NCBI RefSeq assembly: GCF_030295975.1
Contig: NZ_AP027364.1
Coordinates: forward strand, 744,001 to 808,000
Length of the DNA: 64,000 bases
Direction: 5' to 3'
From: Thalassotalea atypica
Lineage (GTDB): Bacteria > Pseudomonadota > Gammaproteobacteria > Enterobacterales > Alteromonadaceae
The position numbers and the translations under genes are program-made. The notes beneath the pieces are model-generated. The model was not told where the DNA came from, ran no database searches, and worked only from the letters and a program-made list of their open reading frames with translations. Below are positions 1-64,000 of this stretch, one piece after another (position 1 is the first letter of the stretch; each line of letters begins with the position of its first letter).

Positions 1-2
1 AC

Positions 3-746
3 CCACTTAAACTGGCTTGGGGTTATCATAAGTTAGCTCGGGAAGCGGGCGCAAAAATCCATACAGGCTCCCCGGTTACGAAATTTTCAACATATAGAAA
101 CGGTTATCAACTTACTACACCGCAAGGGATTGTTTACGCAAAGAAAGTCGTGATGGCGACCAATGGCTATACACCAAAAGGATTTCACCCTTTAGTCAGT
201 AACCGTACGTTGCCTGTGTTGTCGCAAATAATTGTGACCGAGCCACTTTCTGAGCAACAAATTCAGGCCTGTAATTTCTTGACCTCGAATGTGGTCATGG
301 ACACACGAGCACTGAAATATTATTACCGAAAACTGCCGGACAACCGGATTTTGTTTGGTGGACGCGGTGCAATTACAGGTAAAGCGGCTGAAGATCCTTT
401 TTATGCGCAGCGATTGCTCAAAGTGCTTAAAACCAGTTTTCCTTCCTTACAAAATTTATCCTATCAATACGCTTGGTCAGGCTGGATTTGCATGTCATTA
501 GATGACATACCTCATATTCATCATAATCCAGAACAAGACATCTTTTATGCTATGGGCTATTGCGGTGCAGGCGTTTCATTCTCAGCCCAAGCAGGTAAGC
601 GACTAGCCCAGAAAGTTGCTGGACAAAAAATGGCAGACTTACCTATTTTTTCAAGGCATCTTCCGAAATTTCCGTTTGCGCCATTACGTCGTGTCGGGCA
701 GTGGGGGTATTTCCAATACGGGCAAGTTAAAGACAAATATTTTTAA
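3..746 (+). CDS. FAD-dependent amine oxidase (DAO family), C-terminal part
   Basis: The reading frame is open to the left edge, so the N-terminal FAD-binding Rossmann region lies outside the window and only about 247 C-terminal residues are visible. The visible part resembles the DAO/PuuB (gamma-glutamylputrescine oxidase) family: a substrate-domain stretch with YYYRKLPDNRILFGGRG, then WSGWICMSLDDIPHI, and the C-terminal FAD-contacting segment YAMGYCGAGVSFSAQAGKRL. Family members oxidise amines or amino acids to aldehydes or imines, with H2O2 as by-product. The substrate cannot be told from this part. A hairpin terminator follows. An internal ATG at 150 is not the true start, because homologous-looking sequence continues upstream of it. 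Confidence 0.8.
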   Translation, partial: PLKLAWGYHKLAREAGAKIHTGSPVTKFSTYRNGYQLTTPQGIVYAKKVVMATNGYTPKGFHPLVSNRTLPVLSQIIVTEPLSEQQIQACNFLTSNVVMDTRALKYYYRKLPDNRILFGGRGAITGKAAEDPFYAQRLLKVLKTSFPSLQNLSYQYAWSGWICMSLDDIPHIHHNPEQDIFYAMGYCGAGVSFSAQAGKRLAQKVAGQKMADLPIFSRHLPKFPFAPLRRVGQWGYFQYGQVKDKYF

Positions 747-774
747 GGATAACTGGAGACATTCAAACGATAAA

Positions 775-801
775 AAAACCGCCCAAGAGCGGTTTTTTTA
801 T
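775..801. terminator. Bidirectional rho-independent terminator
   Basis: The stem AAAACCGC (775-782) pairs with GCGGTTTT (789-796) around loop CCAAGA. It has a T run on the right and an A run on the left. It sits between the convergent amine oxidase and Ig-repeat lipoprotein genes and can serve both. Confidence 0.85.
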
Positions 802-816
802 TGTGGGTCGAAGCTA

Positions 817-3228
817 TTATAACAAGTCAACAAACTCGTTGATGTAGAATACTTCTTGTGAACGCGGGGTGGTGATACTGACTAATAAACTGGCGGTTTC
901 TGGGTCACCGCCAGAGGCATTGGTTATCAAAAAGCTCACTGATTTATAACCATTGGCTCCTGTGTTACCAACATCGTAACTTGTTGTGCCTTTTAGTTCA
1001 CCACCGTCAATAGATACTCTTATTGACGTGCCCATAGGCAATGTTTGTAATGCGGTATCGGCAAATTCAAAACGCAAGGCAAGTGAACTGCCGTCTGCAA
1101 TATCTGGCAAGCTACCATTAATGCCTGCATTATTATCAACGTATACGGTATTAGTGTTTGCGTTAACTAGCCTGACAAGAGCAGCAGTGCTCGACATGAT
1201 CATCACTAGTGATTTACGCACGTGAATTTCATTGGTGCCTTCAGGTGCACATAAGGCACCTTGGCATTGCGGGCCATTGAAAAGTCCATCAGGTGCGCTA
1301 AAGGTTTTGTCATTATTAAAGTCGATGTACTTTTCACCGTCATCGTATGCATCGTCTTCATCATCATCACGCCATGCTTCACTCATATCGATAAAACCAG
1401 ATGCCATTGGCGTAATGCGCGCTGCACCTGATGACACGCTTTTTTCTTGATGTGCTACACCATCGTCATCATCAAAAAAGTTATTCCCGTTTGACTCAAA
1501 AAAGGTTTCATGGCCAGAGGCGGTTGCTAAAACGGTGATGCGATGATTGTCAGGCTTGGGGTTTGAACTGATCCAATCGACTGAGCAGGCGCCATTGACT
1601 GTAATACAAGTACTGCCGATAGTGCCACCTTCAGCAGTGAAATTTACCGTAGTACCGTCAGGTACAGGGTTATTGAAGTTGTCGGCTAATTGCGCTGTTA
1701 TCAATGCGGTTGCATCGTTAAAATCATAGGCTTCTGGGTTGACAATACTGGTTGATATCGTCATTGAGCTTTGCTCTGGTAAACCGGTATTTATTGATAA
1801 TAAATCCGATTGGGTTTGCACATCGATTGTGTCGTTACCTATGGTCATGGTCGACCGAGCAGTCACGCGTACAGCAGTAGGCACTGTTCCTGCTTTAACA
1901 ATAGTAGTGATCATGCCTTGGCTATTAGTTAGCCCTGACATTGGCGTTAATTCTATACCACCGGCATTGGTGTCCAATATAAAGCTCACCGCTTGTTGCG
2001 CCAATGGGTTACCTAACGCACTCTTGACTTGGAAAGTCAGAATGGATGTTTCTTGTTTGCCTTGACCACCAGTACCTTTTAATACAATGGAAGTTGGCTC
2101 GGCGGATATAAATTCAATTGAGCCAAGTTCTTCACCGGTAATAGAAATGGTTTCTGAAGCAACACTGGTAACGCCATTTACGGTAATTGAGGCCACGATG
2201 ACGTCATCACTACCACTAACGCCAGCACAGTCGATATCTTCATAAGTTGATGTTGCCTTACCTTTAATACTTAGTACGGTTTCATCAATACCGGCATGCT
2301 GTGATTGAACACAGTTTGATGTAAAAGAAACAGGGGTTGGCGTGTTAATTAATTCGCCATTGTTATTGGTTAGGTCAACGCTTAATCCTAAGGTACCGCC
2401 AGCGCTAATGGTATTGTCATCGATTGATAATTTTATTTTTCCTTCGATAAAATCATTTCCATCAAAATGCCCTATGCGAATACCCTCATCAATGATGACA
2501 GCGTCATCCGCAAGAATTTCATAATTAACGCGACTTGGCGTCACTGAGGTTGAGTCATTAATGTTGGCGGTTAATACGCCTGCACCAATATCTCCATTGC
2601 CTGTTAGCACAACATTGGCAGTACCTTGTTCATTGGTCAATGCGGTGGCGGTAGCAAGCTCACCAATATCAGCAGTAAAGGCAATAATTTCACCTGCCAC
2701 TGGTTGGTTATTATGATCAATCAAGGTAGCAGAAATTTGTACCTGCTCGCTAGTTTTAAACTGATTGATTAGTACGCCGTCTAATCGAATTTCAGTACTA
2801 ATACTTGGTGGATTAGTACTACCGATAGATAAAAACTCATAATCAATCGTTGATGATATGTCATTGGCGGTGGCCGTCGCAGAGCCTGCGCCGACGGCAA
2901 ATGTGCTGTTGGTTAAGGTGATAGTCGCTTCACCGCGACTGTCAGTAAGTTTACTGGTAACAGATAGAACTCCAATATCAGCGTTAAAAGCAACGGCACG
3001 TCCAGCAATGGGAGTATTGTTGTCATCACGAACGGTGGCAGTCAGTGTTATCGTTTCATCGGATGAAAAACTTTGCTTGGCAACGCCATTAGCATCATAA
3101 AGAGCAAGAGAAACAGAAGAGGCAATGGGGGTTGGTGCTGGGGAGCTATCATTTTCCCCCGAGCTTCCATTACATGCGCTCAATAAAAATATCCCAGCAA
3201 ACATCATTGCTGCGTAGAGCTTTTTCAT
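817..3228 (-). CDS. Large lipoprotein with tandem bacterial Ig-like (Big_1/invasin-type) domains
   Basis: An 803-residue protein with a lipoprotein signal: basic MKK start, hydrophobic stretch and lipobox LSAC, with the lipidated Cys near residue 19. Two clear Ig-like repeats follow (about 39-135 and 141-238), each with the Big_1 pattern of an ITLTATV-like strand, a PIAGRAVAFNADIG-like strand and a TDSRGEATITLT-like strand. Three more diverged repeats run to about residue 610. A segment around 620-670 is very rich in Asp (DDDD, DDDEDDAYDDGEKYIDFNND) and looks able to bind calcium. No enzymatic motif was seen. It is likely a periplasmic or surface stalk or adhesin-like protein; its partner is unknown. 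AGG lies 8 bases before the ATG at 3228. Confidence 0.75.
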   Translation of the reverse strand: MKKLYAAMMFAGIFLLSACNGSSGENDSSPAPTPIASSVSLALYDANGVAKQSFSSDETITLTATVRDDNNTPIAGRAVAFNADIGVLSVTSKLTDSRGEATITLTNSTFAVGAGSATATANDISSTIDYEFLSIGSTNPPSISTEIRLDGVLINQFKTSEQVQISATLIDHNNQPVAGEIIAFTADIGELATATALTNEQGTANVVLTGNGDIGAGVLTANINDSTSVTPSRVNYEILADDAVIIDEGIRIGHFDGNDFIEGKIKLSIDDNTISAGGTLGLSVDLTNNNGELINTPTPVSFTSNCVQSQHAGIDETVLSIKGKATSTYEDIDCAGVSGSDDVIVASITVNGVTSVASETISITGEELGSIEFISAEPTSIVLKGTGGQGKQETSILTFQVKSALGNPLAQQAVSFILDTNAGGIELTPMSGLTNSQGMITTIVKAGTVPTAVRVTARSTMTIGNDTIDVQTQSDLLSINTGLPEQSSMTISTSIVNPEAYDFNDATALITAQLADNFNNPVPDGTTVNFTAEGGTIGSTCITVNGACSVDWISSNPKPDNHRITVLATASGHETFFESNGNNFFDDDDGVAHQEKSVSSGAARITPMASGFIDMSEAWRDDDEDDAYDDGEKYIDFNNDKTFSAPDGLFNGPQCQGALCAPEGTNEIHVRKSLVMIMSSTAALVRLVNANTNTVYVDNNAGINGSLPDIADGSSLALRFEFADTALQTLPMGTSIRVSIDGGELKGTTSYDVGNTGANGYKSVSFLITNASGGDPETASLLVSITTPRSQEVFYINEFVDLL

Positions 3229-3346
3229 AAAATATTACCTTAGGGGCTTAATGTTCTTATTATCTACGCCAAGAATAAAAGTCTGGAGGTTAAAAGTCCA
3301 CGACTAAGCGGCTGTTTTTATCGACTAAATTTATTCTTATTGTCTT

Positions 3347-4300
3347 TCATATGACCCTATTTAAAACTTGATTAAGCTGATACGCTTTGATGTTGTCGGC
3401 AATGATTGAAATCAGCCGTTGCTGAGCTTGCTGACTCGCCCAAGCAATGTGAGCTGTGACGCTAATGTTGCTGATATCATTCTGTAGTAGAAGTTCATTT
3501 GAACGAGGCGGTTCCTGCACTAAAACATCTATAATTGCATAGCCGATTTCTTTATTTATCAAAGCTGTTTTCAATGCCTCAGTATCAATGATTTGCCCTC
3601 GTGCGGTATTAACCAACACCGCTGTTGGTTTCATCCGCTTAAAACTGTCGTGAGTGATAAGCTGATCAGTATCTTGGTTCAATGGGCAATGTAAAGAAAT
3701 GATGTCCGACTGAGTCAGCATGTCATTAAAAGCAATACGTCCACTTCTAATAACATCCGCATGCTTATGTTCGCTAATGAGCACTTTCATATCGAAAGCC
3801 TTGGCAATATTTTCCAAGTGTTTGGCAATATGCCCGTAACCAACTAAACCTAGTGTTTTTCCTGATAATTCTTCGATAGGGTTACCGAGAAAACAAAACG
3901 TCTCGCTTTGTTGCCACAAGCCATCAACAACATTTTTATGGTGATGGTGTATGTTTTGATAATAATTGAGGAGCTGAGCCATAATATATTGTGCAACTGA
4001 TGGTCCTGCGTAGCCTGCGGCATTAGTGACCGCGACTCCTTGTGCTTTTGCGGACAAAATATCAACATTGTTCGTGCCTGTTGCAGCAACACAAATTAAC
4101 TTCAAATCGGGCAATGCGCTTATAATTTCGTCAGTTAATACCACTTTATTCGTGATCACCACGTCAAAACCTAAACATCGTTTAATAACGTCTTCGGGTT
4201 GTGTAATAGGAAAACACTCCAGTACATCAAGTTGCTTAGCAATGTTGGAAAAGGGTATTTGGCTGCTAAAAGTTTGAGTATCAAGAAAAACGGCGCGCAT
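3347..4300 (-). CDS. D-2-hydroxyacid dehydrogenase (hydroxypyruvate/glycerate type)
   Basis: A 317-residue member of the NAD(P)-dependent D-2-hydroxyacid dehydrogenase family, which reversibly reduces 2-oxoacids to D-2-hydroxyacids. The cofactor loop is GLVGYGHIAKHL (about 151-162), with Ala in place of the third Gly. The catalytic triad is present: R234 in NTARGQIID, E263 in VQEPP and H284 in TAHIAW. The DVLVQEPP pattern is closest to the hydroxypyruvate (glycerate) reductases of the HprA group, but substrate is not settled by sequence. It is a cytosolic single gene, divergent from the M3 peptidase gene and in the same direction as the Ig-repeat lipoprotein, 118 bases away. Confidence 0.85.
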   Translation of the reverse strand: MRAVFLDTQTFSSQIPFSNIAKQLDVLECFPITQPEDVIKRCLGFDVVITNKVVLTDEIISALPDLKLICVAATGTNNVDILSAKAQGVAVTNAAGYAGPSVAQYIMAQLLNYYQNIHHHHKNVVDGLWQQSETFCFLGNPIEELSGKTLGLVGYGHIAKHLENIAKAFDMKVLISEHKHADVIRSGRIAFNDMLTQSDIISLHCPLNQDTDQLITHDSFKRMKPTAVLVNTARGQIIDTEALKTALINKEIGYAIIDVLVQEPPRSNELLLQNDISNISVTAHIAWASQQAQQRLISIIADNIKAYQLNQVLNRVI

Positions 4301-4481
4301 GTGGTTAACTCAACAAAAGAAAGTGCGCAAAGCATACTGATTTCTACATTTTCAAACAAGCATTGCGGTAAACAGCCAAAATCTAACGACAGGCTACTTT
4401 GATTATGATCACAGACAAGGGTTTAATAATTACTTATGTTGTAAATTTTTCGTTAACTGTGGCAAGCTGTCAAAACGCAAC

Positions 4482-4542
4482 ACCAATGATACTCATTGGT
4501 GAAACTAAAATAATAATAATTAGCTTGCGTCTTATAAGCTAA
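4482..4542. repeat. Two palindromes in the leader of the M3 peptidase gene
   Basis: ACCAATGA (4482-4489) pairs perfectly with TCATTGGT (4493-4500) around TAC. TTAGCTT (4520-4526) pairs with AAGCTAA (4536-4542). They lie 27-87 bases before the ATG and lack a T tract, so they look more like repeat or operator structures than terminators. Confidence 0.45.
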
Positions 4543-4568
4543 ATATCCTTCTAGAAGAAACTAAAATT

Positions 4569-6779
4569 ATGAATAAATCAAGATTGTTTACCGCCATGCT
4601 TATGTCTGGCATGTTATTCGCGTGTAATTCTGAAACGTCAACAAGTGCTGCGTCAGTAGCTACGGACACTGTCGAACAAGTAAGCACCATTAATAATGCG
4701 ACTGAAGCAACGGCTGAAGAAAAAGCAAAATCATTACTACTAGCTGCGTGGACCGGTCCATTCCAAGGTGTTCCAGCTTTTGATCAAGTCTCTATTGCAG
4801 GCCTAAAAGCGGCACTGGAAGAGGGTATGGCACTTAATTTGGCCGAAATTGACGTGATTGCCAACAACACAGATGCCCCTACATTTGAAAACACTATCGT
4901 TGAGATGGAGCGTTCAGGTAGTGTTTTACGTCGAATTTATAGTTACTACGGTATCTGGAGCGCTAATCGTTCAACACCGGAATTTAGAGATATTCAACGC
5001 GAAATGGCACCTAAGTTATCAGCGTTTAACACCAAGATTAATCAAAACGAAGCATTGTTCCAGCGTATTTCTGCAGTTCGCAATGGTGAAGAATTCAAAA
5101 CACTACGTTCAGATCAGCAGCGTTTGGCTACACTCGTTTACGATGGTTTTGCTCGTAATGGCGCGACCTTAAATGGTGAAGATAAGAAGCGTTATGGCGA
5201 AATCAATAATCGCCTTGCGCAACTACACACAAAATTCTCAAGCAACGTACTGGCAGATGAAGAAAACTACGTACTTTACTTAACCAAAGAACAGCTAGGT
5301 GGTTTACCTGAGTCAGTTGTGCAAGTAGCAGCATCGGCAGCAACGGCGCGCGATAAAGATGGTCAATACGCGATCACCAACACGCGTTCATCAATGGACC
5401 CATTTTTAACTTATTCAACTGAACGTGAATTACGTCAGAAAGTCTGGGAAACTTATTACAACCGTGGCGATAACGGTGATGAATTTGATAACAATGAATT
5501 GATCAAAGAAATTCTAACCTTACGCCATGAACGAGTTGGTCTTTTAGGATATGACAACTACGCTTCATGGCGCTTAGAAGATCGCATGGCGAAAAAGCCT
5601 GAAAATGCCATTAAACTTATGGAAGCGGTATGGCCTGCAGCCATTGCCCGTGTTGATGAAGAAGTGGCTGATATGCTTGCCATTGGTCAAAAAGAAGATG
5701 GCATTAAAGCAGTTAAACCTTGGGATTATCGTTACTACGCTGAGAAAGTGCGTAAAGCAAAATATGACTTAGATTCAAATGAAGTAAAAGAATACCTACA
5801 ACTGAACAAACTACGTGAAGCGATGTTCTATGTTGCTGGCCGCTTATTTAACTTCAGCTTTGCTGAAGTGACTGACGGCTCTGTTCCAGTATTCCATGAA
5901 GATGTTAGAGTGTGGGAAGTGACAGATAAAACCTCTGGCGATCACATCGGTTTATGGTATTTAGACCCATTTGCACGTCAAGGAAAACGTTCGGGGGCGT
6001 GGGCAACAACTTATCGTAGTCATACTACCATCAACGGTAAAACTAATGTCTTAAGTTCAAACAACTCAAACTTCAGTAAAGGCCCAGAGGGTCAACCATC
6101 GCTTATTTCGTGGGATGATGCAGAAACTTACTTCCACGAGTTTGGACACGCACTTCATTTCTTAGCGTCAAATGTTGATTACCCAACATTAAACGGCGGT
6201 GTACGTGATTACACGGAATTTCAATCTCAATTACTTGAACGCTGGTTGACAACAGACGAAGTGATCGACAACTACCTGATTCACTATAAAACAGGTAAGC
6301 CAATGCCCGCAGATTTAGTCCAAAAAATTAAGAATGCGGCAACGTTTAATGAAGGATTTAAAACTACGGAATACTTAGCTTCGGCGATTATCGACATGAA
6401 ACTTCATACCGTTAACCCTAAAGGTCTAGACCCGGATGCGTTCGAACGTGACGAATTAAACAAATTGGGATTACCTTCTCAAATTGTCATGCGTCACAGA
6501 ACACCGCATTTTGGTCATGTTTTCAGTGGTGAAGGTTATTCTGCCGCATATTACGGTTACATGTGGGCAGAAGTACTAACTTCTGATGCAAGTGAAGCAT
6601 TTGAAGAAGCGGAAGGTGGTTACTACGATAAAAATGTGGCCGCTAAGTTGGTGAAGCATTTATTCAGCGTTCGTAATGCCGTAGATCCTGCTGAAGCGTA
6701 TCGCGCTTTCCGAGGCCGTGATGCGGTGGTTGATGCCCTAATGCGTGACCGAGGTTTTCCTGTAAAATCTCAGGAATAA
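4569..6779 (+). CDS. dcp: M3 family zinc oligopeptidase, peptidyl-dipeptidase Dcp-like lipoprotein
   Basis: A 736-residue M3 metallopeptidase. The zinc motif HEFGH is at residues 523-527, inside ETYFHEFGHALHF, and a downstream TEFQSQ Glu supplies the third ligand. The C-terminal region has the family pattern HRTPHFGHVFSGEGYSAAYY, whose His and Tyr residues bind substrate. Dcp removes C-terminal dipeptides from oligopeptides. Unlike the cytosolic E. coli enzyme, this one begins with a lipoprotein signal (lipobox LFAC, Cys at about 19), so it should act in the periplasm, anchored to a membrane. Such lipoprotein versions are common in marine Alteromonadales (recalled knowledge). It appears monocistronic and ends in a hairpin terminator. 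Confidence 0.92.
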   Translation: MNKSRLFTAMLMSGMLFACNSETSTSAASVATDTVEQVSTINNATEATAEEKAKSLLLAAWTGPFQGVPAFDQVSIAGLKAALEEGMALNLAEIDVIANNTDAPTFENTIVEMERSGSVLRRIYSYYGIWSANRSTPEFRDIQREMAPKLSAFNTKINQNEALFQRISAVRNGEEFKTLRSDQQRLATLVYDGFARNGATLNGEDKKRYGEINNRLAQLHTKFSSNVLADEENYVLYLTKEQLGGLPESVVQVAASAATARDKDGQYAITNTRSSMDPFLTYSTERELRQKVWETYYNRGDNGDEFDNNELIKEILTLRHERVGLLGYDNYASWRLEDRMAKKPENAIKLMEAVWPAAIARVDEEVADMLAIGQKEDGIKAVKPWDYRYYAEKVRKAKYDLDSNEVKEYLQLNKLREAMFYVAGRLFNFSFAEVTDGSVPVFHEDVRVWEVTDKTSGDHIGLWYLDPFARQGKRSGAWATTYRSHTTINGKTNVLSSNNSNFSKGPEGQPSLISWDDAETYFHEFGHALHFLASNVDYPTLNGGVRDYTEFQSQLLERWLTTDEVIDNYLIHYKTGKPMPADLVQKIKNAATFNEGFKTTEYLASAIIDMKLHTVNPKGLDPDAFERDELNKLGLPSQIVMRHRTPHFGHVFSGEGYSAAYYGYMWAEVLTSDASEAFEEAEGGYYDKNVAAKLVKHLFSVRNAVDPAEAYRAFRGRDAVVDALMRDRGFPVKSQE

Positions 6780-6813
6780 TGACTTATTGTAGAGTTTAAC
6801 ATAATTTAATGTG

Positions 6814-6837
6814 AGCCCACTTTATGTGGGCTTTTTT
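6814..6837 (+). terminator. Rho-independent terminator after the M3 peptidase gene
   Basis: AGCCCAC (6814-6820), loop TTTAT, GTGGGCT (6826-6832), then a T run to 6837. Confidence 0.9.
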
Positions 6838-6867
6838 GAATTGATAAAAGATGAAATAAGGAAAACG

Positions 6868-7404
6868 ATGAAAGTACTAGAGACTTCACGCCTACAGATG
6901 GAATTGATGACAAAAGATGATGCTCAGTTGTTATTTGAACTCGACCAAGATCCAGAGGTGATGCGTTATATCAACGGGGGCAAAATGACCTCAATGGAAG
7001 ATATTCACCAACGTTTTATTCCTCGACTTGAAAGCTTTACTGATATTGAAAAAGGTTGGGGGCTGTGGAAAGTCATCATTACAGAGTCGAATACTTTTAT
7101 CGGCTGGGTGTTAGTTCGACCAATGGATTACTTTACTGATAACCCACAATGGCGAAATCTGGAATTAGGCTGGCGCTTTATGCAAAAATCTTGGGGGAAA
7201 GGTTACGCTACTGAAGCTGCGCAGCACATCATGAATGCCTTGCTCAACGAAACAGCGATAGACTCAGTTTGCGCCATTGCAGTTGAAGACAACTTAGGCT
7301 CGATTAATATCATGAAAAAGTTAGGCATGGAATACGTAAAAACCTATTTGCACGAAGATCCGCTAGGCGATATGGATGTTGTTTATTACTTAAAGAAAAA
7401 ATAA
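6868..7404 (+). CDS. GNAT family N-acetyltransferase (RimJ/RimL-like)
   Basis: A 178-residue GNAT protein. The opening LETSRLQMELMTKDDAQLLFELDQDPEVMRY is split here only to note the LETSRL..L..DPEV pattern of the Acetyltransf_3 (RimJ/L-like) group. The acetyl-CoA loop is seen as QKSWGKGYATEAAQ, and SINIMKKLGMEYV forms the last helix and strand. It transfers acetyl from acetyl-CoA to an amine; the target is unknown. ATG at 6868 is preferred because AAGGA lies 5 bases upstream. An in-frame GTG at 6811 would put the start inside the preceding terminator. Confidence 0.85.
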   Translation: MKVLETSRLQMELMTKDDAQLLFELDQDPEVMRYINGGKMTSMEDIHQRFIPRLESFTDIEKGWGLWKVIITESNTFIGWVLVRPMDYFTDNPQWRNLELGWRFMQKSWGKGYATEAAQHIMNALLNETAIDSVCAIAVEDNLGSINIMKKLGMEYVKTYLHEDPLGDMDVVYYLKKK

Positions 7405-7548
7405 AGCAATACCAGTAGGTGCTAAGTAATATAAATGATTCGAATGAATCACATCCATAATTACGGCCCTCCTAATAAACATTTTGTTTAATGGAGTGTT
7501 TTTGTCTAAGCTGATTTTTAAGGGCTTGACCATTACACTTTTTCATTT

Positions 7549-8349
7549 ATGCCACCTGTTGTTTTGCTAGTTTATACTAGCCTCTCTTTTTTGCTTCTTT
7601 CTGCAGAATTAACTGCGACGGAAGTACAAACCAATGAGCTATCGATGCTGAGCGATGATGGCCCACCGCATATGATTGCGGCGTCAAATAGCGGTATTGA
7701 TATCGATATTACCCGTGAAATTTTAAATAGTATGGGATATAAAGTGACATTGGATTTCATGCCACTTGCCCGTGGAAAAAGCCAAGTGCAATTAAAATAT
7801 GCGGATCTTTTTTTGCCAACCTTTTATCAGCAAGACTCCGAACAACTGTTTTATTCCGACGCCATCATCGAATATCGTCCTGTGATATTGAGCCTAAAAA
7901 AAAATCAATTTAGTTTGAATGAATTATCTGATGCAGATGGTAAGAAAATCCTAACGTTTCAAGGGGCTACAGGATACTTTGGTGAAGAGTTTGTCAAGTT
8001 GTCAAAGGGAAAAGGCTATAGAGAGCTGGCTGACATGTCTAAGTTTCCAGAATTGTTGTTGTGGGGGCGCTATGATCTCGTCGTGCTTGATTATTATATT
8101 TTCTATTATTTTCTAAAAAGGTACTGTCAATCAGACTCAATCGACGAAGATAGGCATGATGAGGCTCAAATCACTAAGTTGCGTTATTGCAGACAAGAAA
8201 TTGAAGAGCATAATTTACTATTAGCCGTTTCAGCTCATGTAGGATTTAATGATGCCAAGTTGAGGAACGATTTTAACAAAGCGCTAGAACGCTATAAAAG
8301 AGCTAAAATACCTCAAAAAGTGATCAAAAAGTATATAGGCTCGCGATAA
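7549..8349 (+). CDS. Periplasmic amino-acid-type solute-binding protein (SBP_bac_3 family)
   Basis: A 266-residue protein with an N-terminal hydrophobic signal of about 22 residues. It then has the family 3 binding fold: LSMLSDDGPPHMI strand, GIDIDITREILNSMGYKVTLDFMPLARGKSQV, and the hinge region SDADGKKILTFQGATGYFGEEF. No ABC permease or ATPase is nearby, so it may be a sensor or orphan binding protein rather than part of an importer. Such orphan family 3 proteins are numerous in Alteromonadales and Shewanella (recalled knowledge). The reading frame is closed upstream by TAA at 7519, so ATG 7549 is the first possible ATG. No good Shine-Dalgarno is visible. Confidence 0.75.
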   Translation: MPPVVLLVYTSLSFLLLSAELTATEVQTNELSMLSDDGPPHMIAASNSGIDIDITREILNSMGYKVTLDFMPLARGKSQVQLKYADLFLPTFYQQDSEQLFYSDAIIEYRPVILSLKKNQFSLNELSDADGKKILTFQGATGYFGEEFVKLSKGKGYRELADMSKFPELLLWGRYDLVVLDYYIFYYFLKRYCQSDSIDEDRHDEAQITKLRYCRQEIEEHNLLLAVSAHVGFNDAKLRNDFNKALERYKRAKIPQKVIKKYIGSR

Positions 8350-8436
8350 TGGTGAGCCAAGTTATAGTTCATTGCTAAAATTGTTTTTTACTGGTGAATA
8401 ACAAACAAAATGCAGTGCAGGGGAACATGCCACTCA

Positions 8437-8685
8437 TTAAAAATCAGTTACGTGTTCTATCTCTTCGATGGCTTCGGTAATATCGTCTACTTTGGACATT
8501 AAGACCGCTTGGGCATCCCTTAGTCCTTGATTGTAAAAATGTACGCCCATTTTTTCTTTAATGAAATCCAGTAAAAAATCGGCATCAAAGTCACCTAAAT
8601 CTTGGTCAAGTTCACGCTCGAAATATTGCTGAAGTAAAGTTTTGAGCTGTTCGGTTTGCTCTGTTGTAAAGGAAATATTGTTCAT
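8437..8685 (-). CDS. DUF2164 family protein
   Basis: An 82-residue acidic cytosolic protein that matches the DUF2164 pattern I recall: an N-terminal helix with YFERELDQDLGDFDADFLLDF, followed by FYNQGLRDAQAVL. The function of the family is unknown. It is a single gene in reverse orientation between the binding protein and an unknown membrane-anchored protein. Confidence 0.7.
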   Translation of the reverse strand: MNNISFTTEQTEQLKTLLQQYFERELDQDLGDFDADFLLDFIKEKMGVHFYNQGLRDAQAVLMSKVDDITEAIEEIEHVTDF

Positions 8686-8808
8686 CGCAACTTCGTTGTT
8701 TTTGTCATTGTTTAAGTTAATACGCCAAAGTGTATCGCGTTAGCTAAACTTTTATTATCTAACTTTGCGAAAATTGATGAATATTAGAATTTCAGTTTAA
8801 TATATCAG

Positions 8809-9486
8809 CTAATTAACTTGGAAGTACCGTGATACATTAAACTGAAATTTAGCTTTATATTCTGGAAACTGTTTTTCCGAATTCTCTATCACAGCAGGTA
8901 AGTCGACACTCGTATCCAGCATGTGCTTTTCTATTGACTCTGGCATAGGAGCTGAAATAGAAGCGATGAACACACCTTCGTGTTTCATTAGCCAATAAAA
9001 ATTTACTATACGCTCTGTGCTAGGAAAGATAGTAAGTGAAGTCGAGCCACTAAAGTAGTCTTCGCTGCCATTTTTGTTAATGGAAATAGGATTTAGCTTA
9101 GTAATAGGATCCAATTTGTGCCTATGTCCATCTTGGTCTTCACTTTCAATAAAACTTACTGCTGCTATTTTTAACGCATATCCGCACCAATCTAAGGTAT
9201 GGGTAGAAGAACTCTGGTTTTCAATTTTAACCTCGATGAAAACAGGGGTTCCTGAATTTGTTTTTTCTCCCAAGATAATAGACATGTCACCTTTAAGTCC
9301 TTTCTTTTGGTTAACCTCAACTTGTTTCTGAATTGATTCTGCTTTTTGTTTTTTCAATTCATCTGTGGCAAAAAGTCTGAATACTGCCCAAATGCCTGCC
9401 ATTATGGTTGCTAAACTTATGAATATTGCCTGTGTAGCTTGCGCAAGGCTCTTTATCTCCGCTGAGTGTTTTATTAAATCTTCCAT
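8809..9486 (-). CDS. Unknown membrane-anchored protein
   Basis: A 225-residue protein that I do not recognise. It has one likely transmembrane helix at about 18-40 (AIFISLATIMAGIWAVFRLF), then a charged, Lys/Gln-rich segment likely to be helical (about 44-64). A beta-rich domain of about 150 residues follows (VFIEVKIENQSSSTHTLDWCG; LTIFPSTERIVNFYW). The pattern of strands and the phrase VKIENQSSS recall immunoglobulin-like folds of membrane-tethered domains, which is only a guess. It sits alone between convergent and divergent neighbours, which fits accessory content. Confidence 0.6.
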   Translation of the reverse strand: MEDLIKHSAEIKSLAQATQAIFISLATIMAGIWAVFRLFATDELKKQKAESIQKQVEVNQKKGLKGDMSIILGEKTNSGTPVFIEVKIENQSSSTHTLDWCGYALKIAAVSFIESEDQDGHRHKLDPITKLNPISINKNGSEDYFSGSTSLTIFPSTERIVNFYWLMKHEGVFIASISAPMPESIEKHMLDTSVDLPAVIENSEKQFPEYKAKFQFNVSRYFQVN

Positions 9487-9788
9487 GTTTTTCCCTAGCT
9501 ATTGATCATTTATAAGCAAAACTAACTGCTCATTTTGATCGTAATTAAACCAAAATAAATAACAGAATTAACTGATATTCCAAATGAATTCAATGTAGTT
9601 GATATTACTTTGCACATAAGAATTCTGTTCTAGTATCAAGAATAATTCAATTTAGTTATAAGGCGTGCAATTATTCGCCTTAAAAGTTTTAATTATATAT
9701 TAGTGTTTTTGGTTATAAGTGGATAGAATGTTCCGCTCTTAATCGACTTACACTTAGTTTGTATTCACTTATTAGAAGAAGTGGTTTT
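9487..9788. other. Intergenic region before the desulfurase fusion gene
   Basis: An AT-rich stretch of about 300 bases with no credible gene. It contains a hairpin, TAAGGCG (9659-9665) with CGCCTTA (9676-9682), and a TAGAAT at 9724-9729 that could be a -10 box, though no matching -35 is seen. Confidence 0.4.
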
Positions 9789-12098
9789 ATGTTGACGCTT
9801 AATGATATCCAGCCTCAGAAAAATGAAATATATTTAGATAATAACGCTACAACGCCAGTGCTACCGCAGGCCGCCGAAGCTGCCATGCATACCATGCAAC
9901 TGTGTTACGGTAATCCAAGTAGTAGCCATATCACTGGCTTGAAAGCCAAGTATATTTTAGAGACAACAAGAAGCCTCGTGCGCAAGGTTATCGGTGCAAC
10001 GTCCGGTGGTATTACATTTACCAGTGGCGCAACAGAAGGCATACAAACAGCAATTATTTCAGCATTGAACGCGGCGCGTGAAAAGGGTATCAGCCAAAAA
10101 AATCCATTATTACTATATGGCGCAACAGAGCACAAAGCGGTGCCTGAAACGTTAAAGCACTGGAATGCCATGTTGAATATTGGCGCAGAAGTATTAGCCA
10201 TTCCAGTTGATGAAAACGGTATTTTAGATGTTGAATTTATTAAATTACACATCGCCGACGCCTTGGTTATTTGTACTATGGCGGCGAATAATGAAACCGG
10301 AGTGTTTCAAGATTTAGATTTATTGGAATCAGTGATTCGTAATGGCAATAAAGACGTATTATGGATGGTGGATTGTGTGCAGGCGTTAGGTAAATTGAGC
10401 CTAAATATTTCAGAGACTACCATTGATTATGCACCGTTTAGTGGTCATAAATTATATGCGCCTAAGGGAATTGGCGTTTTATATGTTAGAGAAAACGCTC
10501 CATTTACACCGTTTATTGCTGGCGGTGGTCAAGAAAGTGGCCTACGCTCTGGCACCGAAAACTTACCAGGTATTGCTGCGCTGCACGCGATTTTAAGCTT
10601 ACTTGATAGTGAACATGACGACACTTTCAAAGATCATGAAACGTTAGTGCGTTACCGTCAACAAATGTTCGACACATTAACGGAAGTCTTCCCTGATATT
10701 ATCTTTAACCATGATTTCAAATATTCCTTACCGACGACGTTAAATTTTTCGGTTAAAGGGCTATCAAGTAAAGAAATCATGGATTTGTTTGATGCAGCTC
10801 GAATTCGTGTTAGCTCTGGCTCTGCTTGTTCGTCAAAAGTGACTGGCAGCTTTGTTCTTGATGCCATGGGTAAGCCTAAATGGCAAAGCGAAGGGGCAAT
10901 TCGAATGTCCTTTGGCCCAGCAACGACACAGCAAGAAATTGATCAAGCGTGTCAAGCAATCAAACAAGCAGTTAAAGCACTGCATCACAGTTGTTTAATG
11001 CTGTCTGATACTCATGATACCAGTGAGTTTGGCGTAGATGGATTACAGCAGTGGGTCTATGATCAGCAATGTACTTGGTGTTATGTTGATAAAGCCGCTA
11101 AAGAGTGTGTGGTTATCGATGTGGTGCCTGAATTAGTCAACAAATTTGAAAAGCTAGTGAAGTGCCAAGGTTACAAAGTAATTGCTGTACTTGACTCACA
11201 CCGTCATGAACATCAAGTATTAACCCCTGAAATGGTCAGAGAGTTAATACCCGAGCATATAGCTGCAGGTCATTTCAATTTATTGGGTTGGCCAGCAGAA
11301 AGTAAGATTGTGCGGTTAGCTAATGGGCAGCAAGTCCCAGCTATTACAGTGGGTGGCAAAATATTGGCTCAATTGCCTATTCCGGGACATACCGAAAATA
11401 GTGTCGCGTATTTACTGGGTGAAATCGATGGAGATGATTTGCTTGCTGAAAATGTTGATTATGTGTTTGTTGGCGACTCGATTCAAATTGGCGGTTTAGG
11501 CAGAACAGATTTAGCACAAAGTAACGCCCAATCAATGTATGAATCTTTACAAACCCTTAATGGTACAGTGATTGATTCAACACTTATTTGTCCGAGCCAT
11601 GACTATCAATCACTGTTTAGTACGAGCTTGGCGATGGAGAAAAAAACCAACCCACTATTAAATGGTGTGTTGAATCAATCTCTGTCAGTTGAAGAGTTTA
11701 CCAAGCAAAAAGTTAGCATTGATCAACAGCTACCTGAGTCTGAAAACCCTTGTTTTTGTGGGCAAATATCATTCTCTAGTGATGAAATAGGAAATTTAGC
11801 CCCTAATGAGTTAGAAAGTTTTATGGTTAAACACCCTAAAGCGACGGTGGTAGATGTACGAGAAGTGCACGAGTACGAGGCGTATCCTGAAGCTTATGTC
11901 GCAGGAAAACAATTAGTGAATGTACCCTTGTCACAGTTAACGGAATTTGTTCATAACTTCCAACACAGTAATGACGATCATGAGTTTATTTGTATTTGTC
12001 GTAGTGGTAATCGCAGTGACGCAGCCGCAAAAGTATTAAAACGAAATGGCTTTGCAAAAGTTTATCATGTGCCAGGTGGATTTGCGCTGTTGAGTTAA
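9789..12098 (+). CDS. Three-domain sulfur enzyme: cysteine desulfurase + persulfide-dioxygenase-like MBL + rhodanese
   Basis: A 769-residue fusion. Residues 1-400 are a class V aminotransferase of the NifS/IscS type: LDNNATTPV start, H115 in ATEHKAV, PLP lysine K221 in SGHKLYAPKGIG, and catalytic C347 in SSGSACSSK. Residues 415-645 are a metallo-beta-lactamase fold of the ETHE1/persulfide dioxygenase type: SHRHEH (first His H471), PGHTENS (H534), VGDSIQIGGLGRTDL (D563) and CPSHDY. These match the mononuclear iron triad of ETHE1, while the usual HxHxDH is altered. Residues 672-769 are a rhodanese with loop CRSGNRS (C737). The three sites could take sulfur from cysteine, pass it as persulfide and oxidise it to sulfite. 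ATG 9789 has AGAAGAAG upstream; a TTG at 9759 is an alternative start. Confidence 0.88.
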   Translation: MLTLNDIQPQKNEIYLDNNATTPVLPQAAEAAMHTMQLCYGNPSSSHITGLKAKYILETTRSLVRKVIGATSGGITFTSGATEGIQTAIISALNAAREKGISQKNPLLLYGATEHKAVPETLKHWNAMLNIGAEVLAIPVDENGILDVEFIKLHIADALVICTMAANNETGVFQDLDLLESVIRNGNKDVLWMVDCVQALGKLSLNISETTIDYAPFSGHKLYAPKGIGVLYVRENAPFTPFIAGGGQESGLRSGTENLPGIAALHAILSLLDSEHDDTFKDHETLVRYRQQMFDTLTEVFPDIIFNHDFKYSLPTTLNFSVKGLSSKEIMDLFDAARIRVSSGSACSSKVTGSFVLDAMGKPKWQSEGAIRMSFGPATTQQEIDQACQAIKQAVKALHHSCLMLSDTHDTSEFGVDGLQQWVYDQQCTWCYVDKAAKECVVIDVVPELVNKFEKLVKCQGYKVIAVLDSHRHEHQVLTPEMVRELIPEHIAAGHFNLLGWPAESKIVRLANGQQVPAITVGGKILAQLPIPGHTENSVAYLLGEIDGDDLLAENVDYVFVGDSIQIGGLGRTDLAQSNAQSMYESLQTLNGTVIDSTLICPSHDYQSLFSTSLAMEKKTNPLLNGVLNQSLSVEEFTKQKVSIDQQLPESENPCFCGQISFSSDEIGNLAPNELESFMVKHPKATVVDVREVHEYEAYPEAYVAGKQLVNVPLSQLTEFVHNFQHSNDDHEFICICRSGNRSDAAAKVLKRNGFAKVYHVPGGFALLS

Positions 12099-12151
12099 CA
12101 TAGATATAGAAAGTAAGAAGTGTTCGTATTACCTCATTCTATGTTCAATAA

Positions 12152-12178
12152 AAAAGGCTGCTAAATGCAGCCTTTTGT
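12152..12178. terminator. Rho-independent terminator (possibly bidirectional)
   Basis: AAAAGGCTGC (12152-12161), loop TAAAT, GCAGCCTTTT (12167-12176). It lies between the fusion gene and the convergent argO. Confidence 0.85.
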
Positions 12179-12231
12179 CATGCTAATGGTATACATGTTT
12201 ATATTTTTCATTATCAAATCAACAAGATAAA

Positions 12232-12852
12232 TTATTGATTTAGTAAAGTGTTAAACACGGAATAAGCCACTAAAACCATAATCAAACCAACGAGTATATC
12301 TATTCCCCGCTGTACTTTAGGGTGCCCTAACCACGGCGCCATTTTTGCTGCACTTAGTGCCAAGCTATAAAACCAAAGAATGGAAGCCAACATTGTACCA
12401 ATGGCAAATGCCAATCGTTCATTACCGTCAAAAGTGCCACCCACGCTGCCGAGTATCATAACCGTGTCCAAATAAACGTGAGGATTCAATAGCGTAACTG
12501 CTAAAGTGGTTCCGATGATTTTCTTACGGTTATTGGCCGCTTTTAATTGGCCAGCCTGTTGGTATTGGTTTTGCCATGCATTTTTAAAAGCAATTGAAGC
12601 GTAAACTGTTAAAAAGAGAATACCGCCCCAGCCAATAGCGAGCATTAAATATTCATGGCTGGCAATTAATTTTCCACCTCCAAATATGCCTAAGCCGATT
12701 AAAATTACGTCGCAGACCATACAAATAGTTGCTGCTAATATATGGTGATTGCGTTTAATGCCCTGACTAAGGACATAAGAGTTTTGAGCACCGATAGGAA
12801 TGATCATTCCGGCTCCTAAAATGAGCCCTTGAAGCATCGCAGTAAAAGACAT
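12232..12852 (-). CDS. argO: LysE/ArgO family amino acid exporter
   Basis: A 206-residue inner-membrane protein with about six hydrophobic helices and the family start GLILGAGMIIPIGAQNSYVL, which is the LysE/ArgO signature. ArgO exports arginine (and LysE lysine) when intracellular levels rise. The divergent LysR regulator next door is the usual arrangement for argO/argP-like pairs in gammaproteobacteria, which supports the call. Whether arginine or lysine is the preferred substrate cannot be read from the sequence. Confidence 0.88.
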   Translation of the reverse strand: MSFTAMLQGLILGAGMIIPIGAQNSYVLSQGIKRNHHILAATICMVCDVILIGLGIFGGGKLIASHEYLMLAIGWGGILFLTVYASIAFKNAWQNQYQQAGQLKAANNRKKIIGTTLAVTLLNPHVYLDTVMILGSVGGTFDGNERLAFAIGTMLASILWFYSLALSAAKMAPWLGHPKVQRGIDILVGLIMVLVAYSVFNTLLNQ

Positions 12853-12876
12853 CGCCTTTCCTTATGAATAGAAAAC

Positions 12877-12958
12877 AATGTTGGGTAATATAGTTCCCTT
12901 CTTGTCATAAATATAATTAATTAAAATTATTAATCATAAGTTATACTAATGTTGGGTA
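12877..12958. promoter_or_regulatory. argO-argP intergenic region with an 11-bp direct repeat
   Basis: AATGTTGGGTA occurs at 12877-12887 and again at 12948-12958, on either side of a very AT-rich core. TATACT at 12942-12947 could be the -10 of the regulator gene. The repeats are candidates for LysR-type binding sites; this is inference. Confidence 0.4.
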
Positions 12959-12977
12959 TGAATTACATGAGTCGTCA

Positions 12978-13883
12978 ATGAGTAAGCTAGATTACAAATT
13001 ACTAGAAGCACTGAGCGCGGTAATTAAAGATCAGAGTTTTGAACGTGCTGCTGGCACTTTGTGCATCACTCAATCTGCTGTGTCGCAACGCATAAAAGCA
13101 CTCGAGCAGCAGCTTGCGCAACCGGTTTTGATCAGAAGCCAACCAATAAAAACGACGAAGCTAGGCAAGCAATTATTAAGGCATTACTATCAAGTTGTGC
13201 AGTTGGAGGCAGACTTAATGCCGCAAGTCATGCCGGACACACCTGAATCACCGCTGACTTTACATATCGCCACCAATGCAGACAGTTTAGCCACTTGGCT
13301 GATCCCAGCAATTGCGCCAATAATTAAACAACATTTGATTGAAGTAAACCTGTTGATTGCTGATGAAACTCACACCGTCGATATGCTAAGAGACGGCCAA
13401 GCATTTGGCGCAATTGGCAGTCAAAATACACCGGTGAAAGGATGCCAACTGACAGAACTAGGTGAATTAGATTATATCTTAGTGGCGTCACCAGAGTTTA
13501 TTGAACGATATTTTTCCGAAGGAATTAATAAACACAGCTTACGGCAAGCACCGGGTATAGCATTTGATCACAAAGATAATATGCACATTCGCTTTGTTCA
13601 TGAACATTTTGGGTTATCTGAAGGAGATTATCCGCTTCACGCGGTGCGTTCATCTGAAGCTTTTGTTGCAATGGCAAAACATGGTGCAGCCTATTGCTTG
13701 ATTGCAGAGTTACAAATACAAGAAGAACTTGCAAAAGGGGAGTTGGTGCACATCTTTAAACAAGCAAAAATTACTGAAAGCTTGTATTGGCACCACTGGG
13801 TTCTATTAAAAGGCATATACAAAAAAATATCTAACGCTATTATTTCTCATGGTCGACAGGTGTTAGGGACTCCAAATGTTTAA
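12978..13883 (+). CDS. argP: LysR family regulator ArgP (IciA)
   Basis: A 301-residue LysR-type regulator. The N-terminal winged helix-turn-helix is seen as FERAAGTLCITQSAVSQRIKALEQQLAQPVLIR (positions about 20-53; motif AVSQRIKALE). The effector domain follows, with the Asn-Ala-Asp LHIATNADSLATWLIPA stretch typical of ArgP. ArgP senses arginine and lysine and activates argO. The divergent argO partner supports the name. The last bases overlap the start of a 42-residue small ORF by 8 bases, which suggests translational coupling. Confidence 0.88.
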   Translation: MSKLDYKLLEALSAVIKDQSFERAAGTLCITQSAVSQRIKALEQQLAQPVLIRSQPIKTTKLGKQLLRHYYQVVQLEADLMPQVMPDTPESPLTLHIATNADSLATWLIPAIAPIIKQHLIEVNLLIADETHTVDMLRDGQAFGAIGSQNTPVKGCQLTELGELDYILVASPEFIERYFSEGINKHSLRQAPGIAFDHKDNMHIRFVHEHFGLSEGDYPLHAVRSSEAFVAMAKHGAAYCLIAELQIQEELAKGELVHIFKQAKITESLYWHHWVLLKGIYKKISNAIISHGRQVLGTPNV

Positions 13884-14004
13884 ACTCTTCAAAAAATGGT
13901 GGCATACCGATTGTCAGTTGTGTTTGAAAGCACGGCGAGTCATTATTTGGCTTATACTGATGTTAGCTGCTGACTATTTTTGTTTTAATCTGCTTTTCAA
14001 ATAG
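13876..14004 (+). CDS. Small membrane protein of 42 residues (CxxC plus one TM helix)
   Basis: ATG at 13876 overlaps the argP stop. The product begins MFKLFKKWWHTDCQLCLKAR, a basic segment with a CxxC pair, followed by one hydrophobic helix (about 22-41). The stop at 14002-14004 is nine bases before iscX, whose GGGGGA Shine-Dalgarno overlaps the end. The composition (positive N-terminus, then helix) is that of a real small inner-membrane protein rather than random sequence. No function is known to me; proximity to iscX hints only weakly at iron or sulfur metabolism. Confidence 0.5.
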   Translation: MFKLFKKWWHTDCQLCLKARRVIIWLILMLAADYFCFNLLFK

Positions 14005-14013
14005 GGGGACATA

Positions 14014-14214
14014 ATGAGCTTAAAGTGGACAGACTCGTTGGAAATCGCGCTTGACTTGATAGAAGAACACCCTGATGTAGACCCAATGCAATTACACTTT
14101 CCAGAACTGATGAAATGGGTACTTGCACTTGAACGCTTTGATGATGATCCAACCCATTGTGGTGAGCGCGTATTAGAAGCAATACAACTAGCATGGATCG
14201 CTGAAGCGGACTAA
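14014..14214 (+). CDS. iscX: Fe-S cluster assembly protein IscX
   Basis: A 66-residue acidic protein of the IscX (YfhJ) family: LKWTDSLEIALDLIEEHPD, then a D-rich FDDDPTHCGERVLEAIQLAW end. IscX binds IscS and iron and modulates Fe-S cluster assembly. In E. coli it is the last gene of the isc operon; here it stands apart from isc genes, behind argP and a small ORF. A strong GGGGGA ribosome binding site precedes the ATG. Confidence 0.92.
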   Translation: MSLKWTDSLEIALDLIEEHPDVDPMQLHFPELMKWVLALERFDDDPTHCGERVLEAIQLAWIAEAD

Positions 14215-14362
14215 TTATCGACTAGATAGGCAAACTACGATTTAATTCGTTGATTTACCAACTGGTTGGCTTTTTAATGTCGGTAAGTTCAACTATACTT
14301 CGCCACACTCGCCTTCTAGGCTACTTAATTGCTACTTAACTTTGCAAAATTAGATAAAAACA

Positions 14363-16054
14363 ATGACAGATACTCAAAAAAGACCGCTCTACATTCCTTA
14401 TGCTGGCCCTAGCTTAATAGAAGCCCCTTTATTAAATAAAGGTAGTGCTTTTACGAAAGACGAACGGGTAGCGTTTAACCTTACCGGTTTATTGCCTCCG
14501 CGCTTTGAAACGATCGAAGAGCAAGTTGACCGTTGTTATCGTCAATACAGTAGCTTCAATACTAACCTAAACAAACATATTTATTTACGCGCCATTCAAG
14601 ATAACAATGAAACCTTGTACTACAAATTGGTGCAAGAACATTTAGAAGAAATGATGCCCATTATCTACACGCCCACTGTCGGTGATGCGTGTGAGCAATT
14701 TTCTGATATCTATCGTAGTTCTCGTGGTTTGTTTATTTCGTACGAAGATCGTCATCAATTAGATGATATTTTACGCAACGCGACAAAAAATAAAGTTAAA
14801 GTCATCGTGGTTACCGACGGAGAGCGCATCTTAGGTTTAGGTGACCAAGGTATTGGCGGCATGGGGATCCCGATTGGTAAATTATCATTATATACCGCAT
14901 GTGGCGGCATCAGTCCGGCGTATTGTTTACCTGTCATGCTTGATGTAGGCACAAACAATGAAAAGCTGCTCAACGACCCAATGTATATGGGGTCACGTCA
15001 TAAACGTATCGACCAAGCAGAGTATGATGAGTTTTTAGATATGTTTATCAACGCGATCAAACGTCGTTGGCCGCATGTGATGTTGCAATTCGAAGACTTT
15101 GCTCAGCCCAATGCAACACCTTTGTTAAACCGATACCGTAATGAAATTTGTTGTTTTAATGATGATATTCAAGGTACGGCATCCGTTACGGTTGGTACAT
15201 TGCTAGCGGCGTGCCGCTCTAAAAACGTGGAGCTTTCGAGTCAGCGGGTTGCGTTTGTCGGTGCGGGCTCTGCTGGTTGTGGTATTGCTGAGCAAATTAT
15301 TGCTCAAATGGTCAGTGAAGGTATTTCTGAGCAACATGCCAGAAAGCAAATTTATATGGTTGATCGTTTGGGTCTCTTAACCCAAGGCATGGAGGGATTA
15401 AGAGACTTCCAGGAAAAATTAACACAAACAACAGATGATGTAACATCGTGGGAAATTGAAGGGGAATATGCTTCATTACGAGAAGTCATGAATAATGCAA
15501 AACCTGATATCTTAATCGGTGTTTCTGGTCAAGCAGGTTTATTCACCGAACAAGTGATCAAGGCAATGTACAGTCATTGTGACAAGCCGATCATTTTTCC
15601 ATTGAGTAACCCGTCTCGACAAGTAGAAGCAACACCTGAGCAGGTGATTACATGGACAGAAGGAAATGCAATAGTAGCCACAGGTAGTCCATTTGCGCCG
15701 GTTGAATTGCAAGGCAAGCTGTATCCTATTTCCCAATGTAACAATAGCTATATTTTTCCAGGCATTGGCCTAGGTGTGGTATCGGCAAACATCAACCGCA
15801 TTACTGATGAAATGCTGCTAGTGGCGAGTGAAATGCTGGCTAAACAATCGCCGCTTGCCAACACTGGCGAAGGCGAGTTATTGCCTCCTTTAACGTCAAT
15901 TGCACAACTGAGCCGTGATATTGCTTTTGCTATTTCAAAAATTGCATTCGAACAAGGGTTAGCGTTAGAAATCTCAGATGAACAACTAACCGCGAAGATT
16001 GAACGAAATTACTGGAACGCCAGTTATCGACAATACAAGCGCATAAGTATCTAA
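14363..16054 (+). CDS. maeA: NAD-dependent malic enzyme
   Basis: A 563-residue malic enzyme, which converts malate to pyruvate and CO2 with NAD+. Characteristic parts are [17 protein letters not shown] (catalytic Tyr), [18 protein letters not shown] (the malate/metal region), [23 protein letters not shown] (metal-binding Asp) and the dinucleotide loop [15 protein letters not shown]. The length equals that of E. coli MaeA (565). It is a cytosolic single gene ending in a strong terminator. It supplies pyruvate and NADH in gluconeogenic growth on organic acids. Confidence 0.95.
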
Positions 16055-16066
16055 ATCTAATATCTT

Positions 16067-16101
16067 CGAATAACTGTTCTCGAATAATTGTTCTCGAATA
16101 A
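16067..16101. repeat. Short tandem repeat, period 14
   Basis: CGAATAA recurs at 16067, 16081 and 16095 within CGAATAA(C/T)TGTTCT units, about 2.5 copies, directly between the maeA stop and its terminator. Confidence 0.7.
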
Positions 16102-16128
16102 AAAGCCAACTAATCTGTTGGCTTTTTT
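16101..16128 (+). terminator. Rho-independent terminator of maeA
   Basis: AAAAGCCAAC (16101-16110), loop TAATCT, GTTGGCTTTT (16117-16126), then T. Confidence 0.9.
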
Positions 16129-16185
16129 GTTTTCACCCTTCAGGTTAAATTATTACCCTTAACGCCTATCTTTTGCACATGTGTG

Positions 16186-16215
16186 TTGGTATTGCGCGCT
16201 ATTTCTGGGTAGAAT
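16186..16215 (+). promoter_or_regulatory. Candidate promoter for recX-alaS
   Basis: TTGGTA (16186-16191) and TAGAAT (16210-16215) with an 18-base spacer. No LexA box is present here. Confidence 0.4.
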
Positions 16216-16251
16216 ACTTGCCAATATTTTTGCACGTTTTGTTTTTGTTAA

Positions 16252-16689
16252 TTGAATAAAGAAGTTTTGCATTCGGCCATACATTTATTATCGCGCCGAG
16301 AGCACTCCCAAAAAGAGCTAACTCAAAAGCTATTAGCGCGTGAGTTTCTTCGTGACGATATAGCGATCGTCACCGAACATTTGCTTGAAAAAAACTACCT
16401 AAGTGACGAGCGATTCACCGAGTCTGTTATTCGTAATAAGGTGAGTAAGGGTTATGGATGGCGTCATATTAACAATGAGCTGTCACAAAAAGGCGTGGAT
16501 TCTTCGACGATTTCATTGGTGATGGAGTCACAAGAAATTGATTGGTATGTGCAAGTAGAATTGGCCTATAGCAAAAAATTTGGTGGCCGCGCGATTGCCG
16601 ATCAGAAAGACAAAGCGAAAAGAATAAGATTTTTACAATACCGCGGATTCTCACATGATGAGATTATGGCGGCATTGTCAACAAATTAG
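16252..16689 (+). CDS. recX: Regulatory protein RecX
   Basis: A 145-residue RecX, a helical-repeat protein that binds RecA filaments and limits recombinase activity. The family pattern is seen in LLSRREHSQKELTQKLL (repeat 1), YLSDERFTESVIRNKVSKGYG (repeat 2) and RIRFLQYRGFSHDEI (repeat 3). The start is TTG at 16252, since TAA immediately precedes it in frame. Unusually, recA does not precede it; maeA does. alaS follows after 36 bases, so recX-alaS is probably one transcript. Confidence 0.9.
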   Translation: MNKEVLHSAIHLLSRREHSQKELTQKLLAREFLRDDIAIVTEHLLEKNYLSDERFTESVIRNKVSKGYGWRHINNELSQKGVDSSTISLVMESQEIDWYVQVELAYSKKFGGRAIADQKDKAKRIRFLQYRGFSHDEIMAALSTN

Positions 16690-16725
16690 ACAATCGAACT
16701 TACTTTAGATTAATTGGATTTTACC

Positions 16726-19350
16726 ATGATTAAGACCAGTGCTGATATACGTCAGGCTTTTCTCAACTACTTTGCTTCAAAGCAACATCAAATCGTTCCT
16801 AGCAGTTCGTTGATCCCAGGAAACGATGCCACATTGCTATTTACTAACGCAGGGATGGTGCCTTTTAAAGACGTATTTTTAGGTGCTGAATCTCGAGCCT
16901 ACACACGTGCTACTTCTTCACAACGTTGTGTACGTGCTGGTGGTAAACATAATGACTTAGAGAATGTCGGTTATACAGCACGTCACCATACGTTTTTTGA
17001 AATGCTAGGTAACTTTAGCTTCGGAGACTATTTTAAAGAAGACGCCATTCGTTTTGGTTGGGAATTCCTCACCGACGTGTTGAAACTACCGAAAGAAAAG
17101 CTACTGGTAACCGTATATGAAACTGATACTGATGCTTTTGATTTCTGGGCCAATGAGATTGGTGTTCCAGTAGAGAAAATCATTAAAATTGGTGATAAAA
17201 GTCCAAGTAAGAAATTTGAATCGGATAACTTTTGGTCGATGGGTGATACAGGCCCTTGCGGTCCTTGTTCAGAGATCTTTTATGATCATGGTGAAGAAAT
17301 CTGGGGTGGTCCTCCAGGATCGCCAGAAGAAGACGGTGATAGATTTATTGAAATCTGGAACCTCGTTTTCATGCAATACAACCGTCACGCAGACGGTACC
17401 ATGGAGCAACTGCCGAAACCTTCTGTAGATACAGGTATGGGCTTAGAACGTATTGCCGCAATTATGCAGGGCGTTCATAGCAACTACGAGATTGACATCT
17501 TTAAAGGCTTAATTGGTGATGCTGCTAATTTATTAGCATGTAACGATCTTGAACATAAATCATTACGCGTCATCGCTGATCACATTCGGTCATGTAGCTT
17601 TATGATTGTCGATGGTGTGATGCCGTCAAACGAAGGTCGTGGTTATGTATTACGTCGCATTATTCGTCGCGCCGTTCGTCACGGACATAAATTAGAAGCC
17701 AAAGCTCACTTCTTCCACAAATTAGTTGCCTCCCTTGTTGAACAAATGGGTGAAGCGTACCCAGAGCTGGCTCAGCAACAAGCAGTTGTTGAAAAAATCT
17801 TACGCATCGAAGAAGAGCAATTTGGTCGTACCTTAGATCGCGGTATGAATTTGCTTGAAGATATCCTAAGTAACTTAGAAGGCGATACAATTTCAGGTGA
17901 TGACGTATTTAAACTTTATGATACCTATGGCTTCCCAGCTGATTTGACCGCTGATATCGCACGTGAACGAGCGCTAAGAATTGATCACAATGGGTTTGAT
18001 GTGGCTATGGGCTTGCAGCGCGAACGTGCGCAACAAGCGAGCCAGTTTGGTACCGATTATAACGAGCAATTAAAATCAGACAAAGTGACTGATTTTAAAG
18101 GCTACACAAATGATTCATTCTCAAGCACTGTTGTTGAGTTATTCAATGAAACAGGCAGTGTAGAGCAACTTAATGAAAATGAGAAAGGTGTCATTATTTT
18201 AGATAAAACACCATTTTATGCTGAGTCTGGTGGCCAAGTGGGCGACACTGGGTTAATTCACCTTGATGGTGGCGTATTTGAAGTAACCGACACAGTCAAA
18301 GTGGGCAAAGCATTTGTTCATCACGGCATTGCTCGTGCTGTTATCGGCATGAACCGTCGTGTTAATGCTGAAATTGACACGACTCGCCGCGAGAAAATCA
18401 TTAAAAACCACTCTGCAACTCACATTTTACATGCCACGTTAAGAAAAGTGTTAGGTGAGCATGTGACGCAAAAGGGCTCGTTAGTCGATCCAGATAAATT
18501 ACGCTTTGATTTCTCTCATTTTGAAGGTGTAACGGCTGCTGAATTAGCTGAAGTAGAAAGAACAGTAAATGCGCAAATTCGTCAAAATGTTGAGCGCGAA
18601 ACAGCATTAATGCAAATAGATGAGGCGAAAGCAAAAGGGGCAATGGCTCTTTTTGGTGAAAAATACGATGACGAAGTGCGAGTCGTGACTTTAGGTGATT
18701 TCTCAACTGAGCTTTGTGGTGGTATCCACGTAGAGCGTACAGGTGACATTGGCCTATTTAAAATTACTTCCGAGTCAGGCATTGCAGCAGGCGTTCGACG
18801 TATTGAAGCGGTAACTGGTGAAGGAGCATTAGCTTTTGTTGATGATCAAGCTAATACGCTATCGTCTATTGCTGGTTTGATGAAATCTGACGTTGCCAGC
18901 GCGGAGTCAAAAGTTGAACAGATGATCAGTCGTTCTAAGCAATTAGAAAAAGAAATTGCACAACTTAAGCAACAACTTGCTTCAGCAGCGGGTGCTGATT
19001 TAGTTAGCCAGGCCGTTGATATTAATGGCGTTAAAGCGCTAATTGCTAATTTAGATGGCGTAGAAGCCAAGTCCTTACGCGGCATGGTTGATGAATTGAA
19101 AGTGAAAATGGGCTCTGGCATTATTCTACTGGCAACTGCATCAGGTCAAAAAGTAAGCTTAATTGCTGGTGTGACTAAAGATTTAGTCAGCCAAGTTAAA
19201 GCAGGAGAGCTTGTCAATATGGTTGCTCAACAAGTCGGTGGTAAAGGCGGTGGCCGCCCAGACATGGCGCAAGCTGGTGGCAGTGAGCCAGAAAATGTTC
19301 CTGCGGCACTACAGTCAGTAGAGTCTTGGTTAACTGAAAAACTTAGCTAA
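16726..19350 (+). CDS. alaS: Alanyl-tRNA synthetase
   Basis: An 874-residue class II synthetase that charges tRNA-Ala. The catalytic domain (about 1-460) contains [15 protein letters not shown] (motif 2 region) and [15 protein letters not shown] (motif 3). The editing domain has [13 protein letters not shown] and CGGIHV, whose His and Cys residues bind zinc and clear mischarged Ser/Gly. A coiled-coil segment follows (about 725-765), then the C-Ala/DHHA1 domain ending with [18 protein letters not shown] 16726 is chosen over an in-frame TTG at 16714. It is co-oriented with recX and lysC. Confidence 0.97.
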
Positions 19351-19366
19351 AGATCACTGAGCATTT

Positions 19367-20599
19367 GTGGCAGTCATTGTACAAAAATATGGGGGAACCT
19401 CCGTCGGTTCCCTTGCTCGCATTGAAGCGGTCGCTGAAAATGTAATAGCAACGGTAAGGCAAGGGCACCAAGTTGTTGTGGTGCTATCAGCTATGTCAGG
19501 AGAAACCAATCGTTTGGTGTCTTTGGCAACGCAGCTGGATGCTCAACCTTCGACACGTGAATTAGACATGCTCATGGCTTCTGGTGAGCAAGTAAGTATT
19601 TCGCTATTGACCATCGCTCTTATTCAACGAGGCTTTTCAGCAGTTTCATTGCTTGCTCATCAAGTGGGCATTAGAACGAATAATCACTTTGGTCGGGCAC
19701 GTATCGAGTCTATTGATACCAAAAGGCTTGAGCAAGCGTTAGAACAAGAACAAGTGATTGTCGTTGCCGGTTTTCAAGGTGTGGATAATGAAGCGAACAT
19801 TACCACGTTAGGTCGTGGCGGCTCGGACACATCAGCGGTGGCAATGGCGGTTGCGGTACAAGCAAATGAATGCCAAATTTTTACTGATGTGAACGGCATT
19901 TATACATCAGATCCTCGTTTGGTTGAGCAGGCGAGAAAAATTGAAGTGCTGACTTTTGAAGAAGCACTTGTTATGGCAAGCCTTGGCGCCAAAGTGCTTC
20001 AAAACAGGGCAGTTGAATACGGCCTGCGCCATAACATGCCAATACGCGTATTAAGTAGTTTTGAGCCAGGTGAAGGAAGTTTAGTGACACATAAAGATAC
20101 AATCGCTGCGGAACTTTGCGGTAACCAAGGCATCACAAGTATTGCGCATCATCAACATGATATCTTGGTTATTATCAACGGTATTGAGAGTGATATAGCG
20201 ATGGCCAATTTGTTTACTTTAATCGGTGAACAGGGAATAGAATTGGAAATGTTGAATAAAAGCGTGCTTAACGCCGGTCAGATAAACCTCCAATTTGTGA
20301 TCCACAGCAAGGATCAAACAAAACTTACAAATATATTACAGAAATTTAAGAAAAATTACTGTATAAAAGATACCCAAATTCATACCAATGTCGCCAAAGT
20401 GTCGGCTATCGGTGTAGGAATAAAAGCTTATGCTGGCTTAGTCGGTGAAGTGTTAACTACTTTAGCCAAAGAGCAAATTAAAGTTTTATTGATTTCTACT
20501 TCAGAGCTCAGTATCTCTGTTGTGATAGATGAAGTTCATTTGAATACTGCAATCTCCCGCTTGCATCAGGTATTTGATTTAGCTTCGTTGCCTAAGTAG
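19367..20599 (+). CDS. lysC: Aspartate kinase, monofunctional
   Basis: A 410-residue aspartokinase, the first step of the Lys/Thr/Met pathway (aspartate to 4-phospho-aspartate). The kinase domain starts VQKYGGTSVGS and contains TTLGRGGSDTSAVAMA and IFTDVNGIYTSDPR. Two ACT domains (about 265-405) would bind feedback inhibitors. The start is GTG at 19367, 17 bases after the alaS stop. The length fits the 400-410 residue type seen in Pseudomonas and Bacillus rather than E. coli LysC (449). It is likely feedback-regulated by Lys and/or Thr, which is inferred from the family. Confidence 0.93.
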   Translation: MAVIVQKYGGTSVGSLARIEAVAENVIATVRQGHQVVVVLSAMSGETNRLVSLATQLDAQPSTRELDMLMASGEQVSISLLTIALIQRGFSAVSLLAHQVGIRTNNHFGRARIESIDTKRLEQALEQEQVIVVAGFQGVDNEANITTLGRGGSDTSAVAMAVAVQANECQIFTDVNGIYTSDPRLVEQARKIEVLTFEEALVMASLGAKVLQNRAVEYGLRHNMPIRVLSSFEPGEGSLVTHKDTIAAELCGNQGITSIAHHQHDILVIINGIESDIAMANLFTLIGEQGIELEMLNKSVLNAGQINLQFVIHSKDQTKLTNILQKFKKNYCIKDTQIHTNVAKVSAIGVGIKAYAGLVGEVLTTLAKEQIKVLLISTSELSISVVIDEVHLNTAISRLHQVFDLASLPK

Positions 20600-20674
20600 C
20601 TATTTTGTTTAACTTAATGAATTAATTTATGAAGTTTCTCAAAAAATAGACTAACTTATTAATAACTAGCTTAA

Positions 20675-20708
20675 AAATTAGTGGACCTAATTTCTGAATT
20701 AAAAGGAA
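20675..20708 (+). promoter_or_regulatory. csrA leader: GGA-loop hairpin and GGA in the Shine-Dalgarno, candidate CsrA autoregulation sites
   Basis: AAATTAG (20675-20681) pairs with CTAATTT (20687-20693), exposing TGGAC in a 5-base loop. The ribosome binding site AAGGAA (20703-20708) has a second GGA. CsrA dimers bind paired GGA motifs with at least one in a hairpin loop, so repression of its own translation is likely by inference. Confidence 0.55.
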
Positions 20709-20715
20709 CAGAAGA

Positions 20716-20913
20716 ATGTTGATATTAACACGCCGTGTTGGTGAAACCCTTATGATTGGTGACGACGTTACCGTGACTGTCTTAGGTGTAAAAGGAAACC
20801 AAGTACGCATTGGTGTAAATGCGCCGAAAGAAGTCTCTGTGCATCGTGAAGAAATTTATATGCGAATTCAAGCCGAGAAAGGTGACTCAGATCCTTCAGG
20901 AAATCAGTTTTAA
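20716..20913 (+). CDS. csrA: Carbon storage regulator CsrA
   Basis: A 65-residue RNA-binding regulator with the family start [18 protein letters not shown], the core [21 protein letters not shown] (quoted in part) and [13 protein letters not shown], whose R44-type arginine contacts RNA. It controls translation and stability of many mRNAs (carbon storage, motility, biofilm). It follows lysC by 116 bases and ends in a strong terminator. The tRNA-Ser gene often found after csrA in gammaproteobacteria is not here. Confidence 0.97.
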
Positions 20914-20918
20914 GAATT

Positions 20919-20942
20919 AGGCCAGCATTGCTGGCCTTTTTT
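20919..20942 (+). terminator. Rho-independent terminator of csrA
   Basis: AGGCCAGC (20919-20926), loop ATT, GCTGGCCT (20930-20937), T run to 20942. Confidence 0.92.
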
Positions 20943-21016
20943 ATAGCTTTAATTTTTTGTTAAAGCCTGCCAATTCAAGCGCCTAAAATGCCTCTTAAAC
21001 TCTTCTAGAATAAGAT

Positions 21017-21045
21017 TAGGCAAATGTGTTTTTTTCGTCTATAAT
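21017..21045 (+). promoter_or_regulatory. Candidate ndk promoter
   Basis: TAGGCA (21017-21022) and a perfect TATAAT (21040-21045), spaced 17 bases. Confidence 0.55.
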
Positions 21046-21097
21046 CGCGCCAAAATTTTGTACCAAATTTAATTTAAATTATTTAAAAGGGCTTATC

Positions 21098-21529
21098 ATG
21101 GCTATTGAACGTACGTTCTCAATCGTAAAACCAGACGCAGTTGCAAAAAATGTAATTGGTCAAATCTACAACCGTTTCGAAACTGCTGGTTTAACTATCA
21201 TCGCATCAAAAATGGTTCACTTATCTAAAGAACAAGCAGAGGGTTTCTACGCTGAGCACAGCGAGCGTCCTTTCTTCGGTGCTTTAGTTGAGTTCATGAC
21301 TTCTGGCCCAGTAATGGTTCAAGCATTAGAAGGCGAAAACGCTGTGCTTAAAAACCGTGAGATCATGGGTGCTACTAACCCAGCTGAAGCATTAGCTGGT
21401 ACGTTACGTGCTGACTACGCTAACTCAATCGACGAAAACGCAGTTCACGGCTCAGACGCTGTAGAATCAGCGGCTCGTGAAATTGCTTACTTCTTTACTG
21501 ATGAAGAGATTTGCCCGCGCACTCGTTAA
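21098..21529 (+). CDS. ndk: Nucleoside diphosphate kinase
   Basis: A 143-residue NDK: starts [20 protein letters not shown] and carries the phospho-histidine motif [12 protein letters not shown]. It balances NTP and dNTP pools by moving phosphate from ATP through the active-site His. ATG 21098 gives the usual family length and is preceded by AAAAGGGC; longer in-frame extensions upstream cover the promoter and are not used. It is a strongly expressed single gene, as suggested by the near-consensus -10 and codon use. Confidence 0.97.
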
Positions 21530-21581
21530 TTTGTCTTAAATCAGCTCTATTGAGTTGATTTAAGCTCAAATTAAAATTAAG

Positions 21582-21616
21582 AGGGTTTTACTGGTTTCAG
21601 TAAAATCCTTTTGTTT
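21582..21616 (+). terminator. Rho-independent terminator of ndk
   Basis: AGGGTTTTACTG (21582-21593), loop GTTT, CAGTAAAATCCT (21598-21609) with one G-T pair, then TTTTGTTTT. A second hairpin, TTAAATCAGCTC (21536-21547) with GAGTTGATTTAA (21552-21563), lies just before it without a T run. Confidence 0.75.
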
Positions 21617-21705
21617 TATAAGCGCTTTTGTTTTTTGAACCGCTAAGAAGTTATTTATAACGCTTTTACTTAAATATTATGTCGTTACAAATAATGTCTT
21701 TTGAA

Positions 21706-21734
21706 TTGCCGCTTTTGGTGAAAAAGTGTACAAT
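21706..21734 (+). promoter_or_regulatory. Candidate rlmN promoter
   Basis: TTGCCG (21706-21711) and TACAAT (21729-21734), spacer 17 bases. Confidence 0.55.
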
Positions 21735-21774
21735 TTGCACCCTTTGAATTTTGTTATTTTGAGAAATTATTTAC

Positions 21775-22947
21775 ATGAGTCAAGTGACTGAAGTTGTCAA
21801 TCCTGCTGAGCCAAAAGCAGTTTCTAAAGTGAACCTGTTGAATTTTGATCATCAGATGATGCGTGAATACTTTGCCTCTATTGGCGAAAAACCATTTCGT
21901 GCCGATCAAATCATGAAATGGATTTATCACTTTGGTTATGATGACTTTGAACAAATGACCAACCTCAACAGAAAATTACGTGAAAAACTGCAACGTAATT
22001 GTGAGATCAAAGCGCCTGAAATTTCTCAAAAGCAAGTTTCAAATGATGGCACCATTAAGTACGCCCTAAAACTTGAGGGCGGACAAGAAGTTGAAACCGT
22101 GTGGATACCGGAAAATGGAAGAGCCACTTTATGTGTCTCATCTCAAGTAGGCTGTGCTTTAGAATGTACATTTTGTTCTACAGCCCAGCAAGGCTTCAAT
22201 CGTAATTTATCAATGTCTGAAATCATCGGGCAAGTGTGGCGCGTAGCCAACGATATTGGCGCAACTCGAATTGCAGGCACTCGACCAATCACTAATATTG
22301 TGATGATGGGCATGGGTGAGCCTCTACTTAACATGAAAAATTTAATCCCATCACTCGACACCATGCTAAATGACTTGGGTTATGGACTATCTAAACGTCG
22401 CGTTACCGTGAGTACCTCAGGCGTGGTTCCAGCCCTAGATATGCTGAAAGAGAAAATTGACTGCGCCTTGGCAATATCAGTTCATGCACCAGACAATGCT
22501 TTGCGCGATGAAATTGTACCGATCAATAAAAAATATCCATTGGAAGAGTTTATTGCAGCTGCGGGTCGTTATGTGGAAGGCTCTAAAGCAAACAAACAGG
22601 CAACAATTGAATACGTGATGCTGGATCATGTTAATGACAGTACAGACCAAGCCCATGAATTAGCACGTGTTCTAAAGGATTTGCCGAGTAAAATCAATCT
22701 TATCCCATTTAATCCTTATCCTGGGTCACCATATAAACGCTCGAGTAATTCTCGTATTGATAGATTCGATAAAGTACTGCAATCTTATGGCTTAACTGTG
22801 ATAACACGACGCACACGCGGCGATGATATTGATGCGGCCTGTGGCCAATTAGCAGGTGATGTTTTAGACCGAACTAAACGTACTTTAACCAGCAATGAAA
22901 AAAAACAGGTGAAAGACAAGTCAATTTCAGTAAAAATGGTAGGCTAA
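21775..22947 (+). CDS. rlmN: Dual-specificity rRNA/tRNA methyltransferase RlmN (radical SAM)
   Basis: A 390-residue radical SAM enzyme that methylates C2 of A2503 in 23S rRNA and of A37 in some tRNAs. The Fe-S cysteines are C127, C131 and C134 in [14 protein letters not shown]. The methyl-carrying Cys is C356 in DIDAACGQL, and the N-terminal HhH-like region has [13 protein letters not shown]. It is the head of the rlmN-pilW-rodZ-ispG-hisS-yfgM-bamB-der block, an order shared with E. coli and other gammaproteobacteria. Confidence 0.96.
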
Positions 22948-23017
22948 TTACGACCTGCTGATTTGTTCAAATTAAAAAATACCAATAAGTATAATAATTT
23001 GCGTCGTAAAATTTAGG

Positions 23018-23041
23018 AACAAGCGAATTGAGTCGCTTGTT
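23018..23041 (+). other. Hairpin between rlmN and pilW
   Basis: AACAAGCGA (23018-23026) pairs perfectly with TCGCTTGTT (23033-23041) around ATTGAG. There is no T run, so it may be a weak terminator or an mRNA processing or stability element. Confidence 0.5.
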
Positions 23042-23082
23042 GTCATCGATGTATAAATTTTAATAAGTGACATCAAAATATT

Positions 23083-24867
23083 ATGACAAGATTTTTAAAG
23101 ACGTTGATTGCAATGACTGCAATGGTTTCTCTGTCGGCTTGTGTAACTCAAAATTATGAAGAAGATGATACTCCAGTCTTAGAAAATGAATCATCGGACT
23201 CAGAAATTGCCTTAACGCGCATATCGCTGGGTCTAGGTTATTTAAAAATGGGTAATACTTCACAAGCCAAATTTAATCTAGAAAAAGCGAAAAAGTACGC
23301 GCCGAACATGGTCCAAGTGTATTCTGCTTTTGCTCACTACTATGAAACCGTTGGTGAAGATGCACTTACCGTTCAATCATACGAACATGCGTTGTCGCTG
23401 GACCCTAATGATGCTAACACCTTGAATAATTACGGTGTGTTTTTATGTAGAAAAGAACGATTGGATGAAGCAGAAGTACAGTTTCTCAAAGCGATTAAAG
23501 TACCCACTTATATCCGTGTCTCGGAAAGTTATGAAAATCTTGCCTTATGCCAATTAGAAGCATTTAACTTTGAAAAAGCCGAACATTATTTAGAAAAAGC
23601 CATCGCCCATAGCCCGTCAAGCGGCTCGGCGCTTTTACAAATGATGCGTTTACAATATGCTATTGGTGAATACGTCACCGCGAAAGATTATGGTAAACGT
23701 TTTGAGAAAGCGTCTCGTCGGTTCAGCTCTGAATATATGGCGCTTGCTTACAAAGTGTATTTAAAGCTAGGTGATACCAGAACTGCCAATAATTATGGTA
23801 CTATGCTGGTAAAAATGTACCCTGACTCTTGGCATGCGAAGCAATATTTACTTAATAGATTAGACTCAATTGATGCGGATGACCTAGCAACTCAATACCA
23901 AATATTGGTATCAAAAACTCAAAGCCAATCAGTTAATAAGCGTGTCGTGGTGTTATCGCCTGATAAAGATAAAGCCCCGATCGTTTTTTCAAAAAAGAAA
24001 AAATATAAGCCTAAATCACGTCAATCTGCTGTTTACACTATTCCAAAAGAAAGCACTCAAGGTACAACGTCCTCGCAGCCGCAACAAAATCAACCGCCGG
24101 TAGTTAAAACAGCAAAACCTACAAGGGTATTAAAAGCGCCACAAGTACAATCAAGTAAAGTTGTAGCCAGTGAGCAAAACTCTAGTGGTACCGATAGTGC
24201 AGTGCTAACCGCAGAGCAACAAATCGCTCATTTGGAGTCAATTACAGATGAAACCGAACAATTGGAGCAACAGTCGACAGATGCTCTGATTGCTGAAATA
24301 TCTAGACATGCTTCAGAATACGATGCCGAGGCTGAACCAGATCCTGTACTTGATGATGGCATGCTCAGTGATGAGTCAATTGATGCAGTACTAGCTGAAG
24401 CAGAAGCGTTGATTGAAAACGATGAAACCTTGGCAGAGTTATCAAGGGAATACGACCAACAACTAGCACTAGAGCAGGCCGAAAATGCACAAACAGAGAG
24501 TACTCCATATGATGTAGAAGCATTGAGCAGTACCGATGAACTTGTGAGTCAATTAGAAAGTCATACTGATGGGAACTTATCTACTACTATGGACTCTGAA
24601 CAACAGGAAGAGATAGTAAGCGCTGACAGTAATGCAAAAGCTAATACGACTGAAAAGATCAGGCAAGAGGTCATATACCATCAAATTGAAGATTTACCGA
24701 CTCACGAAATGGCGGACGGAGAAAATCTATTCACCGTCTCTAAAAGATACAACATTCATTTGCACGCGTTAAAAGAGTGGAACAAGTTAGATGAACGAAG
24801 TTTGGTGCGCGTTGGTGACAAAATTTACCTTGCGGATCCACGCCCATTTGCTGTTGGGAATGAATAA
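23083..24867 (+). CDS. pilW: Type IV pilus biogenesis lipoprotein PilW/PilF with C-terminal LysM domain
   Basis: A 594-residue lipoprotein (lipobox LSAC, lipidated Cys at about 20). Residues 40-270 are TPR repeats typical of PilF/PilW, the pilotin that delivers the PilQ secretin: LGLGYLKMGNTSQAKFNLEKA, NTLNNYGVFLCRKERLDEAE, YENLALCQLEAFNFEKAEHY. The usual family length is about 250. Here a Gln/Ser-rich linker and a strongly acidic region (about 370-525) follow, and the end (about 540-590) is a LysM-like peptidoglycan-binding domain: GENLFTVSKRYNIHLHALKEW and RVGDKIYLADP. The stop is eight bases before rodZ. Confidence 0.88.
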   Translation: MTRFLKTLIAMTAMVSLSACVTQNYEEDDTPVLENESSDSEIALTRISLGLGYLKMGNTSQAKFNLEKAKKYAPNMVQVYSAFAHYYETVGEDALTVQSYEHALSLDPNDANTLNNYGVFLCRKERLDEAEVQFLKAIKVPTYIRVSESYENLALCQLEAFNFEKAEHYLEKAIAHSPSSGSALLQMMRLQYAIGEYVTAKDYGKRFEKASRRFSSEYMALAYKVYLKLGDTRTANNYGTMLVKMYPDSWHAKQYLLNRLDSIDADDLATQYQILVSKTQSQSVNKRVVVLSPDKDKAPIVFSKKKKYKPKSRQSAVYTIPKESTQGTTSSQPQQNQPPVVKTAKPTRVLKAPQVQSSKVVASEQNSSGTDSAVLTAEQQIAHLESITDETEQLEQQSTDALIAEISRHASEYDAEAEPDPVLDDGMLSDESIDAVLAEAEALIENDETLAELSREYDQQLALEQAENAQTESTPYDVEALSSTDELVSQLESHTDGNLSTTMDSEQQEEIVSADSNAKANTTEKIRQEVIYHQIEDLPTHEMADGENLFTVSKRYNIHLHALKEWNKLDERSLVRVGDKIYLADPRPFAVGNE

Positions 24868-24875
24868 ACCTAATC

Positions 24876-25835
24876 ATGAGTAAAAAAGCATCAAATGAGC
24901 TGACGGACAACATTGAAGCTATTGGCCCTGGCTTAATGCTTGCAGAAGCCCGAGTTAAAATGAATCTCAGTGCGGAAAACGTTGCCGAAAAATTGAATTT
25001 TCGTGTCTGCCAAGTAAAAGATATAGAAGCAGATCGCTTTGATAAATCAGTACCTGAAACCTTTACACGGGGTTATTTGATCAACTATGCCAAGTTAGTT
25101 GAAATTAGTGTTGATGATGTGTTATCAAGCTATGATGCATTAGATGTTGCTAAGCAACAAGGCAGCAAAATGCAGAGTTTTTCTAAAATTACAGAAAAGC
25201 AAGCCGAGCATTCAAGAGTTATGTGGTTAAGTTACCTTATTGTATTGGTGTTGATTGCATTGACGATTGTTTATTATTTTCAGGATGCTAATAATCAAAA
25301 AGCTGTACTGATTTCAGATATCCAAACCGTGCGAAGTACTAATAATGTCACCGGAAAAGTGATGGAACCAGAGCTTAGTACTGAGGTTATTGCAAATACA
25401 AGAGAGGTCGAATCCGATCCCGTAACCATTGCTGAAGGACCTGATAGCACCAATGTTGAACTCAACATTATGGACCGTTCAGGTGAGCAAGGAGTACTCA
25501 CAGAGGAAACTCAGCAACGTGCATCGATAACAGCACCTACAAGTAATGTTATTCAACAAGAAGTGCCGACAAATGCTTTGCCTGCCGTTCGGGCCATTTT
25601 TACATTCGCGGGTGATTGTTGGGTTAATATTCAAGATGGAACGGGTGAGCGTATCGCCTATGGCATCAAAAAAGCAGGTTATGTCATGGAATTAAATGGT
25701 GTTCCGCCGTTTAACATTACCGTCGGCAAACCTGAATTAGTTGCAATAAACTTTAATGGTCGAGTGGTTGATATGAGTAAATACAACACTGGCAATATTG
25801 CAAAATTTATTTTACCTGAAACACCAGAATCTTAA
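24876..25835 (+). CDS. rodZ: Cytoskeleton protein RodZ
   Basis: A 319-residue bitopic membrane protein that links MreB filaments to the cell-wall elongation machinery. Residues 15-85 form the HTH_25 domain (LMLAEARVKMNLSAENVAEKL, FTRGYLINYAKLV). One transmembrane helix lies at about 116-135. The periplasmic DUF4115 domain (about 235-315) contains FAGDCWVNIQDGTGERIAYG. The gene lies 10 bases before ispG and is probably in the pilW-rodZ-ispG transcript. Confidence 0.93.
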   Translation: MSKKASNELTDNIEAIGPGLMLAEARVKMNLSAENVAEKLNFRVCQVKDIEADRFDKSVPETFTRGYLINYAKLVEISVDDVLSSYDALDVAKQQGSKMQSFSKITEKQAEHSRVMWLSYLIVLVLIALTIVYYFQDANNQKAVLISDIQTVRSTNNVTGKVMEPELSTEVIANTREVESDPVTIAEGPDSTNVELNIMDRSGEQGVLTEETQQRASITAPTSNVIQQEVPTNALPAVRAIFTFAGDCWVNIQDGTGERIAYGIKKAGYVMELNGVPPFNITVGKPELVAINFNGRVVDMSKYNTGNIAKFILPETPES

Positions 25836-25845
25836 TTGAAATACT

Positions 25846-26964
25846 ATGTTTAAAGAATCCCCTATTATCCGTCGCAAATCTCGTCAAATCATGGTTGGTA
25901 ATGTCCCCGTTGGTGGTGATGCACCGATATCAGTGCAATCAATGACCAACACGCTAACGACAGATGTTGCTGCTACCGTTGCCCAGATAAAAGCGCTAGA
26001 AGCGGTTGGTGCCGACATTGTTCGTGTGAGCGTACCTACCATGGACGCTGCTGAGGCATTTAAGCAAATCAAGCAGCAAGTTGATATCCCATTAGTGACA
26101 GATATCCACTTTGATTATCGCATCGCGCTAAAAGTGGCTGAATATGGCGCTGATTGTTTACGTATTAACCCAGGTAATATTGGCAATGAAGATCGCATTA
26201 AAGCGGTTGTTGCTTCTGCACGCGACAAAAATATTCCGATCCGCATTGGCGTGAACGGCGGTTCTTTAGAAAGAGATATTCAAGAAAAATATACTGAGCC
26301 AACGCCTGAAGCATTACTTGAATCAGCAATGCGCCATGTTGACATACTTGATAGGTTGAATTTTCATGACTTTAAAGTCAGTGTTAAAGCCTCTGATGTC
26401 TTTTTAGCTGTAGGTGCTTATCGTTTACTAGCTGCGCAAATCGATAATCCATTGCACTTAGGTATTACCGAGGCAGGAGGTTTACGCTCTGGCTCGGTCA
26501 AATCGGCAATTGGCTTAGGCATGTTACTTTCTGAAGGGATTGGCGATACCTTACGTGTTTCTTTGGCCGCTGATCCGGTAGAAGAAATCAAAGTCGGTTT
26601 TGATATTTTAAAATCATTAAAAATTCGCAGTCGTGGTATCAATTTTATTGCTTGCCCAAGCTGCTCTCGTCAAGAGTTTGATGTCATCAGCACCGTCAAT
26701 GCGTTAGAGCAACGCCTTGAAGACATCGTAACGCCAATGGATGTTTCCATTATTGGTTGTATCGTTAATGGTCCTGGTGAGGCGACGGTTTCCGATCTAG
26801 GTTTAACAGGCAGCAGTAAAAAAAGTGGTTTTTACCTTGACGGTGTTCGACAAAAAGAACGATTTGATAATAACGATTTAGTCGACCAACTTGAGCAAAA
26901 AATCCGCTCAAAAGCGAAGTTGATGGATGAAAACAATCAAATCGATGTAAAAGAAGTGGAATAA
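25846..26964 (+). CDS. ispG: 4-hydroxy-3-methylbut-2-enyl diphosphate synthase (flavodoxin/ferredoxin) IspG
   Basis: A 372-residue enzyme of the MEP isoprenoid pathway that converts MEcPP to HMBPP by reductive ring opening. The [4Fe-4S] ligands are C270 and C273 in CPSC, C305 in [11 protein letters not shown] and E312. The TIM barrel holds [11 protein letters not shown] and LRINPGNIG. It is the length of E. coli IspG (372) and numbering is identical at the cluster residues. Confidence 0.97.
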
Positions 26965-26987
26965 TGTAACCACAGGTGCTTGCAGAG

Positions 26988-27016
26988 TTTACGTTTTATC
27001 CAATTCTGCCTATAAT
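26988..27016 (+). promoter_or_regulatory. Candidate hisS promoter
   Basis: TTTACG (26988-26993) and TATAAT (27011-27016), spacer 17 bases. Confidence 0.6.
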
Positions 27017-27052
27017 GCGCCGTTTAATTTTGATCACAAGAGAGCAGTTTTA

Positions 27053-28327
27053 GTGAGTAAAGCAATACAGGCAGTACGAGGCATGAATGATTGCCTTCCA
27101 GCACAAACCAATGTCTGGCAAATGGTCGAGGAAGTGTTACGACGCGTTGCGAGTAATTACGGGTTCGCCGAAATTCGCATGCCGATTGTCGAATCAACTG
27201 CTTTATTCAAACGCTCTATTGGCGAAGTTACTGATATTGTTGAAAAAGAAATGTACACCTTTGATGATCGTAATGGTGACAGTTTAACCTTGCGACCAGA
27301 AGGTACGGCGAGCTGTGTCCGCGCGGGCAATCAACATGGGTTATTGTACAACCAAGAGCAACGTCTTTGGTATATGGGGCCCATGTTTCGACATGAGCGT
27401 CCGCAAAAAGGGCGTTACCGTCAGTTTCACCAATTTGGTATTGAAGCCTTTGGTATTGCAACTCCAGATATAGACGCTGAAGTGATCATGCTTTCTGCGC
27501 GGTTATGGAAAGAGCTTGGCATTAACGAGCACGTCACGTTAGAGCTTAACTCTTTAGGCTCAAACGACGAGCGTAATGATTATCGTGATGCATTAGTTGC
27601 TTATTTAGAGCTACATAAAGATAAGCTTGATGAAGATAGTCAGCGCCGAATGTATTCGAATCCTTTGCGCGTACTTGATAGTAAAAATAAGGACGTGCAA
27701 GCGGTATTAGTTGATGCACCGAAATTAAGTGATTACTTTGGCGACGAGACCAAACAGCACTTTTCAACATTGTGTGCACGATTAGACAGTGCAGGCATTG
27801 ATTACCAGCTAAACGACCGATTAGTGCGTGGTTTAGATTATTACAATCGTACGGTGTTTGAATGGGTAACTAGCAGCTTAGGTGCTCAAGGTACGGTCTG
27901 TGCTGGTGGGCGTTACGATGGCCTAGTGGAGCAATTAGGTGGAAAAGGAACGCCTGGTTTTGGTTTTGCACTAGGAATCGAACGCTTAGTACTTATGATG
28001 ACGAGTCTCGAGAAAGCTGATAATGTGCGGGCTCAAGTAGATGCGTATGTCATTATGCTAGGTGATGATGTTGCCGCAAAAGCCAACATTTTGGCAGAGC
28101 AGTGGCGTGATCAAGTGCCACAGATTAGACTGCAATGTCATTGTGGTGGTGGCAACATGAAGAAACAAATGAAGCGTGCCGATAAATCTGGCGCGCAAAT
28201 AGCCCTAATTTTAGGGGAAGATGAACTGGCCAATAACACGATTACGGTGAAGTATTTACGTGGCCAGCATGAACAACAAAGTTTGCCTATCGAAGAGATT
28301 GCGAGCTTATTAACTGATTTAGTCTAA
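27053..28327 (+). CDS. hisS: Histidyl-tRNA synthetase
   Basis: A 424-residue class II synthetase. It starts [12 protein letters not shown], and carries motif 2 ([20 protein letters not shown]), the histidine motif [15 protein letters not shown] and motif 3 [12 protein letters not shown] Rossmann-like anticodon domain lies at about 330-424. The start is GTG at 27053. It has its own promoter and is followed by yfgM and bamB. Confidence 0.97.
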
Positions 28328-28336
28328 GGGTTAATT

Positions 28337-28975
28337 GTGGAAGTTTATCAAACAGAAGAACAACAAGTAGAAGCGATTAAAGGCTTTTGGAAAGAAAACG
28401 GCAATGCCATAATTGGTGGTTTTGCTGCTGGATTAGCTGTATTTGTAGGTTATAACTACTACCAAGAAGCCAAGCTTGATTCAGAGCTGGCAACTGCAGA
28501 TGCCTTCCAAGAGGTATTAGAAAAAGCGGTCACAGATACTCAAGGGTTTAAGACAGATGCTGAGCAATTCATTGCTGCTAACAGCGAATCCAGCTACGCA
28601 TCGTTAGCCGCATTAGCACTAGCAAAAGAGTCGGCAAATGAGCAAGACTGGGATGCCACTGCATCTCATTTGAAAACGGCGGTTGAGAAAGCACCTTCTG
28701 AAGAAATTAAGGCGTTAGCTACCATTCGTTTAGCGCGAGTACAAATTGAGCTTAGCGAACTTGAACAAGCGTTAACGACGTTATCAGCTCAGGTGCCAGT
28801 CGCATTTAATGCACTGTTCGAAGAAACCAAAGGTGACGTCTATGTGATGCAAGAGAAAAAAGACCTAGCACGCAACGCATTTCAAGCAGCCATAGATGCC
28901 GGTGGATTAACAACTAGCCCTAATTTACAAATGAAGTTAGACGATTTAGCTGTAACCGTAAATTTACCGAAGTAA
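28337..28975 (+). CDS. yfgM: YfgM family TPR membrane protein (periplasmic chaperone/SecYEG partner)
   Basis: A 212-residue bitopic protein. The cytosolic N-terminus EVYQTEEQQVEAIKGFWKEN is typical of YfgM/UPF0070, followed by a transmembrane helix (about 24-43) and TPR-like repeats in the periplasm (YASLAALALAKESANEQDW; KGDVYVMQEKKDLARNAF). YfgM binds PpiD at SecYEG and hands on exported proteins. The start is GTG. It lies between hisS and bamB as in E. coli. Confidence 0.93.
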   Translation: MEVYQTEEQQVEAIKGFWKENGNAIIGGFAAGLAVFVGYNYYQEAKLDSELATADAFQEVLEKAVTDTQGFKTDAEQFIAANSESSYASLAALALAKESANEQDWDATASHLKTAVEKAPSEEIKALATIRLARVQIELSELEQALTTLSAQVPVAFNALFEETKGDVYVMQEKKDLARNAFQAAIDAGGLTTSPNLQMKLDDLAVTVNLPK

Positions 28976-28986
28976 CGAGGCTTAGT

Positions 28987-30201
28987 GTGCAAAAATTAAA
29001 ACAATTAAAACATCACGGAAAAATTGCACTCGCTGTTTTGCTTAGCTCAATGCTATTGGCATGTTCATCAACTGATGATGAAGAAGATGAGAGTATAAAA
29101 GTCGCAGAGCTAACAGACATTCAAGAATTGTTTGAACCCAAAGTTATATGGGAAAAAAGTGTCGGAGATGGTGTTGGTCACTACTTTTCGAGAATCAAGC
29201 CATTTTCTGCCTATGGAAAAATATTCTCGGCGAGCCGCGATGGTGAACTTATCGCGTTAAATGCTGAAACTGGTGATACTGTTTGGTCGATTGATTTAAG
29301 TGATGTAAATGATGAAACTGGTTTTTTTGATAATAAAAAATCAGCATTAGTTTCTGGCGGCCCAATTGCTGCAATTAACAAAGTGTTTGTTGGCACCGAA
29401 AATGGTGAAATTTTTGCATTTGATGCTGAAACAGGTGAAATGTCATGGAGCAACAAGGTCAAAGGTGAAATTATCGCTAGACCGGCATTCGACTCAGGTA
29501 TTTTGGTGGTTAATAGTGCATCTGGGGTATTAAAGGCGTTTAATGCGACAGATGGTGAAGAGTTATGGAAAATCGATCAAGACGTTCCTCCTTTGTCATT
29601 ACGTGGTATTAGTGCCCCGACCATTTCTGGTGGTGGTGTTATTTTAGGTAGCTCTTCGGGTGACCTTACTGTTTACATGCTTGAAAAAGGCCAACAAGGC
29701 TGGACAGCTCCTTTAGGAGAGGCTACTGGTTCAACTGAGTTGGAGCGTGTGGTTGATGTCGATGCAGAGCCAGTGGTTTACGGTGATAAAGTTTATGCCG
29801 TATCGTCACGAGGCAATTTAGCGGCTGTTGATATTAGAAATGGTCGTACTTTATGGAAGCGCCAATATTCTTCATATCGTCAAATCAGCATCGATGGTAA
29901 TACCATTTATCTGACTAACGTGAAAGGCCATGTATTTGCCATTGACCGTATTAACGGTTTAGAAAAATGGAGCAACCTATCACTGACTAACCGCGGTGTG
30001 ACAGGACCAGCAGTTATTGATGACTTCGTGGTTGTCGGTGATTTTGAAGGATATTTACATTGGATTTCTAGAGAATCAGGAGAGATTGTCGCACGTCATG
30101 AAGTTGATGGTAGTGGCATTCACGCAACACCAACTGTGAATGAGAATATTCTATATTCTCAGTCACGTGACGGTGATTTGCAGGCGATTAAAACACCTTA
30201 A
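28987..30201 (+). CDS. bamB: Outer membrane protein assembly factor BamB
   Basis: A 404-residue lipoprotein (lipobox LLAC, Cys at about 26) with an eight-bladed PQQ-like beta-propeller: repeated motifs of the type ALNAETGDTVWSIDL, AFDAETGEMSWSNKV, AFNATDGEELWKID and AVDIRNGRTLWKRQY. It is a subunit of the BAM complex, which inserts beta-barrel proteins into the outer membrane. An Asp/Glu-rich spacer follows the lipid anchor. Confidence 0.97.
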   Translation: MQKLKQLKHHGKIALAVLLSSMLLACSSTDDEEDESIKVAELTDIQELFEPKVIWEKSVGDGVGHYFSRIKPFSAYGKIFSASRDGELIALNAETGDTVWSIDLSDVNDETGFFDNKKSALVSGGPIAAINKVFVGTENGEIFAFDAETGEMSWSNKVKGEIIARPAFDSGILVVNSASGVLKAFNATDGEELWKIDQDVPPLSLRGISAPTISGGGVILGSSSGDLTVYMLEKGQQGWTAPLGEATGSTELERVVDVDAEPVVYGDKVYAVSSRGNLAAVDIRNGRTLWKRQYSSYRQISIDGNTIYLTNVKGHVFAIDRINGLEKWSNLSLTNRGVTGPAVIDDFVVVGDFEGYLHWISRESGEIVARHEVDGSGIHATPTVNENILYSQSRDGDLQAIKTP

Positions 30202-30276
30202 TTGATAGGGTGCTTCGCGTTTAAGTGATTTATAAGGCATTGCCTTTTTAATTGCACTTAAACGGATACTATTTAA

Positions 30277-30308
30277 AACGGCTCCTATACTTAGTGATAG
30301 GGGCCGTT
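30277..30308 (+). terminator. Hairpin between bamB and der
   Basis: AACGGCTCCTAT (30277-30288) pairs with ATAGGGGCCGTT (30297-30308), one G-T pair, followed by a mixed GTTTGTTTAT. It may be a leaky terminator ahead of der. Confidence 0.55.
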
Positions 30309-30333
30309 GTTTGTTTATGTTAATGAGGTAATC

Positions 30334-31794
30334 ATGCTGCCAGTCGTAGCACTTGTTGGTCGTCCCAACGTAGGAAAATCAACATTATTTAACCGTCTAA
30401 CTCGTAGTCGAGATGCGCTCGTGGCCGACTATCCGGGCTTAACCCGTGACCGTCAATACGGGCAGGCGGAAGTAGAAGAAAATCCATTCATTGTGATCGA
30501 TACTGGTGGTATCCATGGTGATGAAGAAGGAATCGATGCGTTAATGGCTGAGCAATCGCTAGCAGCTATTGATGAATCTGATGCTGTTTTGTTTTTAGTT
30601 GACGCACGCGCAGGATTAACTTCAGCCGATCAGTCAATTGCTGAATATTTACGTAAGCAAAACAAAAAAGTATTTTTGGTCGCTAATAAGATTGATGGTA
30701 TCGACGCAGATTCTGCAGTGGCTGAATTTTATCAACTCGCCTTAGGCGATGTACACCAAATTGCAGCGGCGCATGGTCGCGGTGTGACACAGCTCTTAAC
30801 CTTAGCGTTAACACCTCATATTGAAGCGTTAGGGCAAAGCCAAGAAGACGATGAAGAAAACGATGAGTTCGCGTCTGATGAATTTGAATTCGATGAGAGC
30901 ACCATAGATGCACCGCTTGAAAGTGATAAAATCAAATTGGCGATCATTGGTAAGCCTAATGTGGGTAAGTCAACACTCACCAATCGTATTTTAGGCGAAG
31001 AGCGCGTGGTTGTTTACGATATGCCAGGTACGACCCGAGACAGCGTTTATATTCCAATGGAGCGTAACGAACGTGAATATACGTTAATTGATACGGCGGG
31101 TATTCGTCGTCGTAAGAATGTTACTGATGTTGTTGAAAAATACTCAGTAATTAAAACATTGCGTGCGATTGAAGACGCCAACGTGTGTTTATTGATCATA
31201 GATGCACGTGAAGGTATTACCGATCAAGACTTAAGTTTGCTGGGCTTTATTTTGGAGTCGGGTCGTTCTTTGGTGCTTGCGGTGAATAAATGGGATGGTA
31301 TTGATCAGGAAATTAAAGATAGAATTCATAAAGAGCTTGATCGTCGCCTTGGTTTTATTGATTTTGCCCGTATTCACTTTATTTCTGCATTGCATGGAAC
31401 AGGTGTTGGCCATTTATTTGAATCAGTTGAAGAAGCGTTTGAGTCAGCAACTAAGCGTATTTCTACGTCAATGGTCACCAAAATATTAGACATGGCTATT
31501 TTTGATCACCAACCGCCTATGCACAATGGACGTCGCATTAAGTTGAAGTATGCTCACGCAGGCGGCTATAACCCACCGATTATTGTCATACACGGTAATC
31601 AGGCTAAGCACCTGCCGCCATCGTATAAACGTTATTTAATGAACTACTATCGAAAGTCGTTAAAAATCATGGGGACGCCGATTAGAATTGAGTTTAAAGA
31701 AACATCAAATCCGTTCTCAGGAAAGAAAAAACTTAGCTTTACCGAACAGAAAAAACTAGCGCGGGCTACACAAGGCTACAAGAAGAACTCTTAG
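30334..31794 (+). CDS. der: Ribosome biogenesis GTPase Der (EngA)
   Basis: A 486-residue protein with two tandem GTPase domains: first P-loop [14 protein letters not shown] near the N-terminus, second [15 protein letters not shown] near residue 210. G3 motifs are DTGGI and [10 protein letters not shown], and G4 motifs NKIDG and NKWDG. An acidic linker (about 170-200) and a C-terminal KH-like domain complete it. It is needed for 50S maturation. ATG 30334 has GAGGT upstream; an upstream in-frame start is not needed. Confidence 0.97.
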
Positions 31795-31802
31795 TCAAAA
31801 TA

Positions 31803-31834
31803 AAGCAATGAGTCATAGATGGCTCATTGCTTTT
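31803..31834 (+). terminator. Rho-independent terminator of der
   Basis: AAGCAATGAG (31803-31812) pairs with CTCATTGCTT (31823-31832), then TTTT. Confidence 0.75.
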
Positions 31835-31886
31835 ATGGTCAGTTTTGGCTACTGTAAACTTGATTGTAAACAGCTGGTTAAATTAT

Positions 31887-32573
31887 ATGACAGGTCCGGT
31901 AAAGGTTGATGTGTTAAGTTGGTTAAATAAAAACCTCGGGCTACTTCATGCCGGCGCGCCAGTTACCATCGACGTCACTACACCCGCAGGAAAACGCGGC
32001 AAATTTCGCACTACCTTCATTGGTATGGCCCCAAAAGACTATGTACTTATTCAATTTCCAGATGTTAAAAAGTTAGGTAACTTTTCACACTATATTGCTC
32101 AAGGTACCATTATTACCGTTCGTGGGTTAATTGAAGGTCACGAAGGAGCGGTTGTTGCTTTTGCTAGCCCTGTTCGCCAGACACTTCACATACCGTCTCG
32201 TATGATGGTACTTGAATTTCCTAAAGAAGTGACCCTTCAAACCCTAAGAAACAATATCCGTATTGAAACAGAAATCGCTGCTAAAATTAAAATTGGTGAG
32301 GATTATTGGCAAGGGAAGATTGTTGATTTATCAGTGGCAGGCTGCCAAGTATCGCTTTCAAATGGGGATGATTTATTACTGCAAAAAGGTCAAACCGTTG
32401 AAGTCGTTATTGAAGATTTTCAAGGCAATCAAAATTTAAAAATCAATCCAACCATTTGTAGTACCAAGAGTATTTTAAACGGCGTTTCTATGGGCTTAAT
32501 GTTCAATGATGATGCAACGACCAAAGAACAAGTTAAGCGCTTATTGAATCATGTTGTCATTGGCGCCGAATAA
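31887..32573 (+). CDS. PilZ domain c-di-GMP-binding protein (YcgR-like architecture)
   Basis: A 228-residue cytosolic protein. Residues 10-110 form an N-terminal YcgR-like beta domain (TFIGMAPKDYVLIQFP). Residues 115-225 are a PilZ domain with both c-di-GMP motifs intact: R121-NNI-R125 (RxxxR) and D147-LSVAG152 (D/NxSxxG). Such proteins act as c-di-GMP receptors that slow flagella or affect surface processes. It stands between der and the convergent xseA, with no motility genes nearby. ATG 31887 is chosen over an upstream in-frame start that would overlap the der terminator. Confidence 0.85.
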   Translation: MTGPVKVDVLSWLNKNLGLLHAGAPVTIDVTTPAGKRGKFRTTFIGMAPKDYVLIQFPDVKKLGNFSHYIAQGTIITVRGLIEGHEGAVVAFASPVRQTLHIPSRMMVLEFPKEVTLQTLRNNIRIETEIAAKIKIGEDYWQGKIVDLSVAGCQVSLSNGDDLLLQKGQTVEVVIEDFQGNQNLKINPTICSTKSILNGVSMGLMFNDDATTKEQVKRLLNHVVIGAE

Positions 32574-32602
32574 AAGGTGTGGGTTCAATAAGAGTGTGAT
32601 TG

Positions 32603-33928
32603 TCAATTTATCGTTGCATCAACCTGTCCATCACTTAGCTGAATAGATATTCTATCTTTCGTTTTAACCTGATTTACACTTTTCACTATTTTGCCTTTTT
32701 CATTCCGAGTCACACTATAGCCCCTTGCAATGGTGGCCAGCGGACTGACAAGCTGCAATTGCTCAATCATACTGACGAAGTGGTTTTTTTCTTGTTGGTA
32801 TTTGTGAGACAGGCTTTGGGATAAACGTTCTTCGAGTAGCTTCAGCTTTTCTGTTTGATAGTCAATATTTGCTTGTGGTGATAAGTGTATGAGGTTTCTG
32901 CTTAATTGCTGCGGCAGTATTTGTTTACTTTTAATCAAACCCACCGTGGAATTGGTTAAGCGTTGGGTGAGTTCATCAGCTTTTTGTGCTTGCACTACCA
33001 GTCTTTGCTCTGGATGTCTTTTCAATAAGTGTTTGAGGTGATCATTGGCCAAGCGCTTTTGAATGTTGATACGGTTTTGCAGTGCAAATTGCAGTCGCTT
33101 TTCGATGTTATTGAATTTATCAATGATGTCACTTTGATCGCGAGAGACCAACTCTGCAGCAGCAGATGGTGTGGGCGCTCTTAAGTCAGCGACATAATCT
33201 GATAGCGTGGTATCAATTTCATGACCAACAGCACTGACAATTGGAGTAGTTGAATTGAAAATAGCGTGTACCACTGCTTCTTCATTAAAACACCATAAAT
33301 CTTCTAGTGAGCCGCCACCTCGTCCAACAATTAATACATCACATTCTTGTCGCTGGTTGGCTTTTTGAATTGCCAAGCAGATATCTTGTGTAGCGAGCTT
33401 TCCTTGGACAAGCGCGGGATAGAGAATAATATTTGTCGCAGGGCTTCGTCGCTTCAATACGCTGATGATGTCTTTTACCGCTGCACCAGTAGGTGAGGTG
33501 ACAATACCAACCGTATTGATGGTTTTCGGCAATGGTTGCTTGTGTTGCAGGCCAAAGAGTCCTTGAGCATTTAGCGATTTCTTTAACGCGTCATATTGCT
33601 GTTGTAATAAACCCTCACCTGCATCATCCATTTGGTCGATGATCAGCTGAAAATCACCTCTTGGTTCATACAGCGATACCTTTGCTCTAACTAAAACCTG
33701 TTTACCATTAGAAGGTTTTATTCTAACGCGCGAATTATTACCTTTGAACATCGCACAGCGTACTTGTGATTTGCTGTCTTTAAGTGATAAATACCAATGA
33801 CCTGAGCTTGCAGCTACAAAATTTGAAATCTCGCCGCATAACCAAACAGTGTTGAGTTCGCTTTCTAAAATGAAGCGAACTTTCTTAGTCAGTTCGCTAA
33901 CTTGTAAAATATGCTGCTTAGGTGTCAT
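32603..33928 (-). CDS. xseA: Exodeoxyribonuclease VII large subunit
   Basis: A 441-residue XseA. The N-terminal OB-fold (about 1-105) contains VWLCGEISNFVAASSGHWYLSLKD (cited in part) and binds ssDNA. The catalytic domain shows VGIVTSPTGAAVKDII, VLIVGRGGGSLEDLWCFNEE and SAVGHEIDTTLSDYVADLRAPTPSAAAE, the conserved active-site blocks. Long coiled-coil helices (about 260-400) follow, where XseB subunits bind. It degrades ssDNA to oligonucleotides. xseB is not in the window. The gene is divergent from guaB. Confidence 0.96.
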   Translation of the reverse strand: MTPKQHILQVSELTKKVRFILESELNTVWLCGEISNFVAASSGHWYLSLKDSKSQVRCAMFKGNNSRVRIKPSNGKQVLVRAKVSLYEPRGDFQLIIDQMDDAGEGLLQQQYDALKKSLNAQGLFGLQHKQPLPKTINTVGIVTSPTGAAVKDIISVLKRRSPATNIILYPALVQGKLATQDICLAIQKANQRQECDVLIVGRGGGSLEDLWCFNEEAVVHAIFNSTTPIVSAVGHEIDTTLSDYVADLRAPTPSAAAELVSRDQSDIIDKFNNIEKRLQFALQNRINIQKRLANDHLKHLLKRHPEQRLVVQAQKADELTQRLTNSTVGLIKSKQILPQQLSRNLIHLSPQANIDYQTEKLKLLEERLSQSLSHKYQQEKNHFVSMIEQLQLVSPLATIARGYSVTRNEKGKIVKSVNQVKTKDRISIQLSDGQVDATIN

Positions 33929-34040
33929 TTCGAATGTTATTAACGCTGAATTTATCTGCCTTTATTATATCGGTGTTGCTTTGGATTTCGCGCATCTTTT
34001 TTTCTTTTTATAATTATTTTGACTTTAATGAAAATTAAAG

Positions 34041-34069
34041 TTGTTCTATAGGTATAAAACGATTAAAAT
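34041..34069 (+). promoter_or_regulatory. Candidate guaB promoter
   Basis: TTGTTC (34041-34046) and TAAAAT (34064-34069), spacer 17 bases. Confidence 0.5.
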
Positions 34070-34117
34070 GCGACCGCAATATTTCCTCCTGAAACTCAAC
34101 CTTTGTGAGATGTTGCG

Positions 34118-35590
34118 ATGCTACGAATTGCTCAAGAAGCTTTAACCTTTGATGATGTTCTACTGGTGCCTGCCCACTCTACGGTACTTCCTCATACTGC
34201 CGAATTAACAACCAAACTAACCCGTAAAATTAACCTGAATGTACCTATAGTATCTGCGTCTATGGATACAGTAACAGAAGCGCGCTTGGCTATTACGCTA
34301 GCTCAAGAAGGTGGAATTGGTTTTATCCACAAAAACATGACCATTGCAGAACAAGCACAAAACGTCTCTCAAGTTAAAAAATACGAAAGTGGTATTGTTT
34401 CGGATCCTGTGACTGTCTCTCCTAACGATTCTATTTTGGATGTAATCAAATTAGCCAAAGAGCTAGGCTTCTCAGGTTTTCCTGTTATCGATGCAGAGCA
34501 AAACCTTATTGGTATTATTACTGGTCGTGATTTACGTTTTGAAACTGACTTAACTAAGCCAGTATCTGAGCTAATGACTAAGAAAGATGATTTAGTGACG
34601 GTTAAAGAAGGTGCTGAGCGTGAAGATATCCTTTATTTAATGCACGAACACCGCATTGAAAAAATCTTAATGACCGATGATAGTTTTAAACTTAAAGGTA
34701 TGATCACAGTTAAAGATTATAAAAAAGCTGAACGCAAACCTAACGCGTGTAAAGATGAGCTGGGCCGATTACGCGTCGGTGCAGCGGTTGGCGTTGGCGC
34801 TGGCACAGACGAGCGCATTGATGCACTTGTTGCAGCGGGAGTTGATGTTTTATTAATTGATACATCACATGGTCACTCTCAAGGTGTGCTTGATCGTGTT
34901 AAACAAACTCGTGATAAATACCCTGACTTACAAATTATTGCCGGTAACGTTGCCACTGGCGCCGGTGCTAAAGCATTAGCTGACGTTGGTGTTGATGCGG
35001 TGAAAGTCGGTATTGGTCCAGGCTCTATTTGTACTACACGTATCGTTACTGGAGTTGGTGTACCTCAATTAACTGCCATTTCTAATGCGGTTGATGCGCT
35101 GCAAGGTACAGGTATTCCTGTAATTGCAGATGGTGGTATTCGCTTTTCTGGTGATATCGCCAAAGCACTAGTTGCAGGTGCTCATTGTGTCATGGTTGGT
35201 AGCATGTTAGCTGGGACTGAAGAGGCACCAGGCGAAGTTGAGTTATTCCAAGGCCGCTACTACAAATCTTACCGCGGTATGGGCTCATTAGGGGCGATGG
35301 ACCAAAAAGAAGGATCAAGCGATCGTTACTTCCAAAAAACCGATGGTGAAGCAGATAAGTTAGTGCCAGAAGGTATTGAAGGTCGTGTTGCTTATAAAGG
35401 TCCTGTGGCTGCTATCATTCATCAGCAAATGGGTGGTCTGCGTTCATCTATGGGATTAACCGGTAGTGCAACAATTGATGTAATGCGCACAAAGCCTGAG
35501 TTTATGAAAATAACGGCAGCGGGTATGGGTGAATCACATGTACATGATGTGACCATTACTAAAGAAGCCCCTAACTACCGCATGGGATGA
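34118..35590 (+). CDS. guaB: IMP dehydrogenase
   Basis: A 490-residue IMPDH that oxidises IMP to XMP with NAD+, the committing step to GMP. The active-site cysteine is C305 in [10 protein letters not shown], and the flap region is in KEGSSDRYF. Two CBS domains (about 95-205) are inserted in the barrel and are known to sense adenine and guanine nucleotides. It is followed by guaA after 208 bases that include a strong hairpin. Confidence 0.97.
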
Positions 35591-35734
35591 TTGCTGAGCT
35601 GACGTTTATTACTTCGAATTCTTTGTTGTTGATGCTCACTTACTTAACTAAGCTGCGCGTCTTCGCCTTAAACTAAAAGCAATACTCTGTCAGCTTATCG
35701 CTTAATTTAAGCTATTCTTTAAAAATGTAATTTT

Positions 35735-35768
35735 ACAGGCTGATTACCGCTTTTGATAATCAGCCTGT
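35735..35768 (+). terminator. Strong 12-bp hairpin between guaB and guaA
   Basis: ACAGGCTGATTA (35735-35746) pairs perfectly with TAATCAGCCTGT (35757-35768) around a 10-base loop, followed by TACTTTTAAAA. It lies 30 bases before the guaA start and may be a partial terminator or an attenuator. Confidence 0.6.
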
Positions 35769-35798
35769 TACTTTTAAAATTCTATATAGGGTTTGATA

Positions 35799-37376
35799 AT
35801 GACCAAAGATATCCATGATTCACGAATTCTTATTTTAGACTTCGGTTCACAATATACTCAACTTATCGCGCGTCGTGTACGTGAAATTGGTGTTTACTGT
35901 GAGCTTTGGGCTTGGGATGTAACTGAAGAACAAATTAAAAGCTTTAATCCAACAGGGATCATTTTAGCGGGTGGACCTGAAAGCGTGACGGCAGATAACT
36001 CTCCGAGAGCACCAGAGTATGTATTTAGTGCAGGCGTACCTGTGTTAGGTGTTTGTTATGGTATGCAAACGATGGCTGAGCAATTAGGTGGCGGCGTAGA
36101 AAGCTCTGAGCATAAAGAGTTCGGCTATGCTGCTGTTGAAGTTATTGCGCCCTCTGAATTATTTAAAAACATCGAAGACTCAGTGAATGATAATGGTAAC
36201 GCACTATTAGATGTTTGGATGAGTCATGGTGATAAAGTTTCAGCAATCCCTGAAGGCTTTACGTCGATTGCTCAAACACCTAGCTGTAAATATGCTGCAA
36301 TGGTCAATGAAGACAAGAAATTCTACGGTGTACAGTTCCACCCTGAAGTAACACATACTAAGCAAGGTATGCGTATGCTTGAGCACTTTGTCGTTGATAT
36401 TTGTCAATGTGAAAAGCTATGGACATCGGCTTCTATTATTGAAGATGCTATTGCTAAAATGAAAGAGCAAGTCGGTGATGACGAAGTAGTTCTCGGTTTA
36501 TCTGGCGGCGTAGATTCGTCTGTTGTAGCCATGCTTTTGCATCGCGCCATTGGCGATAAACTGACCTGTGTATTTGTTGATAATGGTTTACTTCGTTTAA
36601 ACGAAGGCCAACAAGTTATGGATATGTTTGGTGATCATTTTGGTTTGAATATTATTCATGTCGACGCGGAAAGTCGCTTTTTAGATCGCTTATCTGGTGA
36701 AGATGATCCAGAAAAGAAACGTAAGATTATCGGTAATGTATTCGTTGAAATCTTTGACGAAGAAGCGAGTAAATTAACCAACGCAAAATGGTTAGCGCAA
36801 GGTACCATTTATCCTGATGTTATTGAGTCGGCTGCGTCTGCTACAGGTAAAGCTCATGTGATTAAATCACATCATAATGTTGGAGGTTTACCAGAAGATA
36901 TGGAGTTAGGCTTAGTTGAACCATTACGTGAACTTTTTAAAGATGAAGTACGCAAAATTGGTTTAGAATTAGGCTTACCATACGACATGCTTTATCGTCA
37001 TCCATTCCCTGGGCCCGGCTTAGGTGTCCGTATTTTAGGTGAAGTGAAGAAAGAGTATGCTGATTTGCTTCGTCGCGCTGATCATATATTTATCGAAGAA
37101 TTACATAAACATGACTTGTATAAGAAAGTAAGCCAAGCTTTTACTGTTTTTTTACCGGTGCGGTCAGTTGGTGTAATGGGTGACGCTCGTAAATACGACT
37201 GGGTTGTTAGTTTACGTTGTGTTGAAACTATCGATTTTATGACGGCACGTTGGTCTCATTTGCCATATGACTTCTTAGGTCTGGTGTCGAATCGCATCAT
37301 TAATGAAATCGATGGTATTTCACGTGTGGTTTACGATATTTCAGGTAAACCACCTGCGACTATCGAATGGGAATAA
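35799..37376 (+). CDS. guaA: GMP synthase (glutamine-hydrolysing)
   Basis: A 525-residue enzyme converting XMP to GMP with ATP and glutamine. The N-terminal class I amidotransferase domain has nucleophile C86 in GVCYGMQ and the His/Glu pair in [10 protein letters not shown]. The ATP pyrophosphatase domain has the PP-loop [13 protein letters not shown], and the C-terminal dimerisation domain ends with [11 protein letters not shown] 35799 has AGGG upstream. It follows guaB, the preceding pathway step. Confidence 0.97.
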
Positions 37377-37413
37377 TTTATTTTTTAAATTAAATCAAAC
37401 GATTTGAACAACA

Positions 37414-37443
37414 AAAAGCCTTATCAAATGATAAGGCTTTTTA
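37414..37443. terminator. Terminator of guaA (possibly bidirectional)
   Basis: AAAAGCCTTATC (37414-37425), loop AAAT, GATAAGGCTTTT (37430-37441), then T. The A-rich left side could serve the reverse-strand small gene too. Confidence 0.88.
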
Positions 37444-37515
37444 ATTTCATGAAACTTATGGTGAAAGCTTACAGCGGAAATCCTTCTTCTCGCTCACCTA
37501 AATTCGTTAAGGCGA

Positions 37516-37665
37516 TTATTCGTAAGAACGTTCCAACCACATAATTTGCATTTTTAAATCTTCTATTTCTTTTTGAGCATCAATAAGTTGCTGTTCAATA
37601 GCTTCATTTTCAGTTTTGTTATCGTCATTCATTTTAGCAAACCCTGTATCGTTACAATCAGCCAT
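37516..37665 (-). CDS. Small coiled-coil protein, 49 residues (SlyX-like in style)
   Basis: A 49-residue reverse-strand ORF with a strong AGAGGTGG ribosome binding site 5 bases before its ATG at 37665. The product starts MADCNDTGFAKMNDDNK and continues with a charged amphipathic helix (EAIEQQLIDAQKEIEDLKMQ, then MWLERSYE) having heptad spacing of Ile/Leu. It resembles SlyX-type small coiled-coil proteins only in general form. The good ribosome binding site and non-random composition support a real gene. The function is unknown. Confidence 0.6.
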   Translation of the reverse strand: MADCNDTGFAKMNDDNKTENEAIEQQLIDAQKEIEDLKMQIMWLERSYE

Positions 37666-37824
37666 AATCCACCTCTTGAATATGTGCTTACACTTGAATT
37701 ATTACATATGAACATACAAAAGTCATGGTTTTGACTAAAAAATACTCGACATTGTGCTGATAAAATTGACAAGAATAGTTAAATTATTTGCTCTAATTGC
37801 AGGCGTTTTAATGCACTGACCAAA

Positions 37825-38652
37825 CTAGTGTAATTGATAATAGTTTGCGCTGTGTTCAATGACACTTGGCTGGATCTGTGGGAAATATTGCGCTGTTATG
37901 TAACGCCTATGCAGCGCCGTAAATATTGTTGTATTGCTTACTTTATCTAAGGTAGCAATAAATTTAGCGCCACTGGTTTGTGTGCGAAGACAACACGCAA
38001 CATAACGAGAGATAACTTCAACCAAGTTTGCGTTTTGTGCTTGTAATTGATGGTCGGCTTCTAGAAAAAATGCCGCTCCTGTCCAATAAACTTGCATATA
38101 AGAACGGCTGCTTTCCATGCTTTTGCTGATTTTTTCAATACCTCCTTTGTTACGTTGAGCATTTTTAATCCCCCGATTAAAGCCCGCTTGTAACTTGTTT
38201 ATATATGTCTGTTTGTCGTAAATACCTGCATGCAACATCGTCACGTTTTGTATATAGGAAGCAAATCCTTCACTTAGCCAAGTTGATTCATTTTCTAAGA
38301 AAGGGTGATATAGGTGGGCTATTTCATGATAAATCGTCCAGTCGCTTATGAGTGATGAAAGGCTTGCCTTGCTATCAATGTGTAAGTTAATGCTATTGTA
38401 GCGATCACGCCGCACTTGCCCCCATGGAACAGGCTCTTTCGCATTGTTTCTCGGCGTTACCGTGAAGTAGATTTTTTTTTGAGGTAATCGATAAAACAAT
38501 CGTTCTGTTTCAGTCACGCCGATATCAAGCCATTGTTCTATTTTGTTATTGAGTTTGCGATCTAGAGGCTTGTTCGCTTGCCACTGAAAAGATTGACTAT
38601 GAGTCAAAATAGGAAAAAGAAGAAGAGTAATACTGTAAAACAAGTTTTTCAT
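37825..38652 (-). CDS. Secreted gluzincin-type metallopeptidase-like protein
   Basis: A protein of 275 residues (284 if the upstream ATG at 38679 is used) with a signal peptide (MKNLFYSITLLLFPILTHSQ). It carries HEIAH (118-122 in the longer form) followed 15 residues later by E137 in TWLSEGFASYIQ, the HExxH...E arrangement of gluzincin zinc peptidases such as the M1 and M61 groups. The rest does not resemble a full aminopeptidase and is short, so it is a small, stand-alone peptidase-like domain. Substrate and role are unknown. Neither possible start has a clear ribosome binding site. Confidence 0.65.
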   Translation of the reverse strand: MKNLFYSITLLLFPILTHSQSFQWQANKPLDRKLNNKIEQWLDIGVTETERLFYRLPQKKIYFTVTPRNNAKEPVPWGQVRRDRYNSINLHIDSKASLSSLISDWTIYHEIAHLYHPFLENESTWLSEGFASYIQNVTMLHAGIYDKQTYINKLQAGFNRGIKNAQRNKGGIEKISKSMESSRSYMQVYWTGAAFFLEADHQLQAQNANLVEVISRYVACCLRTQTSGAKFIATLDKVSNTTIFTALHRRYITAQYFPQIQPSVIEHSANYYQLH

Positions 38653-38822
38653 ATCGATTAAGTGATAAATTTTAAGCATCGCTAGTCTGTTAAGTTTAGA
38701 AGAGTTTAGATTTGTTGAATGATGTGATTTGTAAGCTGATGTTATTTATATCGAGTAATATTAATAGACGTTTGAGACATTAAATAGCATTTTCTTGTCA
38801 TAAATATGTTGTAAAATTAGCA

Positions 38823-40031
38823 ATGAATTTAAACATTAAGACAATATTTATCATGAATCCGTATCTCGAAATATTTTGGCGTTTTTTCAATTTAGGCTTG
38901 ATCAGTTTTGGTGGTCCAGCAGCTCATATCGGTTACTTTCAACAAACATTCGTTCAAAAGTATAAATGGCTTGATGTCCAGGCTTACGGCCGTATTGTGG
39001 CTTTAAGTCAATTTCTACCAGGACCAGGCTCTAGTCAGGTAGGGTTTGCAATTGGTATAGAGCGAGCTGGGCTATTGGGTGGGATAATGGCCTTTTTGGG
39101 CTTTACTTTACCCTCATTTTTATTGATGTTGTTGTTAGCCATGCTCGGCAGCCAGTTTTCTGATACAACAACCTTTAGTGGTATGGTTTACGGATTGAAA
39201 TTGCTTGCAGTGGTGATTGTCGCTGATGCTATTTTAACGATGGCAAAATCATTTTGCCAACAGAAATTACATCTTGCTTTAGCACTAGTCTCAGCCATAG
39301 CGCTCATCCTTGTTAGTACTTCGCAGGTACAAATCGGCATCATCATTATTGCGGCTTTAGTTGGAGCACTTTTCGCTAAACAATCATTAGTGACTTCAGA
39401 AGATACCAGCTGCAGCGAGAATAGAAACGAGATTAAAAAAGAGATCAATGTTACTGCCGCATTATCTTTTCTACTTTTATTTCTATTACTTCCATTAGCA
39501 AGTGCTGAGCAAGGCTGGCTGGCTATGTTCAATGATTTTTATCAGGCAGGAAGCTTAGTGTTTGGCGGGGGGCATGTTGTACTTCCGTTGTTGCAACATT
39601 CCGTTGGTACAATAGTGACTAACGATCAGTTTTTGACCGGTTATGCGGCTGCTCAAGCGGTGCCGGGCCCAATGTTTACTTTTGCTACATTTCTTGGCGC
39701 GCAACTGATGAATGAACACATGTTTATTGGTGCGATTATTGCCACACTTGCGCTATTTTTACCAGGTTTTTTATTAATTGTAGCGTTTTCAAAAGCGTGG
39801 CATAAACTGAGCTCTGAGCCGCTAATCGCTAGTGCGTTATCATCAGTTAATGCTGCGGTTGTTGGGATTCTTATAGCGGCGATGTATCAGCCAATCAGCC
39901 AAAGCGCAATACATTCTATAATTGATGTATTAATTGTTATTGCGGGATTTATTTTGTTAAAGTTTTTCAGATTGCCTGTTTTAGCTCTTGTCGTTTCGTT
40001 TGCGACCTTCGGTGTGATCCTCAAGTTATAG
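38823..40031 (+). CDS. chrA: Chromate transporter family protein (CHR, long form)
   Basis: A 402-residue inner-membrane protein with about ten hydrophobic helices and two homologous halves. Each half carries the CHR signature: SFGGPAAHIGYF with LPGPGSSQVG in the first, and VFGGGHVVLPLL with VPGPMFTFATFLG in the second. Family members include chromate efflux proteins, but many have unknown anion substrates. The ATG at 38823 or at 38853 could be the start; neither has a strong Shine-Dalgarno. The next gene starts 10 bases downstream and may be co-transcribed. Confidence 0.85.
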   Translation: MNLNIKTIFIMNPYLEIFWRFFNLGLISFGGPAAHIGYFQQTFVQKYKWLDVQAYGRIVALSQFLPGPGSSQVGFAIGIERAGLLGGIMAFLGFTLPSFLLMLLLAMLGSQFSDTTTFSGMVYGLKLLAVVIVADAILTMAKSFCQQKLHLALALVSAIALILVSTSQVQIGIIIIAALVGALFAKQSLVTSEDTSCSENRNEIKKEINVTAALSFLLLFLLLPLASAEQGWLAMFNDFYQAGSLVFGGGHVVLPLLQHSVGTIVTNDQFLTGYAAAQAVPGPMFTFATFLGAQLMNEHMFIGAIIATLALFLPGFLLIVAFSKAWHKLSSEPLIASALSSVNAAVVGILIAAMYQPISQSAIHSIIDVLIVIAGFILLKFFRLPVLALVVSFATFGVILKL

Positions 40032-40040
40032 GAGAGTAGG

Positions 40041-40469
40041 GTGAGAACCATAAAAAATAAGCTGCATTTATACTATTTGACAGCAATATTTAGTTTCTTA
40101 TTTGCGCTGGTTGGCTTTAGCTATAATGCATGGCGAATGGAGGCGAGCGAATTTAATAATAATGTGCGAACGGCATCATTTGAAGTATTAGAGAATTTGG
40201 CTGAACTAGAACAAAACGTTTACGCAGCTCATTATGATAATGATGAAGTGATGGGCAGCGCGCGCATAGGTTGGGTGAAAATAGGGTTAATTAACGATTT
40301 AAGCACTTTGATCAGTAGTGATGTCGCGGGCAATGCTATGAAATTAAAGTTAAATTGGAGTGAACATTGGACACTGATACCTGATGATATTGCCGCCTTA
40401 GAGCAGTTAGTATCAGATATTGATAAGGTAAGAGAAGCAATTAAATATGAACTTGAACACTTACAATAA
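40041..40469 (+). CDS. Unknown membrane-anchored helical protein
   Basis: A 142-residue protein I do not recognise. A GTG start has GGAGAG upstream. There is one N-terminal transmembrane helix (about 10-30, LYYLTAIFSFLFALVGFSYN) and an acidic, mostly helical periplasmic part (ENLAELEQNVYAAHYDNDEV; EQLVSDIDKVREAIKYELEHL). Its 3' end overlaps the next gene by 23 bases, so the two are probably translated in a coupled way. Confidence 0.65.
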   Translation: MRTIKNKLHLYYLTAIFSFLFALVGFSYNAWRMEASEFNNNVRTASFEVLENLAELEQNVYAAHYDNDEVMGSARIGWVKIGLINDLSTLISSDVAGNAMKLKLNWSEHWTLIPDDIAALEQLVSDIDKVREAIKYELEHLQ

Positions 40470-40914
40470 GCCAAACTTAGAGTTGCCTGAACAAAGTCAA
40501 TATCGATTGCTTTGCATTGTGGCAATCACCTTAATTTTTGTGCTTAGCTTTAAAGCTTCAGCATCGAAGTTGAAGCCATTTACCACCGATGGCTGTAGTT
40601 CATTTCCTGATGGTACACTCAATCAACGGGATCTATTTTTGCCTTGTTGTATCAGGCATGATTTAGCTTATTGGCAAGGGGGCTCAGTGGCGCAAAGGCT
40701 ACAAGTTGATCAAGCGTTTAGTGCCTGTATTGTGAGTGTTGGAAAACCCAAATTGGCTAAATTGATGTTCTTAGGCGTCAGAGTTGGCGGCGCTCCTTAT
40801 TTACCGACACCGTTTCGATGGGGTTATGGTTGGCCTTATCCAAAAGGGTATGGAAAGCTTACAGAAGCAGAAATGGTTCAAGTGAATGAATTAACGCCCG
40901 AAGAATTCAAATAA
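40447..40914 (+). CDS. Phospholipase A2-like secreted protein
   Basis: A 155-residue protein with an N-terminal hydrophobic helix (about 21-38) ending in ASAS, which could be a signal peptide or anchor. Residues 48-80 carry TDGCSSFPDG and then CCIRHDLAYWQGG, with C67, C68, H71 and D72. This is the CCxxHD His-Asp catalytic and calcium site of the secreted phospholipase A2 superfamily. Another Asp (D88) lies in the next helix, as in the PLA2 His-Asp pair. It could hydrolyse the sn-2 acyl chain of phospholipids at the envelope, but activity is inferred from the motif only. Confidence 0.6.
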   Translation: MNLNTYNKPNLELPEQSQYRLLCIVAITLIFVLSFKASASKLKPFTTDGCSSFPDGTLNQRDLFLPCCIRHDLAYWQGGSVAQRLQVDQAFSACIVSVGKPKLAKLMFLGVRVGGAPYLPTPFRWGYGWPYPKGYGKLTEAEMVQVNELTPEEFK

Positions 40915-40939
40915 TAAATTATTAACAAAGGAATAATGA

Positions 40940-41440
40940 ATGCGTTATGTCATGCGCCAAAAGCTTTTTAGCTTAAGAGATAGCTTTGAAATCACGGACG
41001 AACATGAACAGCTAGCGTTTACGGCCAAAAGTAAGTTTTTAAGTATAAAAAAATCTTTTACCCTTAAAGATCATCATGAAATTGAAATCGCTTTTATCAA
41101 GCAGCAACTGTTTGCCATAAAGCCAAAATTTGAGTTTACCAACCCAGAAGGTCAAAAAGCGTTGTTGAAAAAGCATTTTTTTCCTTTATTTAGTCATAAA
41201 TTCAGTTTGTTTTTTGGTCGCGAGAAAATTGAAATAGAAGGAAATATTTGGGCGCATGAATATCAGTTTTCTTTGAATGGCCAAGTTATCGCTGAAATAT
41301 CAAAAAAATGGTTTTCTTGGTCAGACACTTATGGTGTTGATATTTATGAGGAACAATTTAACTGGCTAGTGATGTCAACGGTTATCGCCATTGATTGCAT
41401 AATCCACGACGATAAAAACAGTAACTTTGATGTTGGCTAA
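40940..41440 (+). CDS. LURP-one-related/Tubby-like domain protein
   Basis: A 166-residue protein of the LURP-one-related (YxjI-like) family, which has the Tubby C-terminal/phospholipid-scramblase fold. It starts MRYVMRQKLFSLRDSFEI, followed by strands with the pattern FTAKSKFLSIKKSFTLKD, and a C-terminal hydrophobic helix (VMSTVIAIDCIIHD). Such proteins in bacteria are poorly studied; binding to membrane lipids is suspected. It lies 25 bases after the phospholipase A2-like gene in the same direction. Confidence 0.7.
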   Translation: MRYVMRQKLFSLRDSFEITDEHEQLAFTAKSKFLSIKKSFTLKDHHEIEIAFIKQQLFAIKPKFEFTNPEGQKALLKKHFFPLFSHKFSLFFGREKIEIEGNIWAHEYQFSLNGQVIAEISKKWFSWSDTYGVDIYEEQFNWLVMSTVIAIDCIIHDDKNSNFDVG

Positions 41441-41490
41441 TTAAAGGCAAGAACACTTAAAATAGCACTAACAGGCCAATGGCTACAGGG

Positions 41491-41667
41491 CTATGGATAG
41501 TCTGTCACCATAATCATCACGACGAAAAAGCCTAAAATAATAAAATTAAAAGCGAGGATATAGCCAAAGCCTCGTAAACCGTCTTTGGCTTTAAAACCTT
41601 TGGCATTTAAATAACTCCACCAAATGGCACACATAATTACGGGTAGTAGGAAAAATAATCTGATCAT
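41491..41667 (-). CDS. Small membrane protein, 58 residues, two TM helices
   Basis: The reverse-strand ATG at 41667 begins MIRLFFLLPVIMCAIWWSYL, a first hydrophobic helix. A basic loop follows (NAKGFKAKDGLRG), then a second helix (YILAFNFIILGFFVVMIMV), ending TDYP. The helix-loop-helix shape with a Lys/Arg loop is that of a real small inner-membrane protein. The TAG stop is at 41491-41493. It ends 50 bases from the LURP-one-like gene, which converges on it, and is downstream of ampG in the same direction. The function is unknown. Confidence 0.55.
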   Translation of the reverse strand: MIRLFFLLPVIMCAIWWSYLNAKGFKAKDGLRGFGYILAFNFIILGFFVVMIMVTDYP

Positions 41668-41720
41668 AAATTAAAAATTTTGAGTCTTTTCTTTATCTTA
41701 GAGAACAATGGACAATAAAG

Positions 41721-43334
41721 CTATGTTGTATTTTCCTGCCCATTTTTGATTATCAGTGCATTGAGTGGTTTTCGAATACTGTATAAGAACAATAAACTAG
41801 GAATGACCATTAACGCGGTCAGAACGAAAAATAAAGACCAGTTACCGTCTAGCCAATCAACAATGATACCTGAATATGAGCCTAACGTGACGCGGCCAAA
41901 TGTACCTAATGATGCCATCAGTGCATACTGACTTGCGGTAAAAGTATGATTGCAAAGAACTGACAGCAATGCAACGAAGGCAACAGAGCCCCAAGCTGAT
42001 GTGAACCCGTCAATGAACACGGTAAAAGCAAGGAGTGCTTTATTTGGACCAACCATAGCGATTAAAGCGAACAACAGGTTGCTAGATGCCATGGCAATAC
42101 CACCAATAAATAATCCTTTTAAAATACCATAACGTATGGTGAATACACTGCCAATTAAAGAAAACACGATAGTCACCGACCAATTGATCAGTTTCGAATA
42201 ATAAGCAATGTCTGCGTTTGAAAAACCTACTTCGCGATAAAAAACGATCGACATACGACCTAGGTAGGCTTCACCTAACTTAAATAAGAATATAAACAAT
42301 AAAATAGATAGCGCGAGTTTGGTGCCGTTGCGATCAAAAAACTCTTGAATTGGAGCCACTAAGGTCGTTAATAACCAGGCAACAAAGTGATGAAACCGGT
42401 TTGGTATTGGGTCGGTGTGATTGTTGGAGATACCAATTTGTGATGAAACAACAGCATTGAGTTGAGTTAATTGTCTAATAAACAATGCAACTATGGCAAA
42501 AATGAAGATTGAAAAGCTTGCTGTCGGATATTGGCTCAGCAATAGTTGGTCTAGCACGCTGCTAGTAGAAAATACCTTCAAACAAACACAAGTAATTAAT
42601 AACGTAAGCAAAAACAATACACTAACCGCTTTGAATTGTTGATTAGGGACAATACTCGCATATTGCTGTTGAATACGGTTTTGCAGCTCTTCTCGTTGGC
42701 TTTGGGGCTCTTTTACAACTAATGCTGTGATTGTCAATATTGCCATGAGGGCGGCTAACACCCAGTAGGCTTCAGACCATTGCCAGTTCGGTGAGTCAAC
42801 CAGTAAAAATGGGACACTGCCTAGCCCTGCAAATCCAGTCCACCAACCAGCTGTTGCCATAGCTGAACCTGCTGCTAAGACGTTTTTATCCTTATCATTG
42901 AGTATATCAATACGATAGGCGTCAATGGCTATATCTTGTGTCGCACCAGCTATAGCGATGATCAAGCCATAAAGCGCCATCGTACTTAATTGTTGACTAA
43001 CATTTAGCTGAGTGAGCAGTAAGCACAAGATAACAATAATCGCTTGTGTGATACATATCCAGCTTCGGCGTTGGCCGAGCAAGCGATGAAGAACAGGCAC
43101 TTTCAGTCGATCAACTAACGGCGACCATAAAAAATTAATGCTATACACCAAAAATATTAAGCCAAACAAGCCAATACTGGAGCGAGATAAGCCTTCGTCT
43201 TTCAGCCAGCCTGACATGGCAGAGCCGATCATTACCCATGGATATCCACTGGCGATACCAAAGCAAAATATTGTAAGCAGTCGTCGATCTTTAAAATACT
43301 GCAGCGTTTGGAGAATTGTATGAGGTTTAGACAT
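41721..43334 (-). CDS. ampG: AmpG-family MFS transporter (muropeptide permease)
   Basis: A 537-residue multi-helix MFS protein of the AmpG/PAT family, which imports anhydromuropeptides (GlcNAc-anhMurNAc-peptides) for cell-wall recycling. The signature is visible as FGIASGYPWVMIGSAMSGWL, IFLVYSINFLWSPLVDRL and GQRRSWI. The last part contains the FGRVTLGSYSGIIVDWL motif. Adjacent ppi and yajG genes on the same strand are typical for ampG in gammaproteobacteria. It controls recycling and, in species with ampC, beta-lactamase induction. Confidence 0.9.
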   Translation of the reverse strand: MSKPHTILQTLQYFKDRRLLTIFCFGIASGYPWVMIGSAMSGWLKDEGLSRSSIGLFGLIFLVYSINFLWSPLVDRLKVPVLHRLLGQRRSWICITQAIIVILCLLLTQLNVSQQLSTMALYGLIIAIAGATQDIAIDAYRIDILNDKDKNVLAAGSAMATAGWWTGFAGLGSVPFLLVDSPNWQWSEAYWVLAALMAILTITALVVKEPQSQREELQNRIQQQYASIVPNQQFKAVSVLFLLTLLITCVCLKVFSTSSVLDQLLLSQYPTASFSIFIFAIVALFIRQLTQLNAVVSSQIGISNNHTDPIPNRFHHFVAWLLTTLVAPIQEFFDRNGTKLALSILLFIFLFKLGEAYLGRMSIVFYREVGFSNADIAYYSKLINWSVTIVFSLIGSVFTIRYGILKGLFIGGIAMASSNLLFALIAMVGPNKALLAFTVFIDGFTSAWGSVAFVALLSVLCNHTFTASQYALMASLGTFGRVTLGSYSGIIVDWLDGNWSLFFVLTALMVIPSLLFLYSIRKPLNALIIKNGQENTT

Positions 43335-43436
43335 GAAAATGACAAAAAAGGAGAATTAACCCAAGCCTATCAAAGACTCACTGATGACAAAAGTGGTTTA
43401 TGCAGGAAAACCGAGCAAACTGATCAGTAAAAGATG

Positions 43437-43766
43437 CTAGGGGATTGGCCGCCATCCAATACAGTCGATGGGATAGCTACCTTTACCGGAAAAAAAGTCG
43501 ACACAAGTAAGAATCTCACTCCTGAAAAAGAGATTGTTTTCTAAATCAAGTGCTCCATGTAAACTCAGCTCATGCATTATATGCCAAAATACACGCTCTC
43601 TGGCGCTGCTAGGTGTTTCGTCGATAACACGTAGTAATGTCCACTCTTCCATGGTATCGATAACAAAGTTATCGAGTTCGGTATAATAGATAGAATGATC
43701 AATTACGGCACTGATATAGACACTGATCTGGTTGATTTTTTCACTGATAAACTGCTCAATTATCAT
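43437..43766 (-). CDS. Conserved-looking hypothetical protein
   Basis: A 109-residue acidic protein I do not recognise. It begins MIIEQFISEKINQISVYISA (helical) and contains MEEWTLLRVIDETPSSARER and FWHIMHELSLHGALDLENN. The VFWHIMHELSLHG piece resembles helical segments of several small gammaproteobacterial proteins but gives no function. No signal or transmembrane helix is present. It lies between ampG and the cyclophilin gene on the same strand. Confidence 0.6.
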   Translation of the reverse strand: MIIEQFISEKINQISVYISAVIDHSIYYTELDNFVIDTMEEWTLLRVIDETPSSARERVFWHIMHELSLHGALDLENNLFFRSEILTCVDFFSGKGSYPIDCIGWRPIP

Positions 43767-44023
43767 GATGTTTTCTCTATCGCAATGTCACTTGATTAAC
43801 AAGAAATGTACGAACGGATTGTAAGCGTACAACGGACAGCAGGTGAATTTCGTAAAAATTATAATTATATTTAAGTTATTGTTCATAATCGGTCGAAAGT
43901 CAAAAAATTGACCTGTTATGAAAGCGTAACGAAAGTGTTGCTGTTGTGTTAAATTTTGAAAGTGTATAAATTTCAGTTGGTTAAGTTAGCATTGAATTGT
44001 ATTAGCCGACAGTGTTTTTTAGC

Positions 44024-44611
44024 TTACTCAACGGGGAGTAAAGTGACCTTAGTCAATATAATGGGCTCTTTGGGGACATCGTCCCAGCCCATGTTGTCGT
44101 CGTAATCAGTTTCAACCGAGCCAATGGCATGCATTACCTCAAGTCCATCAACGATTTCGCCAAATACGGTATAGCCCCAACCTCGCCCAGGATCTAAATT
44201 TGTGTTGTCTGCCAAGTTGAAAAAAAACTGTCGGTTAGCAGTATGAGGCTGACTTTCTTTTGCCATGGCAATAGTGCCTTCTTCGTTTTTAAGGCCATTG
44301 CCTGACTCATTGACAATATCCGCTTTGACCTTTCTCATGTTGAAGTCTTTATCGTAGCCACCTCCTTGTGCTATAAAGTCGCCAATAACGCGATGAAATA
44401 TGGTGTTGTTAAACTCTCCTTCAACAACATAAGTTAAAAAGTTATTCACAGTCAATGGTGCTTTTATCCGGTCTAACTCGACAATAATAACGCCCTTTGA
44501 GGTTTCAAATTTTACTTTTGGAAATAAGTTATCAGGATCAATTTCGATACTCTCTGCAAAAATATGACAGCTGAAAAAGGCGATAATTAAAGCCAAAAAT
44601 AAGTTTCTCAT
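44024..44611 (-). CDS. Periplasmic peptidyl-prolyl cis-trans isomerase, cyclophilin type
   Basis: A 195-residue cyclophilin with a signal peptide (LFLALIIAFFSCHIFA). The core is typical of bacterial PpiA/PpiB: VKFETSKGVIIVELD, FHRVIGDFIAQGGGYD (active-site Arg and Phe), IAMAKESQPHTANRQFFFNL and YTVFGEIVDGLEVM. It speeds prolyl isomerisation during folding in the periplasm. It is in the reverse group with yajG and rlmG. Confidence 0.92.
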   Translation of the reverse strand: MRNLFLALIIAFFSCHIFAESIEIDPDNLFPKVKFETSKGVIIVELDRIKAPLTVNNFLTYVVEGEFNNTIFHRVIGDFIAQGGGYDKDFNMRKVKADIVNESGNGLKNEEGTIAMAKESQPHTANRQFFFNLADNTNLDPGRGWGYTVFGEIVDGLEVMHAIGSVETDYDDNMGWDDVPKEPIILTKVTLLPVE

Positions 44612-44646
44612 GAGTGCTCCATGTATATTAACGCTAGTTAGCGATC

Positions 44647-45213
44647 TCAGTGGTTGATGAAATGTTGGATGTCGTTATTGCTAAGTATTTCCGCAATGAC
44701 CTTACCGAGTTGTTGATTAAAATCTCGTTCGAGCACGGCAACATCAGCAAACAATGGTCCATTGCTAGAGCCTTTAGATTTAAAGTGGTTGGTTAACGTC
44801 TTTTCAGCTTTGTTAATTTCTATGCGTAGACGAATCTCACTATTCGCTTGATACTTAACGGTTTCTTGTTGGACACTGACTAATGCAGCATCAATGTAAA
44901 CATTCATTGTGATATTCGCAAAATCATTGACAGCAAGGCCTTGGTTTTTCCATTCAGTTGTTAATGATTGATTGAGTATCGATGCCAAGTCATTAGCGGG
45001 AGAGTATAATTTGGCGGCTTGATCTTTCTTAAGCACTTGGATCACGTGATGTTGTCGACGTAGATCGGTGATACTTAGTTGCACGGATTGATTATGATAT
45101 AGGCTTTGTATCGGCGCATAAACTTGTGGTGCTATGATGATACTCGAAGGAGTAGAGCCGCACGCGATAAGTACAGCGCTAAGAAATAACGGAGCTATAG
45201 ATTTCATATTCAT
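44647..45213 (-). CDS. yajG: YajG family lipoprotein
   Basis: A 188-residue lipoprotein (lipobox LIAC, Cys at about 18) of the YajG family: APQVYAPIQSLYHNQSVQL, SITDLRRQHHVIQVL and LASILNQSLTTEWKNQGLAV. The function is unknown; the gene is next to ampG in E. coli as well. Its start overlaps the rlmG stop by 4 bases, so it is translationally coupled. Confidence 0.85.
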   Translation of the reverse strand: MNMKSIAPLFLSAVLIACGSTPSSIIIAPQVYAPIQSLYHNQSVQLSITDLRRQHHVIQVLKKDQAAKLYSPANDLASILNQSLTTEWKNQGLAVNDFANITMNVYIDAALVSVQQETVKYQANSEIRLRIEINKAEKTLTNHFKSKGSSNGPLFADVAVLERDFNQQLGKVIAEILSNNDIQHFINH

Positions 45214-46385
45214 TTTTTGATTGCCGATAAAATTACAAATTTGTCATCGCTGGCGATAACGGTACTGTTGCCAAAAATGCGTTTAAGTTTAACGTGATAA
45301 CCCAACTGTCGATTACCAACTATTCTTAATTCGCCGCCTTTTTTAAGTACTTTAAAGCTTTCGTTAAACATTTGCCAAGCGATATGATCTGTTGTTGCAT
45401 GTTGTTGATGAAAGGGCGGATTACAGACAATAACGTCAGCACTGTTAGGCGCTGCTTCAGTCAAACAGTCACCGACAATAAAGTTTGCGGCGTCAATTTT
45501 AGTGGGTAAATTTTGAGTCACATTAAGGCGAGCTGATTCTACCGCCATGTATGATTCATCTCTAAAAGACACTTGCACGTCTTCATTATTCGCTAGTAGG
45601 GTTAAACCGAGCACACCATTGCCGCAACCAAGATCAATGGCATGCTGTTCGCTTTTCAGCTTAGGCAAATGCTTAAGCATTAAGCGAGCACCAATGTCTA
45701 GTTTTTCACGCGCAAACACGTTAGCTAGATTAGCAATGCTAAAATTTGTTTTTTCAAGTATCCAAGTGGCGCATAAGTTATTTTTATTTATAGATTGGTT
45801 CGTTATTTTTCGATCTAATGCGGAAAAAACCAGACGTGATTTTTTAACGGCCAGTGATGTTTTAGTTGTACCGAGTAACTTTTCAAACTCTTTTAATGTT
45901 GAGCTATGAATTTCTTTAGCTTTGGCGCCAGCGACAAAGGAGGGTTTGTTTAATTGCGTATCAGCTGATGCTTCAATATATTGTTGATTAATGCGATAGA
46001 GTTGCTCAATCATCAAGGATTTGCTTTTGGGGATGCGATACAGAATTAAATCGATATCGGAAGGCAAAGGATCTAAGGATGAAATTATTTTGATTTGATC
46101 AGCTTCTAGATTATTTTGCTCGATATTGTGTCTAATGCCCTGCTCGCTCAGGTATGAATCGGTGGCAATTGTGACCTGATGCTGAGTTAAGTTGCAGCTT
46201 AATGCGCCAAAACTATCGTTAAAAACTACAATGTGTAAAGGCGATGATTGCTCATTATTTTCTTGAACATGATTAATCAGGTATTCATCGGTAGCATCCC
46301 ACGCTTGTAAACTTCGATTGACTTGTCCGAGAGGGAAACGGTCAAGAAAAAGGTTTTTATCATTAATAATAAACGGGCTGAGCAT
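45210..46385 (-). CDS. rlmG: 23S rRNA (guanine-1835-N2)-methyltransferase RlmG
   Basis: A 391-residue two-domain methyltransferase. The N-terminal half resembles a degenerate methyltransferase with NRSLQAWDATDEYLI and VVFNDSFGALSCNL. The C-terminal SAM domain has AIDLGCGNGVLGLTLL (motif I) and the amino-methyltransferase motif NPPFHQQHATTDHIAWQMF. It matches RlmG (YgjO) in both halves rather than RsmC, and methylates G1835 of 23S rRNA. It is divergent from the AlkB-like gene. Confidence 0.92.
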   Translation of the reverse strand: MLSPFIINDKNLFLDRFPLGQVNRSLQAWDATDEYLINHVQENNEQSSPLHIVVFNDSFGALSCNLTQHQVTIATDSYLSEQGIRHNIEQNNLEADQIKIISSLDPLPSDIDLILYRIPKSKSLMIEQLYRINQQYIEASADTQLNKPSFVAGAKAKEIHSSTLKEFEKLLGTTKTSLAVKKSRLVFSALDRKITNQSINKNNLCATWILEKTNFSIANLANVFAREKLDIGARLMLKHLPKLKSEQHAIDLGCGNGVLGLTLLANNEDVQVSFRDESYMAVESARLNVTQNLPTKIDAANFIVGDCLTEAAPNSADVIVCNPPFHQQHATTDHIAWQMFNESFKVLKKGGELRIVGNRQLGYHVKLKRIFGNSTVIASDDKFVILSAIKK

Positions 46386-46531
46386 AAAATTATTGACCTA
46401 ACATGGACAGGTGATACAAAAGGCCGATTGGACCTAGTTCATTGATGGTCGATATTGTGTCAAAATTCACAAATTACCGCTAGCCTATTATTTCGCTTTA
46501 TGCCGGCTAGTAAATTCAATGGAAGCTTATT

Positions 46532-47110
46532 ATTAATATTTCAGCGCCCGATGCCCAGCTATCATTTTTTCCGCAATTCATATCGCCTGCAAAAAGCCGT
46601 ATGTTGTTTGCACAATTACTTAGCGAGCTTCATTGGCGCCAAGATGAAATTATGATTTATGGCAAGCCTGTCACTCTTCCTCGCTTGCAAGCTTTGTACA
46701 GTGACAATAATCTTAACTACGCCTACTCTGGTTTAACAATGACATCACGGCCAATGAATGATTGTTTAATTACATTGAAACAAGTTATCGAAAAATCTAC
46801 TGGATATCACTTTAATGCTGTACTGGCTAATCTATATCGAGATGGTGAAGATTGTGTTGGGTGGCACAGCGATGATGAAGCTGAGCTAGGAGTAGATCCC
46901 GTGATTGCGTCATTATCACTTGGAGATACACGGAATTTTCAGCTAAAACATAAAACTAACGGTAAGAAACTCAACATAGATCTAACCTCTGGTAGCTTGT
47001 TAATCATGGCGGGTAAGACCCAACAATATTGGAGCCATTGTTTACCTCGAACAAAACGCGTAAAATCGTCGCGCATTAACTTAACCTTTCGAGAAATTAT
47101 TTCCCAATAA
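46532..47110 (+). CDS. AlkB family 2OG-Fe(II) dioxygenase, probable ATT start
   Basis: A predicted 192-residue AlkB homologue that removes alkyl groups from N1-methyladenine/N3-methylcytosine (ALKBH2/3-like type, inferred). Iron ligands are H112 and D114 in GWHSDDE and H169 in YWSHCLP, and R181 in RINLTFR binds 2-oxoglutarate. The homologous N-terminus (NISAPDAQLSFFPQFISPA) lies upstream of the first ATG in frame (46601). The only plausible start is ATT at 46532, 6 bases after GGAAG (46521-46525). In-frame TAA upstream rules out any ATG, GTG or TTG. If translation began at 46601, about 23 conserved-looking residues would be lost. Confidence 0.75.
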   Translation: MNISAPDAQLSFFPQFISPAKSRMLFAQLLSELHWRQDEIMIYGKPVTLPRLQALYSDNNLNYAYSGLTMTSRPMNDCLITLKQVIEKSTGYHFNAVLANLYRDGEDCVGWHSDDEAELGVDPVIASLSLGDTRNFQLKHKTNGKKLNIDLTSGSLLIMAGKTQQYWSHCLPRTKRVKSSRINLTFREIISQ

Positions 47111-47241
47111 TTTTTATAGTGTCAGCAGATATTTAGTACGTATGATTTGAGTTAGCCATCTAGAATGATGGAGAACTTGGCTAGAACGACTAAAATTAAG
47201 AAAGGTAAGCAGAAAACCCATAATTATAATAGGGAGTTTCA

Positions 47242-47565
47242 ATGACCATTGAATCAATTATCGAAGAAAAACTACTGTCTGCCTTTTCGCCACTTCATCT
47301 AGATGTTGTCAACGAAAGTCATCAGCATAATGTTCCGCCAGGCAGTGAATCACACTTTAAAGTTATTATTGTCTCAAGCAATTTTGAAGGTGAACGGTTG
47401 ATTAAGCGTCACCGTGCCATAAATCAAATACTAGCAACGGAGCTTGCTGAGCATATCCATGCATTGGCGTTACATACCTACACAGAAAAAGAGTGGCAAG
47501 ATTACTACGCCGATAATACACCATTGTCTCCAAAATGCTTAGGTGGCTCAAAAACTACCGCATAA
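47242..47565 (+). CDS. bolA: BolA family protein
   Basis: A 107-residue BolA with the KH-like core: [21 protein letters not shown] (the HxxxxxGxSHFK pattern, His ligand for Fe-S with monothiol glutaredoxin), [20 protein letters not shown] and [14 protein letters not shown]. BolA works with glutaredoxin 4 in Fe-S trafficking and influences cell shape and stress response. A good ribosome binding site (AGGGAG) precedes it. It is a single gene. Confidence 0.92.
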
Positions 47566-47597
47566 ATACTCCAGCTAACTAGCCATAATTACCATCA

Positions 47598-47629
47598 AGC
47601 GCCTTTTTTCAGCATTAAAAGAAGGCGCT
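47598..47629 (+). terminator. Hairpin terminator of bolA
   Basis: AGCGCCTTTTTT (47598-47609) pairs with AAAAGAAGGCGCT (47617-47629) with one bulge. A T-rich stretch follows. Confidence 0.6.
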
Positions 47630-47743
47630 ATCATTCCATTTTATTTACTTTTCTGTTATTTCTTTAGCTCCTACGGTATTGACTAACCACTTTATAAATA
47701 AAGATTATCAATAATAATAATGAGATAAAGGAAGTATTACTCA

Positions 47744-48310
47744 ATGAAATGGTTGCCTAAAACCATCGCACTTATAGATGCACTGACAGAATTTCTGGGG
47801 CGAATTATTGCTTGGTTAACTTTAGTCATGGTGATCACCATGTTTGCTATTGTCGTTTTGCGTTATGGGTTTAACATCGGCTGGATCGCCATGCAAGAAT
47901 CTGTTTTATATCTTCACGGCATTATTTTTATGCTAGGTGCTGCTTACACCTTAAAAGCTGATGGCCACGTGCGTGTTGATATTTTTTATCATCGCTTTAG
48001 CGCCAAACAGAAGGCGATAGTCGATCTTTTCGGCACAATATTGTTATTGCTTCCTGTTACGATCTTTATCTTCATGATCAGTTTTGATTATGTCGCAAAC
48101 AGTTGGCATATATTAGAAAAATCACCTGAAGCAGGTGGACTGCCTTTCGTCTATTTAGGCAAAAGCTTGTTGCTTGTATTGGCTGTTACCCTAGCGTTAC
48201 AAGGATTAGCTGAATTAGCACGAAATATGCAATTGCTGCTTTCTTCATCACAAAGCCAACAAAAAGGTAATCCCCCTGTTGTAGCCAAATCATTAAAGGA
48301 GAAAAAGTAA
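47744..48310 (+). CDS. TRAP transporter small permease (DctQ family)
   Basis: A 188-residue inner-membrane protein with four hydrophobic helices (about 15-40, 55-75, 93-115, 140-160). The family features are RYGFNIGWIAMQESVLYLHG and AAYTLKADGHVRVDIFY. It forms the small membrane subunit of a tripartite Na+-dependent TRAP importer. Its last base overlaps the first base of the large permease gene, so the two are translationally coupled. Confidence 0.93.
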   Translation: MKWLPKTIALIDALTEFLGRIIAWLTLVMVITMFAIVVLRYGFNIGWIAMQESVLYLHGIIFMLGAAYTLKADGHVRVDIFYHRFSAKQKAIVDLFGTILLLLPVTIFIFMISFDYVANSWHILEKSPEAGGLPFVYLGKSLLLVLAVTLALQGLAELARNMQLLLSSSQSQQKGNPPVVAKSLKEKK

Positions 48311-49695
48311 TGGAGTATATTGCTATTCTCATGTTTGTGGTTGTTTGCTTGGTTTTACTGTTAGGTTATCCGGTTGCACTGTCTTTGGCTGGCACTGCGC
48401 TGTTGTTTGCTGGTATTGGTATTTCAGTGGGAGAATTTGAAGCAGCATTCTTAAGTGCCTTGCCGAGCCGTTTATACGGCGTTGTCAATAATCAGACGTT
48501 GCTGGCAGTACCTTTTTTCGTGTTTATGGGCGCCATGCTAGAACGCTCAAAAATAGCAGAGAATTTACTTAATGCGATGTCTTTGTTGTTTGGGCGATTT
48601 AATGGCGGCTTGGGTATTTCAGTGACTTTAGTGGGCATGTTACTTGCGGCTAGTACTGGTATTGTTGGTGCGACAGTAGTAACCATGGGCTTATTGTCTT
48701 TACCTACCATGCTAAAGCGTGGTTATGATCCTAAGTTTTCTACCGGAATTATTTGTGCGACAGGCACTTTAGGTCAAATTATTCCACCTTCTATCGCTCT
48801 TGTTTTACTTGGGGATGTACTTTCCAGTGCCTATCAACAAGCACAATTAAATATAGGGATTTTTAATCCTGAAACTGTATCTGTAGGTGATCTTTTTGCT
48901 GGGGCCGTTATCCCAGGTCTCATTCTAGTGGCACTTTATATGGGCTACTGCATATATGTTGCAATCACTCGGCCAGAATCAGTACCTAAAATTTCAAGAG
49001 AAGATATTGAAGGATTGGATGAATCAAAAAGTTTAATCCCATTGATGTTAAATGCATTAGTGCCGCCTATCTTATTAATGACAGCGGTATTAGGCTCAAT
49101 TCTTGGTGGGTTTGCCACGCCGACAGAAGCCGCAGGTGTCGGCGCAATGGGCGCTACATTGCTTGCGTTATGGCAAAAACAAGTCACAAAAAGCAACCTA
49201 CAAGCCGTTATGCAGAGCACGGTAAAAATAACATCGATGGTTTTTTTGATCCTGATCGGCGCAAGTTTATTCTCACTTGTTTTCAGAGGTTTTGGCGGTG
49301 AGGAGCTTGTTCATAGTTTATTTGAAGGTATGCCAGGCGGTGTTGTTGGCGCCACAATTATAGTGATGTTAGTGATTTTTTTACTGGGCTTTATCTTAGA
49401 TTTTATTGAGATTACATTTGTTGTCGTACCAATCGTTGCGCCGATATTATTGGCAATGGGGCTTGATCCTATCTGGCTTGGTATTATGATAGCGATTAAC
49501 TTACAAACGTCTTTCCTAACACCCCCTTTCGGTTTTGCGCTATTTTACCTTAGAGGGGTTGCAGATAAAGCTGTTAAAACGACAGATATTTACAAGGGAG
49601 TGATCCCATTTATTTTGTTGCAACTACTATTATTGGGCGCGTTAGCAATATGGCCAGCGTTAGTGACTTGGTTACCTGAACTTATTTACGGATAA
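48310..49695 (+). CDS. TRAP transporter large permease (DctM family)
   Basis: A 461-residue inner-membrane protein with about 12 hydrophobic segments. DctM family marks are LGYPVALSLAGTALLFAG, VPFFVFMGAMLERS, LPTMLKRGYDPKFSTGII with GTLGQIIPPS, FATPTEAAGVGAMG and NLQTSFLTPPFGFALFY. It is the transporting subunit, powered by the sodium gradient. The gene is followed after 6 bases by the binding-protein gene. Confidence 0.94.
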   Translation: MEYIAILMFVVVCLVLLLGYPVALSLAGTALLFAGIGISVGEFEAAFLSALPSRLYGVVNNQTLLAVPFFVFMGAMLERSKIAENLLNAMSLLFGRFNGGLGISVTLVGMLLAASTGIVGATVVTMGLLSLPTMLKRGYDPKFSTGIICATGTLGQIIPPSIALVLLGDVLSSAYQQAQLNIGIFNPETVSVGDLFAGAVIPGLILVALYMGYCIYVAITRPESVPKISREDIEGLDESKSLIPLMLNALVPPILLMTAVLGSILGGFATPTEAAGVGAMGATLLALWQKQVTKSNLQAVMQSTVKITSMVFLILIGASLFSLVFRGFGGEELVHSLFEGMPGGVVGATIIVMLVIFLLGFILDFIEITFVVVPIVAPILLAMGLDPIWLGIMIAINLQTSFLTPPFGFALFYLRGVADKAVKTTDIYKGVIPFILLQLLLLGALAIWPALVTWLPELIYG

Positions 49696-49701
49696 AACAT
49701 A

Positions 49702-50796
49702 ATGAAAAAAACAATAAGAAAAATAGGAATATTGATGGCGACAACATTGTTGCTTTCTGCCTGTGGAGAGAAAGAGGGCCTAGCAGACTCAACGGTGAAA
49801 GCGGACGTTAAAACCTATCAATGGAAAATGGTGACTTCTTGGCCAAAGAACTTTCCTGGTTTAGGAGTCGCACCTGAGAAGTTTTCTCAGTATGTAGATG
49901 AAATGAGTGGGGGCAGGTTAACCGTGCAAGTTTATGGTGCGGGTGAGCTAGTACCTGGTTTCGAAGTTTTTGACGCTGTATCGCAAGGAACAGTGCAAAT
50001 GGGACATAGTGGCTCCTATTACTGGAAAGGAAAAATTCCTTCTTCGCCACTTTTTGGCGCGATTCCATTTGGAATGACGGCAACTGAGCTAAACGCGTGG
50101 TTACATTATGGTGGCGGTTTAGAGCTTTGGCGTGAAATGTATAAACCGTTTGGCATAGTACCTATGGCGGGCGGTAATTCTGGTGCACAGTTTGCCGGTT
50201 GGTTTAAAAAAGAAATTCACACCATGGATGATTTAAAAGGATTAAAGATGCGCATCCCAGGTTTGGCTGGTGAAGTGCTAAAACGTGCCGGAGCTATTCC
50301 GGTGACATTAACTGGCGGTGAAATATTTTCATCACTGCAAAGCGGCGCGATTGACGCCACCGAATGGGTGGGGCCGTACAATGATCTTGCCTTTGGTTTT
50401 CACCAAGCGGCCGAGTACTATTATTCTTCAATTTGGCATGAGCCAGGAACGGGCTTAGAATTCTTAATTAACGAAGCAGCATTAAATGAACTACCCAAAG
50501 ACTTGCAAAAAATTGTTGAAGTGGCAGCAAGGGCAGTTAATGAAGATACGCTAGATGAATACAATGCGCGAAACAACAATGCGCTAATTGCATTACAAGA
50601 AAAGCACGGCGTGAAATTGCGTCAATTACCAGTATCTGTTTTGACGGAGTTAAAAGCCATCACTAAGCAAGTCATGAAAGAGCAAGCTGAGGCGGATCCC
50701 GGCTTTTCAAAAGTATGGCAATCGTATAGCGAATTCATGACGTCAATTCGAAGCTATCATGATCTGACACTTAAAGAGTATTTCAAAAACCGGTAA
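49702..50796 (+). CDS. TRAP transporter substrate-binding lipoprotein, TakP-like (2-oxoacid type)
   Basis: A 364-residue DctP-family binding protein with a lipoprotein signal (lipobox LSAC). It is close to Rhodobacter TakP, which binds 2-oxoacids such as pyruvate with Na+, in several places: KMVTSWPKNFPG, GAGELVPGFEVFDAVSQGTV, AGWFKKEIHTMDDLKGLKMR, and SGAIDATEWVGPYNDLAFGF. The IDATEWVGP block and the Arg of LKMRIPG carry the ligand contacts in TakP. So pyruvate or another 2-oxoacid is a likely substrate, by similarity only. It completes the operon of small permease, large permease and binding protein. Confidence 0.88.
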   Translation: MKKTIRKIGILMATTLLLSACGEKEGLADSTVKADVKTYQWKMVTSWPKNFPGLGVAPEKFSQYVDEMSGGRLTVQVYGAGELVPGFEVFDAVSQGTVQMGHSGSYYWKGKIPSSPLFGAIPFGMTATELNAWLHYGGGLELWREMYKPFGIVPMAGGNSGAQFAGWFKKEIHTMDDLKGLKMRIPGLAGEVLKRAGAIPVTLTGGEIFSSLQSGAIDATEWVGPYNDLAFGFHQAAEYYYSSIWHEPGTGLEFLINEAALNELPKDLQKIVEVAARAVNEDTLDEYNARNNNALIALQEKHGVKLRQLPVSVLTELKAITKQVMKEQAEADPGFSKVWQSYSEFMTSIRSYHDLTLKEYFKNR

Positions 50797-50970
50797 TACT
50801 TTTTCGGTACTTATTTCGGTATGAGTTGATGGCGGATTTTAATCAATTGCCATTAACTTTTGCTAAATTTTTTGCTGCTCGTACCTCTTTAAGCCCAAAG
50901 GCGAAGTACACTATGCACAATTTATAAATTTCCCTATGGGTCTTTGACTCAATATTAATAAGGTTTCTTT

Positions 50971-52161
50971 ATGGTCATCAAACCAAAAATTCGTGGTTTT
51001 ATCTGTACAAACGCACATCCTGCCGGTTGTGAAGCGCACGTTAATGAACAAATCGCCTATGTTAAAAGTCAAACTCAGGCTGATAGTAAGCCAAAAAATG
51101 TGTTAGTGATTGGTGCATCTACCGGCTACGGTTTAGCTTCACGTATTACTGCCGCTTTTGGTAACAATGCTAAAACACTTGGTATCTTTTTTGAGAAAGA
51201 GCCTACCGAGCGAAAAACGGCTAGTGCTGGCTGGTACAATACCGCCGCATTTCAAAAGGCTGCAGATGAAGCGGGCATTTGGTCAAAAAATATCAACGGT
51301 GATGCGTTCTCTCATGACATTAAAGCAAAAGCGATTGATGTGATTAAAGAAGATTTAGGTCAAATTGATTTGGTGATATACAGCTTAGCGTCTCCGCGTA
51401 GAACAGATCCGGACACGGGTGAAGTTTATTCTTCAACACTAAAGCCGATTGGCGAAAGCGTTACTACCAAGAATTTAAATACGTCTAAGCGTATCATTGA
51501 CTCTGTTAGTATTGAAGCAGCCAATGAAGCTGAAATCCAAGGCACTATCGATGTTATGGGCGGCGCTGATTGGGAATTATGGATCAAAGCACTAGGTGAT
51601 GCAGGTGTATTGGCTGAAGGTTTTAAAACGACTGCTTATACTTATATCGGTAAAAAGTTGACTTGGCCAATTTATGGTCATGCAACAATCGGTCGTGCAA
51701 AAGAAGATTTAGACCGTGCAGCTGCGGCGATCACTGACAGCACAAGTGCTATTGCCGGCAAAGCCTATGTTACTTCACTAAATGCTGTGGTTACGCAAGC
51801 AAGCTCAGCCATACCGATCATGCCACTTTATATTTCAGCAATGTTTAAAGTAATGAAGTCAGACGGTACGTATCAAGGTTGTATTGAACAAATTCAAGAT
51901 TTGTTCCGAGAAAACTTATACAGCAATAGTCCTCGTTTAGATGAAGCAGGGCGTTTGAGCCAAAACTATCGTGAACTTGAAGACAGCGTACAAGAACGTG
52001 TGCAACATGTTTGGGATAACGTTGATACTGATACGATTGATGAAATGACCGACTACAACAGCTATCATCAAGAGTTCTTAAAGTTATTTGGCTTTGATGT
52101 TGCAGGTGTTGATTACGACGCAGATGTTAGTCCGTTGGCTGAAATTAACAACCTAGTCTAG
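50971..52161 (+). CDS. fabV: Trans-2-enoyl-ACP/CoA reductase FabV
   Basis: A 396-residue NADH-dependent enoyl reductase, an isoform unrelated in length to FabI. The nucleotide motif NVLVIGASTGYGLASRI lies near residue 50. The Y-x8-K active-site pair lies in YTYIGKKLTWPIYGHATIG. SLASPRRTDPDTGEVYSS is a typical FabV segment. FabV performs the last step of each fatty-acid elongation cycle and resists triclosan in other species. It is monocistronic with a strong terminator. Confidence 0.96.
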   Translation: MVIKPKIRGFICTNAHPAGCEAHVNEQIAYVKSQTQADSKPKNVLVIGASTGYGLASRITAAFGNNAKTLGIFFEKEPTERKTASAGWYNTAAFQKAADEAGIWSKNINGDAFSHDIKAKAIDVIKEDLGQIDLVIYSLASPRRTDPDTGEVYSSTLKPIGESVTTKNLNTSKRIIDSVSIEAANEAEIQGTIDVMGGADWELWIKALGDAGVLAEGFKTTAYTYIGKKLTWPIYGHATIGRAKEDLDRAAAAITDSTSAIAGKAYVTSLNAVVTQASSAIPIMPLYISAMFKVMKSDGTYQGCIEQIQDLFRENLYSNSPRLDEAGRLSQNYRELEDSVQERVQHVWDNVDTDTIDEMTDYNSYHQEFLKLFGFDVAGVDYDADVSPLAEINNLV

Positions 52162-52182
52162 TTTGCTACTCGTTCATTAATA

Positions 52183-52211
52183 AAAAAGCCAGCGCAGTCG
52201 CTGGCTTTTTT
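52183..52211 (+). terminator. Rho-independent terminator of fabV
   Basis: AAAAAGCCAGCG (52183-52194), loop CAGT, CGCTGGCTTTTT (52199-52210), T run. Confidence 0.93.
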
Positions 52212-52665
52212 ATAGACTATGAAAACTGGCCTATTGAGTATCAATTCAAACGACTTTGCAAAATTTAACGGTTACAATTCAATTACAGAAGCTGGCTCAG
52301 ATTTACTTATACTTTAGTTGAATAAACATCGAAATTTAGTCACCTCTGCGGTCAAAAAAAGAGTGTCTTTTAGCCGATTAGCTATGATTTAACTAAATTT
52401 AAGGTACTTTTTAATATCTTGACTAGAATTTAACCTAAGTTTGATCTTTATTAGCTAATTTGTAATTAAAAGTGTCTTGGTCGGATAGCATCAAAAGGTT
52501 TTTTCGTGCTAAAATCCGCCGCAGAAAATTTAAACTAAAACTGGTGGTCAATAGTTTTCGAACTATCTTTCCACTCAATACACTGAAACCATATAGCTGT
52601 GTAAATGTAATACGTTTTTACAGGTCTTTGGTTTTATTACTCCCGTCAAAGTAGTGCAAGTGTTT
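52212..52665 (+). promoter_or_regulatory. nqr operon upstream region with extended -10 promoter
   Basis: This is 454 bases without a credible gene. TGCTAAAAT at 52507-52515 is an extended -10 promoter (TG-N-TAAAAT), which would leave a 5' leader of about 140 bases before nqrA. No clear riboswitch was recognised. The rest is AT-rich with no strong hairpin. Confidence 0.45.
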
Positions 52666-54003
52666 ATGATTACAATAAAAAAAGGTCTGGATGTTCCTGT
52701 ATCAGGTGCTCCCCAGCAAGTAATCCATGATGGTCCGTCCATTAAAACTGTTGCAACATTAGGTGAAGAGTTTGTGGGAATGCGCCCGACTATGTTTGTC
52801 AAAGTTGGTGATCGTGTTAAAAAAGGTCAGGATCTTTTTGAAGATAAAAAGAATCCGGGCGTTAAATTCACAGCTCAAAGCTCAGGTGTTGTTACTGAAA
52901 TCAACCGTGGTGAAATGCGTGTTTTGCAATCTGTTGTTATCGAAATCGATGGCGACGAACAAGAAACGTTTACTAGCTACTCAGCCAATGATTTAGCAAC
53001 TATTGCTCGAGAAGATGTGGTGTCTAATCTTGTGAATTCTGGTTTATGGACTGCATTACGCACTCGTCCATACAGCAAAATTCCAGCGATCGACGCAACA
53101 CCTAGTGCAATTTTTGTTAGCGCGATGGATACAAATCCATTAGCGGCTAATCCTGAAGTTGTTATTAACGAACAAAGCGAAGCGTTCAAACAAGGTTTAA
53201 CGGTATTAACCCGTTTAACTGAAGGGGAAGTTTTTGTTTCTAAAGCTCCAGGTGCGAACATTCCTACTGAAACTGGCGTTACTGTCAATGAGTTTGCTGG
53301 TAAACATCCTGCGGGCTTAGTCGGTACCCATATTCATTTCTTAAAACCTGTTGGTGCAAACCGATTCGTTTGGCATTTGAATTATCAAGACGTTATTGCC
53401 TTTGGTAAGCTGTTTACCACAGGTGAACTAGATTCAACTCGCGTTGTTTCGTTTGCAGGTCCAGCGGCAAAAGAGCCAAGCTTAGTGCGTACCGTATTAG
53501 GTGCAAACATTGCAGAATTTACGGCAGGCGAAGTCACTGAAGGTGAAGTTCGTTTAGTCTCTGGTTCATTATTGCAAGGTTATACAGCACAGGGTGTACA
53601 CGGTTACTTAGGTCGTTATCACATGCAAGTATGTGCATTACTTGAAGGTCGTGAGAAAGAGTTTATTGGTTATATGATGCCAGGTGCGAACAAGTTCTCT
53701 GTAACTCGTGCTTACTTGTCTCACTTATCACCAAGCAAGTTGTTCAACATGACAACAACGACTAATGGTAGTTCTCGTGCCATGGTGCCAATTGGTAACT
53801 ATGAACGCGTTATGCCTTTAGATATTTTACCGACTTTATTGTTACGTGACTTAGCTGCCAAAGATACTGATGGCGCGCAACAATTAGGTGCCTTAGAGCT
53901 AGACGAAGAAGATTTAGCGTTATGTACGTTTGTTTGCCCAGGTAAAACAGACTACGGCGTGATGCTTCGTGATTGCCTAACCACAATTGAGAAGGAAGGT
54001 TAG
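52666..54003 (+). CDS. nqrA: Na+-translocating NADH:quinone reductase subunit A
   Basis: A 445-residue NqrA, the cytosolic subunit associated with the NqrB quinone site. It starts [18 protein letters not shown], with [17 protein letters not shown] (biotinyl-like domain), [20 protein letters not shown] and [15 protein letters not shown] 52666 is used; TTG at 52654 is in frame upstream but not needed. First gene of nqrABCDEF, a sodium pump that oxidises NADH and reduces ubiquinone. Confidence 0.97.
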
Positions 54004-54005
54004 TC

Positions 54006-55217
54006 ATGGGCTTGAAGAAGTTTATTGAAGATATTGAGCCGCATTTTGAAAAAGGCGGCAAACATGAAAAGTGGTTCGCTTTATATGAAGCAGTAGCTAC
54101 TGGTTTGTTTACTCCAGGTTATGTTAACAAAGGCAAGACGCACATCCGTGATAGCATTGATTTAAAACGCATCATGATCACTGTGTGGTTGGCTGTTTTC
54201 CCAGCAATGTTTTGGGGCATGTATAACATTGGTTTCCAAGCAGTCGATGCTTTGACTAATGGCTATGCGCTAGCTGATACATGGCAAGTAGGCTTGTTCC
54301 ATATGCTAGGTGGCGAGTTAACAGCATCGTCTGGTTGGTTCGGCATGATGCTGTACGGTGCTTGTTTCTTCTTACCTATCTACGCTGTAACATTCATCGT
54401 TGGTGGTTTTTGGGAAGTATTATTCGCCGCGGTACGTAAGCATGAAGTTAATGAAGGTTTCTTTGTTAGCTCGATACTTTTCGCCTTAATTGTTCCTGCG
54501 ACTATTCCTTTATGGCAAGTGGCTATCGGTATTACCTTTGGTGTTGTTATCGCTAAAGAAATATTCGGTGGTACAGGTAAAAACTTCCTTAACCCTGCAT
54601 TGGCAGGTCGTGCTTTCTTATTCTTTGCATACCCAGCACAAATCTCAGGTGATGCAGTATGGGTTGCCGTTGATGGTTTCTCTGGTGCTACAGCACTAGC
54701 CGCTGGTGCATCGGCACAAGTAGGCGCTATCGACTACAGCATGAACGCTGATTGGTGGAACGCATTTTGGGGTTATATCCCAGGCTCTGTTGGTGAAGTT
54801 TCTACGGCTATGATTTTCCTAGGTGGGGCATACATTCTATATAAAGGAATTGCCTCTTGGCGTATCGTCCTAAGTGTATTCTTAGGTATGGCAGTAACTG
54901 CAACATTATTTAATGCCATTGGTAGTGATACAAACGCCATGTTTGCAATGCCTTGGTATTGGCATTTAGTCGTTGGTGGTTTTGCTTTTGGTATGATGTT
55001 CATGGCGACAGATCCTGTCACTATGTCATTCACTAACACTGGTAAATATTGGTTTGGTGCGTTAGTCGGTGTAATGGTGGTGTTAGTACGTGTTGTAAAC
55101 CCAGCATTCCCAGAAGGCATGATGTTAGCTATTTTATTCGCTAACTTATTTGCACCATTGTTTGATTACTTTGTTGTTCAATCAAACATCAAGCGGAGGA
55201 TTGCTCGTGTCAGCTAA
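54006..55217 (+). CDS. nqrB: Na+-NQR subunit B
   Basis: A 403-residue membrane subunit. The FMN is attached to T229 in [14 protein letters not shown] (S-G-A-T motif). Many hydrophobic helices are present, and [17 protein letters not shown] is the conserved region near the FMN site. It carries riboflavin and the ubiquinone site in Vibrio. The stop overlaps the start of nqrC by 11 bases. Confidence 0.97.
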
Positions 55218-55998
55218 TAAAGAAACATTTGGCAAAACAGTCGTATTTGTATTTATCGTCTGTATCGTTTGTGCATTGTTAGTGTCTTTCTCTGCAGTTC
55301 AATTAAAACCATTGCAGGTGAAAAACAAATTACTTGATCAACAAACTAAAATCTTAGAAGCGTCTAACTTACTGCCGTTAACTGATGGCTCTGCAAAGTC
55401 AATTGAAGCGACATTTGCTAAGTTTGTTAAAGCTAAAATGATTGACTTAGATTCAGGTGAGTTTATTGAAGGTAACCCTGAATTATTTGATGAACGCCGT
55501 AACTCGCGTGATTCAGCTAAATCGGATAAGCCTGAAAATGACATGGCTGGAATCAATCGTCGTTCACATGACGCAGTTGTTTACCTGGTGAGCAATGAAG
55601 CTGGCAAAGTAGAAACCGTTGTGTTACCTATCGTAGGCTCAGGCCTTTGGGACTTAATGTTTGGTTATGTTGGTCTTGAAAGCGATTTAAATACAGTTCG
55701 TAGTGTTGTTTACTCTGATCATAAGGAAACTCCGGGATTAGGGGCGGAAGTCATGAACCCTAAGTGGAAAGCTTTATGGCCTGGTAAGAAAATTTATGAT
55801 GGCTCAGGTGTAGCGAAAGTAACACTCGTTAAAGGTGGCGCAAAAGCAGATGATATTCACGGTGTGGATGGTCTTTCTGGCGCGACATTAACAAGTAACG
55901 GTGTAACTCGTACGTTGCAGTTTTGGTTTGGTGAAGAAGGCTACGCGCCTTTCATTGCTAAGTATCGCTCTTCATTAGGTAAGGGAGGTGTTAACTAA
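55207..55998 (+). CDS. nqrC: Na+-NQR subunit C
   Basis: A 263-residue subunit with one N-terminal transmembrane helix (about 9-29) and a periplasmic domain. FMN is bound covalently to T227 in [17 protein letters not shown] 55207 is chosen because GCGGAGGA lies just upstream and its product matches the NqrC length. It overlaps nqrB by 11 bases and its stop TAATG overlaps nqrD. Confidence 0.97.
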
Positions 55999-56621
55999 TG
56001 TCTTCAGAAGCAAAATCAGTTTTAACGAAACCGATCGTTGATAATAACCCGATCGCATTACAAGTATTAGGTATTTGTTCTGCATTAGCGGTTACCAGTT
56101 CAATGGCCAATGCTTTGGTTATGACACTTGCGGTAACGTTAGTTACTGCATTTTCTAACTTATTTATTTCGATTATCCGTAATCAAATACCTTCAAGCGT
56201 ACGTATCATTGTCCAGATGGCCATTATTGCGTCATTGGTTATTGTGGTTGACCAAGTGCTTAAAGCTTTCTCGTATCAGTTATCAAAAGAGCTATCCGTT
56301 TATATCGGTTTGATCATTACTAACTGTATCGTTATGGGTCGTGCTGAAGCGTTCGCGATGAAAGAAGCGCCGGGCGTGAGCTTTTGGGATGGTATCGGTA
56401 ACGGTTTAGGTTACGGTGTAATTCTATTAGCGGTTGCGTTTGTTCGTGAATTATTTGGTTTTGGTAATTTGTTCGGCTACGAAGTCTTACCACTAATCCA
56501 AAATGATGGTTGGTACATGGCTAACGGCTTTTTAGTATTACCATTTAGTTCATTCTTCATCATTGGTTTACTTATCTGGGCGATTCGCCAGTGGAAACCT
56601 GAACAAGTAGAGAAGGATTAA
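55998..56621 (+). CDS. nqrD: Na+-NQR subunit D
   Basis: A 207-residue membrane subunit with six hydrophobic helices. Conserved parts are [20 protein letters not shown] ([10 protein letters not shown] is the key motif, its Cys being an Fe-S ligand between NqrD and NqrE) and [16 protein letters not shown]. Its start overlaps the nqrC stop. Confidence 0.96.
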
Positions 56622-56625
56622 TAAG

Positions 56626-57249
56626 ATGGAACATTATTTAAGCTTATTAATTAAAACCATATTTATTGAGAACATCGCGTTATCGTTCTTCTTAGGTATG
56701 TGTACATTCCTTGCGGTATCTAAAAAAGTTAGCACGGCTATTGGCCTTGGTGTAGCAGTTATTGTTGTACTAGGTATTGCGGTTCCAGCTAACCAAATTA
56801 TCTATCAAGCGGTATTGGCACCTGGTGCATTAGACAGCTTGATGGGCGTTACTGACCCAGCAAATACGATTGATTTGAGTTTCTTATCATTCATCACTTT
56901 TATCGGTGTAATTGCAGCGTTAGTACAGATTCTTGAAATGGTGTTGGATAAATACTTCCCAGCGCTTTATCAAGCATTAGGTATCTTCTTACCATTAATT
57001 ACAGTGAACTGTGCAATATTTGGTGCAGTATCATTCATGGTTGCACGTAACTACACGTTAGGTGAATCAGTAGTTTATGGTATTGGCTCTGGTATCGGTT
57101 GGGCATTAGCTATCGTATTGTTAGCTGGTATTCGCGAAAAGATGAAATATTCTGACGTTCCAGATGGCCTTAAAGGTTTGGGTATCACGTTTATTACTGC
57201 AGGATTGATGGCATTTGGCTTTCTTTCTTTCGGTGGTATTTCGTTATAA
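56626..57249 (+). CDS. nqrE: Na+-NQR subunit E
   Basis: A 207-residue membrane subunit homologous to NqrD and oriented inversely to it in the membrane. Features are [20 protein letters not shown], with its Cys as Fe-S ligand, and [17 protein letters not shown] (the second VNCAIFG motif). It begins four bases after the nqrD stop. Confidence 0.96.
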
Positions 57250-57312
57250 TAAGATTAACGTAGAAGGCGGCGTAATCGCTGTCTTCTCAAGATAAGTGCT
57301 AAGGAAAAGTCG

Positions 57313-58536
57313 ATGGAAATTATTCTCGGCGTATCGATGTTTACAGCAATTGTTGTTGCACTTGTTTTGGTAATTTTATTTGCCAAATCTAAGTTAGTAT
57401 CAACAGGTGATGTAAAAATCGCAATAAACGGTGACCCTGAAAAATCGGTTACTACAGCTGCAGGTGGCAAGCTTTTAGGCGCACTAGCAGACCAAGGTAT
57501 TTTCGTACCGTCAGCCTGTGGTGGCGGTGGTACATGTGGTCAATGTCGTGTTGAGGTTCATTCAGGTGGTGGTGATATTCTACCAACTGAATTGGGTCAC
57601 ATTACTAAACGTGAAGCGAAAGAAGGCTGTCGTTTAGCGTGTCAAGTTGCTGTTAAGCAAGACATGGATATTGAACTTGAAGATGAAATCTTCGGTGTTC
57701 AACAATGGGAATGTGAAGTTATCTCAAATGATAACAAAGCAACATTCATTAAAGAATTGAAGCTTCAAATTCCAAATGGTGAATCTGTACCTTTCCGTGC
57801 TGGTGGTTATATTCAAATTGAAGCGCCAGCGCACCATGTTAAGTACAGTGATTTTGATATTGATGAACAGTACCGTGGTGACTGGAATCATTTTGGTTTC
57901 TTCGACGTAGAGTCAAAAGTAGACACAGATACATTACGTGCCTATTCAATGGCTAACTACCCAGAAGAAGAAGGCATTATCATGCTGAACGTGCGTATTG
58001 CTACGCCGCCTCCTGGAAAGTTACATTTACCAGCTGGTAAAATGTCATCTTATATCTTCAGTTTGAAGCCAGGTGACAAAGTAACTATTTCTGGTCCATT
58101 TGGTGAGTTCTTCGCTAAAGAAACTGATAATGAAATGGTCTTTATCGGTGGTGGTGCGGGTATGGCACCAATGCGTTCTCACATTTTTGACCAACTAAAG
58201 CGTCTTAAATCTAAGCGTAAGATGAGTTTCTGGTACGGTGCACGTTCTTTACGTGAAATGTTTTATGAAGACGACTACAACGGCTTAGCAGCTGAAAATG
58301 ACAATTTCGATTGGCATGTTGCTTTATCAGATCCTCAACCCGAAGATAATTGGGATGGCATGACAGGTTTCATTCACAATGTGCTTTATGAAAACTACTT
58401 GAAAGATCATGAAGCGCCAGAAGATTGCGAGTACTACATGTGTGGTCCCCCAATGATGAACGCTGCTGTTATCAACATGCTTAAGAGTTTAGGCGTAGAA
58501 GACGAAAATATATTACTCGATGACTTCGGCGGATAA
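57313..58536 (+). CDS. nqrF: Na+-NQR subunit F (NADH dehydrogenase, [2Fe-2S], FAD)
   Basis: A 407-residue electron-entry subunit. One N-terminal helix (about 5-24) is followed by a ferredoxin domain with ligands C69, C75, C78 and C110 ([15 protein letters not shown]), then a FAD domain with [14 protein letters not shown] and the NADH-binding [21 protein letters not shown] reduces FAD, which passes electrons through the 2Fe-2S centre to the other subunits. Followed by a strong terminator. Confidence 0.97.
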
Positions 58537-58556
58537 TTATACTTTCTGACTTAATT

Positions 58557-58582
58557 AAAGAGCGACTTAGGTCGCTCTTTTT
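58557..58582 (+). terminator. Rho-independent terminator of the nqr operon
   Basis: AAAGAGCGAC (58557-58566), loop TTAG, GTCGCTCTTT (58571-58580), T run. Confidence 0.9.
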
Positions 58583-58616
58583 GTATTGATAAAAACATTT
58601 AATTTTGGTTGAAGTG

Positions 58617-59633
58617 ATGAAATTTAAGCTATTAATTGTCCTTATTTTTATGCTTGTTTTAAGCGCATGTTTTCCTGCTGTAGACCCTAATGGTAAAAAG
58701 GAAGTACTTTTACAAGGACGTACAATGGGCACCACTTATAACATTAAAGTAGTTGTAGGAAGTGATGTTGATACGGTTACATTACACAAAGCAATTGATG
58801 AAGCTTTAGTACAAGTGAATCAAGAAATGTCGACCTATATTGCAGACTCTGAACTTTCACTGTTTAATAAAAGTGATGGTGTTGAACCTATAGTAATGTC
58901 TAAGGGCTTAAGTAAAGTAATTAATGAAGCGGTGCGTTTAGGAAAAATCACCAACGGAATGCTCGATGTTACCGTTGGGCCATTGGTTAATTTATGGGGT
59001 TTCGGACCTGATTTTAGGCCTAATAAAGTGCCAACAGATAATGAGCAGCAACAAGCAAGAGCGCGTATAGGCCTGAATAAAATTGAAGTTTCAGGTGATA
59101 ATATTAGCAAGTCTCAGCACGATATTTATGTAGACTTGTCGACGATAGCTAAAGGGTATGGTGTTGACGTAGTTGCAGATATTGTCGAAGCTAACGGTAT
59201 CGACGGTTATTTAGTAGAGATCGGTGGGGAATTACGGTTAAAGGGGTTTAAAGCAAATGGAACGCTATGGACTATTGCTGTTGAAAAACCAATTTCAAAT
59301 GAGCGAAGTGCACAGCAATTTATTGTACCCAAAGATAATGCCGTAGCGACTTCTGGTGATTATAGAAATTATATCGAAGTTAATGGTAAGCGTTATTCTC
59401 ATATTATTGATCCAAAAACAGGACTGCCGATAGAACATCGTTTAGTGTCAGTAACAATTATTCATCCGTCATCGATGACTGCAGATGGTTTATCTACTGC
59501 AATTATGGTGATGGGGCCAGAGGTAGGCCTTAAATTTGCCGAAGAGCATGAATTAGCTGCTATGTTGATTGTTAAAACAGAGCATGGATTTGAAGAGATT
59601 AATACGGTAAAATTCATGCAATATTTGAAGTGA
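58617..59633 (+). CDS. apbE: FAD:protein FMN transferase ApbE
   Basis: A 338-residue lipoprotein (lipobox LSAC, Cys at about 18) that covalently attaches FMN to Thr in the SGAT sites of NqrB and NqrC. ApbE motifs include GRTMGTTYNIKV at the start, VNLWGFGPDF and DLSTIAKGYGVD (Mg/FAD site), EIGGELRLKG and YSHIIDPKTGLP. It acts in the periplasm and its position directly after nqrF fits this job. ATG 58617 is used; TTG 58605 and GTG 58614 are in frame. Confidence 0.95.
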   Translation: MKFKLLIVLIFMLVLSACFPAVDPNGKKEVLLQGRTMGTTYNIKVVVGSDVDTVTLHKAIDEALVQVNQEMSTYIADSELSLFNKSDGVEPIVMSKGLSKVINEAVRLGKITNGMLDVTVGPLVNLWGFGPDFRPNKVPTDNEQQQARARIGLNKIEVSGDNISKSQHDIYVDLSTIAKGYGVDVVADIVEANGIDGYLVEIGGELRLKGFKANGTLWTIAVEKPISNERSAQQFIVPKDNAVATSGDYRNYIEVNGKRYSHIIDPKTGLPIEHRLVSVTIIHPSSMTADGLSTAIMVMGPEVGLKFAEEHELAAMLIVKTEHGFEEINTVKFMQYLK

Positions 59634-59680
59634 TCTTACAATCAGTTCATTAGTTGTTGCTCGTTAAATAGGCTTATAGT

Positions 59681-59902
59681 ATGACTATGTTTTTGATTAC
59701 CCTTGCTTTGTTCTTGATCGTGGCAGCGGGTATGGCCGTTGGCTATATATTTCAGCAAAAAACTTTGGCAGGCAGCTGCGGTGGTTTGGGCTCTATTGGC
59801 ATAGATAAAGCATGTAATTGCGATAATCCATGTGAAAAAAGACAAGAACGTGAACGCAAAGCCGAACAAGAAAAGAATCAAATAGATATTAAAAACATCT
59901 AG
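59681..59902 (+). CDS. nqrM: Na+-NQR maturation protein NqrM
   Basis: A 73-residue membrane protein with one N-terminal helix (about 3-22) and a Cys-rich segment SCGGLGSIGIDKACNCDNPC, the NqrM/DUF539 signature. NqrM is needed for assembly of the iron centre of Na+-NQR (known from Vibrio). It is the last gene of this respiratory unit, behind nqrF and apbE, and ends in its own terminator. Confidence 0.93.
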   Translation: MTMFLITLALFLIVAAGMAVGYIFQQKTLAGSCGGLGSIGIDKACNCDNPCEKRQERERKAEQEKNQIDIKNI

Positions 59903-59904
59903 TG

Positions 59905-59929
59905 AAAGGCCACAATCGTGGCCTTTTTT
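59905..59929 (+). terminator. Rho-independent terminator of nqrM
   Basis: AAAGGCCAC (59905-59913), loop AATC, GTGGCCTTT (59918-59926), T run. Confidence 0.9.
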
Positions 59930-59964
59930 GAACCCATCTAGAATAATTTTTATTAGCCTGGTTG

Positions 59965-59991
59965 ATAAGTGTCTGAAAAATGAACACTTAT
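59965..59991. promoter_or_regulatory. 8-bp perfect inverted repeat upstream of the PEP-CTERM gene
   Basis: ATAAGTGT (59965-59972) and ATAAGTGT in reverse (ACACTTAT, 59984-59991) around an 11-base spacer. It may be an operator for the following gene; it lies about 120 bases before its ATG. Confidence 0.4.
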
Positions 59992-60112
59992 ATTTATTGT
60001 GTACGTTGGTGTTTGCTTTAAGTTACTGATTATTCAATGATTAATTTTGATGGTCTGTTTTTTGCTCTATAACTCGAGCTATAAAAATAATCAGACTATA
60101 GGAACTAGGTCA

Positions 60113-61189
60113 ATGATAAATAAAATAAAAACTGCACTCTTTACCTTAACTACCATAACCGCTCTCAGTGCAAATGCTGGATTGGTGACGCAACACACTT
60201 CAGTTCAAACCTATCAACGATCTTGCCCCGGAGTCGCCGATGCTAATTGGGTAAAAAATTGGAAACCTATAGTTGAGTGGTACTATGGCATTGAACAAGC
60301 TGATGCCGATTTAATGTGTCACTTTAATGGTGGAAATCAAGAAAGACATTTTAATAGCGATGGTACACCGAAGGATGCAAATTGGCGATATGATGACGCT
60401 TGGCCAACAGGTGAAAATGGAGAAGCGATATCAGGTGGGGGAGAGTTTACCGCTGAGCAAGTGGGTACATTAGAAATTATTGCTAGCGCAGGCCCAGAAG
60501 ACATGACCACTGTCGGTACTAAGGACGGTAAATATTATGCGCAAGTAACCCTTGATGATGAAAATCTTGGTTTGCCAGAAATAAAAGTTAAATCTGAATC
60601 AGACGAGTTTGAAAGAAATTCAGTTAACGCTTTCGCCGCCACTGAGTATTTATGGACGGGTGAAGATGAAACATTAGAGTTTACTGCCAATTTCGATTTT
60701 TTCGCTTCAGGAGGTGCTTGGGCATTAGGTGATACACCTGAAATAAATGATTACTTATTAGGGATGGAAATTGGCGTAGCGACGGATATGCTATTTGATG
60801 TTGAGCAAATTTTTCCAACCGACTGGGGAAATCAAATAGCGACAGCTGGTTATAATACTAATAATGAACCGCGAGTATCAGGTTCACTAGAAGAGCCAAT
60901 TGAGGGAACAGTAACAGTCTCATTTGATGTATCAGCGGGAGATCAGTTTTTTCTATATGGATGGATACAAGCATTTGGATATAACGGTGGTTTTGTTGAT
61001 GCGAGTAATACACTAACAAGCCAACTTGCTGTACAAGGCCAAACTCAGCAACAAAGTCAGCAAATATTTGCTGCGGCATTACAAGCAGCGCCACCAAGTG
61101 ACCCTAATGCAATACCTGAGCCTTCTTCGCTATTCTTAGCACTGCTTGGCTTTATCGGATTAGCAGGGCGTAAAAAAATCTTGGGCTAA
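60113..61189 (+). CDS. PEP-CTERM sorting domain-containing exported protein
   Basis: A 358-residue exported protein. The signal peptide is MINKIKTALFTLTTITALSA. The C-terminus is the PEP-CTERM signal: PEPSSLFLALLGFIGLAGRKK (motif, hydrophobic helix, basic tail), read by an exosortase that must be elsewhere in the genome. The body is acidic and beta-rich, without recognised domain; WVKNWKPIVEWYYGIEQADA and FASGGAWALGDTPEINDYLLG are distinctive parts. Near the end is a Gln-rich linker (QGQTQQQSQQ). ATG 60113 has AGGAACTAGGT upstream; starts further upstream are not supported. Confidence 0.8.
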   Translation: MINKIKTALFTLTTITALSANAGLVTQHTSVQTYQRSCPGVADANWVKNWKPIVEWYYGIEQADADLMCHFNGGNQERHFNSDGTPKDANWRYDDAWPTGENGEAISGGGEFTAEQVGTLEIIASAGPEDMTTVGTKDGKYYAQVTLDDENLGLPEIKVKSESDEFERNSVNAFAATEYLWTGEDETLEFTANFDFFASGGAWALGDTPEINDYLLGMEIGVATDMLFDVEQIFPTDWGNQIATAGYNTNNEPRVSGSLEEPIEGTVTVSFDVSAGDQFFLYGWIQAFGYNGGFVDASNTLTSQLAVQGQTQQQSQQIFAAALQAAPPSDPNAIPEPSSLFLALLGFIGLAGRKKILG

Positions 61190-61211
61190 TCACCTTATGC
61201 ATTGTTTTGAT

Positions 61212-61237
61212 AAAAGGTCTCTGATGAGGCCTTTTTT
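61212..61237 (+). terminator. Rho-independent terminator of the PEP-CTERM gene
   Basis: AAAAGGTCTC (61212-61221), loop TGAT, GAGGCCTTTT (61226-61235) with one T-G pair, then T. Confidence 0.8.
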
Positions 61238-61342
61238 GTATCTCGGATTGAAAGTTTTCACTGCATATTAGGCTAAGGTCTAATACCTAACAGTGAGTGT
61301 AGTTTTTATACTGATGTCATAGCCCAATAGTGAGAAAGTACA

Positions 61343-63226
61343 ATGAACTATCAAGACACTTATAAAAGTTCAATTCAAAATAAGGAAGAGTTTTGGCGAC
61401 AGCAAGCGGCGAAAGTTGATTGGTATAAAAATCCGAAAACGATACTTTCTCAAGATAGTGACCAACAATACCAATGGTTCTCTGATGGCAAATTAAACAC
61501 CAGTTATTTAGCGCTTGATTATCATATTGCGAATGGTCGCGGTGAGCAATTGGCTTTAATCTATGACTCTCCGGTCAGCGATAGTAGTCAAAAGTTTACT
61601 TATAAAGAACTCCATAGCCAAGTGGCAAAATTTGCTGATGTGCTGGCACAAAAAGGTGTCGTCAAAGGCGACCGCGTATTGATTTATATGCCAATGATCC
61701 CGCAAGCGGCAATTGCGATGTTAGCTTGCGCACGAGTAGGCGCAATACACTCGGTTGTTTTTGGTGGTTTTGCCGCCCATGAGCTCGCTATTAGAATTGA
61801 TGACGCCACGCCTAAAGCAATAGTCAGTGCAAGTTGTGGTATTGAATGCGAGACAATCATCCCTTATAAGAGATTACTAGATGACGCGATAGAAGAAGCG
61901 ACACACCCTGTCGAGAGTTGCATCATATTTCAACGCGAGCAATGTTTGGCAGAAATGACCAATGGCCGAGATTATGATTGGCACCGTTTAATGCATGATG
62001 CAGTGGAAATGGAGCCTATCATTGTTGATGCCAATGACCCTTTATACATTTTATACACCTCTGGTACCACTGGAAAGCCAAAAGGTGTTGTTCGTGATAA
62101 TGGCGGTCATGCAGTCGCAATGAAGTACAGCATGGAGGTTATCTATGGAATGGATGCAGGCGATGTTTTTTGGGCTGCTTCTGATGTCGGCTGGGTTGTT
62201 GGGCATTCTTATATCGTTTATGCACCTCTCATAGCTGGTTGTACAACGATATTGTATGAGGGTAAACCGGTAAGAACGCCGGATGCAGGCGCATTTTGGC
62301 GCGTGTGTGCGGAGCATAAAGTCAAAGCACTTTTTAGTGCTCCAACTGCCTTTAGAGCCATTTGCAAAGAAGATCCTAATGCGGAGTTTTTGGCCCAGTA
62401 TGACTTAACTCATTTGCAGCGACTATATTTGGCAGGAGAAAGGTTGGATCCAGCTACCTATCACTGGCTAAAAGAACATAGCGGTGTTCCAGTTATCGAC
62501 CATTGGTGGCAAACAGAAACTGGATGGGCGATAGCGGGCATTCCTGTTGGTATTGAAACACTTGAAACCAAAGCGGGCGCTGCGGGTGTTCCAACACCGG
62601 GCTACGATATCAAAGTACTTGATGAAAAAGGCCATGATCTTGGCAGGCAAGAAGAGGGAAGCATTGCCATTAAATTGCCTTTGCCACCGGGGTGTTTACA
62701 TACCATTTGGCAAAACCCTGATCGCTTTAAAGCCGGGTATTTGAACACATACCCTGGCTATTATCTAACGGGGGATGGAGGATACATTGACGACGATGGT
62801 TACCTTTATATCATGGGGCGAACCGACGATGTAATTAACGTTGCAGGGCATCGTTTATCAACGGGTGAAATGGAAGAAGTCATTGCTGATCACCCTCATA
62901 TTGCTGAATGCGCTGTGGTAGGCGCAGCTGATAAAATAAAAGGACAAATGCCTTTTGCATTGGTGGTACTTAAAAATGGCGTGAAATTGGCGCATGAGCA
63001 AGTGCAAAATGATTTAACGCTAATGGTGCGCAAAAAAATAGGCGCTATTGCCTCACTCAAGCAAGTCATGGTTGTTGATCGCCTGCCGAAAACACGCTCA
63101 GGAAAAATATTGCGTAAAGTGATTAGGCAAATGTTAGATGGCGAATCTTATCAAGTGCCATCAACAATTGATGATATTACAATTTTGGATGAATTAAAGG
63201 CTCAATTTCTGCCAAAAGTAAGTTAG
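61343..63226 (+). CDS. prpE: Propionyl-CoA synthetase PrpE
   Basis: A 627-residue acyl-CoA synthetase of the acetyl/propionyl-CoA type. AMP-forming core motifs are YTSGTTGKPKGVVRDNGGH (P-loop), WWQTETGWAIAG and LTGDGGYIDDDGYLYIMGR. The acetylation/catalytic Lys is K588 in SGKILRK. It activates propionate (or acetate) to the acyl-CoA and is more like PrpE than Acs (length and SASCGIE motif). No methylcitrate genes are nearby. It lies between the PEP-CTERM protein and dinB, and appears to be transcribed alone. Confidence 0.9.
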   Translation: MNYQDTYKSSIQNKEEFWRQQAAKVDWYKNPKTILSQDSDQQYQWFSDGKLNTSYLALDYHIANGRGEQLALIYDSPVSDSSQKFTYKELHSQVAKFADVLAQKGVVKGDRVLIYMPMIPQAAIAMLACARVGAIHSVVFGGFAAHELAIRIDDATPKAIVSASCGIECETIIPYKRLLDDAIEEATHPVESCIIFQREQCLAEMTNGRDYDWHRLMHDAVEMEPIIVDANDPLYILYTSGTTGKPKGVVRDNGGHAVAMKYSMEVIYGMDAGDVFWAASDVGWVVGHSYIVYAPLIAGCTTILYEGKPVRTPDAGAFWRVCAEHKVKALFSAPTAFRAICKEDPNAEFLAQYDLTHLQRLYLAGERLDPATYHWLKEHSGVPVIDHWWQTETGWAIAGIPVGIETLETKAGAAGVPTPGYDIKVLDEKGHDLGRQEEGSIAIKLPLPPGCLHTIWQNPDRFKAGYLNTYPGYYLTGDGGYIDDDGYLYIMGRTDDVINVAGHRLSTGEMEEVIADHPHIAECAVVGAADKIKGQMPFALVVLKNGVKLAHEQVQNDLTLMVRKKIGAIASLKQVMVVDRLPKTRSGKILRKVIRQMLDGESYQVPSTIDDITILDELKAQFLPKVS

Positions 63227-63319
63227 TAAACGCTAATGATTACTTAAACTGTTTCTAGGACATGGTTAACAGGAATTTACTTTTGCGCAGATCTCTTTAA
63301 ATTCCACGCTAAATCGGTA

Positions 63320-63339
63320 TACTGTTATTATTTACAGTG
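63320..63339 (+). promoter_or_regulatory. LexA (SOS) box of dinB
   Basis: TACTGT-TATTATTT-ACAGTG has the CTGT-N8-ACAG consensus. It overlaps a TATACT -10-like site (63318-63323) and ends 14 bases before the dinB ATG, so DNA damage should induce dinB. Confidence 0.85.
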
Positions 63340-63353
63340 TTTGCCGGTTTGCC

Positions 63354-64000
63354 ATGAGAAAGATTATTCATATAGATATGGATTGTTTCTATGCTGCAGT
63401 AGAGATGAGGGACAATCCAGAATATAAAAATGTGCCTCTAGCAGTAGGGGGAGACGGTCCTCGCAGTGTCTTATGCACCTGCAATTATTTGGCTCGAAAG
63501 TATGGCGTTCGTTCTGCTATGCCAGCGATAAAAGCGAAACAGCTTTGCCCTGATCTATTAATTGTGTCAGGGCGTATGGATGTATATAAATCAATATCCC
63601 ATCAAATCCGTGAAATATTTCTACGTTATACTGCCAAAATTGAGCCTTTATCACTTGATGAGGCTTTCTTAGACGTAAGTGATTGTACACAACACCAAGG
63701 CAGTGCGACCTTAATAGCGCAAGAAATAAGAGCTGCAATTTATGACGAGTTGCAACTGACTGCTTCTGCTGGCGTTGCACCGAATAAATTTCTCGCAAAA
63801 ATTGCATCCGATGAAAACAAGCCGAATGGCCAATGTGTTATTTCTCCTGCTAAGGTGGCTGATTTTGTTGAACAACTGCCGCTTAAGAAAATTCCGGGTA
63901 TCGGCCCAAAAACTAATGAAAAACTAGCCGTTCATGGCTTTCGTACCTGTGCTGATGTTCGCAAAACATCCGCTGAGTCACTCGTACCTATAGTGGGAAA
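63354..64000 (+). CDS. dinB: DNA polymerase IV DinB, N-terminal part
   Basis: 215 residues are visible before the window ends. The catalytic palm of Y-family polymerase: [15 protein letters not shown] (D8 metal ligand, steric gate FY), [10 protein letters not shown] (D and E metal ligands) and [23 protein letters not shown], then the thumb Hh[18 protein letters not shown]. It carries out error-prone translesion synthesis. The LexA box directly upstream shows SOS control. The little-finger domain is outside the window. Confidence 0.95.

Follow-up and report, generated by a model that had tools for sequence, protein, structure and literature searches.

Natural fusions of a cysteine desulfurase with a rhodanese are known from CD-Rhd of Pseudorhodoferax sp. 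Leaf274, a PLP homodimer with both cysteine desulfurase and thiosulfate transferase activities, in which sulfur has been demonstrated to pass from C334 to C466 and then to a thiol, and which was the most efficient desulfurase among those compared in its study (PMC8931425). It is already in use as the cysteine biosensor CyReB (PMC12319549). Persulfide dioxygenases (PDOs) have likewise been found joined to sulfurtransferase domains, as in the BpPRF/PpPDO fusion (5ve3-5ve5), CstB of S. aureus and Blh (DUF442-PDO). In the window, the stretch of 64,000 nucleotides of Thalassotalea atypica analysed here, a single gene encodes a desulfurase, a PDO-like metallo-beta-lactamase (MBL) domain and a rhodanese in one chain. 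The literature that we searched, with most subscription journals outside its scope, holds no published description of this three-domain form and no desulfurase joined to a PDO-rhodanese, in agreement with the first-pass annotation.

The window protein shows the CD-Rhd pattern of desulfurase and rhodanese on one chain, and CD-Rhd is similarly a natural single chain with an N-terminal group I desulfurase and a C-terminal rhodanese. However, CD-Rhd lacks the MBL and measures 54 kDa with its cysteines at C334/C466, as against C347/C737 in 769 aa here. The joining of desulfurase and rhodanese is therefore already known from CD-Rhd, and the intervening MBL is what differs. BpPRF/PpPDO, the closest solved structure, shares the order MBL then rhodanese and an aligned cysteine of the CG motif, but it has nothing N-terminal to the MBL where the window protein carries a desulfurase of ~400 residues, its HxHxDH motif is complete, and its GSH-contact Arg and Lys are missing from the present family. 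CstB and Blh resemble the window protein in the joining of a persulfide dioxygenase to a sulfurtransferase domain, but their partner domains are others, they contain no desulfurase and the similarity is weak (25.2 bits to the Blh NCBIfam model, cut-off 625).

Architecture and active sites of the fusion protein

The coding sequence starts with ATG, contains no internal stop and is preceded by a AGAAGAAG stretch located 8-15 nt 5' of the start codon. The three domains reported earlier on one 769-residue chain were verified in an intact frame and in the same order, with K221, C347, H471, H534, D563 and C737 all confirmed under the same numbering (Table 1). AlphaFold2 modelling on the family alignment resulted in three confident domains, with mean pLDDT values of 86 over the full chain and 88.9 over its MBL-rhodanese half. 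A full-chain search for the three-domain order identified homologues in more than 90 Alteromonadales species. An origin of the frame by misassembly, or by a frameshift that fused separate genes, has a negligible probability: no supporting evidence was found, the identical architecture recurs at 48-74% identity in those >90 species, and the desulfurase domains form one clade (SH-aLRT 100). Recurrence over such distances can be due neither to chance nor to a sequencing join, and the architecture is real and conserved.

Table 1. Features of the fusion gene and of the nearby iscX gene in the window.
Feature	Position	Strand	Basis
Whole CDS, desulfurase - MBL (PDO-like) - rhodanese, 769 aa	9789..12098	+	ORF with translation; same-length homologues
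Group I (NifS/IscS-like) cysteine desulfurase domain, residues 14-400	9828..10988	+	Pfam Aminotran_5; TIGR03402; 1ecx structural match
K221, PLP lysine	10449..10451	+	Invariant, 105/105 and 71/71 aligned members
C347, desulfurase catalytic cysteine, long loop SSGSACSS	10827..10829	+	Invariant, 105/105 and 71/71
ETHE1/PRF-like MBL domain, ~residues 418-645	11040..11723	+	Alignment to solved PDOs; fold match
H471, first iron-ligand position	11199..11201	+	Solved-PDO alignment; kept in 99/105 members
H475-Q476, replacing Asp-His of HxHxDH (AcPDO D61-H62)	11211..11216	+	Alignment
H534, second iron-ligand position	11388..11390	+	Alignment
D563, third iron-ligand position	11475..11477	+	Alignment
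C657 of CG motif, aligned with PRF CG cysteine	11757..11759	+	In all 99 triad-bearing members
Rhodanese domain, ~residues 672-766	11802..12086	+	Pfam Rhodanese 41.9 bits, cut-off 22.2
C737, rhodanese catalytic cysteine (CRSGNR, 737-742)	11997..11999	+	Invariant, 105/105 and 71/71
iscX, partnership with fusion putative	14014..14214	+	Adjoins in most Thalassotalea loci and one other family (L050)

The host genome is 4.39 Mb in size and its closest named relatives belong to Thalassotalea. Of 40 related genomes, 9 carry a full-length homologue (52-74% identity) and a tenth (G017) has a reduced form. Across the order, 44 of 395 genomes are positive, three of these with a reduced MBL, and full-length homologues lie in at least 80 named loci of Shewanella, Pseudoalteromonas, Colwellia, Paraglaciecola, Rheinheimera, Thalassotalea, Ferrimonas and others (one locus is cut by a contig end). 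The idea of a family confined to Alteromonadales was dropped, since the same desulfurase family was found (E <= 4e-70) in 106 of 294 genomes sampled from the family f213, taken to be Burkholderiaceae from their genome type and the CD-Rhd precedent. A class-wide spread sample (~366 members, roughly one per family) had yielded no member. One copy, from a genome recorded as Marinobacter nauticus DP3N21-5 (L046), is sister with full support to that of Ferrimonas balearica DP5N7-5 (L058), which reflects either a transfer or a mislabelled genome.

The N-terminal domain matches Pfam Aminotran_5 over residues 14-386 (3e-60), and NifS-like 1ecx is the top Foldseek match of the whole-chain model (TM 0.92 to target). 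With the PLP lysine and a catalytic cysteine in a long mobile loop, it has the features of a group I desulfurase. It shares the group I fold with IscS and NifS, together with the lysine and the long loop, yet by the NCBIfam equivalog cut-offs it is an orthologue of neither (NifS model TIGR03402, 293.8 bits, cut-off 530.75; IscS model, 239.5 bits, cut-off 643.2). It is ~33-38% identical to these enzymes and lies in a separate, fully supported clade: in our tree the fused desulfurases are separated from 25 stand-alone ones by a branch with SH-aLRT 100, which fits a single origin of the family. At the other end of the chain, the rhodanese carries the CxxGxR active-site loop and its Pfam match (residues 674-765, 1.4e-10) scores above the cut-off.

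The middle segment gave no Pfam match at 1e-3. Its relation to PRF proteins was nevertheless borne out by both sequence and fold, BpPRF being the best match in each: the solved PDOs align with it at 3e-21 (BpPRF, over residues 423-765), 5.5e-20 (MxPDO, 4ysb) and 5.9e-14 (hETHE1), and the best Foldseek matches of the MBL-rhodanese half are 5ve3, 5ve4 and 5ve5. Rigid-body superposition of this half on BpPRF leaves an rmsd of ~16 A across the domain pair, probably owing to a different placement of the domains relative to each other, and the match should therefore be read for each domain separately. By homology and MBL fold the segment is of the ETHE1 type, and its residues predict a 2-His-1-Asp iron triad.

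In the PDO of A. caldus (AcPDO), the iron ligands and R139, D141, H171, D61 and H62 matter for activity; D61A and H62A each abolish detectable activity, and R139A and D141A retain 0.4 and 1.5% (PMC6060420). The window protein keeps the equivalents of R139, D141 and H171 (R572, D574, H604), as well as Y606 and C657, but the second-sphere Asp-His pair is replaced by H475 and Q476. The earlier description of the domain, with its iron triad kept and its HxHxDH motif changed, therefore stands, while persulfide oxidation by this chain is not supported as proposed, since H475 and Q476 occupy positions at which AcPDO tolerates no alanine. Dioxygenation by the window protein is hence doubtful, the MBL being most likely weak or inactive, although the loss of the pair could be offset locally by the retained R572/D574, H604, Y606 and C657. 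The GSH-contact Arg of AcPDO (R190) is L623 in the window protein and Leu in 95 of 105 members; the type II PDO of P. putida likewise lacks the equivalent Arg (PMC6060420). If any member oxidises persulfide, its substrate is then probably not bound in the manner of GSSH, and delivery of a persulfide along the chain would fit the absence of this residue.

Decay and probable deletion of the MBL domain across the family

Conservation was counted over 105 distinct aligned members, over a second alignment of 71 members and over 33 f213 members. K221, C347 and C737 are invariant in every aligned member of both alignments. Among the 105, 77 have a complete MBL motif with the Asp-His pair, 22 (the window protein included) keep just the iron triad and 6 have a dead MBL. 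The triad-only class includes the Thalassotalea clade that contains the window protein and the P. lipolytica group, except L030 and L032, two close Thalassotalea relatives (73-74% identity) which have Gln at 471 and Tyr at 534, so that two iron ligands are gone, and in which the C657 equivalent is Gln. In three others (L134, L135 and L027, the last of only 604 aa) the metal site is absent. W501 and D605 are invariant in all 105, dead MBLs included. Column 574 (AcPDO D141) holds Asn in most full-MBL members and Asp in canonical PDOs and in the window clade, and even the complete class thus departs from known PDOs.

In the f213 sample the MBL is dead in 21 of the 33 and absent in 12 (510-541 aa), with the desulfurase and rhodanese cysteines present in all. 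The MBL is the dispensable part of the family and the desulfurase and rhodanese residues are its constant part. The MBL-less proteins are of the CD-Rhd size class and fall inside the three-domain clade of the desulfurase tree; their desulfurase cysteine is located at 338-360 and the rhodanese cysteine 140-153 residues further, compared with a spacing of 132 in CD-Rhd. From its size, cysteine spacing and taxonomy, Pseudorhodoferax CD-Rhd likely belongs to this family.

On the unrooted desulfurase tree, the distribution of full and not-full MBLs needs at least four changes and that of MBL absence needs four, two being forced by well supported branches in each case. Since the motif is common to ETHE1 and PRF, these changes on an unrooted tree are read as losses rather than gains. 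dN/dS of the dead and triad-only MBLs is ~0.05-0.2 in close pairs (~0.05 for the dead pair L030/L032), and in almost every clade the MBL evolves faster than the other domains (MBL/desulfurase distance ratio 1.7-2.5). Relaxed selection was rejected as an explanation of the decay, because the high rate extends beyond the decayed clades and dN/dS is low. The purifying selection makes a retained non-oxidising role likelier than free decay, except where the domain has been deleted.

We propose, tentatively, that the ancestor may have held a complete cysteine-to-sulfite pathway on one chain and that its dioxygenase was inactivated or removed in place several times, leaving CD-Rhd relays. The window protein could then be a living intermediate, whose triad-bearing MBL has taken on a new non-oxidising role.

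Gene neighbourhood and proposed function

The neighbours of the fusion gene differ between lineages. A divergent DecR/CyuR-like gene of the Lrp family lies beside 29 of the 33 f213 copies and beside the Psychrobium-type copies (L063, L092, L125); its product is 44-48% identical to E. coli DecR as against 35-37% to Lrp. DecR (CyuR) is described as activating the cyuPA operon in a cysteine-dependent manner (PMC11408624). This neighbour points to cysteine-induced cysteine breakdown and is the strongest context evidence, in line with the link to cysteine handling suggested earlier. Neither the window gene nor other Thalassotalea copies adjoin a DecR-like gene. In two lineages, putative sulfite exporters of the TauE/SafE family adjoin some of the full-MBL copies, as would be expected if sulfite is produced there; the window contains neither such an exporter nor a DecR-like gene.

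The window protein is probably a relay from cysteine desulfurase to rhodanese, with a PDO-derived MBL placed between them that is weak or inactive here. The catalytic steps are deduced from what is known of these enzyme families. PLP on K221 would desulfurate L-cysteine to alanine and leave a persulfide on C347, from which the mobile loop would carry the sulfane sulfur to the rhodanese cysteine C737, and this would pass it to either a target protein or a small thiol. Desulfuration of cysteine with sulfur transfer to the rhodanese is the most likely conserved function of the family, this relay part being very likely, with disposal or redistribution of cysteine sulfur as its likely role. In full-MBL members a further step on the chain could convert the persulfide to sulfite, and dioxygenation by this class is plausible. 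The MBL of the window protein, with the triad, R572, D574, H604 and C657 kept and the second-sphere pair lost, may serve mainly in structure, persulfide binding or gating.

The first-pass annotation had instead proposed an oxidation or detoxification enzyme in which all three domains are active, turning cysteine into alanine and sulfite and passing on a second sulfur. The retained iron triad, the CG cysteine of every triad-bearing member, the position of BpPRF as the closest solved relative, the TauE/SafE genes beside full-MBL members and the cysteine-type regulator beside relatives all speak for it. We consider it unlikely, however, since the Asp-His pair is His-Gln at positions essential in AcPDO and the GSH-contact residues are not conserved, and the genome encodes a separate PDO-like MBL of ~292 aa. 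Its desulfurase-to-rhodanese relay is supported, with a precedent in Pseudorhodoferax CD-Rhd; its sulfite step is not supported as proposed, as two close relatives lack two iron ligands and many distant ones lack the domain.

A role as specialised sulfur donor to Fe-S or thiolation targets, linked to IscX, TusA or Nqr and with an MBL that would dock the acceptor, appears improbable. Contrary to the earlier statement that no other sulfur genes are nearby, iscX lies close to the fusion gene in the window, and it adjoins the fusion in Thalassotalea and, in another family, a full-MBL copy (L050). IscX, a protein of Fe-S assembly, binds IscS. A TusA-like gene occurs near the P. lipolytica group copies and an nqr cluster beside L027, L134 and L135; these TusA-like, iscX and nqr adjacencies involve reduced-MBL copies apart from L050, amount to few independent cases and were noticed post hoc. 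Each link is limited to one lineage, however, and a normal IscS is encoded elsewhere in the genome. A partnership with IscX was dropped because the two genes are neighbours only within particular lineages and because fusion-less Thalassotalea genomes also have iscX outside the isc operon; some that bear the fusion have no iscX. The genome encodes, besides IscS and the ~292-aa MBL, two further desulfurases, and the fusion is thus not its sole enzyme of either kind.

With the relay as the preferred reading, one family holds active-looking, triad-only, dead and deleted forms of a dioxygenase between the same two conserved sulfur-transfer domains, and it allows a direct test of how the flow of cysteine sulfur is directed either into sulfite formation or towards acceptors. 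The very fast desulfurase CD-Rhd gains a likely origin, and the family a likely cysteine-responsive regulator.

Several further features of the loci were observed. In the window genome iscX is separated from the isc operon, with iscS ~300 kb away; the same separation occurs in several other genomes of the genus and family, whether or not they carry the fusion. Between the fusion gene and iscX lie a LysE-type exporter (Pfam LysE) and a divergent LysR-type regulator, an ArgO/ArgP-like pair (12232-13883) present at this place only in the window genome among the compared relatives. A 225-aa minus-strand ORF with no Pfam match (8809-9486) is divergent to the fusion. Three small genomes from the same family have a fusion gene, its MBL dead or a remnant, that directly follows the nqr operon with nqrM or an apbE-like gene (L027, 7729-15884; L134; L135). 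About ten Shewanella loci (L040, 7200-7733, and others) carry an upstream gene in the same orientation, whose product has a signal-peptide-like N-terminus and a DSP-PTPase-like domain.
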